A DNA stretch of 64,000 nt, taken from positions 1-64,000 of the forward strand of contig NZ_CP113975.1 of NCBI RefSeq assembly GCF_026870155.1, in the 5' to 3' direction. The position numbers and the translations under genes were made by a program. Positions 1-64,000 of the stretch are shown piece by piece. The notes below the pieces were generated by a model, which worked only from the letters and a program-made list of their open reading frames with translations, was not told the DNA's origin and made no database searches. Every line of letters starts with the position of its first letter. The first letter of the stretch is position 1. This DNA comes from Flavobacterium marginilacus (lineage in GTDB: Bacteria > Bacteroidota > Bacteroidia > Flavobacteriales > Flavobacteriaceae).

Positions 1-1384
1 TTTAAATTTAATAAAGGAAGCCAGGCAGACTGAATTTGGTAAAGACCATTCTTTTGCCCAAATAAAGACATTTGAAGATTTTGCCAATCAAGTTCCTATT
101 CGGGATTATGAAGCCTTGAAACCGTATGTTGATAGAGTTGTTAAGGGAGAAGAAAATATTCTTTGGAAAGGAAAACCATTGTATTTTGCCAAGACTTCGG
201 GGACAACTTCGGGAGCCAAATACATTCCGCTGACCAAAGAATCAATGCCATATCATATTGAAGCGGCGCGAAATGCGATTTTGCATTATATACATGAAAC
301 CGGAAATGCCAGTTTTGTAAACGGAAAAATGATTTTCCTGCAGGGAAGTCCTATTCTGGATGAAAAACATGGAATTAAACTAGGAAGATTGTCTGGAATT
401 GTGGCGCATTTTGTTCCAAAATACCTGCAGAAAAACCGCCTGCCTTCGTGGGAAACCAACTGTATTGAAGATTGGGAAACCAAGGTAAATGCAATTGTAG
501 GGGAAACGATTAATGAGGACATGACCGTGATTTCGGGAATTCCGTCATGGGTGCAGATGTATTTTGAAAAACTGCAGCAAAGAGCAGGAAAACCAGTTGG
601 AGAAATTTTCAAGAATTTCAATCTGTTTATTTACGGTGGTGTTAACTACGAACCGTATAGAGCAAAATTCGAAAACCTTATAGGAAGAAAAGTAGACAGC
701 ATTGAACTGTTTCCAGCTTCGGAAGGTTTCTTTGCTTATCAGGATTCCCAAAAAGAAAAGGGAATGTTACTGTTGCTGCGTTCGGGAATTTTTTATGAGT
801 TTATAAAAGCGGATGAATTTTATTTGGAAAACCCAAAGAGATATACGATTGGCGAAGTGGAATTGGAAATAAACTATGTTCTGATTATTTCTACCAATGC
901 TGGGCTTTGGGGATACAATATTGGGGATACCGTTCAGTTTACTTCATTGAAGCCTTATCGTGTTATTGTCTCGGGAAGAATTAAGCATTATATTTCTGCT
1001 TTTGGAGAACATGTTATCGGGAAAGAAGTTGAACACGCTTTGCAGGAAGCAATGGAAGGAACCAGCGTAAGAGTCAATGAATTTACCGTTGCACCACAAA
1101 TTACGCCTTCTGAAGGATTACCTTATCATGAATGGTTTATCGAGTTTGAGAACGAACCTGAGGATTTTAATTCTTTTGCGGAAGCGCTGGATAATGCCAT
1201 GCGAAAACAGAATATTTATTATGACGATTTGATTGTAGGTCATGTTTTGAAAAAACTGGTTGTAACCAAAGTAGCCAAAAACGGTTTTCAGGAATACATG
1301 AAATCGATTGGAAAATTGGGCGGGCAGAATAAAATTCCGAGATTGAGCAATGACAGGAAAATTGTTGATTTATTGGCTTTGTAA
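1..1384 (+). CDS. GH3 auxin-responsive promoter family protein, 5' partial
   Basis: The reading frame is open from base 2, so the gene enters from the left edge and its start lies outside; about 460 residues are visible, against roughly 500 for bacterial members. GH3 proteins belong to the adenylate-forming (ANL) superfamily; plant members conjugate amino acids to acyl acids, while the bacterial substrate is unknown. Seen here are the ATP-binding loop KTSGTTSGAKYIPLT, a second nucleotide motif FPASEGFFAY, and the C-terminal hinge region SGRIKHYISAFGEHV. The family assignment is good; the substrate is not predictable. The next gene starts 55 bases downstream on the same strand. Confidence 0.9.
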   Translation, partial: LNLIKEARQTEFGKDHSFAQIKTFEDFANQVPIRDYEALKPYVDRVVKGEENILWKGKPLYFAKTSGTTSGAKYIPLTKESMPYHIEAARNAILHYIHETGNASFVNGKMIFLQGSPILDEKHGIKLGRLSGIVAHFVPKYLQKNRLPSWETNCIEDWETKVNAIVGETINEDMTVISGIPSWVQMYFEKLQQRAGKPVGEIFKNFNLFIYGGVNYEPYRAKFENLIGRKVDSIELFPASEGFFAYQDSQKEKGMLLLLRSGIFYEFIKADEFYLENPKRYTIGEVELEINYVLIISTNAGLWGYNIGDTVQFTSLKPYRVIVSGRIKHYISAFGEHVIGKEVEHALQEAMEGTSVRVNEFTVAPQITPSEGLPYHEWFIEFENEPEDFNSFAEALDNAMRKQNIYYDDLIVGHVLKKLVVTKVAKNGFQEYMKSIGKLGGQNKIPRLSNDRKIVDLLAL

Positions 1385-1439
1385 CGAGTAAGTAAAACAC
1401 CAAAAATCCTTACATTTGAAAGTATTAAAATAAAATAGC

Positions 1440-3119
1440 ATGAAAGACGCAAAAAATATATCCAGATCCAGAGCGCATGAATCATCGGCGGCAATTGAAA
1501 AAATGTACATTACGATGCGTCATCTTTTTAATAGAGGATTTTATAAACCGATGGGAGTTTCTGGAGATACTCTGAGAGAAGCTTTATTGGCACTAAGACC
1601 TGAGATTTATGGAAACATAGCTGAGGAGAAAGTAGAATTGAATGGTCTTTTATATGTTATAGAACGTCTTCCGATAGGAATTGAAGAATGCCGTTTTATT
1701 AATCTTACATCGGATGAAGGGTATTCTAAATCTCATTTTCAAGCGATAGTGCCGCCAAAAAGACGCCGTAACTGTTACCGTATCGATGAAGAGCAGATGA
1801 ATGTTGAAATAACCAGAGGAAGATCTGATATTTATGATATTCTGACTCACTTAACTTTTATATTTATTGAATCTCATAAAATCAAGGACAGAGTTTTACA
1901 GGATGAGGTTGGTGAAGTTTCCCGTGATTGGATTAAACTGGAAGCAGCAGTTTCCCAAACCAAAAAACTCACTTTGGTAGAAAAAGAAAAAGCGATTTCT
2001 CATGCTGCCAACATTCTGGGAAGAACATTTGAGGAAGTTTTGAATATTTATGATGATTTTGGGACAGATACAGCCCCTGATCGTTTCCTGCATGTAATTT
2101 ATTGGCTTGGAAAATTAGCAATCGAAGAAGTTAATGATAACCAGAAAAGAACGATTACTTTCAGTCCGGTTTTGAGAGAGCGTCTGGGTCACCACATTCA
2201 CGGTGAAATCTGGGCAAACAACATCAAGGAAGTTTTGAAAAACAATCAATTGCTGGACAGACCTATTCATGTAATTAGCGCCAATATGCATTCCGTGATG
2301 AATTCTATTTTTGCAACACCGCTTTTAAAATCAAAATTCAAAGACAAATCGGATTTCTTTATTTATGAGGAATTAAGTAAATCTGGTGCCAATGAAGTGC
2401 GAAGCCAAGTAGAAGCTTTGGCATTAAAACAAGGAATGATTTTCCTGCCTGATACTTCGGGAACTAATATAGATGTTCAGATTTTTGATACAGCCAAAAT
2501 AGATTGGTCAAAAACAGCTTTTCCTAAGGCAGATTTAGCCGAGAAAAAACCGGTGCTCATTGTTATGGATTATGCTTTTGGAGAACAGGCTTATGAAACA
2601 ATCGATGAGCTTTTAAGACCTTATAAAAAAGACACTTTGCTACAGGTAGAATCGGTTTCTATTATGGGTAAAGCGGGAATTCTTGAAGGCGGAAAAGGAG
2701 ATATTATGATTCCAAATGCTCATATCAATGAAGGAACGGCTGATAATTATTTCTTCGAAAATGAATTGACTCCACAAATGTTTGAAGGGAATGACATCGC
2801 CATTTATGCAGGACCAATGGTTACGGTTCTTGGAACATCATTGCAGAACAAAGATTTATTAAAGTTCTTTTATGAATCGACTTGGGGAGTTATCGGACTT
2901 GAAATGGAAGGATCTTATTATCAGAAAGCCATTCAGGCAGCATCCAAAATTAGAAAAAGCGTTCCGTATGATATCAAAGTGAGATATGCATATTATGCAT
3001 CGGATAATCCATTGGAAACTGGAAGTACTTTGGCTTCGGGAGGACTTGGGACTACTGGTGTAAAACCCACCTATTTGATAACAATTAAAATATTAGAACA
3101 GATTTTCAATATAAAATAA
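1440..3119 (+). CDS. Conserved flavobacterial protein (DUF6909-like) with nucleoside-phosphorylase-like C-terminus
   Basis: A soluble protein of 559 residues without signal peptide or membrane segments. I know it only as a conserved uncharacterised flavobacterial family (DUF6909, from memory). The C-terminal 200 residues look like the nucleoside phosphorylase/nucleosidase superfamily: GPMVTVLGTS, then GLEMEG at 486-491 (the Met-Glu that binds ribose in that family), then YYASDNP with Asp522 about 32 residues later, where those enzymes carry the catalytic Asp. AMP nucleosidase is the closest layout I can think of. The N-terminal 250 residues are helical and unrecognised. The gene lies 9 bases before the Wzz-like gene and may share its transcript. 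The enzyme assignment is inference. Confidence 0.7.
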   Translation: MKDAKNISRSRAHESSAAIEKMYITMRHLFNRGFYKPMGVSGDTLREALLALRPEIYGNIAEEKVELNGLLYVIERLPIGIEECRFINLTSDEGYSKSHFQAIVPPKRRRNCYRIDEEQMNVEITRGRSDIYDILTHLTFIFIESHKIKDRVLQDEVGEVSRDWIKLEAAVSQTKKLTLVEKEKAISHAANILGRTFEEVLNIYDDFGTDTAPDRFLHVIYWLGKLAIEEVNDNQKRTITFSPVLRERLGHHIHGEIWANNIKEVLKNNQLLDRPIHVISANMHSVMNSIFATPLLKSKFKDKSDFFIYEELSKSGANEVRSQVEALALKQGMIFLPDTSGTNIDVQIFDTAKIDWSKTAFPKADLAEKKPVLIVMDYAFGEQAYETIDELLRPYKKDTLLQVESVSIMGKAGILEGGKGDIMIPNAHINEGTADNYFFENELTPQMFEGNDIAIYAGPMVTVLGTSLQNKDLLKFFYESTWGVIGLEMEGSYYQKAIQAASKIRKSVPYDIKVRYAYYASDNPLETGSTLASGGLGTTGVKPTYLITIKILEQIFNIK

Positions 3120-3128
3120 AAAGACAGC

Positions 3129-4118
3129 ATGAGTGTAGGAAAAGGAAATAATTCAGAGAATCCAGAAATTGATTTACTAACGGTTTTTAGTAAAATTGGG
3201 GATTTCTTTGAATGGATTAATACCTTGTTGTTTAGAGCAATTCGTTTTTTTGTAAAAAATGTGATTGCTGTTGTTGTGTTAGCTGTTATTGGAGTTGGAG
3301 GCGGTTATTTTTTGGAAAAAGTAAGTCCTCGTTTTGAACAAAAAATAATTGTAGAACCAAATTTTAAATCGACGGATTATTTATATTCTAAAATCAATTT
3401 TTTGGAGGATAAAATTACGTCAAAAGATACTTTATTTTTAAAATCTATTGGAATTCAAAATCCGTCGGGAATAAGATCGATTACTATTGAGCCTATTGTT
3501 GATATTTATAATTTGATGAATAAGGATGGTAAAAACATAGATTTGTTAGAATTGATGGCACAAAATGGAGATATAAAATCCATTGTTAAGGAAACAACAA
3601 CAAGTAAAAATTATGTGCTTCATACTATCATTATTAATACTGCTGCCATTGTTTCTGCCCAAAACTGCATAGAACCGATTTTGAAATATTTAAATTCCAG
3701 TGCTTATTATGAGGCTTATAAAAAAATCAATTCACAGAATATTCAAAACAAAATAAAAAGCAAGGAAGCTACTATTGCACAAATTGACGGGATTTTAAAT
3801 CAATTTTCCGGCCCTTACGGGAACCATGCAAATAGTGAAAAACTCATTTATTACAATGAAAATTTAGATTTAGACGGGATTGTTAAAACCAAAGATTCCC
3901 TGTCTGCTCAAATAGGGACATTAAAAATAGAACAATACAATACCAATAAGATAATTAAAGAAAAAGGAATTGTTTTAAATCTAAAAGATCATAAAGCGAT
4001 AAAAGGGAAACTGATATTTATTTTACCATTGATTTTTATTGGTCTTTTTGTTTTCTTTAGTTTATTCAATTCTTTTTATAAAAAACAGTCTCTGAAAGTG
4101 AAAGCGAATTTGGAATAA
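3129..4118 (+). CDS. Wzz-like chain-length determinant/polysaccharide co-polymerase
   Basis: 329 residues with the Wzz topology: cytoplasmic N-terminus, a membrane helix at about 43-62, a long extracytoplasmic part rich in helices and coiled coil (about 200-285), and a second membrane helix at about 295-315 followed by a short basic tail. Proteins of this shape set the modal chain length of Wzy-polymerised polysaccharides. There is no tyrosine-kinase (Wzc) extension. It heads a same-strand run with the flippase and polymerase genes, which supports the role. The Pfam match could not be tested here, so the call rests on topology and context. Confidence 0.7.
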   Translation: MSVGKGNNSENPEIDLLTVFSKIGDFFEWINTLLFRAIRFFVKNVIAVVVLAVIGVGGGYFLEKVSPRFEQKIIVEPNFKSTDYLYSKINFLEDKITSKDTLFLKSIGIQNPSGIRSITIEPIVDIYNLMNKDGKNIDLLELMAQNGDIKSIVKETTTSKNYVLHTIIINTAAIVSAQNCIEPILKYLNSSAYYEAYKKINSQNIQNKIKSKEATIAQIDGILNQFSGPYGNHANSEKLIYYNENLDLDGIVKTKDSLSAQIGTLKIEQYNTNKIIKEKGIVLNLKDHKAIKGKLIFILPLIFIGLFVFFSLFNSFYKKQSLKVKANLE

Positions 4119-4143
4119 ATTTTTTGAGTATGAAGTATCAGAT

Positions 4144-5454
4144 ATGTTAGAAAAAATTCAGGGACGATTATTACAGATCAGCAGAAATCCTTTTATTAAG
4201 CAAAGTTTAATCACTTTAATTTTGAGGGTTTTGGGTGTGGTAACGTTATTTGGTTTCACAATATTTCTGACCAAAGCGTATTCACCAAGAATTGTCGGGC
4301 AGTATGATTTTGTCCGTTCTTTTCTTTTAGCAGTCGGCAGTATCTGTCTTTTGGGTTTTGATCAGTCAATTTTATATTTTAAAGGAAGATTGTCCGCTCA
4401 GAATGCTCTTGACCAATTAAAAAGTATTTATATCAAAATGGTTTTAATGCTGTTTGTAACCTCTTTGACAGCTTTAATAGTTATCTTTTTGATTAATGAA
4501 CAAACAATAAATAATTATTTTTCGGATGAGGAAGTTTATCCGTTATTTTTAAAAACTGCAGCATGCTTATTTTTCTATGGAATAGCAACTTTAAACACTG
4601 AAGTTTTCAGAGCATTAGATAAATTATATGTGGCTGAATTGTTTCGGAATGTTATCAAATATGTTCCGTTAATTATTGGAGCAATAATTTTGTTTTATTG
4701 GCATAAAGAAAGTTATTTGGCGGATGTTTTTTTGGCCGGGTTTGTTTTACTGTCATTAATCAGTTCTATTTTGGTTTATTATTATTTTAAGGATACCGCC
4801 AAAATTTTAAGAGCACAAAATATTTCGCATAAAGAAGTATTTTTAAAATCATATCCAATTGCCATCAGCGGTATGGCAATATTTTTATTGATGTGTTTTG
4901 ACATTATGTTTTTGAAGAAATATCGAAATACCGAAACGGTTGCTTTTTATTCTATAGGAGTAAAATTAATGACAATTGTTTCGGTAATAGTTTTAACGAT
5001 AAACATTACGGTCTCTGCAAAAATTGCAGCGTTTTTTGCGAATAATGACCTGATAGAACTAAAGAAATCGGTCAGGAATAGTGTCCGGTTAATTTTTGGA
5101 ATAACATTCCCCGTAATAGTACTGATGTGTATTTTTTCAGAATATATTTTATCCTTTTTTGGAACTCAGTATATCGCAGCCAAAGAAGCTTTTTTGATTT
5201 TAATTATCGGTCAGGGAGTTTGTTCAGCATTTGGGACTGCTCCGGTTTATCTGAACATGACGGGAAGATCACATACATTTCAGGTTATTTTAATTACTGC
5301 GGTGATTATTAATTTTGTTTTGAATCGTTTTTTAATTCCAATTTACGGAATGACTGGAGCGGCTATTACATTTGTTTTGAGTTCTTTTTTCTGGAACTTT
5401 GTTTCGGCAATTATTATTTATCGAAAAGATAAAGTAACCGTTTTTTTGCATTAA
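4144..5454 (+). CDS. Wzx-type oligosaccharide flippase (MATE/MVF superfamily)
   Basis: 436 residues forming about 12 membrane helices. The N-terminal part (LRVLGVVTLFGFTIFLTKAY) and the C-terminal part (IPIYGMTGAAITFVLSSFFW) carry the usual pattern of polysaccharide biosynthesis flippases, which move undecaprenyl-linked repeat units from the cytoplasmic to the periplasmic face of the inner membrane. It lies between the Wzz-like gene (25-base gap) and a multi-membrane protein (18-base gap), in the order expected for a Wzx/Wzy locus. A second, unrelated-looking flippase gene is at 44250. Confidence 0.85.
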   Translation: MLEKIQGRLLQISRNPFIKQSLITLILRVLGVVTLFGFTIFLTKAYSPRIVGQYDFVRSFLLAVGSICLLGFDQSILYFKGRLSAQNALDQLKSIYIKMVLMLFVTSLTALIVIFLINEQTINNYFSDEEVYPLFLKTAACLFFYGIATLNTEVFRALDKLYVAELFRNVIKYVPLIIGAIILFYWHKESYLADVFLAGFVLLSLISSILVYYYFKDTAKILRAQNISHKEVFLKSYPIAISGMAIFLLMCFDIMFLKKYRNTETVAFYSIGVKLMTIVSVIVLTINITVSAKIAAFFANNDLIELKKSVRNSVRLIFGITFPVIVLMCIFSEYILSFFGTQYIAAKEAFLILIIGQGVCSAFGTAPVYLNMTGRSHTFQVILITAVIINFVLNRFLIPIYGMTGAAITFVLSSFFWNFVSAIIIYRKDKVTVFLH

Positions 5455-5472
5455 GCAAAATTATAGACCAAC

Positions 5473-6537
5473 ATGAAAACCCTAATTAAGAGAAGCTCAT
5501 TTGCATTTTTACTTCTTGCGGCAGTCAATTTATCTGTCGCGGTTTTTTCATTTTATATTTTACCCAAAAAGTTTTTTTATGATGCCACCATTATTGCGCT
5601 GGACAGAGGCCATGAAATAGGTTTTATCGGGAGTTACCCGCTGACTATTTTGTTTTATAAAATAACAGGTTTACGGTATTTACCGTATCCGATAATTGGA
5701 TTGATTCAGTTTCCAATTTTAATGTTTGTGCTGTATAAAATAGGAATTCCTAACGATTTCCAGAAATTGACAATAAAAAATGGGATTGTTTATTTGGGGA
5801 TTTTTATGACAGCTGTCTTTATGTCCATGCCAACTAAAGAATTTATTACCTATTTGTTTATTTCTTTAATCATTTTTTTATTTTTAAACGAAAAGAACTC
5901 TTTTCGGAAGGTACTTTTTACAGTGTTTTTTTTATTAGCCATTTTTGGAGTCTTTTATCGGCCATACTTTTTTTTGATCCCCATAATTGCAACAGGAATG
6001 TATGGAGCCATTTTAATCAATTTTAAGAATAAGATTTTTGCAGTTATTTTTTATGGATTATTGACAGCGGTATTTTTATCATTAATTTATGGAATTGTCG
6101 AAGGGCAATATTTTTCAGGAATTAGCAGGGAAGTGGTAAACAGTGGAAGAATAGGCTCTGCAGATGCCAATTCAGCTATTATTTCTCCAATAAAGCCAGA
6201 CACCTGGTATGGCGAAACGATTGGAGTTTTTTATGGTTTTTTCTCCGTGAATGTACCTGTAAATGGATTGAAGTATATTTTTTCTCCTCAGATTTTAGTG
6301 TTCGTTATCTGGCAGCTTTTTCTGTTTTACATTCTTATAGTACGATTTTCAAGATGTATTGAATCAAGATCAGATCATAAAAATGAACTTTGGATTTTAC
6401 TTATTCTGTTTTCTTTTTTTATTCTACAAGGCGTTTTTGAACCCGATTTAGGATCGGCTGTCCGACATAAAATAGGTGTTTTTCCACTAATTTATTATGC
6501 ACTATACTATGACCATTTCAGAGAAAAACTTCAATAA
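5473..6537 (+). CDS. Uncharacterised polytopic membrane protein of the polysaccharide locus
   Basis: 354 residues with about nine to ten hydrophobic segments and few soluble loops. The longest polar stretch is at about 208-250, where large periplasmic loops occur in polymerases. I do not recognise the family. Position between a Wzx flippase and an O-antigen ligase-like gene suggests a second polymerase, an EpsG-like protein or a lipid-dependent glycosyltransferase, but this is inference from context only. Its 3' end overlaps the next gene by 41 bases, so the two are probably translationally coupled. Confidence 0.6.
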   Translation: MKTLIKRSSFAFLLLAAVNLSVAVFSFYILPKKFFYDATIIALDRGHEIGFIGSYPLTILFYKITGLRYLPYPIIGLIQFPILMFVLYKIGIPNDFQKLTIKNGIVYLGIFMTAVFMSMPTKEFITYLFISLIIFLFLNEKNSFRKVLFTVFFLLAIFGVFYRPYFFLIPIIATGMYGAILINFKNKIFAVIFYGLLTAVFLSLIYGIVEGQYFSGISREVVNSGRIGSADANSAIISPIKPDTWYGETIGVFYGFFSVNVPVNGLKYIFSPQILVFVIWQLFLFYILIVRFSRCIESRSDHKNELWILLILFSFFILQGVFEPDLGSAVRHKIGVFPLIYYALYYDHFREKLQ

Positions 6538-7810
6538 AATATTCAATGGCTTTTTAACAGTTATAGCTATTGCCATGATTTTTAGAAAACCATGTACGTT
6601 GTTGATTATAGTCTTTGCCGCCTTTAATTTGTTTTTTATAAAGAAAACCAATTATACGAAACAGTCTTTAATTTTAATGGTACTTATTGCTTCTCCTTTA
6701 TTGATAGAAATTATAATGTTCTGGAACAACGATTCTTTTTTGAAAGGAATGAAATCGTTAGAAAAATACAGTTCTCTGCTTGTTTTTTCTATGTTTATTT
6801 TAGGTAATTATCAGAGAATAAGATTTTATAAAATTCTTCGGTTTTATACTATTGCAACTACTATTTTATTATTATTTTTCTTTTTTAGATTTGTCGTTTA
6901 CTATCCTGAGTTAATGAATAAATATCTCAATGGAATTGATTTATGGGAAATGGGTTATGCATTTTCCAACAGTATTGGGATTCATGCGCCGGCACTGAAT
7001 ATGCATCTTGCTTTTGTTTCAATCAGCTGTCTTTATTTTGTTTTGGAAGGATTTAGAACAAACGATCAAAAGGTATTGAGATGGATTAATTGTTTTGTTT
7101 TTGTGCTGTCTTTTTTCTTTATTCTTTTTGTAAATACAAGAATGGCATTATTCAATGTATTAATTGGTTTTATACTGGTTTTTTTCGGAGAAGTGTTTCG
7201 AAAATATAACTATAGAAAAGTACTGGGTCTTTTGGGTATTTTAATTGTGGTATTGGGAACGGTGTTTTTCTTTTTTGTCCAAAAGAATCCTTATATGAAA
7301 GAGAAGTATTCCTCGGTGACTTTTGCTTATATGGATAAAGTAGGAAAGCTTGATGAAATTGAAAATCCAGAAGCCAAAGTTTTTAACTCTTTGGTGACAC
7401 GTGTTTCTATCTGGAAATCGGCATGGGAATTATCTTTACAGCATCTTCCTTTTGGTGTTGGAGCTTCAGACGGAAAGCCAGAATTAGTAAAGTATTTTAA
7501 ACAGACAAAGCAGCATTTTTTAGCTAAATATGAATTTCCGACTCACAATCAGTTTCTTGATTATTTACTAAAATTTGGAATATTGGGACCAATTATAGTT
7601 TTGCTTTATATTGGGACTATTGGTTATTTAGGAATTGATTTGAAAAATGCAATCGTATTTTCTTTCTTTTTTCTTTTTTTCACTTCCAATCTCACCGATG
7701 ATTTTTTGCTGCGTTTTGACGGAATCGCTTTCAGCGGATTGTGGATGTCTGTTTTTGCTAGTTATTGGATGCAGAAAAATACTGCTGATAAAGAGCCGAC
7801 AATGCTTTGA
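6497..7810 (+). CDS. O-antigen ligase/polymerase family membrane protein (Wzy/WaaL type)
   Basis: 437 residues with about 11-12 membrane helices. The large loop near residues 300-355 contains the Wzy_C-type pattern: VTRVSIWKSAWEL, then FGVGASDG, then a conserved histidine region FPTHNQFLDYLLKFGILG. These enzymes polymerise or ligate undecaprenyl-linked glycans in the periplasm. The start overlaps the preceding gene by 41 bases; an in-frame ATG at 6509 is an equally possible start. The last 53 bases overlap the convergent glycosyltransferase gene, so no terminator can lie between them. Confidence 0.8.
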   Translation: MHYTMTISEKNFNKIFNGFLTVIAIAMIFRKPCTLLIIVFAAFNLFFIKKTNYTKQSLILMVLIASPLLIEIIMFWNNDSFLKGMKSLEKYSSLLVFSMFILGNYQRIRFYKILRFYTIATTILLLFFFFRFVVYYPELMNKYLNGIDLWEMGYAFSNSIGIHAPALNMHLAFVSISCLYFVLEGFRTNDQKVLRWINCFVFVLSFFFILFVNTRMALFNVLIGFILVFFGEVFRKYNYRKVLGLLGILIVVLGTVFFFFVQKNPYMKEKYSSVTFAYMDKVGKLDEIENPEAKVFNSLVTRVSIWKSAWELSLQHLPFGVGASDGKPELVKYFKQTKQHFLAKYEFPTHNQFLDYLLKFGILGPIIVLLYIGTIGYLGIDLKNAIVFSFFFLFFTSNLTDDFLLRFDGIAFSGLWMSVFASYWMQKNTADKEPTML

Positions 7811-8855
7811 AATTTTTGTTTTTATCAAATAAAGCATAACATCTTTTTAAGGCATTATTGCCAAATTCGATTCGGGTTTTCTCGTTTGTTAACAGTTCAA
7901 AATAGTTATCAAGTTCTTCAATGCTGTCAAAAAGAAAACCAGTTTCATTTGGAACAACAATGTCTTTATTTCCGATTACATTGGTTGCCAAAACTGGTTT
8001 TTTCATGGCCATTGCTTCTAATACAGCAATAGGAAGTCCTTCCCAAACAGAAGTCTGAATATAAATATCAATTGCATTGAGTTCTTTTAATGCTACTTTT
8101 CTATCCAAAGACCATCCTGTTATTCGAATATTTGGAGCAGTCAGCGCAGCATTTAATTCTCCGTCTCCGATCCATACAAAATTAAAATCTGGAAAACGCA
8201 GCGCAATATTGTTAAATAGTTCTGGGTTTCTTGCTGGAGTTATTCTGGCAACAATACCGATTGTTAGAACTTGATTATGATGCTCAATTGACTGATGCTG
8301 AATTTCTTCAATGTTAATACTGTTTCTTATCAAATGCGATTTCCCTATTTTTTGTGCTATTTCATATTCTGTATCACCGCAGGCAATGGTGACACCGCCA
8401 AAGAGTTTTGGAAAATTTTTTTCGATAGAGCGAAACAGACTTTTGGACAAAGAGGATATATCTGTTCTAAGAAAAGAATATCCATGTGGTGTATAGAATA
8501 TTTTTTTTCTTTTAAATAATAAAAAACAAGCAATTCTTCCTAAAACACCAGCCTTCGAAGAATGAAGATGGATAATATCGGGATTTAGTTTTTTAAGTTC
8601 TTTCCTTAGTTGAAGTACTGCTTTAAAATCTTGAAAAGGGGCTATCTCCCGAAACATATCAACTCTTATAAGTGATACTCCTTTTGAGAACTCGGATCCG
8701 ATTTTTTCAGGGTCAATTTCTTTGCGGTTTCCGCTATAGATAATAGTTGTAGAAATTTCTTTTCTTATTTGATCTTCTCCAAAATAATCAGACAAATCTT
8801 TGAAATAAGTATAAACGCCTCCTCCTAATGCTTCGATTATATGGACAACTTTCAA
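7758..8855 (-). CDS. Family 4 glycosyltransferase (GT-B)
   Basis: 365 residues. The N-terminus, HIIEALGGGVYTYFKDL, is the glycine-rich acceptor-side loop of GT4 enzymes, and the C-terminal half has the donor-binding signature SVWEGLPIAVLEAMAMKKPVLATN with the conserved EGLP and E residues. It is a cytoplasmic enzyme adding one sugar to the growing repeat unit. The start codon is TTG at 8855, chosen because the family begins directly with this motif. It is the only gene of the polysaccharide locus besides the CapK-like and ORF6N genes on the minus strand. A TATTTTTG element lies upstream at 8877-8884. Confidence 0.9.
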   Translation of the reverse strand: MKVVHIIEALGGGVYTYFKDLSDYFGEDQIRKEISTTIIYSGNRKEIDPEKIGSEFSKGVSLIRVDMFREIAPFQDFKAVLQLRKELKKLNPDIIHLHSSKAGVLGRIACFLLFKRKKIFYTPHGYSFLRTDISSLSKSLFRSIEKNFPKLFGGVTIACGDTEYEIAQKIGKSHLIRNSINIEEIQHQSIEHHNQVLTIGIVARITPARNPELFNNIALRFPDFNFVWIGDGELNAALTAPNIRITGWSLDRKVALKELNAIDIYIQTSVWEGLPIAVLEAMAMKKPVLATNVIGNKDIVVPNETGFLFDSIEELDNYFELLTNEKTRIEFGNNALKRCYALFDKNKNFKALSALYQQYFSASNN

Positions 8856-8876
8856 ATTAAATAATTTTTAATGCAG

Positions 8877-8884
8877 CAAAAATA
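8877..8884 (-). promoter_or_regulatory. Candidate -7 promoter element for the GT4 gene
   Basis: On the minus strand this reads TATTTTTG, a match to the Bacteroidota -7 consensus TAnnTTTG, 21 bases before the TTG start. No convincing -33 TTG was found at the usual distance. Confidence 0.35.
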
Positions 8885-9018
8885 TACTAAAGTAAATGAA
8901 ATGCTTCTTTTTTGTGTATTCAAAAATTAAAAAAATTTAGTAAAAATTTAGATTGTCAGAAAAGGAAGCATTCTCTGTTAATCATTAATACAGAAAATAA
9001 AAAGGTAAAATATTTTAC

Positions 9019-9026
9019 TATATTTG
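9019..9026 (+). promoter_or_regulatory. Candidate -7 promoter element for the UDP-glucuronate decarboxylase operon
   Basis: TATATTTG matches the Bacteroidota TAnnTTTG consensus and lies 41 bases before the decarboxylase start in the divergent intergenic region. There is no clear -33 element. Confidence 0.4.
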
Positions 9027-9067
9027 CTTTTAATGCTAAAATTTTGTGAAAATCAGCATATATAACT

Positions 9068-10051
9068 ATGAAAAGAATACTCATTACTGGAGCGGCAGGA
9101 TTTTTAGGTTCTCACTTATGTGACCGTTTCATCAAAGAAGGTTACCATGTAATTGGAATGGATAATCTTATCACTGGAGATCTTAAAAATATTGAGCATC
9201 TGTTCAAATTGGAACATTTTGAATTTTATCATCATGATATTACCAAGTTTGTCCATGTTCCGGGAAACTTAGATTATATTTTACATTTTGCTTCGCCGGC
9301 AAGTCCAATAGATTATTTAAAAATCCCAATCCAGACCTTAAAAGTAGGTTCGTTAGGCACACATAATCTTTTGGGATTAGCAAGAGTAAAAAAAGCCAGA
9401 ATTCTTATTGCATCCACATCCGAAGTTTATGGAGATCCGTTAGTGCATCCGCAGACAGAAGAATATTATGGAAACGTAAATACCATTGGACCAAGAGGAG
9501 TATATGACGAAGCCAAGCGTTTTCAGGAATCCATCACAATGGCCTATCATACTTTTCATGGAGTAGAGACTAGAATTGTACGTATTTTTAATACTTATGG
9601 TCCTAGAATGCGTCTTAATGACGGACGTGTTATTCCTGCATTTATTGGGCAGGCAATTCGGGGAGAAGATTTAACTATTTTTGGTGATGGAATGCAGACC
9701 CGTTCTTTTTGCTATGTTGATGATCAGGTAGAAGGAATTTTTAGATTATTACATTCAGATTATGTTTATCCTGTAAATATTGGAAATCCAGACGAAATCA
9801 CAATTAAGGATTTTGCAGAAGAGATTATTAAATTGACAGGAACAAGCCAAAAAGTAGTTTATCATCCATTACCAATAAATGATCCTTTACAGCGACAGCC
9901 CGACACTACCAAGGCGAAAGAATTATTAGGCTGGGAAGCTAAGGTAAATCGTGCCGACGGAATGAAAATTACTTATGATTATTTTAAATCATTATCCAAG
10001 GAAGAACTATCCAAGGAAGAACACAAGGATTTCTCTAAGTATATCAATTAG
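9068..10051 (+). CDS. UDP-glucuronate decarboxylase (UDP-xylose synthase), SDR family
   Basis: 327 residues. Converts UDP-glucuronate to UDP-xylose with tightly bound NAD. Seen: the Rossmann motif [12 protein letters not shown] at 8-19, the segment STSEVYGDP with the catalytic Ser/Thr, and YxxxK (Tyr146-Lys150). Family length is normal. The later segments [14 protein letters not shown] and GWEAKV are typical of UXS rather than of UDP-glucose 4-epimerase. No UDP-glucose dehydrogenase is in the window, so UDP-glucuronate must come from elsewhere. The stop codon shares one base with the GTG start of the next gene. The product implies xylose, or a derivative, in the surface polysaccharide. Confidence 0.9.
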
Positions 10052-11406
10052 TGAAGACTACAACAGGAATATACTCGGGTTATATTAGACCATTTTCACG
10101 CTTAATAGATTTGATTATTATCATTTTTTTTACAGCGTATTTTTCGGGTATACCTGTTTTTCAAGATTATTATGCTTTTTTCATCAGTTGTGCGTGGTTT
10201 GTCATTGCAGTTAATTTAGGTTTCTATGAAGTCTATCGCTACACCAAAGTGACTACAATTTTGAATTGTACTTTAAAGCAGGCGGCTATTTATACTGTTT
10301 GCTGTTTTGCGATAGCTTATTTTTATCACGACAGCTACAGCTTGAATGCGATATTGCTTTTTACATCAGTATCGATAATAGTCATACTTGGTTGTAAATT
10401 GTTTATTTATTTCTTCCTTCGTAAATTCAGAATTCTATTTGGCAGAAATTCCAGAAGGGTAGTTCTCGTAGGAAAGCAAAGCAGCGTAAAGCCTTTGAAA
10501 CGTTTTTTCGAAGAAAATCCAGATTATGGATACAAACTGATTGAAGTGTTTGATTTGAATCAAAATAAGGATGATGATTATTTCAGTCTGATTTTTTCTT
10601 CTATTTTGAACAATGATATTGACGAAATTTACTGTTCTATGCACGATTTGTCCAGTAAACAGGTTGAAGAATGTATTTTATTTGCTGACAATAATTTAAA
10701 AACACTCAAATTTATTCCAAGTAAAAAACAGTTATTGTCTTTAAATACTGTTTTTGAGTATTATGATTATATTCCGGTAATTTCACAACGGAAAATTTCT
10801 CTTGACGATACCCTGCACAAGATAATCAAGCGTGCTTTTGATATAATTTTTTCATTAGTAATTATAATCGGCATATTGTCTTGGTTAATCCCTATTTTGG
10901 GAATTATAATAAAACTAGATTCAAAAGGGCCGCTGTTTTTTGCACAAAAAAGAAATGGTTTGAATAATAAGGAGTTCAATTGTTTCAAGTTTAGATCAAT
11001 GGCGATAAATAAATTGGCAGATGTTGAGCAGGCTTCTAAAAACGACAACAGAATTACCAAAGTAGGTAAATTTATCCGCAAAACAAGTATCGATGAATTA
11101 CCGCAGTTTTTTAATGTTTTATTTGGAAATATGTCGGTAGTGGGTCCAAGACCGCATATGGTAAAACATACCAATATGTATGCAGAGCGAATAGATAAAT
11201 TTATGGTACGCCATTTAATAAAACCAGGCATAACAGGTCTGGCTCAAACCAAGGGATTTCGAGGAGAAATTGAAACTGACAAAGATATTATCAATAGGGT
11301 ACGATATGATATTTTTTATATCGAAAAATGGACGCTATTGTTAGATTTTAAAATCATTTTTTACACAGTTTATAATGCTTTAAAAGGAGATAAAAAAGCG
11401 TATTAA
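10051..11406 (+). CDS. Undecaprenyl-phosphate sugar phosphotransferase (WcaJ/WbaP-like)
   Basis: 451 residues. Four to five N-terminal membrane helices (about 10-125), a Rossmann-like cytoplasmic domain (about 130-240), a reentrant helix after the KRAFDI motif at about 262, and a C-terminal bacterial sugar transferase domain with FKFRSM, KTSIDELPQFFNVLFG and VGPRPH. It starts repeat-unit assembly by moving a sugar phosphate onto undecaprenyl phosphate. The start is GTG at 10051, overlapping the previous stop codon by one base, so translation is likely coupled. The sugar is probably glucose or another hexose, but sequence alone does not decide this. Confidence 0.9.
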   Translation: MKTTTGIYSGYIRPFSRLIDLIIIIFFTAYFSGIPVFQDYYAFFISCAWFVIAVNLGFYEVYRYTKVTTILNCTLKQAAIYTVCCFAIAYFYHDSYSLNAILLFTSVSIIVILGCKLFIYFFLRKFRILFGRNSRRVVLVGKQSSVKPLKRFFEENPDYGYKLIEVFDLNQNKDDDYFSLIFSSILNNDIDEIYCSMHDLSSKQVEECILFADNNLKTLKFIPSKKQLLSLNTVFEYYDYIPVISQRKISLDDTLHKIIKRAFDIIFSLVIIIGILSWLIPILGIIIKLDSKGPLFFAQKRNGLNNKEFNCFKFRSMAINKLADVEQASKNDNRITKVGKFIRKTSIDELPQFFNVLFGNMSVVGPRPHMVKHTNMYAERIDKFMVRHLIKPGITGLAQTKGFRGEIETDKDIINRVRYDIFYIEKWTLLLDFKIIFYTVYNALKGDKKAY

Positions 11407-11407
11407 A

Positions 11408-12178
11408 ATGGAAATTCCTTTAGTATCTATAATCACACCCTCTTTTAACTCTGAAAAATTCATTGCCGACACTATTCAATCGGTGCGGCATCAAACCTAT
11501 CAAAATTGGGAAATGATTATTGTTGATGATTGTTCCAATGATAATACCGTTTCTATTATCGAACATTTTGCCTCTAATGATGAGAGAATACGTTTTTTCC
11601 AGCTGGATAAAAATTCAGGAGCTGGAATTGCCAGAGAAACTGCTTTATCAAAAGCCAAAGGAAAGTATATCGCTTTTTTGGATGCGGATGATTTATGGAA
11701 GCCATTAAAACTGGAAAAACAGCTTCAATTTCTGGAAGATAATAAAACACCTTTTACATTCTCTTTTTATGACTGTATAAATGAAGAGGGAAACCCGTTA
11801 AAAAAAAGGGTAGAAGCGCCAAGGAACCTTTCATACCGCCAATTGTTTTTCTGCAATTATGTTGGAAATCTTACAGGAATTTATGATGTAAATTATTTTG
11901 GAAAAATAGCTATTTCAACTACACGAAAACGTCAGGACTGGATGGTCTGGCTTACCATTTTGAAAAAAGTTAGGATGGCAAAACCAGTTCCTGAGAGTCT
12001 TGCTTTTTATCGCATTCGGGACAATTCGCTTTCGGCTTCGAAAGTGGATTTATTGAAACATAATTTTGCAGTTTACAGAAATTTTCACGGTTTTAATTTT
12101 GTAAGTTCGCTGTTTATTATGATTGGTTTTTTATTTACCCAATTGATAATAAAACCGTTTTACGTAAAGAAAATTTAG
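11408..12178 (+). CDS. Family 2 glycosyltransferase (GT-A)
   Basis: 256 residues. The N-terminal GT-A fold is clear: SIITPSFNSEKFIADTI, then VDDCSNDNT, then the DxD-type metal site FLDADDLW. The C-terminal segment has the acceptor-side pattern RQDWMVWLTI and ends in a hydrophobic helix, which suggests membrane association. It is separated from the initiating transferase by one base and belongs to the same operon. It ends only two bases before the convergent ORF6N gene. Donor and acceptor are unknown. Confidence 0.9.
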   Translation: MEIPLVSIITPSFNSEKFIADTIQSVRHQTYQNWEMIIVDDCSNDNTVSIIEHFASNDERIRFFQLDKNSGAGIARETALSKAKGKYIAFLDADDLWKPLKLEKQLQFLEDNKTPFTFSFYDCINEEGNPLKKRVEAPRNLSYRQLFFCNYVGNLTGIYDVNYFGKIAISTTRKRQDWMVWLTILKKVRMAKPVPESLAFYRIRDNSLSASKVDLLKHNFAVYRNFHGFNFVSSLFIMIGFLFTQLIIKPFYVKKI

Positions 12179-12180
12179 AA

Positions 12181-12708
12181 TTATTTCTTGTATCCAATTT
12201 TTGTTCTAGGCTGTTCATTTTCTTTTTTATCAGCTAGTTCATCGAGATAGGAGAAAACCAATTCGATATTCTTATCATGGTTTTCCAGCTTTTTCTGAAT
12301 TTGAAGGATGTCAATTTTAATTTCTGTGGTGTCCAAAAGCATTTGTCTTACTTTGGTAAATATTCTCATGATTTGAATATTCGTTTGAATGGCTTTGTCG
12401 CTATTGAGAATACTGGATAACATAAGAATTCCATGTTCAGTGAATACCATAGGAGCATATCGTAAACCCATCTTATCAGAATTGGAGGTCGCAATTTGCG
12501 ACCTCCAATTTGTAAATTCTTCTTTTGTAAGTTCAAACATGAAATCATCAGGAAAACGCGAAATATTACGTTTAACTTGTTCTTTTAATCTTTTAGTTTC
12601 AATCCCATAAAGTAAAGCTAAATCACGATCAAGCATCACTTTTTGATTGCGGATAAAGTAAATTTTGTTAGAAATTAATTCTTCTGAAAGCAGTATTTCG
12701 TTTACCAT
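12181..12708 (-). CDS. ORF6N-domain DNA-binding protein
   Basis: 175 residues. The ORF6N domain covers about residues 5-90 (IRNQKVMLDRDLALLYGIETKRLKEQ, then RFPDDFMFELTKEE, then YAPMVFTEHGILMLSS shown in parts). The C-terminal third is a predicted coiled coil. ORF6N proteins are common in Bacteroidota chromosomes and phages and are thought to bind DNA; their cellular role is unclear. The segment coding for residues around NWRSQIATSN contains a 31-base perfect palindrome, and a related palindrome lies 16-32 bases before the start codon, which could allow self-recognition. The gene interrupts the polysaccharide locus and looks like an independent insertion. Confidence 0.85.
   Translation of the reverse strand: MVNEILLSEELISNKIYFIRNQKVMLDRDLALLYGIETKRLKEQVKRNISRFPDDFMFELTKEEFTNWRSQIATSNSDKMGLRYAPMVFTEHGILMLSSILNSDKAIQTNIQIMRIFTKVRQMLLDTTEIKIDILQIQKKLENHDKNIELVFSYLDELADKKENEQPRTKIGYKK
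12480..12510. repeat. 31-base perfect palindrome inside the ORF6N gene
   Basis: Two 15-base arms around one central base, with core GGTCGCAA-T-TTGCGACC. Arms at 12480-12494 and 12496-12510 are exact complements. It is translated as part of the ORF6N protein. Confidence 0.9.
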
Positions 12709-12723
12709 ATATTATTTCTTTAA

Positions 12724-12740
12724 GGTCGCAATATGCGACC
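12724..12740. repeat. Second copy of the GGTCGCA palindrome, upstream of the ORF6N gene
   Basis: GGTCGCA, three central bases, then TGCGACC: the same core as the palindrome inside the gene. It ends 16 bases from the start codon and is placed like an operator or a leader hairpin. Confidence 0.8.
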
Positions 12741-12784
12741 ACCAATTTTAAATTAAAAAAGATAAATATATGATTTTATTTACA

Positions 12785-14095
12785 TTATAAAAAAGAAGTA
12801 AACTGTTTCAATTTGCCGCGATTGCTTCTTTCTAGAGTTGTTTTTCTGTTAAAAGTAAAAAGTAAATTGGGTTCAAGATAAAGTGAAACAGCTTTGTTAA
12901 TCTTTTCGATTTGTTCCTCATTCAGTTCTGAATCACTCACATATTCCACTTCAAATGCGTTTATCTTCATTTGTTTGATGACAAATTCTTTTACGTTTCC
13001 ATCGTCTTCGATGATGCTTTTGGTTACATAATAAAAGGTCAATCCAGGTGACTTTTTACCACTTGGCAAAATGGCCACATCATTGGTTCTGCCGATTAAT
13101 TGTTTGAGGATTGGTTTCTTTAGTGTGCTTTTTTCATCCAAAATTCCAATGTCACCAAGATCGTATCGAATGAAAGGATGTGCTTTATTGAAGAGTGAAG
13201 TAATCACAATCCGTCCAGAAGTTCCGTTGGGAACTGCCTGATTATTTTCATCCAAAATTTCCACAAACAGTGTTTCGGAATTGACCTGCCATTCGCCGTC
13301 TGGATTTTGAAAAGCAATTAAGTCTAATTCTGAAGCGCCGTATTCATTGACAATAGGAATACCAAATTGTTTTTCCAACAGCAGTTTGTCTTCTTCAAAA
13401 AGCATTTCCGAAGTGACCATACATACTTTCAAAGTCGGACAGATTTCCTTTAGAATGATATTTTTTTTCTGTAAAAATTTAGCAAATAAAACTATCGATG
13501 AGGTATATCCGTTGATATAGTCGAATTTTTTGGTTTTAAAATCTTTCAGAAAACTTTCTAAAACTTCGTCTGACAAATTGAATATGGAAAACCGATACCG
13601 ATGACTCAAAAAATCCTTAAAGCGTTCTTTTTTGTTTCCGATAAAATCCAGAGGAATACCATAAAATCGGGCTTGATAGGAAGAATTAAAATCGATTCCG
13701 AACCAGCCAAAACGATAAATGTTGGAAGCCCAAGTCAAGGCATGGCAAAATTTATTTTTGGCAAACACAAAAGGATGCCCGCTGGAACCAGATGTTTTGT
13801 TGAGGTAAACCGATTTTTCATTGTAACCCAAAGAAAGCCTTTCTGCTAAAGGTTTCTGCAGGTTTGTTTTGTTCAAAATAGGTAAATCAGACCAGTTTTT
13901 AAACGAATCTGTCTGCGCTAATGCTGCATAAAACGGATTATTCTTTAAATGAAAATTGACAATTTCTGCTTTTTTCTGTTCAATAAAATGTTCGAAATTT
14001 TCTTCTGGAATGGCAATAATTCTCTGCAGTTCAGCTTTGGCTTCCTTCATTGGGAAACCATTTATTTTTAGAGTCAGGTTGAATATTTTTAGCAT
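12785..14095 (-). CDS. CapK-like phenylacetate-CoA ligase family adenylate-forming protein
   Basis: 436 residues of the ANL superfamily. Seen: the phosphate-binding loop LNKTSGSSGHPFVF, the adenine motif NEYGASELDLIAF, and the catalytic loop RYDLGDIG, followed by a C-terminal lid with IGRTNDV. CapK-type members occur in capsule loci and are thought to activate an acid for transfer or modification of the glycan; the substrate is unknown. An in-frame ATG at 14050 (residue 16) is an alternative start. It faces purD divergently, with a TATTTTTG element at 14115-14122. It is the last gene assigned to the polysaccharide locus. Confidence 0.85.
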   Translation of the reverse strand: MLKIFNLTLKINGFPMKEAKAELQRIIAIPEENFEHFIEQKKAEIVNFHLKNNPFYAALAQTDSFKNWSDLPILNKTNLQKPLAERLSLGYNEKSVYLNKTSGSSGHPFVFAKNKFCHALTWASNIYRFGWFGIDFNSSYQARFYGIPLDFIGNKKERFKDFLSHRYRFSIFNLSDEVLESFLKDFKTKKFDYINGYTSSIVLFAKFLQKKNIILKEICPTLKVCMVTSEMLFEEDKLLLEKQFGIPIVNEYGASELDLIAFQNPDGEWQVNSETLFVEILDENNQAVPNGTSGRIVITSLFNKAHPFIRYDLGDIGILDEKSTLKKPILKQLIGRTNDVAILPSGKKSPGLTFYYVTKSIIEDDGNVKEFVIKQMKINAFEVEYVSDSELNEEQIEKINKAVSLYLEPNLLFTFNRKTTLERSNRGKLKQFTSFL

Positions 14096-14114
14096 CTGCA
14101 GGAATAAATTTCTT

Positions 14115-14122
14115 CAAAAATA
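14115..14122 (-). promoter_or_regulatory. Candidate -7 element for the CapK-like gene
   Basis: Reads TATTTTTG on the minus strand, 20 bases before the upstream start codon; matches TAnnTTTG. No -33 element was identified. Confidence 0.35.
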
Positions 14123-14196
14123 ATATTTAGCCGTCACTATTGAGGATTAAACGGCAACTTTTTGGGATATAATTATTTTTTACGTTCAAAACGGAT

Positions 14197-14204
14197 TATT
14201 TTTG
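14197..14204 (+). promoter_or_regulatory. Candidate -7 element for purD
   Basis: TATTTTTG, a TAnnTTTG match 26 bases before the purD start and in the expected position. The -33 element is not clear. Confidence 0.45.
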
Positions 14205-14230
14205 CACCACAACTTTTATAAAACTACACC

Positions 14231-15505
14231 ATGAATATTTTACTATTAGGATCAGGAGGAAGAGAACATGCTTTTGCATGGAAAATGATTCAAAGTCCGC
14301 TTTGTGACACCCTTTTTGTAGCACCGGGAAATGCCGGTACTGCTCAAATTGCCAAAAACATAGACATCAGCGCCACTGATTTCGAAGCTATAAAAGCATT
14401 GGTTATCAAAGAAAATGTAGAAATGGTTGTTGTAGGGCCGGAAGATCCTTTGGTAAAAGGGATTTATGACTTTTTCCTAAATGATGCGGATTTAAAAAAT
14501 ATCCCAGTAATTGGTCCTTCAAAAATTGGAGCAACATTAGAAGGAAGTAAAGAGTTTGCTAAAGAATTTTTGATGAAACATAGAATTCCAACAGCAGCTT
14601 ATGATAGTTTTACAGCTGAAACGGTTGAAAAAGGATGTAAATTTCTAGAAACATTACAGCCTCCTTATGTTTTGAAAGCTGATGGTTTAGCAGCTGGAAA
14701 AGGAGTTTTGATTATTCAGGATTTAGCGGAAGCGCAATCAGAATTAAGAAACATGTTAGTAGGCCAAAAATTTGGCGCTGCAAGTGCTAAAGTAGTAATC
14801 GAAGAATTTCTTGACGGAATCGAATTAAGCTGTTTTGTTTTGACAGATGGGAAAAGCTATAAAATTCTTCCAACGGCCAAAGATTACAAACGAATTGGCG
14901 AAGGTGACACGGGTTTGAATACAGGCGGAATGGGAGCTGTTTCTCCAGTTCCTTATGTTGATGCTGTTTTGATGGAAAAAATTGAAACCCGTATTGTAAA
15001 ACCAACTATCGAAGGTTTTCAAAAGGATGGAATCGCATACAAAGGTTTCGTATTTATTGGACTGATCAATGTTAATAATGAACCAATTGTCATCGAATAT
15101 AACGTAAGAATGGGAGATCCGGAAACGGAAGTAGTTGTTCCAAGATTAAAATCGGATTTAGTAGAATTGTTTTTGGCTGTTGCCAATGAAAAACTGGACG
15201 AGTTCAATCTTGAAGTGGATGAAAGAAGCGCAACTACCGTTATGATAGTATCGGGAGGTTACCCTGAGGATTTTGAGAAAAGAAAAGTGATTTCAGGTTT
15301 AGAATCAGTTACCGATTCTATCGTTTTTCATGCGGGAACCAAATTAGACAATGGAAACGTGGTGACGAATGGCGGAAGGGTAATGGCAATTACTTCTTAT
15401 GGAGATAATTTTCAGGAAGCCCTGAATAAATCATACCAAAATGTAAATAAACTGCATTTTGAAAAAATGAATTTCAGAAAAGATATAGGTTTCGATTTAA
15501 TCTAA
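14231..15505 (+). CDS. purD: Phosphoribosylamine--glycine ligase
   Basis: 424 residues, the usual length. Catalyses the ATP-dependent joining of glycine to phosphoribosylamine, the second step of purine synthesis. Seen: N-terminal LLGSGGREHAFAWK, the linker GPEDPLVKGI, the ATP-grasp core with LKADGLAAGKGV, and the metal/ATP segment VIEYNVRMGDPETEVV. It stands alone, not in a purine operon, and ends in a bidirectional terminator shared with the convergent gene. It marks the boundary between the polysaccharide locus and core genes. Confidence 0.97.
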   Translation: MNILLLGSGGREHAFAWKMIQSPLCDTLFVAPGNAGTAQIAKNIDISATDFEAIKALVIKENVEMVVVGPEDPLVKGIYDFFLNDADLKNIPVIGPSKIGATLEGSKEFAKEFLMKHRIPTAAYDSFTAETVEKGCKFLETLQPPYVLKADGLAAGKGVLIIQDLAEAQSELRNMLVGQKFGAASAKVVIEEFLDGIELSCFVLTDGKSYKILPTAKDYKRIGEGDTGLNTGGMGAVSPVPYVDAVLMEKIETRIVKPTIEGFQKDGIAYKGFVFIGLINVNNEPIVIEYNVRMGDPETEVVVPRLKSDLVELFLAVANEKLDEFNLEVDERSATTVMIVSGGYPEDFEKRKVISGLESVTDSIVFHAGTKLDNGNVVTNGGRVMAITSYGDNFQEALNKSYQNVNKLHFEKMNFRKDIGFDLI

Positions 15506-15510
15506 AATAA

Positions 15511-15558
15511 AAAACACGAATTAAACAATATTAAAAGTTCAATTCGTGTTTTAATTTT
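15511..15558. terminator. Bidirectional terminator between purD and the DUF6341-like gene
   Basis: Twelve-base perfect stem (AAAACACGAATT at 15511-15522 with AATTCGTGTTTT at 15541-15552), with T-rich runs on both strands after the stem. It lies between convergent genes and can serve both. Confidence 0.8.
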
Positions 15559-15573
15559 TATTTGGATTGGAGA

Positions 15574-15813
15574 TTATTTTTCGTCACCCAAAAAAGAATG
15601 TGCTGTAGTATCTTGATATTCTTCTCCGTTTTCTTTTTGTAATTTCAATTGTTTAATCCAATAAACGATAGCAACTGCACAAATAATCATAAAGATCCAG
15701 TTGATAGTATTGGCACCAAACCAAGTTTTAAGTTCTAATGAACGCAAAAAGTCTAAGGGAGCGAATAAAATATTTACGAATAAGTATTGAATTCCTTCAA
15801 AAAATGATGTCAT
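15574..15813 (-). CDS. Small membrane protein, DUF6341-like
   Basis: 79 residues with one clear membrane helix at about 33-53 (NWIFMIICAVAIVYWIKQ) and an N-terminal amphipathic segment. I recognise it as a conserved flavobacterial small protein (DUF6341, from memory) usually found next to a DUF6427 protein and upp, as here. Function unknown. The upstream region to 15961 contains a TACTTTTG element on the minus strand at 15942-15949, far from the start. Confidence 0.75.
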   Translation of the reverse strand: MTSFFEGIQYLFVNILFAPLDFLRSLELKTWFGANTINWIFMIICAVAIVYWIKQLKLQKENGEEYQDTTAHSFLGDEK

Positions 15814-15961
15814 AATATATCTCTTTAATTTTTTTATTATTTTTTTTGTTTTGGAATTTTGAACGTTAAAAAAAAGAATTCATCAGAATCTTTTTTAATC
15901 TTGCCTAATTCCTTTTTAAACAAGTATTATATTTACAGTCACAAAAGTATAAAATATCCTT

Positions 15962-16891
15962 ATGATAACAAGTGTTTTTAGAAAATCTACACCATTTAAT
16001 TTTTCTTTGGTTGTTATTTTAATGCTGGTTTTCTTTTTTCTATATCAAATTCAAGATGTAACTTGGACTAATTCTGTTATTCTTATTCTTCAAAAAACCG
16101 GTTTATTTCTGATTTTATTTGCAACCGTTTTTCTTACTAGTTTTATATCCAAAAAGAATGGACTGAGCAGGGACAGTACTTACACGGCTTTTTTTGCTTT
16201 TTTATACTTGATTTTTTTTCCAGATTTATTCAACAATCCCAATTTAATTCTGTCCAATTTTTTTGTTCTCTTGGCCATTCGAAGGCTTATTTCTCTGCAG
16301 ACGCTGAAAGAATCAAAAGAGAAGCTTTTTGATGCTTCATTGTGGATTTTTATTGCAGCTTTATTTCAATTTTGGAGTATTTTATATATCCTTTTGGTAT
16401 TTATATCGGTCATATTTCATGTTTCCAGTGATTATAGAAATTGGGTTATTCCATTTATAGCTCTTTTTGCTGTGTCTATTTTATTTGCTGCCTGCTCTTT
16501 AATTTTTGATATAAACAGCATTGCATTTTTAAAAGAGAGCAGCCAAATAGATTTTGACATTGATTATTTCACTAATAATTATCAAAACGCCTCTTTTTCT
16601 ATATACATTACTGTGGCATTATTTTTTATAATTTCGACTTTTTCCACCTTATCGAGCAGACCTTTGGTGCTGCTTTCATCTTATAAAAAAGTTATTGCAT
16701 CATTCTTTATCGGAATTTTAGTTTTTGTTCTATCTGCCAATAAAAGCAATGAAACACTGGTTTTTACATTTGCACCATTGGCGATTCTGTCAACATCTCA
16801 TATCGAAATATCGCAGCCTAAACTGAAAGAAGAAATTGTGTTATTTGTGCTTTTGGCGTGCAGTTTATTTGCATTTTTCTCCCAGTTATAA
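15962..16891 (+). CDS. Polytopic membrane protein, DUF6427-like
   Basis: 309 residues with about eight to nine membrane helices. The start MITSVFRKSTPFNF is the one I associate with the DUF6427 family of Bacteroidota. No catalytic motif is visible. It is divergent from the DUF6341-like gene. Its last six bases overlap the end of upp on the opposite strand, so there is no separate terminator between them. Role unknown; the recurring linkage to upp is the only hint. Confidence 0.75.
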   Translation: MITSVFRKSTPFNFSLVVILMLVFFFLYQIQDVTWTNSVILILQKTGLFLILFATVFLTSFISKKNGLSRDSTYTAFFAFLYLIFFPDLFNNPNLILSNFFVLLAIRRLISLQTLKESKEKLFDASLWIFIAALFQFWSILYILLVFISVIFHVSSDYRNWVIPFIALFAVSILFAACSLIFDINSIAFLKESSQIDFDIDYFTNNYQNASFSIYITVALFFIISTFSTLSSRPLVLLSSYKKVIASFFIGILVFVLSANKSNETLVFTFAPLAILSTSHIEISQPKLKEEIVLFVLLACSLFAFFSQL

Positions 16892-17539
16892 TTTGGTTCC
16901 ATAAGAGAGATCCCCGGCATCACCCAATCCAGGGACAATATAGCTTTTATCATTAAGTTTTTCATCGAGTGAAGCAATCCAAAGATGGCATACATCTGGT
17001 AAATTTTGTTTTAGATAAGCAACGCCTTCAGGAGCGGCAATAATTACAGCAATATGGATTTCTTTGGGAGTGCCCCGTTCGGTTAATTTATTAAAAACGG
17101 CAGCAATAGATTGTCCGGTAGCAAGCATAGGGTCTACCAGCAAAATATTTTTTCCGTTAAAATCGGCAACTGCCTGATAATCTAAATGAATTTCAAAAAA
17201 ATCATCATTATTGGGATGATGTCTGTAGGCCGAAATAAAACCATTTTCTGCATTGTCAAAGTAGTTTAAAAAACCTTGGTGTAAAGCTAATCCTGCCCTC
17301 AGGATAGAACATACAACCAGCTGATCAGCAATTTCGGTAGTTTTTTTAATGCCAAGAGGGGTTGTAGTTTCGACATCTTTGTATTGAAAAGACTGACTCA
17401 TTTCGTAAGCCATAATTTCGCCGATACGCTCTATGTTTCTGCGAAAACGCATACTGTCTTTTTGAATATCAACATTACGGATTTGACTTAAAAAATGATT
17501 CAGCACGCTATTTTTCTCCGATAAATAATGAATTTCCAT
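16886..17539 (-). CDS. upp: Uracil phosphoribosyltransferase
   Basis: 217 residues. Makes UMP from uracil and PRPP (pyrimidine salvage). Seen: RAGLALHQG at 81-89 and the PRPP-binding loop LLVDPMLATGQS at about 133-144, with the C-terminal uracil-binding segment IVPGLGDAGDLSYG. Length is normal. It is convergent and slightly overlapping with the DUF6427-like gene and divergent from the DUF4254 gene, with which it shares an intergenic region carrying two opposed -7 elements. Confidence 0.95.
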   Translation of the reverse strand: MEIHYLSEKNSVLNHFLSQIRNVDIQKDSMRFRRNIERIGEIMAYEMSQSFQYKDVETTTPLGIKKTTEIADQLVVCSILRAGLALHQGFLNYFDNAENGFISAYRHHPNNDDFFEIHLDYQAVADFNGKNILLVDPMLATGQSIAAVFNKLTERGTPKEIHIAVIIAAPEGVAYLKQNLPDVCHLWIASLDEKLNDKSYIVPGLGDAGDLSYGTKL

Positions 17540-17584
17540 GGAATTGTGATTAGAAATTTAATTTGTGTCGTTTTTTTATACTAT

Positions 17585-17592
17585 CAAAAGTA
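17585..17592 (-). promoter_or_regulatory. Candidate -7 element for upp
   Basis: Reads TACTTTTG on the minus strand, 46 bases before upp; matches TAnnTTTG. Confidence 0.4.
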
Positions 17593-17599
17593 TAAAAAG

Positions 17600-17607
17600 T
17601 ATCTTTG
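17600..17607 (+). promoter_or_regulatory. Candidate -7 element for the DUF4254 gene
   Basis: TATCTTTG, a TAnnTTTG match 21 bases before the start; back to back with the upp element. Confidence 0.45.
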
Positions 17608-17628
17608 TGTTTCTAAAATCATAAAGAT

Positions 17629-18234
17629 ATGTTTTCAAAATTAGCTTATTCAGTATTTGAGCAAAGTATAAAAGATTATCATGTATTTGATAATGTTGAC
17701 CAGCCTATAAACAATCCTTTTCCAAAAGATAAATTCGAACATTTATTGTACCTAAAAAATTGGATTGACACTGTTCAATGGCATTATGAAGATATTATTC
17801 GTGATCCGAATATTGATCCAGTTGCTGCTTTGACATTAAAGAGAAAAATTGATGCTTCGAACCAGGAACGTACTGATATGGTAGAATATATCGACAGTTA
17901 TTTTCTTCAAAAATACAGCCAGATAGTTGTTAAAAATGGTGCAAAAATTAACTCCGAAAGTCCAGCTTGGGCATTTGACAGATTGTCTATTTTGGCTTTG
18001 AAAATTTATCACATGAATGAGGAAGCTACACGTGCCGAAGCTTCACAGGATCACAGAGATAAATGTCAGGCAAAATTGAATATCCTTTTGGAACAAAGAA
18101 GCGATTTGTCGACGGCAATCGAAGAATTATTGACAGACATCGAAAACGGAGATAAATTCATGAAAGTGTACAAACAAATGAAAATGTACAATGACGATGA
18201 ATTGAACCCTGTTTTGTATCAAAATAAGAAGTAA
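17629..18234 (+). CDS. DUF4254 domain protein
   Basis: 201 residues, soluble and helical, with the DUF4254 hallmarks LKNWIDTVQWHYEDIIRDP and LKRKIDASNQERTDMVEYID. In Bacteroidota these proteins are usually next to a family 9 glycosyltransferase, as here, so a role in lipopolysaccharide or glycan synthesis is commonly guessed but not shown. The gene is followed by a long terminator hairpin, so it may be transcribed apart from the glycosyltransferase. Confidence 0.85.
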   Translation: MFSKLAYSVFEQSIKDYHVFDNVDQPINNPFPKDKFEHLLYLKNWIDTVQWHYEDIIRDPNIDPVAALTLKRKIDASNQERTDMVEYIDSYFLQKYSQIVVKNGAKINSESPAWAFDRLSILALKIYHMNEEATRAEASQDHRDKCQAKLNILLEQRSDLSTAIEELLTDIENGDKFMKVYKQMKMYNDDELNPVLYQNKK

Positions 18235-18248
18235 GTAAAATTTATTTG

Positions 18249-18313
18249 AACCATTAAGGAATTAAGAGAATTAAGCAACACTTAATAAACTTAATCTCTT
18301 AATGGTTTTTTTA
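18249..18313 (+). terminator. Terminator after the DUF4254 gene
   Basis: Long hairpin: AACCATTAAG at 18249-18258 pairs with CTTAATGGTT at 18298-18307, with further pairing inside (ATTAAG with CTTAAT), followed by a T run to 18313. It lies just before the next start codon. Confidence 0.75.
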
Positions 18314-18326
18314 TATCAATAGTTAA

Positions 18327-19370
18327 TTGCAAAAAAAAATCCAACATATCGCAGTCATGAGACTCTCTGCAATGGGTGATGTTGCGATGACCGTTCCTGT
18401 TTTGCGTGCTTTTGCGAATCAGTATCCGGAAATAAAAATCACGGTAATTTCGAGGCCTTTTTTCAAACCTTTTTTTGACGGAATTCCAAATCTTTCTTTT
18501 TTTGCTTTTGATGAAAAACAAAGACATAAAGGTTTCTTTGGACTGCTTCGGTTATTTCAGGATTTGAAAAACTTGCAGATTGACGCTTTTGCCGATCTGC
18601 ATAATGTTTTGCGTTCCAAAGTCGTTCGTACGCTTTTTGCCTTGAGCGGAAAAAAAATCGCTTCAGTTGACAAAGGCAGAGAAGAAAAAAAAGCCCTTAC
18701 CCGTGCCGAAAACAAAATCTTCAAACCACTCACAACGATGTTTGAAAGACACGAAAAAGTCTTTGACGAACTTGGTTTTCCAGTAGATTTATCAAATCCG
18801 GAGTTTCCAAAAAAATCAATTTTAGACGAAGAAGTGATCGGTATAATTGGAGAAAATAACCAAAAACTTATCGGAATTGCTCCTTTTGCACAATACGATT
18901 CCAAAGTATATCCTCAAGATTTAATGCAGGAAGTTATCAATCTGATGGCAGAAAATAAGAGTCAAAAAATCCTTCTTTTTGGAGGAGGAAAAAAAGAAAT
19001 CGAAATTTTAAATCAGCTAAGTTTAGGCAAAGAGAATGTCATCAATATGGCTGGAAAAATTAAGTTTCCTCAGGAATTACAGCTCATCAGTAATCTGGAT
19101 GTAATGCTTTCTATGGATTCTGGAAATGCTCATATTGCGGCGATGCTGGGTGTAAAGGTGATTACGCTTTGGGGCGCAACTCATCCGTATGCCGGTTTTT
19201 CACCTTTTAATCAGCCACTGGAAAATGCTTTGGTTTCGGATAGAAATTTGTTTCCAAAAATACCAACTTCTGTATATGGGAATAAAATTACTGAAGGCTA
19301 TGAAGATGCTATGCGAACAATTTCTGCAGACTCTATTATTAAGCAATGTAAAAATATATTGTATTCATAA
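18327..19370 (+). CDS. Family 9 glycosyltransferase (heptosyltransferase-like)
   Basis: 347 residues. The N-terminus IAVMRLSAMGDVAMTVPVLR and the C-terminal donor site SMDSGNAHIAAMLGVKVITLWGATHP are typical of GT9 enzymes that build the lipopolysaccharide core. The start is TTG at 18327; an ATG at 18357 would cut into the first beta strand of the fold, so the upstream TTG is preferred. The terminator of the DUF4254 gene ends 14 bases before this start, so the promoter must overlap it or read-through is used. Confidence 0.88.
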   Translation: MQKKIQHIAVMRLSAMGDVAMTVPVLRAFANQYPEIKITVISRPFFKPFFDGIPNLSFFAFDEKQRHKGFFGLLRLFQDLKNLQIDAFADLHNVLRSKVVRTLFALSGKKIASVDKGREEKKALTRAENKIFKPLTTMFERHEKVFDELGFPVDLSNPEFPKKSILDEEVIGIIGENNQKLIGIAPFAQYDSKVYPQDLMQEVINLMAENKSQKILLFGGGKKEIEILNQLSLGKENVINMAGKIKFPQELQLISNLDVMLSMDSGNAHIAAMLGVKVITLWGATHPYAGFSPFNQPLENALVSDRNLFPKIPTSVYGNKITEGYEDAMRTISADSIIKQCKNILYS

Positions 19371-19690
19371 TTTAAAGGCTTGTATTAACCCAATCCTTAT
19401 TTCTTTTTCCGATGGGATAATTATCAAATTATTAACAATTATCCTATCGAATATTAATAAACAAAATACTACTTTAGTTTCAAAAAATATTAGCTTATAA
19501 AAATTGTTGTCCAATAGGAATATTAAATAATTTTCCAATCTTTTTCCTTATCTGGAGAAGACTTAGTGAAGAAAAATTAATAAATTAATTTTCTATTTTG
19601 TTTGGTATACAATTAATTAGTAATAACTCACTTTTTATCTGAAGTTTCTAAAGAATTTTGAAGACTTAATACGAAATATATAAAATTTTT
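19371..19690. other. 320-base intergenic region with an inverted repeat
   Basis: Very AT-rich and without a credible gene. It holds one inverted repeat at 19410-19449 (described separately) and the promoter region of the beta-barrel receptor gene, in which I see no consensus element. Confidence 0.6.
19410..19449. repeat. Inverted repeat upstream of the beta-barrel receptor gene
   Basis: Arms of 13 bases (CGATGGGATAATT and AATTATCCTATCG) with one mismatch and a 14-base spacer. There is no T run after it, so it is more like a binding site or leader structure than a terminator. Confidence 0.55.
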
Positions 19691-22456
19691 ATGCCGAAAA
19701 TTACACTTACAATTGCATTTTTGTTCTTATTTTCTTTATCTGCGTTTTCTCAAAAAGCAAATCTCTCTGGTGTTTTAACAGAGGATAGCGAAAAAACCCC
19801 TGTTTATAATTCAGTTGTAGCTTTATTAACCCCTAAAGATTCTATTCTATATAAATTTACCCGATCGGATAAAGAGGGAAAGTTTAACTTCAAAAATGTA
19901 AAGTCAGGAAATTATATCTTGATGACAGCACATAGCTTATATGCCGATTATTTAGATTCCATATCCGTTGTTGAAAAGGATAAAAATATAGGAACGATTG
20001 CTTTGATAAGCAAAATGAAACTGCTTCGAGAAGTAATTATAAAAACCGGTTCTATTCGTATTAAAGGTGATACTACAAGTTACAGAGCAAGCGATTTTAA
20101 AGTCGATGCCAATGCAAATGTCGAAGAATTACTAAAAAAACTGCCAGGAATTCAGGTTGATAAAAATGGTACTATAAAAGCTATGGGGGAAAAAGTAGAA
20201 AAAGTATTGGTAGATGGCGAAGAATTTTTTGGAGATGATCCTGGTATGGCTGTAAAAAATCTGCGTGCAGATGCAGTAAAAGAAGTACAGGTTTTTGATA
20301 AAAAAAGCGATCAGGCGGAGTTTACAGGAATTGACGATGGCGAGACAAAAAAAACAATTAATTTAAAATTGAAGGAGGACAAAAAGAAAGGGTATTTTGG
20401 TAAAATAGATGCCGCGAACGGACCATTAATAGCAATTGCCCCAAGGTATAATACAAATGTTCTGTTAAGCAGTTTTAAGGGGAAAAGAAAACTATCTGCT
20501 TTTTTATTAAATGGCAATACAGGTCAAGATGGCTTGGACTGGCAAGATAGTGAGAAATATGGTACGAGAGATGATAATGTTAATATGAGCATGGATGATG
20601 ATGGAAATATAAATTATGAATGGACAGGAGGGAATACAGATGATGAACCTTATGTTGATACTCAAAATGGTTTTATCAAAAACACTAATGCAGGATTGCA
20701 GTACAGTAACAAGTGGAATGATAAACAAACACTAAATGTTTCTCCAAAATATAATAATCAGATTTATACAAACACTAACAGCAGGAGCACTCAGACGCAA
20801 GTAGGTCAATCTCAATTGAATGAGAACACAGCAACAGTAAGTAATGTAAATCGAAGTAATTTTAAGTTAAATGTTGCTTATGATGTAAAATTAGATTCGG
20901 TAAATTCGATAAAATTTACTGCGAAAACCAATTTATACAAGACCGATAGTGATGAATTTATAAATGGAACTACCACTGGAGATAATGGATTGTTAAAAAA
21001 CAAACAGGAAAAAACATTTACTACAGATTCAGACAAGCAGTCTTTTTCGGCAAGCATTTTGTTTAAGCATAAATTTGCTAGAGCCAGACGTACATTCTCT
21101 GTAAACAGCAGCTGGAACAGTCTAAATACCAATTCAAATAATTTTTTAAAATCTTCAAACGAAAGTTATGATGGAGGTGTTTTCTCGAGCAGGAATGATA
21201 TAAATCAAAATAAAACTGGTGAGAAATCAAACCAAAATATTGCTGTCAATATTGCTTATACAGAGCCTGTAGGAAAGAAATTTGCATTGCAGCTTGCCTA
21301 TCAAATTACGCATAACAGCGGAGATAGTAATTATTTGACTTATAATTATTCAGACGTTACTGGTAATTATGATTCGCTGGATCATTCTTTATCTAACGAG
21401 TTCAATCAGAGTATAACAACCAATAAGCCAATTATAAAATTGAGTTACAATGCCAAAAAAATAAATTATAGTTTTGGAAGTGGTTTTGGTTTTACTTCAT
21501 TTGATTTACAGGATCAGACTTTAGATAAAGAGTACAAACGTAATTATACTAATTTTTATCCAGCAGCAAATTTGTCTTATAAATATGCAAGTAACAGTAA
21601 TTTGCGTTTTAGATATGAAGGAGGAACTAAACAGCCAACATTAGACCAATTACAGCCTTTGAGAAACAATCAGGATTTTTTTAATCAAATTATTGGTAAC
21701 CCTGATTTAAAGCAGTCTTTTACTAATAGTATAAACATATCGAATAGCAGTTATAGTATCTTGACAGAATCCCAATTCTATCAAAATATATCTTTTAGAA
21801 CAACAACAAATTTAATTTCCTATAATAAAGATATCGATTCAGAAAGTGCCAAAACAACCACCAAACCCATAAATACAAACGGTAATTTTTCTGCCAATTT
21901 ATATTTTGCTTATGGATTTAAAGTAAAGAAATTGGATTTACGAATTTATTGCAATCCATCAGTTAGCTACAACAAATCAATAATTAGTATTAATAACGTA
22001 CTTAATGATTCTAAGACTCTAAATTCTGGATTATCAGTTTATTTAAATAAATTCAAGGAAAAGAGGTATGAGATCAGTTTAAGTAATACTTTTTTGAATA
22101 ATAGAAACAGTACTTCTTTAAATGACGATATAAAATCATTTAACACTAATAATTTGTCGTTGGATATGGGTATTTATTTTAGAGAAAAATGGAAATTATC
22201 CACAGATTATAATTTATACTCTCGTCAAAAAACGGTAGATTTTCAAACTAATCTCAACAATCAATTGTGGAATGCAAGACTTCAGCGGACCTTCAAAAAA
22301 GATGAGTTTACGGCCTATATTATGGTACGTGATATTTTGAATCAAAATATTGGAATCAATAGATATGTGTATGAAAATGTAACTGGAGAGGAAAGAAACG
22401 ACAGGCTTCAAAGATATGCTATGTTAGGTTTTACTTGGAATTTTAAAAACAAATGA
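19691..22456 (+). CDS. Outer-membrane beta-barrel receptor (TonB-receptor-like, OMP_b-brl_3 type)
   Basis: 921 residues. Signal peptide 1-20 (LFLFSLSAFSQ), a carboxypeptidase-regulatory-like beta sandwich at about 23-110, a plug-like region with LLKKLPGIQVDKNG at about 150-165 and VLVDGEEFFGDDP, then a large barrel to the end with alternating beta strands and a C-terminal aromatic strand (MLGFTWNFKNK). It is an outer-membrane protein of unknown ligand. It has no SusD partner, so it is not a classical polysaccharide utilisation pair. The downstream GLPGLI protein is a typical companion. The barrel is rich in Asn and Ser. Confidence 0.88.
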   Translation: MPKITLTIAFLFLFSLSAFSQKANLSGVLTEDSEKTPVYNSVVALLTPKDSILYKFTRSDKEGKFNFKNVKSGNYILMTAHSLYADYLDSISVVEKDKNIGTIALISKMKLLREVIIKTGSIRIKGDTTSYRASDFKVDANANVEELLKKLPGIQVDKNGTIKAMGEKVEKVLVDGEEFFGDDPGMAVKNLRADAVKEVQVFDKKSDQAEFTGIDDGETKKTINLKLKEDKKKGYFGKIDAANGPLIAIAPRYNTNVLLSSFKGKRKLSAFLLNGNTGQDGLDWQDSEKYGTRDDNVNMSMDDDGNINYEWTGGNTDDEPYVDTQNGFIKNTNAGLQYSNKWNDKQTLNVSPKYNNQIYTNTNSRSTQTQVGQSQLNENTATVSNVNRSNFKLNVAYDVKLDSVNSIKFTAKTNLYKTDSDEFINGTTTGDNGLLKNKQEKTFTTDSDKQSFSASILFKHKFARARRTFSVNSSWNSLNTNSNNFLKSSNESYDGGVFSSRNDINQNKTGEKSNQNIAVNIAYTEPVGKKFALQLAYQITHNSGDSNYLTYNYSDVTGNYDSLDHSLSNEFNQSITTNKPIIKLSYNAKKINYSFGSGFGFTSFDLQDQTLDKEYKRNYTNFYPAANLSYKYASNSNLRFRYEGGTKQPTLDQLQPLRNNQDFFNQIIGNPDLKQSFTNSINISNSSYSILTESQFYQNISFRTTTNLISYNKDIDSESAKTTTKPINTNGNFSANLYFAYGFKVKKLDLRIYCNPSVSYNKSIISINNVLNDSKTLNSGLSVYLNKFKEKRYEISLSNTFLNNRNSTSLNDDIKSFNTNNLSLDMGIYFREKWKLSTDYNLYSRQKTVDFQTNLNNQLWNARLQRTFKKDEFTAYIMVRDILNQNIGINRYVYENVTGEERNDRLQRYAMLGFTWNFKNK

Positions 22457-22568
22457 GAGTAAAAAAATAAATTAGTATTTCCTTAGTACCAGAATATACA
22501 CTTTGGCAATGCTATTTCGATATTTTTTAAAGCAGAATCCCAAAAAAATAATTATCAAAAGTCAAAAT

Positions 22569-23330
22569 ATGAAATCAATATTTTTTTTTATTGCAATACT
22601 AATTTCTACAACGAGCTCAAAAGCGCAGCAATTTATAGATAAAGCAGTAGTTGAATATGAAGTAAGCACCAATCTCAAAAAAACGATGAGTAATGATAGC
22701 TGGGACGAGAAGATGAAAGAAAACATTTCCGACTTAAAAATATCGTATTACACATACACTTTTGAAAACAATAAAAGCATTTACAAATTTGACAGGTGGA
22801 GCCCAAAAACAAGAATACCAAAAAATGAAAAAGATGCAGATGAAGAAAACAGCTGGTATTCTGATTTTACCAGCGGAACAATGAGTATGCAAAAGCAAAT
22901 AGTTGGAACTAATTTTGTGGTAGTCGACAGTATATTAAATATTGAATGGAAGATTACAAACGAAAATAGAGAAATAGCAGGTTATAATTGTCGAAAAGCG
23001 GTGGGCAGAATAATGAATGATGTGTATGTATTTGCTTTTTACACAAACGATATAACCATATCTGGAGGTCCGTGTACAGTAAATGGTTTGCCGGGTTTAA
23101 TATTAGGGCTTTCCATACCAAGATTATACACCTCATTTATTGCAACAAAGGTAGATTTAAAAAGGATCGATAAACCCGAAATAAAACCCATTAGTGCTAA
23201 AAAAGTGTATGATTTGGCAGGGCTGAAGTCATTGATAGAAGATAAAACAAAAGATTGGTTTATCTATGGCGATGATAAAGAAGAAAATAAAAGACAAAAA
23301 AATATGTTTTTGTGGAATGCTTTTTTATAA
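22569..23330 (+). CDS. GLPGLI family exported protein
   Basis: The start chosen is ATG 22569, which begins a good signal peptide (MKSIFFFIAILISTTSSKAQ); an in-frame start at 22503 would add 22 residues that hide it. The mature protein of about 230 residues carries the naming motif GLPGLI inside GGPCTVNGLPGLILGLS, and a conserved CRKAVG segment upstream of it. GLPGLI proteins are secreted, function unknown, and frequently lie beside outer-membrane receptors, as here. An unpaired-looking pair of Cys (about 162 and 185) could form a disulphide. Confidence 0.9.
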   Translation: MKSIFFFIAILISTTSSKAQQFIDKAVVEYEVSTNLKKTMSNDSWDEKMKENISDLKISYYTYTFENNKSIYKFDRWSPKTRIPKNEKDADEENSWYSDFTSGTMSMQKQIVGTNFVVVDSILNIEWKITNENREIAGYNCRKAVGRIMNDVYVFAFYTNDITISGGPCTVNGLPGLILGLSIPRLYTSFIATKVDLKRIDKPEIKPISAKKVYDLAGLKSLIEDKTKDWFIYGDDKEENKRQKNMFLWNAFL

Positions 23331-23380
23331 TTTTCAAAAACTTTAAACCTCATTATTCAAAGCAAAGACTGCAAAAGGAT

Positions 23381-23689
23381 TCATAGCCAAATTCCGTTTT
23401 CCCTGCATCTTGTAATCAAAAATCTTTTTAGATTAGAAATAGATTCTTCAAAATCAGGTGGTTCTAACCCGAATCTTAAAAATTCCTGCTGTTGTTTTTC
23501 TGTTGCTTCGCATGCTTTTACGATTTCTTTTAGCATATCGAGCATAATGAGCTGCTTGTTTCCGTTTTGATCAAATTTCAAATCAGCCAGTTCGTCCTGT
23601 AATTTTTCGCAATAGCCTAAAAGATGCTCTACTTCATTTTCTTCAAGAAGATGAGGCTTGTTTTTGAATAATTCTCTCGGGTTTTTCAT
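23381..23689 (-). CDS. Small conserved helical protein, function unknown
   Basis: 102 residues, soluble, acidic and almost all helical (LLEENEVEHLLGYCEKLQDE; FLRFGLEPPDFEESISNLKR). No known domain was recognised. ATG start, followed closely upstream by the reductase gene on the same strand, 98 bases away, so they may be co-transcribed. Codon use looks like that of its neighbours. It could be a regulatory or adaptor protein; no function is proposed. Confidence 0.6.
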   Translation of the reverse strand: MKNPRELFKNKPHLLEENEVEHLLGYCEKLQDELADLKFDQNGNKQLIMLDMLKEIVKACEATEKQQQEFLRFGLEPPDFEESISNLKRFLITRCRENGIWL

Positions 23690-23787
23690 ATAAAAAATGC
23701 GATTAGTATTCGAAAATAAGACTGAACCAGACCCTGTAAAATTCTGATTGCTATTAGATTCTAAAATAAGCTATCTAAAATTTATTT

Positions 23788-24840
23788 CTAAACATCATCA
23801 TAATCTACTTTTATCGTAGCTGTAGTCGGATGTGCTTGACAAGTCAGGATTAAACCTTCGGCAATTTCTTTTTCAGTAAGAATTGAGTTTTTCTTCATTT
23901 CGGCTGCGCCTTCTGTTACTCGGGCGAGACAGCTGCTGCAAATACCGCCTTGGCAGGAATAAGGAGCGTCTATTCCCTGTTTTAGGGCAGCATCAAGAAT
24001 GCTCTGTTTTTGAGACATTTCAAAACTTGTTTCTTCATCATCAACCAAAACTGTAATTTTAGAATGACCGCTTAAGGATTGACTGATAGTCTGTTCTTTA
24101 GAAGAAGAAGTGAAAAGCTCGAATTTTATAGCCGATTCTTTTACGTTTTTTTCTTTTAGAACATTAGAAACGGTATTGATCATTTCTTCGGGACCGCACA
24201 AATAAAATTTGTCAAATTCCATTGTAGCATGCTTTGTATTCAATGTATAATTTACAGCTGCTTTGTCAATTCGTCCAAACAATGCATTTTCGGCATTAAC
24301 TCTGCTGTATACATAATCAACAAACAGACGGCCAACATACTGCAGCTGTAAATCGTGCAGTTCCTGATGAAAAATAGTTTCTTCAGGAGATTTGTTTCCG
24401 TATACTAGTGTAAAGGAACTTTTCGGCTCACTTTTCAAAACAGATTTTATGATGGATAAAATTGGAGTAATTCCGCTTCCTGCTGCAAAAGCGATATAGC
24501 TTTTTTGGCGGTCATTTTCAGGTTCAAAAATAAATTTCCCTTCTGGTTTTCCTACCTCTAGGATATCACCAGCCTTTAATTTTGTATTTGCAAATTGTGA
24601 AAAAAGACCGTCTTTTACTGCTTTTACTGCAATTCTCAATTCACCGCTTCCAGGTGCTGAACAGATAGAATAGGCACGACGGATTTCGGTATTGTCTAAT
24701 GTCAATCGTAAATTAATGTATTGACCGGCTATGAAATCATAATTGGATTTTAATTCTTCGGGTACATTAAAAAGTATAGAAACGGCATCTTTGGTTTCGC
24801 GTTTTACTTCTTTTACAATTAATTTTAGAAAATTTGGCAT
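23788..24840 (-). CDS. Ferredoxin-NADP reductase-type oxidoreductase with 2Fe-2S domain (PaaE-like)
   Basis: 350 residues from ATG 24840; a TTG six codons upstream is unlikely because a -7 promoter element overlaps it. Domains: FAD-binding with RRAYSICSAPG (about 53-63), NAD(P)-binding with AFAAGSGITPILSI, and a C-terminal plant-type 2Fe-2S ferredoxin with CQGGICSSC and a fourth Cys in LILTCQAHP. It passes electrons from NAD(P)H through FAD and the cluster to a partner oxygenase, as PaaE does in phenylacetyl-CoA epoxidation. No other paa gene is in the window, so the partner is unknown. Confidence 0.9.
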   Translation of the reverse strand: MPNFLKLIVKEVKRETKDAVSILFNVPEELKSNYDFIAGQYINLRLTLDNTEIRRAYSICSAPGSGELRIAVKAVKDGLFSQFANTKLKAGDILEVGKPEGKFIFEPENDRQKSYIAFAAGSGITPILSIIKSVLKSEPKSSFTLVYGNKSPEETIFHQELHDLQLQYVGRLFVDYVYSRVNAENALFGRIDKAAVNYTLNTKHATMEFDKFYLCGPEEMINTVSNVLKEKNVKESAIKFELFTSSSKEQTISQSLSGHSKITVLVDDEETSFEMSQKQSILDAALKQGIDAPYSCQGGICSSCLARVTEGAAEMKKNSILTEKEIAEGLILTCQAHPTTATIKVDYDDV

Positions 24841-24855
24841 GAGATTGTTTTTTTG

Positions 24856-24863
24856 CAAAAGTA
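24856..24863 (-). promoter_or_regulatory. Candidate -7 element for the PaaE-like gene
   Basis: Reads TACTTTTG on the minus strand, 15 bases before ATG 24840. It supports the ATG over the upstream TTG. Confidence 0.45.
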
Positions 24864-24977
24864 ATAAAACTATTTAGGATTAAAAGAATATCATACAGTT
24901 CAAAATAGTTTTTACTTTTTTTTGTGTAACATTTTCCTACTCTAAAAGACTCATTTATAAAACCAAAATAAAAAACC

Positions 24978-26447
24978 ATGTTTGCAAAATTTATTTATCT
25001 TGAATGGAAATCTTTTACGAGATCAGCTTCTTTCGCTTCAAGTCTGGCCTTGAAAATATTGATGGGATTTCTGGTTCTTTATTTTACTGTTCTTTTCTTA
25101 GCAATGGGTGTTGGAGCATTTTATATTCTAAAGAAAATGCAGCTGGATCCGTTGGTTACAGTAAACAAGTTCTTAATTTATTACTTTGTAATGGATTTGA
25201 TTGTACGCCTTTTGCTTCAGGCAATTCCAGTGATGAACATTAGGCCTTTATTAACGCTGCCTTTTAAGAGACCAACAATTGTTCATTTTTCTTTAGGAAA
25301 AACAGCTTTATCTTTTTTTAATGTAACGCATGCATTTTTCTTTGTTCCTTTTTGCGCTGTTTTGCTATATGAAGGCTATGATCCAATAAGCGTTATTCTT
25401 TGGGGAACAGCTCTTTTTTCATTAGTTTACTGCAATAATTTTTTGAATATTTTATTGAATAACAAAGATAATTTACTGGGTGTTTTTATTGCGGTAACAG
25501 TAATTTTGGCTGGATGCCAATATTATAAAATCTTTGATGTTACAGCTTATGTTTATCCGTTTTTTGAAGCGTTATTTCATACCAAATGGGCTTTTATAAT
25601 TCCAGTGCTGGTCTTGTCCGGTCTCTATTATTGGACATATAATTATCTAAAAGGCGATTTGTATCTGGATGCGGGATTATCTGTCAAAAATGATATTGCC
25701 AAAACAGAAAACCTGACTTGGTTAAATCAATTTGGGACTTTAGGAACATTTTTGAAAAACGACATTAAATTAATCAAAAGAAATAAACGCTCAAAAACGA
25801 CAGTTGGAGTCAGTATAATGTTTTTGTTTTATGGTTTACTATTTTTCTCGGGCGGAGTAGAGGCATATGATAAACCAATAATGCACATTTTTGCAGGAAT
25901 ATTTGTCTCGGGCGGATTTTTATTCACTTTTGGACAGTTTGTTCCAAGTTGGGACAGTTCTTATTATCAATTGATGATGACACAGAATATTCCGTATCGC
26001 GGTTATTTGAGTTCCAAATGGTGGCTTGTAGTTATTGCAACTGTTATTTCTACAATTTTAGCATCGTTCTATTTGTATTTTGGCTGGCAGGTATATCTTA
26101 CCATAGTTGCTGGAGCGATTTATAATATAGGTGTTAATTCACATCTTGTATTATTAGGAGGAGCTTTTACAAAAACACCAATCGATTTATCAATGTCAAA
26201 AGGGGCTTTTGGTGATAAAAAATCATTTAATGTAAATACAATGCTGCTTACATTGCCAAAATTACTCTTACCGGTATTTTTATATTGGCTGGGTTCCTAT
26301 TTAATGAATCCAAAACTGGGACTTGCTTTTGTAGCTTTGGCCGGGGTATTAGGGTTTATGTGTAGAAATGTAGTTTTTTTAATGATAGAAAAAATTTATA
26401 AAAAAGAGAAATATAAAACTATCGAAGCCTACAAACAGAAACAATAA
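24978..26447 (+). CDS. ABC exporter membrane subunit, DUF5687 family
   Basis: 489 residues with about 12 membrane helices in two halves separated by a charged cytoplasmic loop (KNDIKLIKRNKRSKTTVG). The N-terminus FAKFIYLEWKSFTRS and the overall pattern fit the DUF5687 membrane proteins of Bacteroidota, which pair with a short ABC ATPase. The ATPase gene follows 75 bases downstream. Substrate unknown; candidates are lipids or peptides. No solute-binding protein is present, which fits an exporter. Confidence 0.82.
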   Translation: MFAKFIYLEWKSFTRSASFASSLALKILMGFLVLYFTVLFLAMGVGAFYILKKMQLDPLVTVNKFLIYYFVMDLIVRLLLQAIPVMNIRPLLTLPFKRPTIVHFSLGKTALSFFNVTHAFFFVPFCAVLLYEGYDPISVILWGTALFSLVYCNNFLNILLNNKDNLLGVFIAVTVILAGCQYYKIFDVTAYVYPFFEALFHTKWAFIIPVLVLSGLYYWTYNYLKGDLYLDAGLSVKNDIAKTENLTWLNQFGTLGTFLKNDIKLIKRNKRSKTTVGVSIMFLFYGLLFFSGGVEAYDKPIMHIFAGIFVSGGFLFTFGQFVPSWDSSYYQLMMTQNIPYRGYLSSKWWLVVIATVISTILASFYLYFGWQVYLTIVAGAIYNIGVNSHLVLLGGAFTKTPIDLSMSKGAFGDKKSFNVNTMLLTLPKLLLPVFLYWLGSYLMNPKLGLAFVALAGVLGFMCRNVVFLMIEKIYKKEKYKTIEAYKQKQ

Positions 26448-26522
26448 CAATTTCAATGAAAAGCGTAGAATAATATTGAAATTTTTAAATCCAAAATCAG
26501 CAATCTAAAATTAGAAATTACC

Positions 26523-27218
26523 ATGATACAAGTAAATAATCTTTCCAAAAAATACAGCGAGACAACCGTTTTAAATATAGAATCATTAGAAATTCCAAAA
26601 GGACAGAGTTTCGGATTAGTGGGCAATAATGGAGCAGGAAAAACTACTTTTTTCAGTTTATTACTGGATTTAATTCACCCTACAACAGGAAGTATTTTAA
26701 ATCATGAAATTCAGGTAAATAAGAGCGAAGACTGGAAACCTTTCACTGCTTCTTTTTTAGACGAGAGTTTTCTGATAGGATATTTAACTCCCGAAGAATA
26801 TTTTTATTTCATTGGAGATTTAAGAGGTCAAAACAAAGCTGATGTTGATGCACTGTTGGCGCAGCATGAAGAGTTTTTCAATGGTGAAATTCTTAAAAAT
26901 AAAAAATACTTAAGAGATTTGTCAAAAGGAAATCAAAAGAAAGTTGGGATCATTGCAACTTTGATTGGTAATCCAGAAGTCATTATCCTAGACGAGCCTT
27001 TTGCTAACCTGGATCCAACAACAGTAATCAGACTCAAAAAAATAATTAAAGAACTGGCAGATAATCCAAACGTAACAATATTGGTTTCCAGCCATGATCT
27101 GCAGCACACAGTTGAAGTTTGCGATAGAATTGTAGCTCTTAATAAAGGAGAATTGGTAAAAGATATTCAGACTTCAAAAGAAACGCTGCAGGAATTGGAA
27201 TTGTTTTTTGCGGTTTAA
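26523..27218 (+). CDS. ABC transporter ATP-binding protein
   Basis: 231 residues. Walker A GNNGAGKTT at about 34-42, signature LSKGNQKK in place of LSGGQ, Walker B VIILDEPFANLDP, and the switch histidine in VSSHDLQH. It is the energy-coupling subunit for the DUF5687 membrane protein just upstream. The LSKGN signature is common in exporters of the CcmA/YxlF type. Ends before sprE with an 87-base gap. Confidence 0.93.
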   Translation: MIQVNNLSKKYSETTVLNIESLEIPKGQSFGLVGNNGAGKTTFFSLLLDLIHPTTGSILNHEIQVNKSEDWKPFTASFLDESFLIGYLTPEEYFYFIGDLRGQNKADVDALLAQHEEFFNGEILKNKKYLRDLSKGNQKKVGIIATLIGNPEVIILDEPFANLDPTTVIRLKKIIKELADNPNVTILVSSHDLQHTVEVCDRIVALNKGELVKDIQTSKETLQELELFFAV

Positions 27219-27305
27219 ATTTATATATTACAAAAAGAAACGTATTTTTACAAGTCATTATACTAAAATACTTTTTAGAAAGTTTAATGATTTAAACGTT
27301 TTCCC

Positions 27306-29963
27306 TTGAACAGCAATACGTCAAAATACATTTTAGCCATAATCTTTATATCTTTCCTGGTAGCCTGTTCTACCAAGAAGGATACTTTTTTGGCTAGAAA
27401 TTCTCATGCTTTGAGTACAAAACTCAATATATTGTACAATGGACAAATTGCTTTAGACAAAGGCATCAAAGGAATAAATGACAATACTGCCGAAAATTTC
27501 TGGAAACGGCTGCCAGTCGAAAAAATGCAGATTACAGATGATGTGCCAGTGGATGGAAAATCTAAAAATGCCGATTTTGAATTAGCTGAGGCCAAAGCAA
27601 CCAAAGCCATTCAGAAGCACTCTATGAATATTGGCGGGCATGAAAAAAACTATCAGATAGATGAGGCTTATTTATTGCTGGGAAAATCGAGATATTACGA
27701 TCAAAGATTTATTCCTGCGCTAGACGCATTTAATTACATTCTTTATAAATATCCCAACAGCAGTAATATTTATGATGCAAAGATTTGGCGAGAAAAAACA
27801 AATGTCCGTTTAGGAAATGAAGCGGTCGCTATAAAAAATATTTCAAAACTCATTAAAGACAATGAGTATATGAAAAAAGATATTAAAAAACAGAAGCTAA
27901 ACAAGCAGGAATTCGCTAATGCGAACGCAATCTTGGCCAGTGCTTTTTTAAATTTAGAAGAGAAAGACAGTGCTGTAGCAAAGTTAAAACTAGCTAATCA
28001 ATTCACCAGAATTCATGAGGAGAGAGAGCGTTATTCTTTTTTGCTAGGCCAGCTGTATGAAGAATCGGGGCAAAAAGACAGTGCTATTTATTTCTATCAG
28101 ACGGTTATCGACATGAATAGAAAAGCCGAAAGAAAATTTGTTATCCAGGCCTACGCAAAAAAAGCGCAATTGTCAGATTACAAGGATGAGGACTACGACC
28201 TGTTTGTCAAAAAATCTAAAAAGATTATGGAAGACAGAGAAAACAGACCCTATCTGGATGTGATTTATCATAGTATCGGAATCTTTTATGATCATCATAA
28301 TGAAAAAGAAAAAGCTTTAGATTTTTACAATGCTTCTTTAGAAAAAAAATCTTCTGACTCCTATTTGAATGCTTCCAATTATAGAAACATTGGAAATTTG
28401 TATTTCAAGCATACTGAATATCTCAGTGCGGCCAAAAGCTATGATAAATGTTTGGGACTATTGGATCCTAAAACCAGAGAGTTTCTTCAGATTTCAAAAA
28501 TCAGAAAAAATTTAGATCAGGCTATTGTTAATGAGACAATCGCTAAAAGAAATGACAGCATTATTTATGTATATAATTTAAAAGAGCCTGAGCAGATTGT
28601 CTACTACGAGAATTATATTCAAAAATTAAAAAGCAGTGATGAGCTTAAAAAACTGTTAGAGGAGAAACAGAAAAAAATAGAAAATAACATTTTGTTAAAT
28701 GGAAATCAAAATAATCCAGATCCAGCAATTCCTAATCCAAATGTAGAATCTATAAGTTTACCGGCTAATATTCCTGATACGCCTTCATCTCCAATTGCTA
28801 ATACCTTTTATTTTTATAATCCGAATACGGTGGCGTATGGAAAATTAGAGTTTAAGAGAATCTGGGGAAACAGGATTCAAAACAGTTATTGGAGATTTTC
28901 ATCGGGAGCAAATTCAGGAGCAGCTTCTGGAGCAAACGCTGCAGGAGAAATCACTGTTGCACCATCAGATGATAAACGAGCCGCTCCAATGGCTGTGAAT
29001 GAGAAATATACCACTGATTATTATCTGAAGCAATTGCCAAAATCACAAAAAGAGATTGATAGTATAAGCAAAGAAAGAAATGCAGTTTATTATGAATTAG
29101 GAGTTATTTATAAAGAAAAGTTCAAAGAATACGATTTGGCTTCCAATAGATTAGAACAATTATTATTGTACCAGCCTGAAGAAAAACTAATTATTCCCAC
29201 TAAATACAATTTATATAAAATCTACGAAATTACTAATGCTGCTAAAGCAGAAGGCATTAAAAAGGAGTTAGTAAGCCAATACCCTAATTCGAGATATGCA
29301 CAGATTATTACAAATTTAAATACGGCTCAAGGAGCAGGCATAGGTACTCCGGAAGGGGAATATGATAATTTATACCGACAGTTTAAGCAGGAATCTTTTG
29401 CATTAGTTTTGAGTCAGGTCGATGGTTTAATCAGCAATTTTGCAGGTGAAGCTATTGTACCAAAATTTGAACTGCTGAAAGCAAATACTATAGGAAAGTT
29501 ATATGGATTGGCAGCTTATAAAAAAGCAATACAATATGTTGCTGATAATTATTCAAACAGTGAAGAAGGAAAAGATGCTGAAGAAATTCTCAAAACCCAG
29601 ATTCCGCTTTTGGAACAAATGAAATTTAGTACCACGGATAACAATAACTGGAAAGTTGTTTTTAAAATAGATAAAAATGACACTAAACTTGAAACAATAA
29701 TTGAAAGCAGGATAGCTTTGTTTTTTGCCAATGAAAATGTAGAAAGGCTAAAATATACCTGTGATTCCTATTCTGAAAAGGAAAGTTTTGTTTCAATAAC
29801 CGGTATACATTCGCAATCGTATGCACAATTCGTTGCTGCTCTTTTTGCTGAGAATGAACAATATAAAATCAGCCAGCCAGGAATTATTATTTCTGGTGAA
29901 AATTATAAAATAGTTCAAATCAAGAAAAATTTTGAAGAATATCTTTCATTAAAAAAACTGTAA
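27306..29963 (+). CDS. sprE: SprE/PorW type IX secretion and gliding motility lipoprotein
   Basis: 885 residues. Signal peptide with lipobox LVACS at about 18-22, so it is a lipoprotein. Multiple TPR-like helical repeats occupy about 110-400 (AYLLLGKSRYYDQRFIPALD; YRNIGNLYFKHTEYLSAAKS), followed by a Pro/Asn-rich linker (about 460-500) and a second repeat-rich half. SprE (PorW) is needed for type IX secretion and gliding in Flavobacterium. The start is TTG at 27306, since no ATG precedes the signal peptide. The bactofilin gene starts two bases after the stop. Confidence 0.9.
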   Translation: MNSNTSKYILAIIFISFLVACSTKKDTFLARNSHALSTKLNILYNGQIALDKGIKGINDNTAENFWKRLPVEKMQITDDVPVDGKSKNADFELAEAKATKAIQKHSMNIGGHEKNYQIDEAYLLLGKSRYYDQRFIPALDAFNYILYKYPNSSNIYDAKIWREKTNVRLGNEAVAIKNISKLIKDNEYMKKDIKKQKLNKQEFANANAILASAFLNLEEKDSAVAKLKLANQFTRIHEERERYSFLLGQLYEESGQKDSAIYFYQTVIDMNRKAERKFVIQAYAKKAQLSDYKDEDYDLFVKKSKKIMEDRENRPYLDVIYHSIGIFYDHHNEKEKALDFYNASLEKKSSDSYLNASNYRNIGNLYFKHTEYLSAAKSYDKCLGLLDPKTREFLQISKIRKNLDQAIVNETIAKRNDSIIYVYNLKEPEQIVYYENYIQKLKSSDELKKLLEEKQKKIENNILLNGNQNNPDPAIPNPNVESISLPANIPDTPSSPIANTFYFYNPNTVAYGKLEFKRIWGNRIQNSYWRFSSGANSGAASGANAAGEITVAPSDDKRAAPMAVNEKYTTDYYLKQLPKSQKEIDSISKERNAVYYELGVIYKEKFKEYDLASNRLEQLLLYQPEEKLIIPTKYNLYKIYEITNAAKAEGIKKELVSQYPNSRYAQIITNLNTAQGAGIGTPEGEYDNLYRQFKQESFALVLSQVDGLISNFAGEAIVPKFELLKANTIGKLYGLAAYKKAIQYVADNYSNSEEGKDAEEILKTQIPLLEQMKFSTTDNNNWKVVFKIDKNDTKLETIIESRIALFFANENVERLKYTCDSYSEKESFVSITGIHSQSYAQFVAALFAENEQYKISQPGIIISGENYKIVQIKKNFEEYLSLKKL

Positions 29964-29965
29964 TT

Positions 29966-30349
29966 ATGTTTGATAAAAAGCCCAAATCCTACACAGACCT
30001 TTTAGGAAAGACAAATAGAATAGTCGAAGGGACTACTATACACGGAGATATTATTTCGCCAGCCGATTTTAGATTGGACGGGGAGCTGATAGGAAACTTT
30101 ACATCTAATGGTAAATTAGTAATTGGACCTTCGGGCAGTATCAAAGGAGATATTATTTGTAATACAGTAGACATAGAAGGAAAATTTGAAGGCAAAATAA
30201 AGGTAGAAGGCCTTTTGAATATAAAAGAATCAGCCAATATTATTGGTGAGGTCGAAATTGGCAAACTGGCGGTAGAACCAGGCGCTGTCTTCAATGCTTC
30301 CTGTGTTATGTTTACAAAAACTGTAGCTCCAGCAAATGCCGACAAATAA
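29966..30349 (+). CDS. Bactofilin (polymer-forming cytoskeletal protein)
   Basis: 127 residues. The central bactofilin beta-helix is at about 18-110, seen as short beta repeats (IHGDIISPADFRLDGELIG; GPSGSIKGDIICNTVDIEG). Bactofilins form filaments without nucleotide and act as scaffolds for cell shape, motility or secretion machines. It sits two bases after sprE and overlaps atpZ by 14 bases, so translation is likely coupled on both sides. The position suggests a scaffold role linked to gliding/type IX secretion, which is inference. Confidence 0.9.
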   Translation: MFDKKPKSYTDLLGKTNRIVEGTTIHGDIISPADFRLDGELIGNFTSNGKLVIGPSGSIKGDIICNTVDIEGKFEGKIKVEGLLNIKESANIIGEVEIGKLAVEPGAVFNASCVMFTKTVAPANADK

Positions 30350-30581
30350 CTCCCCAAAAAAGAACAACTACAATAAATGGCTGGCCTTGATTAATATTCC
30401 CATCCAAATGGGAGTTATTATCTTTTTGTTTTCTTATTTAGGAAATTGGCTGGATGAGAATCATCCAAGTACCAAAGTATATTATGTAAAAATAATGGTA
30501 ATGGCCGGTGTTTTTTTGGCACTGTATAATGTAATCCGCCAAGTAAACGAAATAAATAAAAACAATAATAGTAAAGTGTAA
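30336..30581 (+). CDS. atpZ: AtpZ/AtpI family ATP synthase accessory protein
   Basis: 81 residues with two membrane helices (about 18-36 and 50-68) and a polar N-terminus, the AtpZ pattern. AtpI/AtpZ proteins help assemble the c ring or import Mg/Ca ions. It overlaps the bactofilin gene by 14 bases and shares TAATG with the following gene. In this window it lies ahead of atpB but is separated from it by another small gene and a promoter. Confidence 0.8.
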   Translation: MPTNNSPKKNNYNKWLALINIPIQMGVIIFLFSYLGNWLDENHPSTKVYYVKIMVMAGVFLALYNVIRQVNEINKNNNSKV

Positions 30582-30973
30582 TGAGTTTAAAAAAAATGTA
30601 TTCTTTTTTTGTTTTAATAGGTGCCGCATTCCTATTATATGTAATTCATAAAATGGTTTTCTATGTTTTAAACATTAAAGAAGCGTCTTTTCATTATTCA
30701 CTGGAAACACTTTATTTCTTTTTCCTGGCTTTGTCGGCAGTTATTTTCAAGGTTTTATTAACAGTCAAAGAAAAAAGTTTTGACAACGTAGGAATGTCGT
30801 TTCTTTTGGTGACCAGTGTTAAGATGGTTTTTTGTTACTTGATTTTAAGACCGTTATTGCAGACTCCAAAGTTAGATAATCCTGCGGAACGAATAAATTT
30901 CTTTATCCTGTTTATTGTCTTTTTAACAATTGAGACACTTTTTACGATACGCTTAGTAAACGAAAAGCAATAA
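30581..30973 (+). CDS. Small membrane protein of the atp locus (DUF6168/AtpI-like)
   Basis: 130 residues with four membrane helices (about 8-27, 43-63, 72-92, 105-125). The start overlaps the atpZ stop in TAATG. Topology and place are those of AtpI, but the sequence is a Bacteroidota-specific family that I know as DUF6168 (from memory). A role in ATP synthase assembly is likely by position but unproven. Confidence 0.7.
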   Translation: MSLKKMYSFFVLIGAAFLLYVIHKMVFYVLNIKEASFHYSLETLYFFFLALSAVIFKVLLTVKEKSFDNVGMSFLLVTSVKMVFCYLILRPLLQTPKLDNPAERINFFILFIVFLTIETLFTIRLVNEKQ

Positions 30974-31022
30974 TCAATATCGCTGTGAATCAAATTCTCA
31001 AAAAAATACGATTATAATCCTT

Positions 31023-31050
31023 TTGAGTATTAATAAAAAATGTACCTTTG
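31023..31050 (+). promoter_or_regulatory. Promoter of the atpB-G operon
   Basis: TTG at 31023-31025, a 17-base spacer, then TACCTTTG at 31043-31050: both Flavobacterium -33 and -7 elements at an acceptable distance, 43 bases before atpB. It is the best promoter match in the window. Confidence 0.6.
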
Positions 31051-31093
31051 CACCAAATTTTAGAATCGTTAAAAAATAAGATATTTAAGAGAT

Positions 31094-32248
31094 ATGGTGA
31101 TTTCCAACAAAGCACTTAGATTTATTATAGCGACTTTCGTTATATGTCTTCCTTTTATTAGTTTTGCAAACCCTGAAACTGCTACTACAAATGCTCAAAA
31201 TGTAGAATCTCACGAAGGTTCGAAATCAGGTCATGAAGCTCACGGTGAACCTACAGATGTGAAATCTAAAGTTAAGGCATTTATAAAACACCACGTTTTA
31301 GATTCTCATGAATTTTCTTTTTTTCAAGATGATGAAACAGGAGAACATTATGGATTTCCATTACCAATTATTATTTGGGACGGTGGACTTCAAGTTTTTT
31401 CTTCTTCAAAATTTGAGCACGGTGAAGCTGTTGCCGAATCAAACGGAAACTACTACAAATTAAATCACCATGACGGAAAAATTTACAAAACAGATGCTGC
31501 TGGTACTATAACCGAAGATGAAGCAACAGGTTTTCCAGTAAATGAGCGTCCTTTGGATTTGTCAATTACAAAATCAGTTTTGTCTATAATAATAGCGGCT
31601 ATTTTAATGTTCTTCATTTTTTCAGGTTTAGCAAAATCTTATGCTAAAAATAATGGAATCGCTTCTGGAGCAGCTCGTATCTTTGAGCCACTTGTAATAT
31701 ATGTACGTGATGAAATTGCAATCCCTAACATTGGCGAGAAACATTATAAAAGATATATGAGTTATTTACTGACTATCTTTTTCTTTGTGCTGTTCCTGAA
31801 TATTTTTGGTTTGATGCCTTTTGGTATTAACGTTACAGGAAATCTTACTATTACTTTTTCATTAGCTATTCTTACTTTTTTAATAACAAACTTTACTGCC
31901 AATAAAAACTATTGGGGGCACATTTTCTGGATGCCGGGTGTACCAAAAGTTATGCGTATTGTTTTGGCTCCTATTGAATTATTAGGAGTTTTCATTAAGC
32001 CATTCTCATTGATGATACGTTTGTATGCAAACATTTTTGCAGGGCACATTGTATTGATGAGTATTATCGGTTTGATGTTTATTTTCAAAAGCTGGCTAGG
32101 AAGCAGTTTGTCATTTGGATTGTCATTTGCACTTTCTATCCTTGAAATATTAGTAGCATTTTTACAAGCGTATATTTTCACGATGTTATCTGCTTTGTAC
32201 TTTGGTGCAGCAGTAGAAGAGCATCATCATGAGGAAGCTCATCACTAA
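31094..32248 (+). CDS. atpB: ATP synthase F0 subunit a
   Basis: 384 residues. A signal peptide (about 1-25) and a periplasmic extension with a histidine-rich part precede the conserved membrane domain, as in other Bacteroidota. The essential Arg is in the segment MIRLYANIFAGHI at about 311-323, and the proton-channel helix LQAYIFTMLSALYFGAAVEE follows. The C-terminus ends HHHEEAHH. It forms the stator half-channels for protons. First gene of the operon, with its own promoter. Confidence 0.97.
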   Translation: MVISNKALRFIIATFVICLPFISFANPETATTNAQNVESHEGSKSGHEAHGEPTDVKSKVKAFIKHHVLDSHEFSFFQDDETGEHYGFPLPIIIWDGGLQVFSSSKFEHGEAVAESNGNYYKLNHHDGKIYKTDAAGTITEDEATGFPVNERPLDLSITKSVLSIIIAAILMFFIFSGLAKSYAKNNGIASGAARIFEPLVIYVRDEIAIPNIGEKHYKRYMSYLLTIFFFVLFLNIFGLMPFGINVTGNLTITFSLAILTFLITNFTANKNYWGHIFWMPGVPKVMRIVLAPIELLGVFIKPFSLMIRLYANIFAGHIVLMSIIGLMFIFKSWLGSSLSFGLSFALSILEILVAFLQAYIFTMLSALYFGAAVEEHHHEEAHH

Positions 32249-32273
32249 AAAAGTTAGAAATTCGAAATAAGAA

Positions 32274-32291
32274 GTTAGAAGTAGTTCTAAC
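32274..32291 (+). repeat. Short stem-loop between atpB and atpE
   Basis: GTTAGAA, loop GTAG, TTCTAAC: a seven-base perfect stem within a region of repeated TTAGAA/CTAAC words. It could shape the message before atpE; no terminator T run. Confidence 0.45.
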
Positions 32292-32349
32292 CTCTAAGTT
32301 CTGAAGTCTAACCTTAAAATTGAATGTTTAATTTTTAATTATATATATT

Positions 32350-32541
32350 ATGGAAATTCCACAAATCGTAGGAGCAGGATTGATCGTTATCGGAGCAGGA
32401 TTAGGTATTGGTAGAATCGGTGGTTCAGCAATGGATGCTATCGCTCGTCAGCCAGAAGCTTCAGGTAAAATCCAAACTGCAATGCTTATTGCAGCTGCAC
32501 TTATTGAAGGTATTGGTTTTGCTGCGTTATTCGCATCTTAA
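32350..32541 (+). CDS. atpE: ATP synthase F0 subunit c
   Basis: 63 residues, short for the family but usual for flavobacteria: two membrane helices joined by the polar loop ARQPEASGK (about 32-40). The ion-binding carboxylate is Glu53 in ALIEGIGFAALF; it is followed by Gly, without the Ser/Thr and Gln ligands of Na+-type rings, so H+ is the likely ion. Many copies form the rotor ring. A strong stem-loop follows immediately. Confidence 0.97.
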   Translation: MEIPQIVGAGLIVIGAGLGIGRIGGSAMDAIARQPEASGKIQTAMLIAAALIEGIGFAALFAS

Positions 32542-32552
32542 TTAAAACTAAA

Positions 32553-32591
32553 AAAACAATAGTTACAACGGTTGGTTGTAACTATTGTTTT
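32553..32591 (+). terminator. Strong stem-loop after atpE, inside the operon
   Basis: Perfect 16-base stem (AAAACAATAGTTACAA at 32553-32568 and its complement at 32576-32591) with a seven-base loop and a short T run. It looks like a partial terminator or a 3'-end stabiliser that would raise atpE over the genes downstream. Confidence 0.75.
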
Positions 32592-32663
32592 AATTAAATG
32601 CTTGAAAATTATATTAAACAGATTAAATTTTATTTTTAAAATACAACTTACAATTTATAAAAC

Positions 32664-33164
32664 ATGGAAAAGTTAATAAATCAGTTTGAGTTAGGTTTGT
32701 TCTTCTGGCAAGTATTAATATTTGTTGGTTTAATATTCTTATTGAAAAAATTTGCTTGGAAACCGATTCTTGATGCTGTAAACGATAGAGAAGAAGGAAT
32801 TAAAAACGCATTGCTTTCTGCTGAAAATGCAAAAAAAGAAATGCAGAATTTGCAAGCTGATAACCAGCGTATTTTACAAGAAGCTAGATTAGAGCGTGAC
32901 AACATGCTTAAAGAAGCTCGTGAAATGAAAGACAAAATGGTTGACGATGCCAAAAATGAAGCTCAGGCTCAAGGTCAAAAAATGATTGACCAAGCGAAAG
33001 TTGCAATCGAAAGCGAAAAAAATGCAGCTATGGCTGAATTGAAATTGCAAGTTTCAACTTTGTCACTTAGTATTGCTGAAAAATTATTAAAAGAGGAATT
33101 GTCTAACAAAGAAGCTCAGACTAAATTGGTTGAGAAATTGTTAGGTGACGTTAAATTGAACTAA
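32664..33164 (+). CDS. atpF: ATP synthase F0 subunit b
   Basis: 166 residues: one N-terminal membrane helix (about 9-27) and a long charged helix typical of the peripheral stalk (ENAKKEMQNLQADNQRILQE). It links F0 to the delta subunit and alpha/beta head. Two bases separate it from atpH. Confidence 0.96.
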   Translation: MEKLINQFELGLFFWQVLIFVGLIFLLKKFAWKPILDAVNDREEGIKNALLSAENAKKEMQNLQADNQRILQEARLERDNMLKEAREMKDKMVDDAKNEAQAQGQKMIDQAKVAIESEKNAAMAELKLQVSTLSLSIAEKLLKEELSNKEAQTKLVEKLLGDVKLN

Positions 33165-33166
33165 TC

Positions 33167-33700
33167 ATGGCAAGTACTAGAGCAGCAATTCGTTATGCGA
33201 CCGCAATTTTAGATTTATCCAATTCAAAAGGGGTATCTGAAGCTGTGAATAATGACATGAAATCTATTGCTTCAACGATTAAGGGAAATGAGGAATTGAA
33301 TACTTTTATTCAAAACCCAACCATTAAAGTAGAAGTGAAAGAGAAAGCACTTTTAGAAGTTTTTGCTACTGTTGACAATGTAACCAAAGGTTTGATTCAT
33401 TTGTTATTTGAAAACAAAAGATTTGAAATCCTTGATATTATTGCGGCAGAATACAGCAAATTGTTTGATATCAAGAATAATGTTGAAGTTGCCAAAGTAA
33501 CAACTGCTGTTGCTATGGACGCTGCACTTGAAGCTAAAGTTTTGGCTAAAATTGCAACACTTTCTGATAAAAAAATCACGATAGTAAATACTGTAGATCC
33601 TTCTATCATCGGAGGATTTATATTAAGAATAGGCGATCAGCAGTATAATGCTTCTGTTGCCAGCAGATTACAAATATTAAAGAGAGAGTTAAGTAATTAG
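33167..33700 (+). CDS. atpH: ATP synthase F1 subunit delta
   Basis: 177 residues, typical length. The N-terminal helical bundle begins AAIRYATAILDLS, and the C-terminal signature is IVNTVDPSIIGGFILRIGDQ. It connects the b stalk to the top of alpha. Placed between atpF and atpA as expected. Confidence 0.96.
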   Translation: MASTRAAIRYATAILDLSNSKGVSEAVNNDMKSIASTIKGNEELNTFIQNPTIKVEVKEKALLEVFATVDNVTKGLIHLLFENKRFEILDIIAAEYSKLFDIKNNVEVAKVTTAVAMDAALEAKVLAKIATLSDKKITIVNTVDPSIIGGFILRIGDQQYNASVASRLQILKRELSN

Positions 33701-33736
33701 TTTTATTACACATAAGTGTCTAAATTATAATTTAAG

Positions 33737-35314
33737 ATGGCGGAAATTAAACCAGCTGAAATTTCAGCGATATTAAGAAAGCAAGTAGAAGGTTTTGAGT
33801 CTGGTGCTACACTAGAGGAAGTGGGTACAGTACTTCAAGTTGGAGATGGTATTGCTCTTATTTATGGGCTTTCAAATGTTCAATACGGTGAGTTAGTTGA
33901 ATTCGAAAACGGATTAGAAGCAATCGTTTTGAACCTTGAACAAGATAATGTTGGGGTGGTACTTTTAGGACCTTCAACAGGAATAAAAGAAGGATCTACA
34001 GCAAAAAGAACACAACGTATCGCTTCTCTTAAAACAGGAGAAGGAATGGTAGGACGTGTAGTCAACACTCTTGGTTTTCCAATTGACGGAAAAGGACCAA
34101 TCGGTGGTGAATTATTCGAAATGCCTTTGGAAAGAAAAGCTCCTGGAGTTATCTTCCGTCAGCCGGTAACTGAACCATTGCAAACAGGTGTAAAAGCAGT
34201 TGATGCTATGATCCCAGTTGGACGTGGACAGCGTGAGCTTGTTATTGGTGACCGTCAGACAGGAAAATCTACTGTTTGTATCGATACCATCTTAAATCAA
34301 AAAGAATTTTATGATGCAGGTAAACCTGTATTTTGTATATATGTAGCAATTGGTCAAAAAGCTTCTACTGTTGCAGGAATTGCAAAAACATTAGAAGAAA
34401 AAGGAGCAATGGCTTACACAGTGATCGTAGCAGCAAATGCTTCTGATCCAGCTCCAATGCAAGTTTATGCTCCTTTCGCAGGTGCTGCAATTGGAGAATA
34501 TTTTAGAGATTCAGGCCGTCCGGCTTTAATCGTTTATGATGATTTGTCTAAACAAGCTGTTGCTTACCGTGAGGTTTCTCTTTTATTAAGAAGACCACCA
34601 GGACGTGAAGCATATCCTGGAGACGTTTTCTACTTACACTCCCGTTTATTAGAAAGAGCTTGTAAAGTTATCGCTGATGACAGTATTGCTAAAGACATGA
34701 ACGATTTACCAGATTCTTTGAAAGGAATTGTAAAAGGCGGAGGTTCTTTGACTGCATTGCCAATTATCGAAACTCAAGCGGGTGACGTATCTGCATATAT
34801 CCCAACAAACGTAATTTCGATTACTGACGGACAGATTTTCTTGGATGGAGATTTGTTTAACTCTGGTGTTCGTCCTGCAATTAACGTAGGTATTTCTGTA
34901 TCTCGTGTTGGAGGTAATGCTCAAATTAAATCAATGAAGAAAGTATCAGGTACTTTGAAATTAGATCAAGCACAATTCCGTGAATTGGAAGCGTTTGCTA
35001 AATTCGGTTCTGATCTTGATGCTGTAACATTGAACGTAATTGAAAAAGGAAAAAGAAACGTTGAAATCTTGAAACAAGGTTTGAATGATCCTTATACAGT
35101 TGAAGACCAAATTGCAATTATCTATGCTGGATCTAAAAACTTATTGAGAAATGTTCCTGTGAACAAAGTGAAAGAATTTGAGAAAGATTTCTTGGAATTC
35201 TTGAACAACAAGCACAGAGCTACTCTTGATGCTTTAAAAGCAGGAAAATTAACAGATGAAATTACAGATGTACTTGAAACTGTTGCAAAAGAAATTTCAG
35301 CGAAATATAACTAA
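33737..35314 (+). CDS. atpA: ATP synthase F1 subunit alpha
   Basis: 525 residues. Beta-barrel N-domain with [13 protein letters not shown], Walker [10 protein letters not shown] at 171-179, Walker B region [12 protein letters not shown], and the C-terminal helical domain. The alpha signature [13 protein letters not shown] is present. Non-catalytic nucleotide-binding subunit of F1. Highly conserved, with more optimal codon use than its neighbours, as expected of an abundant protein. Confidence 0.98.
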
Positions 35315-35317
35315 TTT

Positions 35318-35394
35318 TAGTTGATGGTTGTTGGTTGATTGTTGCTGGATTTATCCAAGTAAACTATCAACCAACAACTAACAACCAACAACTA
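35318..35394 (+). repeat. Long imperfect hairpin between atpA and atpG
   Basis: Arms of 27 bases (35318-35344 and 35368-35394) with four mismatches, built of TTG/CAA words, with a 23-base loop. It fills nearly the whole intergenic space. No terminator T run follows. Confidence 0.7.
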
Positions 35395-35401
35395 TAAAAA
35401 A

Positions 35402-36262
35402 ATGGCAAATTTAAAGGAAATCCGTAATAGAATTACTTCCATTTCATCTACGATGCAGATTACATCGGCGATGAAAATGGTTTCTGCAGCAAAGCTAAAG
35501 AAAGCACAAGATGCGATCACTGCAATGCGCCCTTATGCCGAAAAATTAACGGAATTATTACAGAATCTATCTGCTTCACTTGATGGTGATGTTGGAGGAG
35601 AATTTACTACACAGCGTGAAGTAAAAAAAGTATTAATTGTAGCAATCACTTCTAACAGAGGTTTGTGCGGTGCTTTTAACACGAATGTAATTAAGGAAGC
35701 TAAAAACCGTTCTGAATATTATGCAGGTAAACAAGTAGATGTTTTTGCTATCGGAAAAAAAGGAAACGATATTTTATCTAAAACGTCAACTGTAATTGAC
35801 AATCAAAGTGCAATTTTTGATAATTTAACTTTTGACAATGTTGCGGCTATTGCAGAAACATTAACTCAAAAGTTTGTTTCGGGTGAATATGACAAAATTG
35901 AATTGGTTTACAATCAATTTAAAAATGCTGCTACTCAAATCGTTCAGGTAGAACAGTTTTTGCCATTAGCACCTATTCAATCTGATAAAGCGGTATCTAA
36001 TGGGGATTACATTTTTGAACCTGCAAAGGAAGAAATTGTAATGACGTTAATTCCAAAAGCTTTGAAAACACAATTGTACAAAGGTATCCGTGATTCATTT
36101 GCATCAGAGCATGGAGCACGTATGACTGCAATGCATAAAGCAACTGATAATGCAACTGATTTGAGAGATCAATTAAAATTGACTTACAATAAAGCACGTC
36201 AGGCAGCAATTACAAATGAGATCTTAGAAATTGTTGGTGGTGCCGAGGCTTTGAAAGGTTAA
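35402..36262 (+). CDS. atpG: ATP synthase F1 subunit gamma
   Basis: 286 residues. The N-terminal helix NRITSISSTMQITSAMKMVS and the C-terminal helix ATDNATDLRDQLKLTYNKAR form the central rotor shaft; TSNRGLCGAFNTN is the conserved core motif. It is the last gene of the operon: atpD and atpC (beta, epsilon) do not follow, as is usual in Bacteroidota where they lie elsewhere. Confidence 0.97.
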   Translation: MANLKEIRNRITSISSTMQITSAMKMVSAAKLKKAQDAITAMRPYAEKLTELLQNLSASLDGDVGGEFTTQREVKKVLIVAITSNRGLCGAFNTNVIKEAKNRSEYYAGKQVDVFAIGKKGNDILSKTSTVIDNQSAIFDNLTFDNVAAIAETLTQKFVSGEYDKIELVYNQFKNAATQIVQVEQFLPLAPIQSDKAVSNGDYIFEPAKEEIVMTLIPKALKTQLYKGIRDSFASEHGARMTAMHKATDNATDLRDQLKLTYNKARQAAITNEILEIVGGAEALKG

Positions 36263-36284
36263 TTTCTAGAATATATAAAAAGCG

Positions 36285-36312
36285 AAAAAAGAGCCAAACG
36301 GCTCTTTTTTTT
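36285..36312 (+). terminator. Terminator of the atp operon
   Basis: GAGCC, loop AAAC, GGCTC, extended by A/T pairing and followed by a run of eight T; 29 bases after the atpG stop. Confidence 0.9.
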
Positions 36313-36314
36313 AT

Positions 36315-36583
36315 GCTTGTTTTTAAAGGAACAAATAGCTTTATAGTCCTTGTGCTCTTTGTTTAAGGATGAATTAGCTTTCCCTATGGCTTTGTTTTGA
36401 AGGGACAATTAGCTTTATAAACCCTATGCTCTGTTTTTTTTATGGGTAAAACTTAGCTTCGCCCGTGCTTTGTTTTGGAGGGACAATTAGCTTTATAAAC
36501 CCTATGCTCTGTTTTTTTTGTGGGTAAAACTTAGCTTCGCCCGTGCTTTGTTTTGAGGGGACAATAGCTTTATAAAACCCCTT
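36315..36583. repeat. Tandem repeat, four copies of a 74-78 base unit
   Basis: Copies at 36315-36388 (diverged), 36389-36466 and 36467-36544 (two 78-base units differing at about three positions) and 36545-36583 (partial). The unit has GGGACAATTAGCTTTATAAA, then CCTATGCTCTG, then GGGTAAAACTTAGCTTCGCC. It occupies most of the 464-base gene-free stretch between atpG and the GNAT gene. No ORF of interest runs through it. Confidence 0.85.
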
Positions 36584-36692
36584 TTCTATTTTTTTACATT
36601 ACAAATATCAATCATAAAATGCGTTCCTGCAATACCCACTTTTAGTGATTTTTAATAATTTTTTTTACTTTATCAAATGGCTCTTTTTTGCT

Positions 36693-36700
36693 TATTTTTG
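36693..36700 (+). promoter_or_regulatory. Candidate -7 element for the GNAT gene
   Basis: TATTTTTG, 26 bases before the TTG start; matches TAnnTTTG. No -33 match. Confidence 0.4.
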
Positions 36701-36726
36701 TCCTTTAATCTTAAAATTCAGTTCCA

Positions 36727-37164
36727 TTGAAAATCGCCGAACTTACCGCCGTTACTGAAATGCTAGACCAAATTGGGACAATGCACCATTTATATCCTAA
36801 GCTTACTTTGGAAAAATATGAGGCCTATCTGCAAGAAATGGTTCCGCATAATTATAAGCAGGTTGCCGTTTTTGATGGTGAAATTTGTGTAGGATTATCT
36901 GGTTTTTGGACGGCAGTCAAACTTTGGACGGGGAAGTATATAGAAATAGACAACTTTATTGTTCATTCTGATTATAGATCCAAAGGAATTGGTAAGATGA
37001 TGACCGATTATATTGATGCTAAAGCCAAAGACGAAGGCTGTAACGCTATTGTTTTGGATGCTTTCACAGGTAATTTTACCGCCCATCGTTTTTATTACAA
37101 TCAAGGGTTTGAGCCAAGAGGCTTTCATTTTGTAAAAATGTTAAACCAAGAGGGATTGACATAG
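36727..37164 (+). CDS. GNAT family N-acetyltransferase
   Basis: 145 residues. The acetyl-CoA pyrophosphate-binding motif is RSKGIGKMM (Q/RxxGxG/A pattern) after strand YIEIDNFIVHSDY, and the C-terminal motif FYYNQGFEPRGFHFVKML is typical of GNAT enzymes. The substrate cannot be predicted. Start is TTG at 36727, in keeping with the -7 element 26 bases upstream; ATG 36760 would shorten the first helix. It stands alone between the tandem repeat and the coiled-coil/ABC cluster. Confidence 0.88.
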   Translation: MKIAELTAVTEMLDQIGTMHHLYPKLTLEKYEAYLQEMVPHNYKQVAVFDGEICVGLSGFWTAVKLWTGKYIEIDNFIVHSDYRSKGIGKMMTDYIDAKAKDEGCNAIVLDAFTGNFTAHRFYYNQGFEPRGFHFVKMLNQEGLT

Positions 37165-37296
37165 TCCAAATGCATTTTGTTTATTGAAAAAGTTTATATT
37201 TATATTTTATTTTTTAGTAACTTTTTAACAAGTACAGCGTATAATAGTAGAAATTGTTTTACAACCTCTATAAACTAAGATTAAATAATACACAAA

Positions 37297-37971
37297 ATGG
37301 CAAAAGAAAGTTTTAATTGGAAAAGTCTTTTTATTAATGAAGAAACTGAATCACCATCAGAAACAAATAAACCGCAGACTCCAATAACTCCCCAACCTAG
37401 CGAGGTTACTAAATTTCCAAATCACGCTACTCAGCCAATATCTTATGAATCAGCTGCTAATCCTTTTTTAAAAGAAATTCTGGAAGTTTATGAAAAAGGT
37501 TTTGAATCTTTGAATGCTTCTGGTTTTGATTTTTTTGAATTGTATAAATCTGTTGTAGCTGTCGGGATTTCTAATCCTCAGAGTTATCAGATGGCTTTTA
37601 CGATGGGTAAAACCATTCAGGCTGATTTGAGCAAACAGTCTCTTCTTGATAAGGCCAATTTTTATGTTACCGAAATTGAAAAAGTATATACTAAATACGA
37701 TACTATTGGTAAAACGAAAAAAACGGATTTAGAAAATAATCTGACCAAAGAAAAATACAATCTTTCCAAAAGTATAGAAGAATTAAATACGAAGATTCTT
37801 CAGCTTCAGAATGAATTGGAAACCAAGAAAGCAGAATTTCAAAAAATGGATTCCAATAATATAGAACAGTTTTCGGAGATAAAACTAAAGATGGAAGCTA
37901 ACGATTTGGCCAAACATAAAATCATCGATTCAATCAACACAGTAGTAACAGGAATTAATCAATATTTATAA
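37297..37971 (+). CDS. Coiled-coil protein of unknown function, first gene of the SBP-OmpA/ABC cluster
   Basis: 224 residues, no signal peptide and no membrane helix. A Pro/Thr/Ser-rich disordered N-terminus (about 12-55) is followed by a helical domain (FLKEILEVYEKGFESLNASG; YQMAFTMGKTIQADLSKQS) and a coiled coil at about 140-200. No domain was recognised. Four bases separate it from the next gene, so the two are almost certainly co-translated. A cytoplasmic partner of the membrane coiled-coil protein is the simplest reading. Confidence 0.75.
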   Translation: MAKESFNWKSLFINEETESPSETNKPQTPITPQPSEVTKFPNHATQPISYESAANPFLKEILEVYEKGFESLNASGFDFFELYKSVVAVGISNPQSYQMAFTMGKTIQADLSKQSLLDKANFYVTEIEKVYTKYDTIGKTKKTDLENNLTKEKYNLSKSIEELNTKILQLQNELETKKAEFQKMDSNNIEQFSEIKLKMEANDLAKHKIIDSINTVVTGINQYL

Positions 37972-37974
37972 TTA

Positions 37975-39096
37975 ATGGACAAATTTGAACAAGAAAAAAG
38001 TACTCTATTATCACTTCCAATATTAAAACATTTTGACGAGTCAAAAGGAGAAATAGCCTTAAAATCTGGAACCTTAAAAAAAGGCGAGCAGACTCTTTTT
38101 TGGGGTTTGGCTTTGGGTTTATTAGGTATTGGAGGATATTTAACCTGGACATATATCATTCCGCCTCTTTTTACAATGCTGGGTCAGGCAATTGCTTTGT
38201 CGGCAACCGGAGTTTTTTTGGTTTTTTTAGTAATGATGTTTCCGGTAATTATGAAAGGATTGAGATTTGCTACCAAAAATCTTCATAAAGCTTTAATTCA
38301 AAGCAATCCTTTTAATGAATTGGAAGAGCAGAAACAAAAAATGGTAAAAAACCGTGAAGTTTTTAAGAATACCAAAGCCAAGCTGAAAGGTCTTAAAAAT
38401 GAAATGGAAATTGAAGCCAGTAAATCTGAAAAAGAGGCCAAATCTTTTCAGGAAGATGTTTTAAGCTTAAAACGCCAATGCGAAAAGCTGAAATCGGCAA
38501 TGGATGAAATGGTTAGACTGAACGGAGCTGGCGCCAAAGATACTGATGAATATGTTGCTCTTCAAAGTGAGTTAGCCAAAAAGTTAAGTGATTCACAAAG
38601 GATTTCTACTCAATATGAGCAAAGCAAAAATTTCATTCAAAAGTATGGTGTTCGTGCCAATGTTTTAGGAAAAATGGACAGAAAACTGACGTTGGCAGGA
38701 ACAGCAATTGATATAAAAATTGCTGATTTTGACGCAACAGTTACAATGCTTCAAAAAGAATATGAGTTTGCCAGAAATGCTAAAGAAGCAACAGAAAGTG
38801 CCAAAAGTGCGATGATGTTTACCAAAGATTGGGAACTGGAATATGCATTGGAGGTGGTAACTTCGACAATTGCGCTGGATATTGCCAGAACTTCTGAAAA
38901 CCTGATTGATATTGATTCACTTACTTCTAAATATTCTGTAGATAATGATGAATTGTATTCCAGATTAGATTCATTGGCAGACGAAATTAAAACAGGAGAC
39001 AATACTATTCCAGATTCTACGAAATATTCGAGTCCAAATTATAAACTGACTAAAGAAGACAAAATGTCTAGTGGCGGTTTTGGAGATATTTTTTAA
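37975..39096 (+). CDS. Membrane-anchored coiled-coil protein, unknown function
   Basis: 373 residues. Two adjacent membrane helices (about 42-62 and 66-88) follow a short cytoplasmic N-terminus; the rest is a long cytoplasmic coiled coil (about 110-300) and a low-complexity tail ending SSGGFGDIF. The layout recalls XpaC-like or PspA-like envelope-stress proteins, but no diagnostic motif is seen. It lies 26 bases before the SBP-OmpA gene. Probably an inner-membrane scaffold working with the preceding protein. Confidence 0.72.
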   Translation: MDKFEQEKSTLLSLPILKHFDESKGEIALKSGTLKKGEQTLFWGLALGLLGIGGYLTWTYIIPPLFTMLGQAIALSATGVFLVFLVMMFPVIMKGLRFATKNLHKALIQSNPFNELEEQKQKMVKNREVFKNTKAKLKGLKNEMEIEASKSEKEAKSFQEDVLSLKRQCEKLKSAMDEMVRLNGAGAKDTDEYVALQSELAKKLSDSQRISTQYEQSKNFIQKYGVRANVLGKMDRKLTLAGTAIDIKIADFDATVTMLQKEYEFARNAKEATESAKSAMMFTKDWELEYALEVVTSTIALDIARTSENLIDIDSLTSKYSVDNDELYSRLDSLADEIKTGDNTIPDSTKYSSPNYKLTKEDKMSSGGFGDIF

Positions 39097-39122
39097 TAAA
39101 TAATTTAAATTTTAAAAATAAA

Positions 39123-40937
39123 ATGGGAAAAATTTTAAGAACGGAAAAGCTAACCACTTTTTCTGAATTATTGATTGTTATTATTGCAATAGGAGGAATT
39201 TTAGGAGCAGTATATTATATTTCTCCAGGAATCAAAACTGCTATTTCAAAACAATTGAACGGAATGGAATTGAATGGCACAGATGTAAATAATGTTACTA
39301 ATGCCGAAAAAATTGCACTTCCGTCTACTGACATATCTTCTGAAGTAAGCAGTAAACCTTTAGTAAGAATTGGAGGATATGCCTGGAATGCTCAGTCAGG
39401 AATTATTGTTGCTAATGGTGGACCAAAAACAACAAAGGGTTCTTTGATGGAAAAAAACGGAGTTAATCTTGAAATTGTGCGTCAGGACTGGCTTTCGGAA
39501 TTGCGTAATATGCAGATGAAATTCATCGAAGAATTTGATAAGGGAGAAGCTTTTCCTTCATCTGACAAGAGTGTTTTTGCAGTTATGATTATGGGTGACG
39601 GAGCACCTTTTTATATTAGTTCTGCTCAAAAATCATTAGACGAGAAATACGGAAAAGACAAATACCACTTACAGGTTATGGGTGTGGTCGGTATGAGTTA
39701 TGGTGAAGATAAATTAATCGGACCGCCAAATTGGAAATCTGATCCAAAATCTATGAAAGGATCTGTTATTTCGGCTGTTCTTGGAGATGGTGACTGGGTT
39801 ACGACCGTAAATTATTGTTTTGCAAATGGATTAAAAGTAAATCCAGATCCAACAACTTATGATGCAGAAGCGGTAAATATTTATCCTTCAGAAAATGATG
39901 ATTACATCAAATCTGCAGAGGAATTGATTAAATCCCAAACAACAGGCTGGACTGTTACTTTGAAAGAAGTGGTAAATGGAAAATTAACTGGAAAATCGGT
40001 TAACAGAAAAATTGATGGCTGTGCTACCTGGACGCCTGGAGATAAAACGGTTTTTGATAAACTTTCTGGTTTTGTTGATATCGTTTCTACGAAAGAATTC
40101 AATAATCAAATGCCAACAGCACTTATTGGTGTGAAAGAATGGGCGGTAAAAAATCCTGATATTGTTTCCAATATTTTGAAATCGGCTTTGACAGCTTCAA
40201 ATCAAATGAAAAATTATGAAGACTGGAAAGTAAGAGCTTCTCAGGCAGTTAGCGATACTTATAAAATGGAAACTCCAGAATATTGGTACAAAATGTTTAA
40301 AGGACAACAGGGCACAAAAGCTGGATTGACCTATAATATGGGAGGTTCAAAGGTGTTTAATTATGCTGATGCAATGCAGTATTTTGGAATGTCAGACGGT
40401 GTAAACAGATATAAATCAGTTTATAATCAAGTTTCTGGATATTTAACTGAATTGAATCCGTTTGGATTTAATGAAAATGTAGGAGCTGTAGTTCCTTATG
40501 ATCAGGCTGTAAATTTATTTTTCCTTAAAAATATTAACGATATCGAATCAACTTCTGCAGATAAAGCAGATTATTCTACACAAGCTACTGAGGTTATGGC
40601 TTCTGGTGAATGGAAAATCAATTTTAGTTCAGGAAGTGCTTCTGTTCAAAGCAGTTCGAATAAAGATTTAGAGAAAATTTATAATCTTTTGGTTCAGGCA
40701 GAAAATAGTAAATTAACAGTTGTTGGACATACAGATAATGTTGGAAACAGCGAATCTAATTTAGCTTTATCAAAAAGCAGAGCGCAGGCTGTTGTTGATT
40801 ATCTGAAACAAAAAGGTATTCCGGAAAACCGTTTCCAGCTGATTGACGGTAAAGGTCAAAATGAGCCGGTTGCTGACAACAGTACAGAATCTGGTAAATC
40901 GAAAAACCGTAGAGTTGTAATTACGTTCTTGAAATAA
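39123..40937 (+). CDS. Membrane-anchored ABC solute-binding protein fused to an OmpA domain
   Basis: 604 residues. One N-terminal membrane helix (about 16-37) without cleavage site anchors it. Residues about 75-490 look like a periplasmic solute-binding protein of the nitrate/taurine type (RIGGYAWNAQSGIIVANGG; FVDIVSTKEFNNQMPTALIG; VKNPDIVSNILKSAL). The C-terminal 100 residues are an OmpA/MotB peptidoglycan-binding domain with VGHTDNVGNSESNLALSKSRA and GKSKNRRVVITF, including the Asp and Arg that bind meso-diaminopimelate. The following permease and ATPase complete an ABC importer. A binding protein tied to both membrane and cell wall is unusual. Substrate unknown. Confidence 0.82.
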   Translation: MGKILRTEKLTTFSELLIVIIAIGGILGAVYYISPGIKTAISKQLNGMELNGTDVNNVTNAEKIALPSTDISSEVSSKPLVRIGGYAWNAQSGIIVANGGPKTTKGSLMEKNGVNLEIVRQDWLSELRNMQMKFIEEFDKGEAFPSSDKSVFAVMIMGDGAPFYISSAQKSLDEKYGKDKYHLQVMGVVGMSYGEDKLIGPPNWKSDPKSMKGSVISAVLGDGDWVTTVNYCFANGLKVNPDPTTYDAEAVNIYPSENDDYIKSAEELIKSQTTGWTVTLKEVVNGKLTGKSVNRKIDGCATWTPGDKTVFDKLSGFVDIVSTKEFNNQMPTALIGVKEWAVKNPDIVSNILKSALTASNQMKNYEDWKVRASQAVSDTYKMETPEYWYKMFKGQQGTKAGLTYNMGGSKVFNYADAMQYFGMSDGVNRYKSVYNQVSGYLTELNPFGFNENVGAVVPYDQAVNLFFLKNINDIESTSADKADYSTQATEVMASGEWKINFSSGSASVQSSSNKDLEKIYNLLVQAENSKLTVVGHTDNVGNSESNLALSKSRAQAVVDYLKQKGIPENRFQLIDGKGQNEPVADNSTESGKSKNRRVVITFLK

Positions 40938-40953
40938 ACTTTTATATAATAGC

Positions 40954-40999
40954 AAAGACACAGGAAATCCGTTAATGGAAAACTGTGTCTTTGTTTTTT
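40954..40999 (+). terminator. Terminator between the SBP-OmpA gene and the ABC permease gene
   Basis: Perfect 11-base stem CAAAGACACAG / CTGTGTCTTTG with an 18-base loop and a run of six T. It would reduce transcription of the transporter genes relative to the binding protein. Confidence 0.8.
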
Positions 41000-41011
41000 A
41001 AAATATTTTTT

Positions 41012-41782
41012 ATGATAAAAATTTTTACCCCTTTTGAGAAATTATCAAAAAGCCACAAAACGCTCATTTTATTAGGCTGGCTATTTCTTTTGATAGTGAT
41101 TTGGTTTGTTGGAACTTCAGGGACAAAACATCTTTTTCCTTCGCCAGGACAGGTTTTAACCGGTTTTACGGATTTGTATAATGAAGGCTTGGTTGTCCAC
41201 ATTTTTAATTCTTTGCAATTGTGTTTTATCTCAATTTTTTTGGCTACAATAATTTCGTTATTATTTGCTTATACATGGCCAATTCCGGCTTTAAAATCTG
41301 TTTCTGAATTTGTGACTAAATTCCGTTTTTTGCCTTTTACTGGTCTGTCATTTTATATCACAATGGTAATCCATGAAGCGAGAACAATGCAGGTTTGGAT
41401 TCTAGTTGTTTTCTTGACAACTTTCTTGACAACCTCTTTAATTGCGGTTATCAAAGACATTCCTCAAGAAGAATTTGACCATGCCAAAACTTTAAAATGC
41501 AGTCGATTGGAAGTGCTTTGGCAGGTTATTATTTTAGGAAGACTAGATTATGTTATTGATGTTATCAGACAAAATCTGGCGATTACATGGATGATGCTTG
41601 TTACAGTTGAATCCATAGTTGTTGCATCAGGCGGATTGGGATTTTTAATAAAAAACTCCGATAAATTCATGAATACCGGACGTATAATAGCACTGCAGAT
41701 TATTATTTTATTAATAGGCTTAGCACTTGACGCGGGTATAAATTTTTTAAGAAAAACAATATTCAGATATTCAAAAATATAA
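41012..41782 (+). CDS. ABC transporter permease (nitrate/sulfonate/taurine type)
   Basis: 256 residues from ATG 41012; a GTG at 40985 lies inside the terminator stem and is rejected. Six membrane helices. The cytoplasmic EAA loop is EEFDHAKTLKCSRLEVLWQV, followed by a Gly-rich turn and IRQNLAITWMMLVTVES, typical of SsuC/TauC-like permeases. It forms the inner-membrane channel for the SBP-OmpA protein upstream; the ATPase starts six bases downstream. Confidence 0.9.
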   Translation: MIKIFTPFEKLSKSHKTLILLGWLFLLIVIWFVGTSGTKHLFPSPGQVLTGFTDLYNEGLVVHIFNSLQLCFISIFLATIISLLFAYTWPIPALKSVSEFVTKFRFLPFTGLSFYITMVIHEARTMQVWILVVFLTTFLTTSLIAVIKDIPQEEFDHAKTLKCSRLEVLWQVIILGRLDYVIDVIRQNLAITWMMLVTVESIVVASGGLGFLIKNSDKFMNTGRIIALQIIILLIGLALDAGINFLRKTIFRYSKI

Positions 41783-41788
41783 ATTCAA

Positions 41789-42619
41789 ATGAAACACGAA
41801 TATAAAGAAACACTTTTATATGTAGAAAATCTTAGTGTTGCCTATGATGACACTGTAATTATAAAAGATATAAACCTTACCGAAAAAGATGTTATTCGCG
41901 AAGGAGTTGACTGTACAGGACAGGTAATTGCATTTGTGGGAAGATCTGGAAGAGGAAAATCTACTTTTTTTAAAGCCTTAACGGGATTAGTCCCTTGTAC
42001 AGATGGGAAAATATTGATACGTGATTTTGAAAATCCTGAACCAAATGCTGCTAAGCTTGTTAAAGAAGGTGATATTGGTTTTGTAGATCAAAAATATACT
42101 TTGTTCAGACATAAAACAGTTCATCAGGCGCTTAAATTTTCATTGAGGAAAACAACACTTTCGGAAACTGAAAAAGAGAGTAAAATAAAAGAATATTTGA
42201 AAGTATGGGGACTGGAAAACTGTGCCGATAAATATCCAAATGAACTTTCGGGAGGGCAGAGACAAAGAACAGCAATTATAGAACAGTTGTTTTCTTCGGA
42301 TAATTTTATTGTTTTGGATGAGCCTTTCTCTGGTTTAGATGTTGGAAATATTGAAGAAGTGAAAAAATCATTTGCTTTGCTTTGCAAAACTTCCGATTAT
42401 AATACGGTAATATTTTCTACACATGATATTGAATTGGCTTTGGAACTAGCGCAATCAATTTATGTAATCGGGAATCCCACAATCAATGGGAAAAAAGAAA
42501 AATATGGAACTATTGTTGCAAAGTATGACCTTAGGGATATTGGACTGGCTTGGACGGAATTTGGAGAAGACCATCGAAAACTAAGTAAAGAGATTGTCCA
42601 TCAAATGATGATTTCGTAA
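41789..42619 (+). CDS. ABC transporter ATP-binding protein (TauB/SsuB-like)
   Basis: 276 residues. Walker A GRSGRGKST, Q-loop VDQKYTLFRH, signature ELSGGQRQRT, Walker B IVLDEPFSGLD, switch His in STHDIEL. An insertion (about 33-46, EKDVIREGVDCTG) before Walker A is longer than in most TauB proteins, and the C-terminal 60 residues form an extra segment. It powers the preceding permease. Confidence 0.92.
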   Translation: MKHEYKETLLYVENLSVAYDDTVIIKDINLTEKDVIREGVDCTGQVIAFVGRSGRGKSTFFKALTGLVPCTDGKILIRDFENPEPNAAKLVKEGDIGFVDQKYTLFRHKTVHQALKFSLRKTTLSETEKESKIKEYLKVWGLENCADKYPNELSGGQRQRTAIIEQLFSSDNFIVLDEPFSGLDVGNIEEVKKSFALLCKTSDYNTVIFSTHDIELALELAQSIYVIGNPTINGKKEKYGTIVAKYDLRDIGLAWTEFGEDHRKLSKEIVHQMMIS

Positions 42620-42690
42620 TAGAGTAGATTTTTAAAAATGTAATTTGGTCTGTTGTCAAAAGATTTTAGAAATAGTAATAAAGATAAACA

Positions 42691-44121
42691 ATGGCTTTTA
42701 CCGCTTCATTTATTCAAGAATTAAGAGATGAGACTTCAAAAATCTTTGCCATTTGTTCATCATTAAATAAAGAAAATTTATTTGTTCAAAAAATAAATGA
42801 GCTTGCAGTTCCTAATAATTCGAATGGACTGCTGATAAAAACAGAACATTTTTTCCTCTCAGATTGTATAGAAATGTACAATCTGTGTTTAGGAAAAGAA
42901 AATGATAGAGCCAGATTTACTTTGGCCTATTATTATGATGCTTTGCGAAACGGCAGTTTTGCCGATGAAAAAGAGGTTAAGTCTTTAAACTCATTAGTAG
43001 GTTCTGAAAATTTTAAAAAGCATATTTCAAAAATCAGAAGTGAAAACAGTCTGCTTTGGTCAAAGCCGAGTGATAAAAAATATTTCATTCCGAGTGTTTT
43101 ATTGGAAATTAATAATCCTGACTGCGAAAGAATTTTAGAGAAATATCAAAACTTTCTGCAGTATTCTTATGAAGTTAAGTTTAAAAACCGAGAAGATTTC
43201 GGAGTATTTATTGGATTAGAAACAAAGGATAAAAAAAATGAAAATTCGGATGTAACTTTTGTTTCAGAGAACGATTCTTTAGAAATTGTGCTTCAGGAAT
43301 TAGATCAATTAATAGGATTGGAGGAAGTAAAAAAAGATGTTTACGAACTGATAAATCTTTTGAAAATTCAAAAAAAGCGTTCTTCAGAAGGATTAAAAAA
43401 CATTGAAGTTACTTTACACACTGTTTTTTTGGGACCTCCCGGAACAGGAAAAACATCAGTAGCCAGACTTTTGAGCAGGGTATTTAAGCATTTGGGATTT
43501 TTATCAAAAGGACAGATGTATGAAACCGACAGAGAAGGAATGATTGCGGGCTATGTGGGACAAACCGCTTCCAAAGTGGATAAAGTGGTGGAAGAAAGTC
43601 TGGGAGGAGTATTGTTTATTGATGAGGCTTATGCTTTAACCCAGAATGCTTTAGGAAATGATTATGGCTCTGAAGCGGTTAATACGCTGTTAAAAAGAAT
43701 GGAAGATCATCGTGCAGATCTGGCTGTTGTTGTTGCCGGATATACAGAACCAATGAAAGACTTTGTAGAATCCAATCCAGGATTGCGGTCTCGTTTTAAC
43801 CGTTTTTTTAGATTTGACCATTTTACACCTGAACAGTTATTTTTAATCTTTGAGAATTTTTGCAAAAACTCTGATTTTATAATAGATGCAGATGCTAAAG
43901 AAAAATTAACCGATACCTTTGAATTACTATATTCTAAGAAAGATGAAAATTTTGGAAATGCCAGAGTTGTCCGCAATTTATTTGAAAAGTGTGTTCAAAA
44001 TCAAGCGAACAGAATAGTAAGTCTGTCATTGATTAATCAGGAAGTATTAAAAACTTTTACAGAAACAGATGTGCCGGAACCCAAAGATACTCAAAACCAA
44101 ATCAGTTTTTTTATAGGATAA
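42691..44121 (+). CDS. AAA+ ATPase of the CbxX/SpoVK family
   Basis: 476 residues. An unrecognised helical N-terminal domain (about 1-195) precedes the AAA+ module: LIGLEEVKKDVYELI, Walker A GPPGTGKTS, pore-loop region AGYVGQTASK, Walker B VLFIDEAYAL, and arginine finger GLRSRFNRF. CbxX-type ATPases remodel protein complexes (Rubisco activase CbbX is one). As last gene of the cluster it may assemble, unlock or recycle the membrane complex encoded upstream; this is inference from position. A 71-base gap separates it from the ATPase gene, and a terminator follows. Confidence 0.88.
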   Translation: MAFTASFIQELRDETSKIFAICSSLNKENLFVQKINELAVPNNSNGLLIKTEHFFLSDCIEMYNLCLGKENDRARFTLAYYYDALRNGSFADEKEVKSLNSLVGSENFKKHISKIRSENSLLWSKPSDKKYFIPSVLLEINNPDCERILEKYQNFLQYSYEVKFKNREDFGVFIGLETKDKKNENSDVTFVSENDSLEIVLQELDQLIGLEEVKKDVYELINLLKIQKKRSSEGLKNIEVTLHTVFLGPPGTGKTSVARLLSRVFKHLGFLSKGQMYETDREGMIAGYVGQTASKVDKVVEESLGGVLFIDEAYALTQNALGNDYGSEAVNTLLKRMEDHRADLAVVVAGYTEPMKDFVESNPGLRSRFNRFFRFDHFTPEQLFLIFENFCKNSDFIIDADAKEKLTDTFELLYSKKDENFGNARVVRNLFEKCVQNQANRIVSLSLINQEVLKTFTETDVPEPKDTQNQISFFIG

Positions 44122-44192
44122 TTTTTATTTTTTACTGATATTAAATAATCTGAAATTACCTTAAAGATCAAATTATTCAACTGGAAAACACA

Positions 44193-44220
44193 AAAAATAA
44201 CCAAAGAATTGGTTATTTTT
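44193..44220 (+). terminator. Terminator after the AAA+ gene
   Basis: AAAAATAACCAA, loop AGAA, TTGGTTATTTTT: 12-base stem ending in T. The right arm also contains TATTTTTG (44214-44221), so a promoter for the flippase gene may overlap it. Confidence 0.65.
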
Positions 44221-44249
44221 GCTTTATAATAATTAACAGACAACTCATT

Positions 44250-45719
44250 TTGGGATTATATAAAAAGCTTCTTCAACAAACCGCCATTTACGGACTTGCC
44301 ACAGTAATACCAAGAATGTTCAGCTTCTTGTTGGTACCACTTTATACAGGATTATTGGATAAAGCTGAATATGGAAAGTTATCGATAGTCTTCGCTTGGA
44401 TGATTTTTTTCAATGTTATCCTGGCATACGGAATGGAAACGGCTTTCTTTAGATTTTATAATTCTGAGAAAAATAAGGAAAGTGTTGTCGAAACCACGAT
44501 TATTTCTATTTTTTGGACCACTATACTTTTTATTTTCGTGGCGTTGTTATTTAGAAATTCTTTGGCACTTTGGTCGGGAGTAGATACCCAGTACATTACG
44601 TATTCAATCTGGATTTTGGCATTGGATGCCTTAGTTATTGTGCCTTTTTCCAAGTTAAGAGCTAATCAGCGACCTATATTTTATGCAACAATCAAAATAG
44701 GGAATGTTGTTGTGAATTTATGTTTGAATTTGTTTTTCTTGATGTTTTTGCCAAGTATATCAATATCTCAACCAAACAGTTTTTTAAGTACTGTTTATAT
44801 TGAAAATTTTCAAATTGGATATATTTTTCTTTCTAATATCATTGCGAGTTTTCTAACATTCGTTGTTCTGTTTCCAGACTATTTTTCCATCAAATGGAAA
44901 TTCGATTACGAACTTTGGAAGCGAATGATGCGCTATGGATTGCCTATTATGGTTGCGGGAATTGCTTTTGCCATCAATGAACAGTTTGATAAAATCCTTT
45001 TGGGAAAATTATTACCTGCAAATATTGCCGATGAGCAAGTAGGGATATATTCTGCTTGTTATAAATTAGGGCTCTTTATGGTTTTATACAGAACAGCTTA
45101 TACTTTAGGAATTGAACCTTTCTTTTTTAGCCATGCTTCCAATGAAAATGCACAGCAGACGTATGCAACTGTTACCAAATATTTCGTGATTTTTGGGTCT
45201 TTAATTTTATTGTTCGTCATCGTATTTGCTGATCTTTTAAAAATAATTATGATTCGAGATTCGACGTATTGGGAAGCGATGAAAGTAGTGCCATTAATTA
45301 TATTGGCTAATTTTTTTCTGGGTATTTATACGAATCTTTCTGTTTGGTATAAGCTTATTGATAAAACTTATGTTGGGGCATATATTTCAATTGTAGGCGG
45401 AATAGTAACCTTGGTATTAAACTATTTATTAATTCCAATATACGGCTATTATGGTTCGGCTATTGCAACTCTTGCGGCATACGGAAGCATGATGTTCATT
45501 TCCTATTATTTCGGGAACAAATATTATCCAATTCCATACGACAAGAAAAAAATAGGCGGTTATCTATCATTATCAATTGGTTTTTCATGCATCTCTTTTT
45601 ATGGATTTAATCAAAATTATTACATAGGAGTTTTACTTTTGGCGGTGTTTATGGGTTTTATTTATTACAATGAAAAAGAAACACTTTTGCGAATTTTAAA
45701 ACGGCCGGTTAAAAATTAG
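44250..45719 (+). CDS. Oligosaccharide flippase-like membrane protein (MATE/MVF superfamily)
   Basis: 489 residues with about 14 membrane helices. N-terminal GLATVIPRMFSFLLVPLYTG and C-terminal LIPIYGYYGSAIATLAAYGS are the usual Wzx patterns. It starts with TTG at 44250. Unlike the flippase at 4144 it is not in a glycosyltransferase locus but beside dut and a sugar nucleotidyltransferase; this order is common in flavobacteria, so it is likely a housekeeping lipopolysaccharide or lipid-linked precursor flippase. Confidence 0.87.
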   Translation: MGLYKKLLQQTAIYGLATVIPRMFSFLLVPLYTGLLDKAEYGKLSIVFAWMIFFNVILAYGMETAFFRFYNSEKNKESVVETTIISIFWTTILFIFVALLFRNSLALWSGVDTQYITYSIWILALDALVIVPFSKLRANQRPIFYATIKIGNVVVNLCLNLFFLMFLPSISISQPNSFLSTVYIENFQIGYIFLSNIIASFLTFVVLFPDYFSIKWKFDYELWKRMMRYGLPIMVAGIAFAINEQFDKILLGKLLPANIADEQVGIYSACYKLGLFMVLYRTAYTLGIEPFFFSHASNENAQQTYATVTKYFVIFGSLILLFVIVFADLLKIIMIRDSTYWEAMKVVPLIILANFFLGIYTNLSVWYKLIDKTYVGAYISIVGGIVTLVLNYLLIPIYGYYGSAIATLAAYGSMMFISYYFGNKYYPIPYDKKKIGGYLSLSIGFSCISFYGFNQNYYIGVLLLAVFMGFIYYNEKETLLRILKRPVKN

Positions 45720-45773
45720 GAGTAATCAGGACTAAGACTTTTACAGACGATACAATTTATATTTAAAAAAATA

Positions 45774-46208
45774 ATGACAATAAACATCATCAACAAATCA
45801 CAGCATGCATTGCCAAATTATGAAACCATAGCTTCAGCAGGAATGGATTTGAGAGCGAATATAACCGAAGCCATAACATTGCAGCCACTAGAAAGAGCTA
45901 TTGTAAAAACAGGTCTTTTTATAGAATTGCCGATAGGCTACGAAGCTCAGGTGAGACCAAGAAGCGGACTTGCTGCCAAAAACGGAATTACAGTTCTCAA
46001 TGCACCCGGAACTGTAGATGCCGATTACAGAGGCGAAATAGGAGTAATTTTAGTAAATTTATCCAATGATGCTTTTGTTATTCAAAATGGAGAACGTATA
46101 GCACAGCTCATCATTGCCAAACACGAACGTGCCGAATGGATAGAAGTTGATGAATTATCCGAGACATCAAGAGGTGCAGGAGGGTTTGGAAGTACAGGAG
46201 TAAAATAA
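45774..46208 (+). CDS. dut: dUTP diphosphatase
   Basis: 144 residues. All five trimeric dUTPase motifs are present in order: [42 protein letters not shown] and [10 protein letters not shown]. It hydrolyses dUTP to dUMP, keeping uracil out of DNA and feeding dTMP synthesis. Normal length. Confidence 0.97.
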
Positions 46209-46224
46209 TTTAATAATTTAGCGA

Positions 46225-46281
46225 TTAAAAGATTGAAAGATTTTTCTAATTTTTCAATCTTTTAATTTTTCAATCTTTTAA
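46225..46281 (+). repeat. AT-rich inverted and direct repeat before the nucleotidyltransferase gene
   Basis: TTAAAAGATTGAAA at 46225-46238 faces two copies of its complement TTTCAATCTTTTAA at 46252-46265 and 46268-46281. Either copy can pair with the first arm, giving alternative hairpins that end eight bases before the start codon. Confidence 0.6.
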
Positions 46282-46288
46282 TAAAAAC

Positions 46289-47299
46289 ATGAAAATAATT
46301 GTCCCAATGGCTGGACGCGGTTCACGCCTTCGCCCACATACGTTAACTATACCAAAACCATTAATTCCAGTTGCAGGAAAACCTATTGTTCATAGATTAG
46401 TCGAAGACATTGCCGGAGTTTTAAATCAGCCGATAGAAGAAATAGCATTCGTTATTCACGAAAGTTTTGGAAAAAAAGTTGAAGATGATTTAATTACGAT
46501 TGCTGAAAAATTAGGAGCAAAAGGAACTATTTATTATCAGAATGAAGCTCTTGGAACCGGCCATGCAATTATGTGTGCCAAAGATTCTTTGAGCGGACCA
46601 GCAGTTATTGCTTATGCAGATACTTTAATCCGTGCCGATTTTGATCTGGACACAACAGCAGACAGTGTTATCTGGGTAAAACAAGTAGATAAACCTGAAG
46701 CTTTTGGTGTGGTAAATTTAAATGAAGCTAACGAAATAATCGAACTGGTTGAAAAACCAAAAGAATTCGTATCGGATCTTGCTGTTATCGGAATTTATTA
46801 TTTCAAAGATGTTGCCGTTTTAAAAAATGAACTGCAGTCAGTGCTGGATAACAATATTATTCATGGAGGCGAATATCAGATTAATGACGGAATTAAACAA
46901 ATGATGGCTAAGGGAATGAAATTCGTTCCTGGTGAAGTGGATGAATGGATGGACTGCGGTAACAAAGATGTTACGGTTGAAACCAATTCCAGAATGCTTG
47001 GTTTCCTTCATAACGACGGAATTAATCTGGTGGCTCAAAATGTCAAATTAGAAAATTCAACTATAATTCCTCCTTGTTATATTGGAGAAAATGTAATTTT
47101 AATCAATACAACTGTCGGGCCAAACGTTTCATTAGGAAATAGCTGTCATGTACAAAACAGTACAATAAAAGACAGTTTGGTGCAGACACATTCACATATT
47201 AAAAATGCAGTTTTAGACAATGCAATGATTGGGAATCATGCCAGTTTTGATGGGAATTTTACCAGTATAAGCATTGGCGATTACTCAGTTTTAGAATAA
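46289..47299 (+). CDS. Sugar-1-phosphate nucleotidyltransferase (RmlA/GlmU-like)
   Basis: 336 residues. The N-terminal nucleotidyltransferase fold has PMAGRGSRLRPHTLTIPKPL, the metal-site Asp in IAYADTLIRAD, and VVEKP-like LVEKPKEF. The C-terminal 90 residues are a short left-handed beta-helix (IPPCYIGENVILINTTVGPN). It makes an NDP-sugar from a sugar 1-phosphate; glucose with UTP or dTTP is the commonest case, but the sugar is unknown. It feeds glycan synthesis. Confidence 0.9.
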   Translation: MKIIVPMAGRGSRLRPHTLTIPKPLIPVAGKPIVHRLVEDIAGVLNQPIEEIAFVIHESFGKKVEDDLITIAEKLGAKGTIYYQNEALGTGHAIMCAKDSLSGPAVIAYADTLIRADFDLDTTADSVIWVKQVDKPEAFGVVNLNEANEIIELVEKPKEFVSDLAVIGIYYFKDVAVLKNELQSVLDNNIIHGGEYQINDGIKQMMAKGMKFVPGEVDEWMDCGNKDVTVETNSRMLGFLHNDGINLVAQNVKLENSTIIPPCYIGENVILINTTVGPNVSLGNSCHVQNSTIKDSLVQTHSHIKNAVLDNAMIGNHASFDGNFTSISIGDYSVLE

Positions 47300-47322
47300 T
47301 TTTAAAAGAAATATTTAAAAAT

Positions 47323-47373
47323 AACGAAGCAGCATTATTTAAGTTTTTATTATGCTGCTTTGTTATTTTTTTA
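47323..47373 (+). terminator. Terminator after the nucleotidyltransferase gene
   Basis: Thirteen-base stem (AACGAAGCAGCAT with ATGCTGCTTTGTT, one G-T pair), then a T-rich run. Confidence 0.85.
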
Positions 47374-47412
47374 TTTTATTTTGCAGGAGTGTCTGTTCTG
47401 AAATAAAGCGTG

Positions 47413-47420
47413 TAAATTTG
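47413..47420 (+). promoter_or_regulatory. Candidate -7 element for the TPR gene
   Basis: TAAATTTG, a TAnnTTTG match 34 bases before the start codon and just after the preceding terminator. Confidence 0.45.
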
Positions 47421-47454
47421 ACGATAGTATTTTGTTTCCCAAGACTTCTTTTCA

Positions 47455-48807
47455 ATGAAAAAAAAATGGACTTTCATATTCGCTTTTTCTGTTTTGCTTT
47501 GCAATGCTTTTTCGGTATTGGCACAAACAGAACCAGAGGAAATTAAAGTAGATGGAGACAAATTTCAAGATTTTTTTTACGAATCCATTTTTCAGAAAAG
47601 CATTGAAAACTACGATAAATCATTAGCAGCATTAGATCAATGCTTAAAATTGAAACCCAATAATGCTACGATTTATTTTGAAATGGGGAAGAATTATCTG
47701 GCTTCCAAAGATTACAAAAATGCCTATTCCTCATTTGAACATGCTGCGCAGATTGATCCTAACAATAAATGGTTTTGGGTTGGATTATATGACGTATGTT
47801 ATGAGACCAAAGATTTTAATCAGGCTATAAATATTGTCAGTAAAATAATTCCTTTTGATGAAGAATATAAAGAAGACTTGGTTTCGCTTTATATGGTAAC
47901 CAAGCAATTTGATAAAGCTTTGGCCGGAATTAACGAATTGAATGAGAAAGTTGGAAAAACCGAAAGAAGGGAAATGTATAAAATGGAAATTTTATCGGCA
48001 GGTAAATTTCAAAATGCAGAGGTTACTAATTTAAAAGATCTTATTGATAAAAATCCAAAAGAAGAATCCAATTATATTGCTTTGATTTTTTTGTATTCTA
48101 GTAATAATGAAGATGACAAAGCAGAGGAAGTTGCAAAAAAATTAGAAAAAGAAATACCGGAATCTGTTTGGGCGCAAATAAGTTTGTTTAAAAACTATAT
48201 TGAAAAAAATGATGGCTCTAGTGCTGTAAAATCAATGAATGCAGTTTTGGCAAGCCCTAAAGTTGATCCAAAAATAAAACATAGAATTCTGAATGAATTT
48301 TTGCTTTTTGTTAATGCCAATCCGCAGTTTACAGCTGATTTGGACAAAGCCATTGGTTATTTCAAAAATGATAAAGAAATAAATGCGGCCAAAGAAATTG
48401 GTAAATTTTATCACAATAAAAAACAATGGGACAAGGCTATTAAGTATTATGAAATGTCTGAAAAAAATAATTCAGAAATCGATTTGGATACCAGTTTGCT
48501 TTGGCTTCAAGCCAGTACTGAACTCAAACAGTTTGAATCCGTAGTAAAAAAAGCTATGACGATGATTGAAACTTATCCGGCAGAACCCCAGTTTTATTAC
48601 TATGCAGGTCTGGCTAATAATCAGCTGCAGCTTTTTAAAAAAGCCAAGGATATTCTTGAAATGGGAATTGATTATGTTGTAGACAATAAAGATTTAGAAA
48701 TTAATTTCAATATCCAGCTTGGTGAAGCCTATAACGGATTAGGCGATACAGCCAAAAAAGAATTATATTTTAATAAAGCCAATCAATTATTAAAGGAAAA
48801 AAAATAA
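47455..48807 (+). CDS. Periplasmic tetratricopeptide repeat protein
   Basis: 450 residues with a signal peptide (FAFSVLLCNAFSVLAQ, cleavage near residue 24) and many TPR units, for example YFEMGKNYLASKDYKNAYSS and AKEIGKFYHNKKQWDKAIKY. TPR domains bind partner proteins. The stop codon shares a base with the start of the next gene (TAATG), so it is coupled to the DUF4292 lipoprotein and probably acts with it and the EnvC proteins at the outer membrane or in the periplasm. Confidence 0.85.
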   Translation: MKKKWTFIFAFSVLLCNAFSVLAQTEPEEIKVDGDKFQDFFYESIFQKSIENYDKSLAALDQCLKLKPNNATIYFEMGKNYLASKDYKNAYSSFEHAAQIDPNNKWFWVGLYDVCYETKDFNQAINIVSKIIPFDEEYKEDLVSLYMVTKQFDKALAGINELNEKVGKTERREMYKMEILSAGKFQNAEVTNLKDLIDKNPKEESNYIALIFLYSSNNEDDKAEEVAKKLEKEIPESVWAQISLFKNYIEKNDGSSAVKSMNAVLASPKVDPKIKHRILNEFLLFVNANPQFTADLDKAIGYFKNDKEINAAKEIGKFYHNKKQWDKAIKYYEMSEKNNSEIDLDTSLLWLQASTELKQFESVVKKAMTMIETYPAEPQFYYYAGLANNQLQLFKKAKDILEMGIDYVVDNKDLEINFNIQLGEAYNGLGDTAKKELYFNKANQLLKEKK

Positions 48808-49610
48808 TGAATCGATTTCTTGTAAGACTACTTTTTGTTTGTATAATCTGTGTAGGCAGCTCATCTTTGTTGGTCTCATGTAAAGCTAAAGGAAAAGTTG
48901 CGGAAGCCAGTAAAAAAGAAGATTCCAAAGAATTGTCTGCAGAGCGGATCGTGAAAAATCATTATGCTAATAAAATTGATTTTAAAACGCTGTATATAAA
49001 ATCCAGCGTTAAATATGAAGACGAAAAACAAAGTCAAAATTTATCGGCAGAAATTAAAATAAAAAAAGACGAACAAATTTTGGTAAGTATTCGTTTTCTG
49101 GGAATCACAATGGCCAAGGCATTAATAACACCAGTTTCTGTAAGTTATTATGAGAAATTAAACGGTACTTATTTTGAAGGGGATTTTAGCACCTTAAGCA
49201 AATGGCTGGGTACAGATTTGGATTATAATAAAGTGCAGAATATGCTGATTGGGCAAACTCTTGATGATTTAACTAAAGGAAAGTATCAGGATTCATTAAT
49301 TGATCAGTCTTATCGATTAGAAGATCTTGCAGATAGCAATACAAAAAAATATTTCTTTTTTGACAAGGATTTATTTTTATTAAATAAACAGGAGATTTCT
49401 CAAACTTCGGAAAACAGAAATATTGAAATTTTGTATTCGAATTATAAAAAATATAATGAAAATCAATTACCAGCCGATATTGGCATAAATGCTGTACAGG
49501 AAAAAGGTAAAACAAGCATTGATTTGGAATACAATAATATAACCATAAACGAAGAACTTAATTTTCCATATAGTGTGCCAAGTGGTTATAAAAGAATTTT
49601 AATTAAGTAA
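48807..49610 (+). CDS. DUF4292 lipoprotein
   Basis: 267 residues. Signal peptide with a lipobox ending LVSCK (Cys at about 25), so it is a lipoprotein. The rest has the DUF4292 pattern (LYIKSSVKYEDEKQSQNLSA; ISIRFLGITMAKALIT-like segment; VSYYEKLNGTYFEGD), a LolA/LolB-like beta fold. Members may carry lipids or lipoproteins to the outer membrane, but this is not shown. It starts on the preceding stop codon. Confidence 0.88.
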   Translation: MNRFLVRLLFVCIICVGSSSLLVSCKAKGKVAEASKKEDSKELSAERIVKNHYANKIDFKTLYIKSSVKYEDEKQSQNLSAEIKIKKDEQILVSIRFLGITMAKALITPVSVSYYEKLNGTYFEGDFSTLSKWLGTDLDYNKVQNMLIGQTLDDLTKGKYQDSLIDQSYRLEDLADSNTKKYFFFDKDLFLLNKQEISQTSENRNIEILYSNYKKYNENQLPADIGINAVQEKGKTSIDLEYNNITINEELNFPYSVPSGYKRILIK

Positions 49611-49635
49611 ATTTGAACCAATATATAATTGTAAA

Positions 49636-50868
49636 ATGCAAAAATTTCTCTTAGGACTATTTTTTTTATGCACAACCTCATTGATTTGGGGTCAGGAGTC
49701 GCAGCAGGAAAAATTAGAAAAGCGTAAAGCCGAAATTCAGCAAGAAATTTTGGATAATGAAAAGCTGTTGAAATCGGTAAAGAATAAAGAAAGATCTGCC
49801 GTTAATGTAATTATTTTACAAAGCAATAAAATTAAACTCAAAGAAAAACTGATTCGTACTACAGAGAAACAAACAAAGATTCTCGGAAATGATATGTACA
49901 TTAATCAGTTAAAAATGAACAAGCTGAACAGAGAATTAGTTGTTCTCAAGGAAGATTATGCTAAGATGATAGTCAAATCATACAAAAGCCGATCCGAACA
50001 AAGCCGTGCTATGTTTTTATTATCATCGGAAAATTTTCTGCAGGCCTATAAAAGAGCTCAGTACATGAAACAATATACTGGATTTAGAAAAATGCAGGGA
50101 GAAGAAATTAAATCCAAAACAAACGAACTTTTGGGTTTTAATGAAAAACTGAATATTCAAAAAATTGCCAAGAAGAAATTATTAGCAGAAAATAATAAAG
50201 AGAAACAGTCTCTTGAAAAAGAAAAAAGAGAACAATTAAAGCTGGTGAATTCAATCAAAAAAGACAAGAAAAAAATCACCGCTGATATCAAAAGAAAACA
50301 AACCGAATCCAGAGCGATTGACCGTCAGATTGATCGTTTAATTCGTGAAGCAATCGCAGAGGCTAACAGAAAGGCAGCAAGTGAAAACCCAAATGCTTCA
50401 GCAGGAGCATACACATCGTCCAGAATAGTATTAACAGCCGAAGCTAAAATATTAGCAGATAATTTTAGAGCAAATAAAGGAAAACTGCCTTGGCCTGTAG
50501 AGAAAGGTTTTGTGTCTTTGGGGTATGGAGAACAGCCGCATCCTGTTTATCCAAGCCTTGTGATTCATAACAGCGGAGTGGAAATTACAACAGAACAGGG
50601 AGCAAATGCCAGAGCGGTCTTTGGCGGAGAAGTAAGCAGTGTAATCGTTTTATCTCCGGTAAATAAAGCGGTAATGATACAGCATGGAGATTGTTTTACA
50701 GTTTATCAAAATTTGAGTTCTGTTTATGTAACCAAAGGTGAAAAAGTAAATATCAAACAAAATTTGGGAAAAATAAGAACAAACGGAGATGGAAGAACAA
50801 TTTTGAAATTTACAATTTCACAAAATACAACTTATAACAATCCTGCAAGCTGGCTTTATAATATGTAG
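49636..50868 (+). CDS. EnvC-like murein hydrolase activator, copy 1
   Basis: 410 residues. Signal peptide (about 1-20), a long coiled coil (about 20-250), and a C-terminal LytM/M23 domain (about 295-410) with GYGEQPHPVYPSLVIHNSG and HGDCFTVYQNLSSV. The zinc ligands are lost: the HxxxD motif lacks its His/Asp pair and the HxH site reads HGDCF...YQN. The domain is thus likely inactive, as in E. coli EnvC, which activates amidases in cell division. A close paralogue follows. Confidence 0.9.
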   Translation: MQKFLLGLFFLCTTSLIWGQESQQEKLEKRKAEIQQEILDNEKLLKSVKNKERSAVNVIILQSNKIKLKEKLIRTTEKQTKILGNDMYINQLKMNKLNRELVVLKEDYAKMIVKSYKSRSEQSRAMFLLSSENFLQAYKRAQYMKQYTGFRKMQGEEIKSKTNELLGFNEKLNIQKIAKKKLLAENNKEKQSLEKEKREQLKLVNSIKKDKKKITADIKRKQTESRAIDRQIDRLIREAIAEANRKAASENPNASAGAYTSSRIVLTAEAKILADNFRANKGKLPWPVEKGFVSLGYGEQPHPVYPSLVIHNSGVEITTEQGANARAVFGGEVSSVIVLSPVNKAVMIQHGDCFTVYQNLSSVYVTKGEKVNIKQNLGKIRTNGDGRTILKFTISQNTTYNNPASWLYNM

Positions 50869-50888
50869 GCTTTCTGCAAAAAATAATG

Positions 50889-50931
50889 ACAGCACTATTT
50901 TATTTACAAAAATGAAATAGTGCTGTTTTTT
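50889..50931 (+). terminator. Terminator between the two EnvC-like genes
   Basis: ACAGCACTATTT with AAATAGTGCTGT, then a run of T. It separates the two paralogues into different transcripts. Confidence 0.85.
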
Positions 50932-50946
50932 AATAAAATCATTCAT

Positions 50947-50954
50947 TAAATTTG
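50947..50954 (+). promoter_or_regulatory. Candidate -7 element for EnvC copy 2
   Basis: TAAATTTG, 18 bases before the start; with the terminator just upstream it suggests independent expression. Confidence 0.5.
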
Positions 50955-50972
50955 CATTATATATAATTTACG

Positions 50973-52451
50973 ATGCCAAAATATTTTTTAAGCTTTATTT
51001 TTCTAATAACATCGGCTGTAATTTGGAGCCAGGACAATCAGCAAAAAAAATTAGAAGAGCGTAAAGTTAAAATTCAAGAAGAGATCCGCGAAAACGAGAC
51101 CAAACTTCAAACGGTAAAGAAGAAAGAAAAAACAGCTGCTAAGGCCATCGTTTTGCAAAGCAATAAAATCAAGCTTAAAGAAGAATTAATTGCAACTACC
51201 GAAAAACAAAAAACACTTCTTGGAAATTCAATTTCTGTAAATCAAGCCCAAATAAATAAACTGGAAAAAGAACTCGAATTACTCAAAGCAGATTATGCTA
51301 AGATGATTGTTCAATCCTATAAAAGCCGTTCCGAAGAGAGCCGGGCAATGTTTTTATTATCTTCGGAGAGTTTTCTGCAGGCCTATAAAAGGGCGCAGTA
51401 TATGAAACAATATGCAAATTATAGGAGAATTCAGGGACAGGAAATAAAGTCTAAATCATATGCTTTGTATACTTTTAATGCAAAATTAGATCTTCAAAAA
51501 AGTGCCAAAGAACAGCTGATTGCCGAGAATGATAAAGAAAGACTGTCTTTAGAAAAAGAAAAACAAGAACAGGAAAAACTGGTTGAGTCCTTAAAAAATG
51601 ATAAAAAGAAAATTATTGCCGACATTAAGAAAAAGCAGCTAGAGTCTAAGGCAATTGACAGAAAAATAGATAAGTTAATCCGGGAAGCAATCGCTGAGGC
51701 AAACAGAAAGGCCGCCATTGCAAAAGCAGCGAGAGAAAAAGCAGCGAGAGAAAAAGCTGCACTTGAAAAAGCCAAAGCCGAAGCGGCTGCTAAAGCCATT
51801 GCATTGGAAAAAGCCAAAGCATTGGAAAAGAAAAAAGAAATCGAGAAAGCAAATGCATTGGCAGCAGCCAAAGCCAAAGCCGAAGCAAAACCAAAACCAA
51901 AACCAATTCCGATTCCGAAGGAAGTTGAAAAAGCCATCGCAAAGGAAATACCAGTTGTTGCCAAAGAAGCACCTGTTGAACCAGCCGCAGCTGTTTCATC
52001 TACCAAAATAGATATGTCGCCTAAGGACAAGGTGGATTCAGATAATTTTAAAGCCAATAAAGGAAAATTGCCCTGGCCGGTCGAAAGAGGATTTATTTCT
52101 TTGGGATATGGCGATCAATTTCATCCGGTGTATAAAGAACTTAAAATCCACAACAGCGGATTGGAATTTACTACGGATTCGGGAGCTAGTGCCAGAGCTG
52201 TTTTTTCTGGAATCGTAACGAGAATTAACGTTATTTCGCCCGTAAATAAATTGGTAATATTACAGCATGGTGACTTTTTTACTATTTATCAAAATTTGAG
52301 CTCAGTGAAAGTAAGTTTGGGTGATAATGTGAGCATAAAACAAAGTTTGGGAAAAATAAAGACTAATGGTGATGGTAAAACAATATTAAAATTTGTGATA
52401 ACCCAAAACATGACGTACACTAATCCGAAACTTTGGCTGGCACCTAAATAG
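50973..52451 (+). CDS. EnvC-like murein hydrolase activator, copy 2, with Lys/Ala-rich insertion
   Basis: 492 residues. Signal peptide and coiled coil are closely similar to copy 1 (shared MFLLSSE.FLQAYKRAQYMKQY and LIREAIAEANRKAA), as is the degenerate LytM domain (GYGDQFHPVYKELKIHNSG; HGDFFTIYQNLSSV). It differs by an insertion of about 80 residues at about 245-330, made of repeated AAREKAALEKAKAEA-type Lys/Ala/Glu words ending in a Pro/Lys stretch. The insertion explains the whole length difference. Probably a tandem duplication whose second copy reaches farther in the periplasm or binds a different partner. Confidence 0.9.
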   Translation: MPKYFLSFIFLITSAVIWSQDNQQKKLEERKVKIQEEIRENETKLQTVKKKEKTAAKAIVLQSNKIKLKEELIATTEKQKTLLGNSISVNQAQINKLEKELELLKADYAKMIVQSYKSRSEESRAMFLLSSESFLQAYKRAQYMKQYANYRRIQGQEIKSKSYALYTFNAKLDLQKSAKEQLIAENDKERLSLEKEKQEQEKLVESLKNDKKKIIADIKKKQLESKAIDRKIDKLIREAIAEANRKAAIAKAAREKAAREKAALEKAKAEAAAKAIALEKAKALEKKKEIEKANALAAAKAKAEAKPKPKPIPIPKEVEKAIAKEIPVVAKEAPVEPAAAVSSTKIDMSPKDKVDSDNFKANKGKLPWPVERGFISLGYGDQFHPVYKELKIHNSGLEFTTDSGASARAVFSGIVTRINVISPVNKLVILQHGDFFTIYQNLSSVKVSLGDNVSIKQSLGKIKTNGDGKTILKFVITQNMTYTNPKLWLAPK

Positions 52452-52528
52452 CAGAAAAAAATTAATAAAAAATTAAATCATCATCTCAGAATTATAATTT
52501 ATATTTGGTAAAATTTAAACTAGAAAAT

Positions 52529-53293
52529 ATGAATTCGAATAACCCTTTTTTAAATAACAAAACATTTTCAACTGCTGTTTCCAGAAGAACGGATTCTTTT
52601 AACGCAGTCACTATTGAAGAAAATCAGGACATGACTTTGTCTGGAACTATCAATAGAAGTTTAATCCTTTTTTTGTTATTGATTGCATCAGCAACTGTAA
52701 TTTGGTGGGCCGCTTCTAATGAATTACTAAATCCAGCAGTTCCAATAATTGGCGGTGCCATCGTAGGATTGATTTTAGTTCTGACAGCATCTTTTAAACC
52801 AGAATATTCACCTTATTTAGCTCCTGGCTACGCTCTTTTCGAAGGATTGTTTATAGGAGGGATATCTGTTATTTTCGAAGCAATGTATCCTGGAATTGTC
52901 ACTCAGGCAGTAGGGGCAACTTTTGTTACTTTTGCCGTTTGCCTTGGATTGTACAAATATAAAATTGTAAAAGTAACGGAGCAGTTCAAATCTGTAGTAA
53001 TTGCTGCTACATTAGCAATTGCAACCTATTATTTAGTTTCCTGGCTGTTTTCTTTATTTACAAGTTTTGTACCTGTACATTATGGAAATTCTATGATGAG
53101 TATTGGTATCAGTGTATTTGTGATAGTAATCGCTGCGTTAAATTTGTTTTTAGATTTTGACAGAATTGAAAAAGGAGTTGAACAAAGAATGCCAAAATAT
53201 ATGGAATGGTACGGCGCTATGGGATTGATGATAACGCTAGTTTGGCTATATATCGAGTTCCTGAGATTGCTTTCTAAATTGAATAAAAAATAA
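52529..53293 (+). CDS. Bax inhibitor-1/YccA family membrane protein
   Basis: 254 residues from ATG 52529; an in-frame TTG at 52505 would add eight residues and is less likely. Seven membrane helices in the compact BI-1 pattern, with the C-terminal LFLDFDRIEKGVEQRMPKYMEWYGAMG signature. Members act as calcium leak channels or bind the FtsH protease (YccA); the role here is unknown. A terminator follows at once. Confidence 0.9.
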   Translation: MNSNNPFLNNKTFSTAVSRRTDSFNAVTIEENQDMTLSGTINRSLILFLLLIASATVIWWAASNELLNPAVPIIGGAIVGLILVLTASFKPEYSPYLAPGYALFEGLFIGGISVIFEAMYPGIVTQAVGATFVTFAVCLGLYKYKIVKVTEQFKSVVIAATLAIATYYLVSWLFSLFTSFVPVHYGNSMMSIGISVFVIVIAALNLFLDFDRIEKGVEQRMPKYMEWYGAMGLMITLVWLYIEFLRLLSKLNKK

Positions 53294-53316
53294 TAACAGC
53301 ATTATTTTATAAAATG

Positions 53317-53348
53317 ATACCCTTCCAATGCGAAGGGTATTTTTTTTG
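53317..53348 (+). terminator. Terminator after the BI-1 gene
   Basis: Perfect nine-base stem ATACCCTTC / GAAGGGTAT, loop CAATGC, followed by eight T. Confidence 0.92.
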
Positions 53349-53463
53349 CATTCAAAAGTTTTTTTGGAGCAGAAAGATTGGGCGTTTTCAGCCGGTATTG
53401 GTCCCGCTTTCCGTTATAATCTTGCATGCCGAACCCCGTCACACAAGGATTTCCACTGCAAAC

Positions 53464-54912
53464 CTACCGTGTGGACACAAATACAATTTCGTTATTTTTA
53501 TCACTAAATAAAGATATAATATGCGAAGATATTTTACAGACATTGATGATTCTCGACTATTAAAAAGGAGTAATTTAATATTAGATAGTTTATTTCATAA
53601 TTGTGTTCATTCGATACGTCAGCTTACACAAAGCGATTCAGAATGTAAAGCAGTTTATCGTTTCTTGCAGAACAAAAGAGTTTCAGAATCGAAATTAATT
53701 AAAAACATGTCAGCAAACTGCTGTTTTTCAGCTCAAGACAAAACAGTTTTATGTATACAGGACACAAGTGAGGTCAATTTATATAATCATAAAAACAGAG
53801 TTAAAAAAGACGAATTTATAGGATTGACTAATGCTGCAACAAAAGGAGGAATTGGATTTTTACTGCATCCTAGTTTCGTTATAGATGCTTATAGTTTTGT
53901 TCCGTATGGCTTTTCAGATGTAAAAATATGGAACAGGCCTTTAGAGAAACTTACAAAAAAGGAAAGGAATTATAATTTGCTTCCAATTGAAGAAAAGGAA
54001 TCTTATAAATGGATAGAATCTTCCCAAAAATCCAAGGAAGTTTTAGAGAAATCAAAAAAAGTCATCATCATTCAGGATCGAGAAGGTGATATTTATGAGC
54101 AATTTGCAATGATTCCAGATCAAAAGACGGAATTATTGGTAAGAGCAAGAGCAAACAGAACGCTACTAAGCAAGGTTAAATTGTTTAGTTTTATAGCCAA
54201 TGAACCTCTTAAAGGGAAATATACGATAGAATTAGAAGGTGATAAAAGAAAAAATATAAACAAACGGGAAGCTACCTTAGAAGTTAGATTTTCTGAAGTA
54301 ACTATCCAAAAAAATGATTTAGTTTCAAAGAATGCGCCCAAAAGCCTTGATTTATATATCATCGAAGCAAAAGAAATTGGCGATAACATTGATAATCCAA
54401 TATGCTGGAGATTACTAACAACCATTAAAGTCTTAGACCTAGACACAGCCTTAAAATGTATCGAATGGTATACTTGTAGATGGATTATAGAAGAGGTTTT
54501 TAGAATTCTAAAAAAGGAAGGATTTAATATAGAAGCAAGCGAATTAGGTTCTGCAAAATCTATTCGAAAATTGTCTTTAATGATGATGGAGACAATTGTC
54601 AAACTATTTTTAATGCAAATAGCATATAGTATTCCAGAGGAAGAAATAGAAGCGAGAAGTTGTTTTTCAGATCAAGAACTTGAATGTTTAGAATATCAAA
54701 TGATAAAATTAGAAGGAAAAACAGAAAAATTAAAAAATCCTCATATCCAAAAGGATTTAAAAAGATATGTTTGGGTTATTGCAAGGCTTGGTGGATGGAA
54801 AGGATATGCAAGTGGGAGAAAACCAGGAATAACCACTTTCTCTATCGGAATACAGAAATTTGCTTCAATAATGGAGGGATGGCAATTGTTTTTAGATGTG
54901 TCCACACGGTAG
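53464..54912 (+). mobile_element. Complete IS4-family insertion sequence
   Basis: 1449 bases bounded by perfect 16-base inverted repeats, CTACCGTGTGGACACA at 53464-53479 and its complement at 54897-54912. Flanking nine-base direct repeats ACTGCAAAC (53455-53463) and ACTGCAATC (54913-54921) differ at one base and look like the target duplication. It carries one intact transposase gene, whose stop codon is in the right inverted repeat. Confidence 0.92.
53521..54912 (+). CDS. IS4-family transposase
   Basis: 463 residues, intact. The DDE catalytic residues are seen: first Asp in CIQDTSEVN, second Asp in IIQDREGDIY, and Glu in the family signature YTCRWIIEEVFRILKKEG, which fits Y-(2)-R-(3)-E-(6)-K. 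N-terminal DNA-binding segment SIRQLTQSDSECKAVYRFLQ is like that of Tn5/IS50 transposases. It uses cut-and-paste transposition in that group. Nothing suggests inactivation. Confidence 0.95.
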   Translation: MRRYFTDIDDSRLLKRSNLILDSLFHNCVHSIRQLTQSDSECKAVYRFLQNKRVSESKLIKNMSANCCFSAQDKTVLCIQDTSEVNLYNHKNRVKKDEFIGLTNAATKGGIGFLLHPSFVIDAYSFVPYGFSDVKIWNRPLEKLTKKERNYNLLPIEEKESYKWIESSQKSKEVLEKSKKVIIIQDREGDIYEQFAMIPDQKTELLVRARANRTLLSKVKLFSFIANEPLKGKYTIELEGDKRKNINKREATLEVRFSEVTIQKNDLVSKNAPKSLDLYIIEAKEIGDNIDNPICWRLLTTIKVLDLDTALKCIEWYTCRWIIEEVFRILKKEGFNIEASELGSAKSIRKLSLMMMETIVKLFLMQIAYSIPEEEIEARSCFSDQELECLEYQMIKLEGKTEKLKNPHIQKDLKRYVWVIARLGGWKGYASGRKPGITTFSIGIQKFASIMEGWQLFLDVSTR

Positions 54913-55110
54913 ACTGCAATCGGGGCTAAAGAGAAACATTTGTGTTTTTTTGCAAGTAACCTTAAAAAATCTAAGTAAATCTGATTGCTTATTTTTTCTC
55001 AATAAGAATTATGAAGATTCAGAAGAATTCAAATTGCAGAACATACACTTATCCCTAAATTTACACTTTCATTACAAAAACCTGAGCCCTCTTTATAAAA
55101 TGCAATCGCA

Positions 55111-57216
55111 ATGCTAGCACATTCCTATCAAAAGTTAAAAGACATTTTATCCGTCACTATTGATCCTAAACGTATTTTGACCAATCCGCTGCAGACACTT
55201 GCATACGGAACAGATGCAAGTTTTTACCGGCTGATTCCAAAAATCGTCATTCTCGCGCACAACGAAGCGGAGGTTGTCGAAATTATAAAACAAGCCAAAA
55301 AACTCGATATCGCATTGACTTTTCGTGCAGCAGGAACCAGTTTATCAGGACAGGCAATTACCGATTCGGTTTTAGTAGTTGCCACGCACGGCTGGAAAAA
55401 CTTTGAACTTTTTGACAGCAAGGAAAAAGTAAAACTAGAACCCGGAATTGTTGGAGCTCGTGCCAATATTTTTTTGGCTCCGCACGGATTGAAAATCGGT
55501 CCGGATCCAGCTTCAATCGGCGCCTGCATGATAGGCGGAATTGTAGCCAATAATGCCAGCGGGATGTGCTGCGGAACGGCACAAAACTCCTATCAGACCA
55601 TAGCCGACATCAGAATTGTACTCCATGACGGAACCATTCTTGATACCGCCGATGCACAAAGTGTTACTGCCTTCAAGAAAGATCAGCCTGCCTTGATTCA
55701 AGAAATTGAAAGCCTAAGAGATCAGATCAAAAATGACGAAACGCTTTATCATCAGATTAAAAACAAATTCAAAATAAAAAACACAACCGGCTATAGTATT
55801 AATGCTTTAGTCGATTATGAAGATCCTATTGACATCATCAAACATCTGATGGTCGGTTCTGAGGGAACTCTGGCTTTTATTTCGAATGTGACTTTCAAAA
55901 CGGTTATAGACGAAAAACATAAATCCTGTTCTTTATTAATTTTCAAAACGATTCAGGATGCCTGCAATGCCACTATTTTATTGAAATCGGCTCCTGTTGC
56001 TGCAGTAGAATTACTGGATAGAGAATCCATCCGTTCTGTAGAAAATGATCCTGATGCTCCCGATTATTTCAAAACATTACCAGAATCCGCCTGCGCTTTA
56101 TTAGTTGAATGCCGGGATAATGATTTGGACAATATGCTATTGAAACAGCTTAAAGTCCGTTTAGAAATTGAATCTATTCCGACCTATGCAGAATATGAAT
56201 TTACATCGAATCCTAAACAGTATTATTTTAATTGGAAAGCACGAAAAGGCTTGCTGCCAACAGTTGGCGGACTGCGAAAAAACGGAACAACGGTAATCAT
56301 AGAAGACGTCGCTTTTCCCCTCCCGCAACTAGCAGATGCCTGTTTGGAATTGAAAAATTTATTTAAAAAATATGAATACCACGATGCCGTTTTATTTGGA
56401 CACGCACTGGAAGGAAACCTTCATTTTGTGTTTTCACAGGACTTTTCAAATCAGACTGAAGTAGACCGTTACGAAAAACTAATGTCCGAATTATCTGTTT
56501 TGGTTGTGGATCGTTTCAACGGTTCTTTGAAAGCCGAACACGGAACCGGCCGGAATATGGCTCCTTTTGTAGAAAAAGAATGGGGTTCTGCCGCTTATGA
56601 AATCATGAAACGAATCAAAACTATTTTTGATCCAAATAATAAAATAAATCCTGACGTATTAATCAATCCGGATCCAAAAGCACATCTCAAAAATCTGAAA
56701 CCAATGCCGGAATCCCATGCCATCGTTGATAAATGTATGGAATGCGGATTTTGTGAACCGCACTGTGTATCCGAAGGTTTAACTTTATCACCAAGACAGC
56801 GCATTGTGATTGCAAGAGAAATCAGCCGATTGGAAGAAGCGAATGATGACCCACAGCGATTAGCCGATATTCGGAAAGACGTTACTTACCAGCTGGATGA
56901 AACCTGTGCTACCGACGGACTTTGTGCCTTGGCCTGCCCCGTTCATATTGATACCGGAAAATTTGTAAAAACCTGGCGTGCCAATAAACTAAGTGCCGGC
57001 AATAAAAAAACTGCCGCTTACATTGGTTCACACATGGCGGGAACTACATCGGTTATGAGAACCGGATTAAAAATGGTTTCTTTTTTCCATTCTATTTTTG
57101 GAACCACCATTATGACAGCCTTATCTAATGTGTCACATTTTGTCAGCTTTGGAAAAGTGCCGAAATGGATTCCAGAAATGCCAAAAGGTGCCAACAAAAT
57201 TAACACTAAAAATTAA
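55111..57216 (+). CDS. FAD-linked oxidase with 4Fe-4S domain (D-lactate/glycolate dehydrogenase type), large part
   Basis: 701 residues. FAD-binding domain with FRAAGTSLSGQAI and GPDPASIGACMIGGIVANNA-type motif (about 70-170), FAD-oxidase C-terminal domain with HALEGNLHF and KAEHGTGRNMAPF, then a ferredoxin-like domain with CMECGFCEPHC and CATDGLCALACP. It oxidises a 2-hydroxy acid. The usual C-terminal cysteine-rich domain is absent here and is encoded separately by the next gene, 100 bases downstream; together they equal a full-length fused protein (about 940 residues). Confidence 0.9.
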   Translation: MLAHSYQKLKDILSVTIDPKRILTNPLQTLAYGTDASFYRLIPKIVILAHNEAEVVEIIKQAKKLDIALTFRAAGTSLSGQAITDSVLVVATHGWKNFELFDSKEKVKLEPGIVGARANIFLAPHGLKIGPDPASIGACMIGGIVANNASGMCCGTAQNSYQTIADIRIVLHDGTILDTADAQSVTAFKKDQPALIQEIESLRDQIKNDETLYHQIKNKFKIKNTTGYSINALVDYEDPIDIIKHLMVGSEGTLAFISNVTFKTVIDEKHKSCSLLIFKTIQDACNATILLKSAPVAAVELLDRESIRSVENDPDAPDYFKTLPESACALLVECRDNDLDNMLLKQLKVRLEIESIPTYAEYEFTSNPKQYYFNWKARKGLLPTVGGLRKNGTTVIIEDVAFPLPQLADACLELKNLFKKYEYHDAVLFGHALEGNLHFVFSQDFSNQTEVDRYEKLMSELSVLVVDRFNGSLKAEHGTGRNMAPFVEKEWGSAAYEIMKRIKTIFDPNNKINPDVLINPDPKAHLKNLKPMPESHAIVDKCMECGFCEPHCVSEGLTLSPRQRIVIAREISRLEEANDDPQRLADIRKDVTYQLDETCATDGLCALACPVHIDTGKFVKTWRANKLSAGNKKTAAYIGSHMAGTTSVMRTGLKMVSFFHSIFGTTIMTALSNVSHFVSFGKVPKWIPEMPKGANKINTKN

Positions 57217-57316
57217 TCGCAATTCCGTGAATTTCTTTTTTCAATTTATGACTAATTTTTAAAGGGTTCTAAATTAAAAATTTGAGTATTCGCGGTCAAC
57301 CTTTTAATAAAAAACA

Positions 57317-58033
57317 ATGAATACAGCTACCGATTTAAAAGTCGTTTACTTTCCTTCCTGCATAAACAGAAGCATGGGAAAAACCCATTTTCAGGACTCA
57401 GACGATCTGCAATTGACCGAACTTACGCACCGCTTATTGGTTCGTGCCGGATTCACAATAATTTATCCCGAATCGATAGACAGTCATTGCTGTGGTATGC
57501 CTTTTTCAAGCAAGGGCTATGCAGAAGCTAATCACACACAATCCGAAACATTGGAAAAAGAACTGCTAAAAGCTTCAGAAAATGGTAAATATCCTGTTTT
57601 GTATGATATGAGCCCGTGTTTTTATCATTCGAAAGAAGAGTTTTCCAAAAGCCTAAAAATTGTCGATCCGATTGAATTTATGCTGGATTATGTAATGCCT
57701 CAGTTGACAGTAAAAAAGAAAAAAGGCAGTGTGGCCGTTTTTCCTGTTTGTTCCGTTAAAAAAATTGGAATGACAGAACAATTAACAGCCTTGTCTAAAC
57801 TTTGTGCAGACAGCGTAACCCTTATTGACAGCAATTGCTGCGGTTTTGCCGGAGACAGAGGTTTCTTAATTCCTGAACTAAACGAACACGGACTACGAGA
57901 TTTAAAAGCACAGATTCCAGCCAGCTGTAAAGACGGTTTTTCAACCAGCAGAACCTGCGAAATAGGACTCGAAAAAATGAGCGGTATCGATTTTAAATCT
58001 ATTTTTTATTTGGTGGATGAAGTAACCAGATAA
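57317..58033 (+). CDS. Cysteine-rich (CCG) domain protein, detached C-terminal part of the FAD/Fe-S oxidoreductase
   Basis: 238 residues with two CCG-type halves: YFPSCINRSMG and SHCCGMPFSSKG in the first, FPVCSVKKIGM and SNCCGFAGDRGF in the second. These bind an Fe-S cluster and pass electrons to quinone in GlpC, LldE and heterodisulfide reductase. It starts at its own ATG after an AT-rich spacer with no remnant of coding sequence, so it seems a true separate gene and not a frameshift product. Confidence 0.88.
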   Translation: MNTATDLKVVYFPSCINRSMGKTHFQDSDDLQLTELTHRLLVRAGFTIIYPESIDSHCCGMPFSSKGYAEANHTQSETLEKELLKASENGKYPVLYDMSPCFYHSKEEFSKSLKIVDPIEFMLDYVMPQLTVKKKKGSVAVFPVCSVKKIGMTEQLTALSKLCADSVTLIDSNCCGFAGDRGFLIPELNEHGLRDLKAQIPASCKDGFSTSRTCEIGLEKMSGIDFKSIFYLVDEVTR

Positions 58034-58068
58034 GAAAATAATAATTCTTTTCATACGAATAAATTAAC

Positions 58069-58076
58069 TAGATTTG
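58069..58076 (+). promoter_or_regulatory. Candidate -7 element for the CxxC membrane protein gene
   Basis: TAGATTTG, a TAnnTTTG match 51 bases before the start. Confidence 0.3.
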
Positions 58077-58127
58077 GTTTTCAAACTTTTAATTACATAT
58101 AACCTAATCATTAATAAACATTAACCT

Positions 58128-58625
58128 ATGGAAGAAAAATACATTGTAAATGAAACTTTAAAAAGGATTGAACCTCTTGAAAAAAAATGCAGCTATTGCC
58201 GAAAAAAAGATATGACATTGATTGATAGCTGCTTTTTTGAAACTTTATTCTTTGAACAAAAAAGATCTAATTATCTGGTTGTTAGAAAAGTAAATTTCAA
58301 CAAAGTGTCCATTGGCGTGCCTAGGTGCGAAAGCTGTAGATCTATTCATGAAGGAGCTAACGCAAAAGCTCAAAAATATATTTTTATTGCTGCGGGTATT
58401 ATCCTTATTTTACCTTTCTTATTTACATTTAGTGCTGACGCTTTTTCTGACGGAATAATACCAGCTGTAATTGTATTGATTGCGGGGTTTTTATTTAAAA
58501 ACTATTTATCAGAAAAAATTGTTTTTAAGACTGATATTCTTTCCGAAAAAGTAGGAGCACAATATAGTGTAATCGTTCAGGATTTTCTTGAGGAGGGCTG
58601 GCAGTACGAACAACCAGAAGCTTAA
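58128..58625 (+). CDS. Membrane protein with CxxC pairs, function unknown
   Basis: 165 residues. Two cysteine pairs, CSYC at about 21-24 and CESC at about 65-68, precede two membrane helices (about 85-104 and 108-126). The pairs could form one zinc ribbon on the cytoplasmic side. The C-terminal 35 residues are soluble. No family recognised. It is alone between the CCG protein and a lipoprotein gene, and is closed by its own terminator. Confidence 0.7.
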   Translation: MEEKYIVNETLKRIEPLEKKCSYCRKKDMTLIDSCFFETLFFEQKRSNYLVVRKVNFNKVSIGVPRCESCRSIHEGANAKAQKYIFIAAGIILILPFLFTFSADAFSDGIIPAVIVLIAGFLFKNYLSEKIVFKTDILSEKVGAQYSVIVQDFLEEGWQYEQPEA

Positions 58626-58646
58626 AAAATGCTATTATTTATAGAG

Positions 58647-58674
58647 AAACCGTTGATAAAGTCAACGGTTTTTT
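58647..58674 (+). terminator. Terminator after the CxxC membrane protein gene
   Basis: Ten-base perfect stem AAACCGTTGA / TCAACGGTTT, loop TAAAG, T run. Confidence 0.9.
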
Positions 58675-58742
58675 AAAATATAACAGATTAATAAGCAACC
58701 TAATAGCCAAAATTGCATCTATATTAATAAAATATAGAAATT

Positions 58743-59288
58743 ATGAAAAATAGAATTTACCTTATTACATTAGTATTGATTAGTAGTTTGATTTCTTCTT
58801 GTGAATCAGATGATAACTCAGACTTCAATAATGATTTCGAAACAAGCAGTAATGCATTATCAGATTTTAAAAAAACAACTCATAATTCCTATAAATATAC
58901 AGTCGTTGAAGCGTCTTGGAGTGGCCCAGCTTGGGAAACTACCATAAGCGTATCTAACGGAAAAGTTGTTCAAAGAAAGTTTAAATATACTAATACCCAA
59001 GGATTAGGAAATAATATTCCAAAAGAAGCATTAGAATGGACTGAAAATGGAAATGAAATAGGCATTCACAAAGATAATGGGGCAGTTGCTCTAACTTTAG
59101 ATGAAATATATTCAAAAGCCGAACTGGAATGGTTACCCAAAAGAAATAATGCAAAAACATACTTTGAGACCAAAAACAATGGATTAATTTCCACTTGCGG
59201 CTATGTCGAAGATGGGTGTCAAGATGATTGTTTCAGAGGAATACATATAAAAAGTATTGAAGCTTTACGGGAAGCATTGGTTTTTTAA
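58743..59288 (+). CDS. Small lipoprotein, function unknown (possibly DUF6174-like)
   Basis: 181 residues. Signal peptide with lipobox ISSCES (Cys at about 20) followed by an Asp/Asn-rich spacer. The mature part has YKYTVVEASWSGPAWETTIS and VSNGKVVQRKFKY, resembling the DUF6174 pattern of a Tyr-rich strand pair, and a four-Cys C-terminal part (CGYVEDGCQDDCFRG) that may form disulphides. Family call is tentative; envelope location is secure from the lipobox. Confidence 0.75.
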   Translation: MKNRIYLITLVLISSLISSCESDDNSDFNNDFETSSNALSDFKKTTHNSYKYTVVEASWSGPAWETTISVSNGKVVQRKFKYTNTQGLGNNIPKEALEWTENGNEIGIHKDNGAVALTLDEIYSKAELEWLPKRNNAKTYFETKNNGLISTCGYVEDGCQDDCFRGIHIKSIEALREALVF

Positions 59289-59362
59289 AAAAACTTAAAA
59301 ATATTGAGTTTAAAAATCGCATAAACTAATAGGTTACAAATAGGTTATTTAACCTTGTTTTA

Positions 59363-59370
59363 TATCTTTG
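59363..59370 (+). promoter_or_regulatory. Possible -7 element upstream of the GH97 gene
   Basis: TATCTTTG in the 242-base gene-free region 59289-59530, 160 bases before the GH97 start. The distance would give a long leader; otherwise the region is AT-rich and shows nothing else. Confidence 0.3.
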
Positions 59371-59527
59371 TAATTCACAACATTATTACAAAGCCACAAA
59401 GACTGCAAAGATTTAATTCATATAACTTTTTGTTTAAATTAATTGTATGGTTGTTTAAATTTTTAATACTTCGAAACTATTTGTCTTTGTGTGCCTTTGC
59501 ATTATTCTTTTTACTCCAAAAAAATAA

Positions 59528-61690
<2,163 letters not shown>

Positions 61691-61698
61691 AAACATTT

Positions 61699-61788
61699 GT
61701 CCCGCTAAATTGTAATGACAAATTCCGATGAATAAATCCTTGCCACATACCCCCAAGTGCTGCAAGATTTGAGGATTCGGTTAGGATC
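61699..61788 (+). repeat. Second, degenerate copy of the GTCCCGC repeat
   Basis: Starts GTCCCGCT; inner arms AATCCTTGC (61735-61743) and GCAAGATT (61762-61769) pair with one bulge in the same layout as the element at 53401. The right end is degraded (GGATCG). It lies between the GH97 gene and the IS1182-type element. Confidence 0.45.
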
Positions 61789-61803
61789 GTTCATTGGGAA
61801 TAA

Positions 61804-63590
61804 AAGAGGCTGTCCGAAAAGGACAGCTTTTTTTATGCTGCAAATTTCAGGAATCGATTTTGGGTTGGTTGATTAATGAAAAAATATTCTGTTACAGTAT
61901 TTAAAAAGTGAATTTCGACTTTTATAGCTCTATTTAGAACTCTGAAGGAGATTTTTAGATGAGTTTTCGACGCATCATTGTTCTTTGCTATCATTTTTCT
62001 GAAATTATGCCCGATAGCCATCAATAGAAATTCCATTTCCACTTTTTCGATGCTTGTGAAAGTAAACCGGCTGAATTTATTGTTGTTTTTTAGCTGTCCG
62101 AATACTGCTTCAACTTCTATTGGGCGTTTGCTTCGGTGTTCGAGTCCTTTTTCGCTCATGAGCAGCTCTTTGGCCTGAGCCCTTAATTGGTTCAGGCGGT
62201 GGTTTACTTCTATTGTTCTGTTTCCTTTGGCTTTATGGCACAAACTTCTAAGTGGACATCCATCACATCTTTTTGCTTGATAATAAGATACTTGTGATTC
62301 GTATCCGTTGGCCGATGTCCGTTTTCCACTGCCAATGTTTTCCATTCTTTGTCCCATTGGACACACATAAAAATCCTGCTGTATATTGTAGAACAAATTC
62401 TGGACAAGAAACGGATTGTCCTTCATTTTTTTCTTCTGTTCTTTGTGAAAATAATTATACTTTACATAGTACTGTTATGTCTTTATTTTCAAGCATTTCG
62501 TAGTTTTCTTCGCTTCCATAACCAGCATCGGCTACAACTGTTTTGCTTTGTTTTTGATACATTTTTTCAAATTCCTCCAGATGGGATTTTAAAGTCGTAG
62601 TGTCGTTAGGTGTCTGATGAATGGTTACATTGGTAATGAATTGATTTTCAGTAGAAATCTGAGGATTGTATGCAGGTTTTAACTGTCCGTTTTTCATATG
62701 GTCTTCCTTCATTCTCATAAAGGTAGCGTCAGGATCTGTTTTGCTGTAGGAGTTTCTATTGCCTAAAATCACTAAATCTTTTTCGTATTTTTCAAGCTTT
62801 GGCAGGTGCTCTTCCTGAAGCTTTTCAAGCTCTTTGGTTATCTTCTTGTTGGGCTCTTTGAGTTTTTTATTGAGTTCTGATAATTTTTCTTTCAGCTCTT
62901 CCGAGTTTATTTTTTTTGGTAATTCTTCCTTGTTGACTTCTTGATTATCTGATAAAATACTGTTTTCGATATCGGATAAGATGCTGTTGATTTTTACTTC
63001 GAGTTTTTCTTTGTATTTCTCTATAGAACCCCGCCAGACAAAGGTGTATTTGTTGGATTTGGCTTCAATTTTTGTTCCATCGATGTATTGGATATCCAGA
63101 CTGACATAGCCCATTTCCACAAGCATTTTGACTACTTCTGCAAATAAATCTTTGATGTTTTCTTTTAGAACCTTTCCTCTAAAATCGTTGATGGTTCTAA
63201 AATCAGGGGTTGAGTTGCCTGAAATAAACATAAAATGAATGTTCTCGGTGAGTGCTTTTGCTATTTTTCGGCAGGAATAAGTGTTGCTCAAATAGCTGTA
63301 AAACAAAACTTTAAGCATCATTCTGGGATGATAAGCCGAGGTCCCTCCTCCTTTATATTTTTTAAGTATATGGCTTATATCCAATGAATTGACGACCTTG
63401 TCCACTAAGCGGACAGGGTGGTTTTCTGAAATTTTATCAAAAATATTTATCGGAAAAAGTTCCGGTGTATTGATCGATTGCGATTTAAATATTACTTTAG
63501 CCATTGCTCGTTTTTTGTGCAACTCTAAGATACTATTTTAGATTAAAAACAGCAAAAAAAAGGCTGTCCTTACTTTTTGGACAGCCTCTT
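61804..63590 (-). mobile_element. IS1182-type insertion sequence, probably inactive
   Basis: About 1787 bases. Ends carry imperfect inverted repeats starting AAGAGGCTGTCC on both sides (61804-61815 and complement 63579-63590), continuing into an inner GGACAGC and T-rich part; the match extends about 35 bases with gaps. Each end folds into a terminator-like hairpin (CTGTCC/GGACAG). No clear target duplication was seen. The transposase is frameshifted. Confidence 0.8.
61833..63504 (-). pseudogene. IS1182-family transposase, frameshifted
   Basis: The N-terminal part (63504-62455; 349 residues from MAKVIFKSQ) has the DUF772-like domain [25 protein letters not shown] and [20 protein letters not shown], and the second DDE region [16 protein letters not shown]. 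It runs out of frame near 62461-62475 and stops. The C-terminal part continues in another frame (62426-61833) with CPMGQRMENIG, the Cys-rich CDGCPLRSLCH, and RPIEVEAVFGQLK with the catalytic Glu. One extra base (ACAGTACTATGTAAAG) explains the break. No slippery heptamer is present there, so it is called broken. Confidence 0.85.
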
Positions 63591-63612
63591 TGTTTTTTTC
63601 AATTAATAAGTT

Positions 63613-64000
63613 TTACAAATGAATTCCTCCAGCAACTTCTATTCGCTGTCCGTTTACCCATTTTGAATCGTCTGTACATAAAAAAGCAACCACACTTCCA
63701 ATATCATCAGGAAGCCCCACCCGGCCCAATGCCGTTTGAGACGCAATCTGCTGATTTAGCTGTTCATTATCACGAACTGCACCACCGCCAAAATCGGTTT
63801 CAATCGCTCCCGGAGCAACAATATTCACCCTGATTTTTCTTGCGCCTAATTCCTGCGCCTGATAGCTTGTCAATGTTTCAATTGCCCCTTTCATGCTCGC
63901 ATAAGCAGAATATCCAGGATATGAGAAGCGTGCCAATCCAGACGAAATATTTACAATTCCACCGCCGTCATTCAATATGTTCAAAGCTTTTTGAGTCAGG
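63613..64000 (-). CDS. Short-chain dehydrogenase/reductase, 5' part outside the window
   Basis: C-terminal 129 codons visible; the frame runs off the right edge. Seen: GGGIVNISSGLA (catalytic Ser), YSAYASMKGAIETLT (YxxxK), VNIVAPGAIETDF and the C-terminal FLCTDDSKWVNGQRIEVAGGIHL, all classical SDR. It reduces or oxidises an unknown substrate with NAD(P)H. Its 3' end is 23 bases from the IS1182-type element, so the insertion may have removed its original downstream neighbour. Confidence 0.9.
   Translation of the reverse strand, partial: LTQKALNILNDGGGIVNISSGLARFSYPGYSAYASMKGAIETLTSYQAQELGARKIRVNIVAPGAIETDFGGGAVRDNEQLNQQIASQTALGRVGLPDDIGSVVAFLCTDDSKWVNGQRIEVAGGIHL

Follow-up and report, generated by a model that had tools for sequence, protein, structure and literature searches.

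PspA, named for the phage shock response, is known as a reply of the host to membrane damage. Bacterial operons that combine PspA or a transmembrane (TM) Snf7 homologue with AAA+, ABC and PBPB-OmpA proteins have been noted by Ravi et al. 2024 (PMC11237479), in a passage that takes them to couple ATP-dependent remodelling of membranes with the transport of solutes. In the text of PMC12363816, the Jug huge phages carry a pspA-like gene beside terD, and according to PMC7162821, the huge phages described there code for membrane or surface proteins with a possible effect on infection by other phages. Judged by gene content, a locus of Flavobacterium marginilacus appears to fit the operon composition given in the passage of PMC11237479. 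The original prediction for this DNA had called the composition undescribed, a claim that fails because that passage already describes PspA/TM-Snf7, AAA+, ABC and PBPB-OmpA operons. The composition is therefore not wholly new, PMC11237479 alone being found to hold an earlier description. In its main text the word "phages" occurs 0 times and "viral" in two places, and in the passages of open-licence PMC text that were covered, we saw no account of phages that carry the module.

The window, the whole stretch of DNA analysed, comprises 64,000 nucleotides. The list of open reading frames confirms the six same-strand genes proposed at 37297-44121, all on the + strand and here named A to F in order. 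The bases between genes number 3 (A-B), 26 (B-C), 6 (D-E) and 71 (E-F), so that of the spacings first given as 4, 26 and 6 the latter two stand and the first is corrected to 3. Neighbours of the locus in the window are ATP synthase genes, an acetyltransferase gene and a flippase gene. A terminator-like hairpin of 12 pairs (36284-36311, + strand) lies behind a gene that we take to be atpG and upstream of both the module and the acetyltransferase gene, the latter sitting between hairpin and gene A; weaker terminator-like sites fall within genes of the module. The Bacteroidetes-type promoter pattern has four matches in the window, for 3.1 expected, and none just upstream of the module.

Gene B (37975-39096, + strand) encodes a 373-residue protein with a predicted N-terminal membrane anchor. 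Compared by hhalign with a 37-row PspA alignment, B gives a probability of 94.4 and an E-value of 9.2e-8 over 217 columns; comparisons with a small membrane protein, with A, and with two proteins that we take to be AtpF and EnvC-like all stay below 7%. Vipp1 accounts for five of nine matches to PDB sequences (best E 4.1e-5, aligned from residue 23 on), the other four being unrelated or designed coiled coils. The window copy has no Pfam match over cut-off, the gathering score of PspA_IM30 included. PspA_IM30 matches 4 of 46 B members at E<=0.01 (best 2.5e-7), the G072 copy reaches 33.1 bits for a cut-off of 33.9, and a search of the F. marginilacus genome with the same model returned no match at E<=0.001. 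Because the PspA_IM30 cut-off is not reached, B is filed as a superfamily relative and not as a classical PspA. At the level of profiles, homology to the PspA/Vipp1 (ESCRT-III) superfamily is indicated over the helical hairpin, predicted by the structure model at residues 112-280 (38308-38814, + strand), the region covered by the PspA alignment; fold searches with B list mostly unrelated coiled coils. The predicted membrane part, residues 36-110 (38080-38304, + strand), is modelled as one long helix. Hydropathy marks a single segment above threshold in the window copy (75-93) and two in each of the copies from Lak-B5 and LR756501, so that the two-helix topology first assigned to B is likely, short of proof.

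Gene A (37297-37971, + strand) encodes a 224-residue soluble coiled-coil protein of no named family, with no Pfam match over cut-off, in which a short N-terminal motif (W/F-K-x-L-F) is followed by a linker, a conserved helical segment and a C-terminal coiled coil. Profile comparison with PspA yields only 1.7%, and A is therefore not filed as PspA. From their layout we had supposed A and B to be relatives of TelA/XpaC; both names are absent from the Pfam tally of relatives of B, which PspA_IM30 tops.

Gene C (39123-40937, + strand) encodes a 604-residue solute-binding protein, anchored at the N terminus through what hydropathy marks as its one segment (16-34). Its binding domain (residues ~76-470, 39348-40532, + strand) has a fold nearest TauA, CmpA, NrtA and SsuA, and its C-terminal peptidoglycan-binding OmpA domain (residues 492-604, 40596-40934, + strand) is recognized by Pfam OmpA at 1.6e-20 as well as by fold. 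The fusion to OmpA is retained in 52/52 members. The motif ATWTPGD, presumably placed where TauA-like proteins hold ligand, is invariant in 47/47 aligned C proteins, P alone remaining invariant once five C proteins of named phages are added. The open reading frame of gene D is given with a GTG start at 40985; beginning instead at the in-frame ATG at 41012 yields 256 residues, the length of many relatives, and is the more likely choice. The resulting permease (41012-41782, + strand) is of TauC/SsuC/NtrB type. Its Pfam match, BPD_transp_1, is below cut-off, and in NCBIfam it scores 60.6 bits for TauC (1.5e-16; cut-off 342) and 41.6 for ntrB (cut-off 209.05). As these equivalog thresholds are not reached, we do not assign the system to the taurine or nitrate importers. 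Gene E (41789-42619, + strand) encodes a 276-residue ABC ATPase (Pfam ABC_tran). By strict patterns, all four motifs are found in 80/82 cellular and 36/47 viral E proteins; the H-loop pattern used is not matched in E of phage G and Lak-B5. Taken as a gene set, C, D and E would constitute a type I ABC importer of the Tau/Nrt/Ssu type. This domain content supports the architecture originally proposed, an importer that binds the wall and has a membrane coiled-coil partner; the sensing of envelope distance or tension, or the import of a compound derived from the wall, had been suggested with it as candidate roles.

All of A-E are present at 105 of 138 C loci, a count that includes three second, shorter copies of counted loci and many near-copies, and 105/105 complete loci keep the order A-B-C-D-E on one strand. 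Chance clustering is ruled out by this fixed order and strand. A-B-C-D-E is one unit, and the linked module that had been proposed is borne out. Spread outside Bacteroidota is under-sampled, since only the best 80 of 251 relatives on genome contigs were taken. Plasmid carriage was considered and rejected, 503 plasmid records having matched and none with 80% of C covered. The 296 Bacteroidota genomes searched hold 18 B loci, of which 11 have no C or D within ~9 kb and consist of A-B pairs or B alone; in cells, therefore, A and B need no importer. The original prediction had expected homologues of the coiled-coil and AAA+ genes to keep company with the ABC genes. For B this expectation lapses at those 11 of 18 loci and holds at viral ones, where C is found at 33 of 33 B loci; for the AAA+ gene it is to be set beside the distribution of F in Flavobacterium.

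Gene F (42691-44121, + strand) encodes a 476-residue AAA+ ATPase with Pfam domains AAA and AAA_lid_6 and with Walker A and B; its N-terminal ~190 residues match no Pfam family, and we suspect them to be of Ter type (TerB). NCBIfam scores are 255.3 bits for SpoVK (cut-off 422.95), 230.3 for EccA (466.65) and 210.9 for CbbX (459.25), all below the equivalog cut-offs. On its domains F would belong to the CbxX/SpoVK/EccA group of AAA+ proteins. Within Flavobacterium, F is tied to the B module: of 121 genomes, the 10 that bear B all have full-length F, at one common chromosomal site, and it is present in 0/111 others. F is found in none of the viral loci examined and is absent from nine well-flanked cellular loci (L091-L099); it is therefore no universal disassembly factor.

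Huge phages carry the module. It is found in phage G, in Lak-B5, in a 735-kb phage and in a 462-kb phage, with LR756500 and LR756501 among the records, and C is present in 20 records of at least 462 kb. The hosts named for phage records with the module lie as far apart as Prevotella and Bacillus megaterium. Fifteen of the 33 viral B loci are on contigs missed by the scan with C; D is absent from one viral B locus, E from two and A from two, in every case at a contig end. Protein gp247 of phage G scores 67.9% with the B profile and just 4.3% with the PspA profile. By tblastn with the window B, LR756500 is the sole match among phage records, and scans of viral contigs return only its own contig for the B of locus L130 and no match for the B of the 735-kb phage. 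The tree built from C proteins places bacterial clades among phage branches. This tree omits proteins shorter than 560 residues (except those of named phages), near-copies above 82% identity, and the members from loci L015, L019, L023 and L028, which match C mainly through OmpA; six near relatives and eight further proteins were added by hand. The terminase search covered 48 of 51 IMG/VR loci and four named phages. Neither carriage of the core by huge phages nor the kinship of B with PspA and ESCRT-III had figured in the original prediction. The same five-gene block occurs in bacteria and in huge phages, and therefore suggests an envelope-care machine common to bacteria and giant phages.

Proceeding from the domain content, the linkage, the phage carriage and the tie of F to the module in Flavobacterium, all of them observed, we read the locus as the bacterial form of a module also present in huge phages, in which an anchored B and its partner A would be joined to a TauABC-type importer. 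One end of C would be embedded in the inner membrane, and peptidoglycan would hold the other. B, with A, may polymerise against the cytoplasmic face of the inner membrane, surrounding the wall-fixed complex of C, D and E, which the polymer would stabilise or shape; ATP use by C-D-E, ligand binding by C, or both could time polymer assembly; and F, in lineages that have it, would take the polymer to pieces, in the way that Vps4 acts on ESCRT-III. Overall, the envelope would stay intact and energised when the cell is stressed and also, in phages, while a very large genome goes through its long replication. A wall-fixed machine of this kind, ESCRT-III-like and serving membrane maintenance, coupled to an importer and with F as its disassembly ATPase, is a tentative proposal that we consider slightly likelier to be wrong than right.

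The main role of the module might instead be nutrient import, the substrate being a small anion or sulfonate-like compound; A and B would then only place or stabilise the transporter, and phages would feed the infected cell through it. The fold of C, the nearness of D to TauC, the E motifs whole in most copies and the invariant ATWTPGD (reduced to P with the named-phage proteins) would all suit it. We regard this reading as unlikely. Against it, 11 of the 18 Bacteroidota loci have A and B, or B alone, with neither C nor D, and uptake has no need of an OmpA fusion kept in every member. To our knowledge, a PspA-type partner is also an unusual part for an importer. An envelope sensor or superinfection barrier would draw on other features: carriage by huge phages, the PspA-like B, the patchy spread (10/121 Flavobacterium genomes), a layout that recalls Zorya ZorAB, matches of the OmpA domain of C to ZorB models, and the account in PMC7162821 of phage surface proteins. 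Here C would act as the sensor of the wall or of an incoming phage, with the ABC ATPase passing on the signal and A and B sealing or reshaping the membrane; phages would exclude rivals by it, and bacteria would use it for defence or as a stress response. Against this, PADLOC finds at the locus matches to single domains only and no system, and the window neighbours are ATP synthase, acetyltransferase and flippase genes; sensor and barrier, uses included, we hold jointly to be quite unlikely.

It is already very improbable that the coiled-coil genes, the importer genes and the AAA+ gene are separate adjacent operons with no common function. The importer-less A-B loci of Bacteroidota and the absence of F from viral and some cellular loci point that way, but the 105 complete loci, drawn from deeply diverged phages and bacteria, all show the same order and strand, C accompanies B at every viral B locus, and full-length F follows B in Flavobacterium at 10/10 against 0/111. 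To return to the membrane-maintenance machine, a bolder version, which we find doubtful, is that some of the largest known phages keep the host envelope working over a long infection with an ESCRT-III-type machine and wall-tethered importer of their own, that Bacteroidota captured the module more than once, and that one lineage made this viral device for envelope care a chromosomal stress system by adding an AAA+ disassembly ATPase. Huge phages thus transport PspA relatives as part of a fixed block that includes a wall-pinned importer; the module is a concrete, testable candidate for how giant phages keep the cell alive, and the version in tractable Flavobacterium, with its AAA+ partner, may reveal the way in which a bacterial ESCRT-III polymer comes apart.

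Among known systems, PspA/Vipp1 (IM30) is approached by B through the alignments over 217 PspA columns and with Vipp1 from residue 23, but B has a membrane-spanning part ahead of its PspA-like part, lacks a PspA_IM30 match in the window copy, and comes with partner A and a linked importer. The locus resembles TauABC, NrtABCD and SsuABC in the fold of C and the type of D and E, and differs in that C has a membrane anchor and carries an OmpA fusion, D falls below the NCBIfam cut-offs, and a PspA-type partner is present. F has the AAA+ and lid domains of CbxX/CbbX, SpoVK and EccA, yet stays below their equivalog cut-offs, has an N-terminal ~190 residues of its own and is tied to the module. ZorB is matched by the OmpA part of C only and ZorA by none of the six proteins; the locus is thus no member of Zorya ZorAB, and the likeness lies in the layout of OmpA and coiled-coil membrane proteins. 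The Jug phages are likewise huge and have a pspA-like gene, and are set apart by description, the main text of PMC12363816 naming ABC, OmpA, permease and transporter 0 times. The account in PMC11237479 is bacterial, with OGG56892.1 as its example, by description only, in a passage without gene order, A protein or CbxX type. What those operons share with the present locus is a PspA or TM-bearing Snf7 homologue, an AAA+ protein, an ABC ATPase, a permease and a PBPB-OmpA protein, together with the idea that remodelling is linked to transport.

Six genes (A to F, 37297-44121, all on the plus strand) lie in a genome of 5.32 Mb. Upstream of them are genes that, judged by their sequences, encode ATP synthase, followed by a hairpin resembling a terminator and by a gene for an acetyltransferase. 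ORF listing and a Pfam scan bore out the gene list of the original prediction. A is a soluble coiled-coil protein, B a membrane-anchored PspA/Vipp1 relative, C an anchored solute-binding protein with an OmpA domain, D a permease (more likely starting at 41012), E an ABC ATPase and F a CbxX-type AAA+ ATPase. Pfam matches over cut-off were OmpA in C, ABC_tran in E, and AAA with AAA_lid_6 in F; A and B had no family over cut-off. Among the best 80 of 251 relatives, the closest named ones at this locus are Flavobacterium. On the 3' side, at 49636-52451, two adjacent similar coiled-coil genes, presumably EnvC-like, appear to be a tandem duplication.

Genes A to E form a real, conserved module. Searches from C retrieved 87 cellular and 51 viral loci; 23 further loci, with a match confined to the OmpA part of C, were excluded from the counts. 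The counts are not independent: three cellular entries (L002-L004) repeat L031, L059 and L061 in shorter form, and near-copies are numerous among the rest. A is found in 76 cellular loci, B in 79, D in 86, E in 84 and F in 65 (A to E complete in 75/87), and the viral loci have A in 35, B in 49, D in 46, E in 45 and F in none (complete in 30/51). All 105 complete loci (75 cellular and 30 viral, near-copies included) keep the order A-B-C-D-E on a single strand. Contig ends explain part of the missing genes; in some other cases the A protein has diverged beyond the reach of its model, as at L131, where a divergent A-like gene stands ahead of B.

A B query built from C-linked proteins found 33 viral loci, 15 of them on contigs missed by the C scan. 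C is present in all 33, D in 32, A and E in 31 each and F in none, with absent genes at contig ends; no viral locus found by this query had A-B without the importer. Among 296 Bacteroidota genomes, a set that includes the window's and one of the same species, 14 carry B, with 18 loci in total. C and D adjoin it in 7; in 11, neither lies within about 9 kb, and in cells A-B are thus not dependent on the importer. These loci without importer genes (L178-L188) hold A-B pairs or a lone B. In L187, a 355-aa protein lacking a Pfam domain follows B and has, by eye, a C-like N-terminal anchor.

Three C queries combined, searched against 50,697 phage records, matched 20 records of at least 462 kb, plus the 38-kb fragment MT835556. 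The large records are LR756500 (462 kb), LR756501 and LR756503 (735 kb), 15 Prevotella Lak and two of Bacillus phage G. Remaining matches of the window's C were short OmpA pieces, and plain tblastn with its B matched LR756500 alone among phage records. Gene order is A-B-C-x-D-E in LR756500, A-B-C-D-E in LR756501, where a 50-aa ORF separates A and B, and A-B-C-D-E with small ORFs interspersed in Lak-B5. Phage G has D (gp243), E (gp245), an A-like gp246, a B-like gp247 and C twice (gp249, gp250). Among the ORFs tested, gp247 was the top match to B (67.9%, E 4.9e-5, versus 4.3% for PspA itself) and gp246 the top match to A, but at 15.4% only. GenBank labels gp243 'ABC-like transporter permease', gp245 'ABC transporter' and gp249/gp250 'OmpA/MotB domain'. 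The latter two (L163:9626-12831) represent a tandem duplication of a gene that is single in LR756500, LR756501 and Lak-B5.

A search of 52 viral records for the terminase large subunit gave a match in 26, the four named phages among them. Since 11 of 14 cell genomes used as controls are matched by this model too, a match by itself is no proof of phage. The 26 records without a match comprise 19 shorter than 80 kb and seven of 106-416 kb. Host DNA may account for some of the IMG/VR records. In Lak-B5 the match (270288-271274) reads through eight TAG codons, consistent with the alternative genetic code that Lak phages are reported to use.

An unrooted tree of C was built from 66 proteins, 39 labelled phage and 27 cell according to collection. 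The labels need four changes, at least two of them forced by well-supported branches, as against an average of 21.1 for shuffled labels. The window's clade groups, with good support, with L119, LR756500 and their kin; the position of phage G, Lak-B5 and LR756501, each on a long branch, is uncertain. Bacterial clades are interspersed among phage branches, so that, if the labels hold, there has been more than one transfer of the module between phages and Bacteroidota. As the tree lacks a root, any direction of transfer is one that we infer.

In Flavobacterium, 10 of 121 genomes (a set that contains the window's) carry B, and the same 10 carry full-length F; two more match the ATPase part of F only. 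All 10 carry the module between atpG and a flippase gene, in a gap of 7.5-14 kb. Where module-free genomes have both genes on one contig (n=95), the gap is at most 3 kb in 71, 3-7 kb in 14, 7-20 kb in four and more in six; in 13 module-free genomes the two lie on separate contigs or the second match is absent. F stands upstream of A in 22 loci, for example in Aquimarina and Cellulophaga. It is lacking from 22 of the 87 cellular loci: seven of these have flanks of just 1.5 kb and others are short contigs, but nine with ample flanks (L091-L099; Niastella, Longitalea, Ferruginibacter and others) lack it too. No F was found in viral loci, within flanks of up to 10-15 kb.

Two small proteins recur, each without a Pfam match in the two copies scanned. 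One, of about 150 aa, lies between C and D in 17 loci, all of them viral (within L111-L128, e.g. L111:13317-13766), with a signal-like N-terminus and, by eye, barrel-like strands. The other, a membrane protein of about 166 aa, occurs at L066:5922-6422 and in 18 other cellular loci, often between F and A. Look-alikes adjoin B in L187 and L188, which lack C and D, and it may thus be a further partner.

PspA and Vipp1 are ESCRT-III relatives that form polymers acting on membranes, OmpA domains bind peptidoglycan, and ESCRT-III is disassembled by Vps4. These properties point to a model in which a B polymer, assisted by A, would assemble around an importer fixed by C between membrane and wall; F, where present, would take the polymer away. 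The main rival to this polymer model is an importer for a small anion, followed by a sensor or superinfection barrier.

The original prediction put the locus forward as a candidate undescribed system; the composition had already been noted in bacteria in one passage of Ravi et al. 2024 (PMC11237479), and we take the module as of a known kind. The word 'phages' does not occur in that paper's main text, and searched passages of PMC7162821, PMC8297831, PMC8346664, PMC11165621 and PMC12363816 contain no such module. In those passages, PMC7162821 refers to membrane or surface proteins encoded by its huge phages, listed in its supplement, and PMC12363816 places a pspA-like gene beside terD in Jug phages. 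What is new and can be supported is that huge phages carry the five genes as a fixed block, and that in Flavobacterium F is strictly tied to the module.
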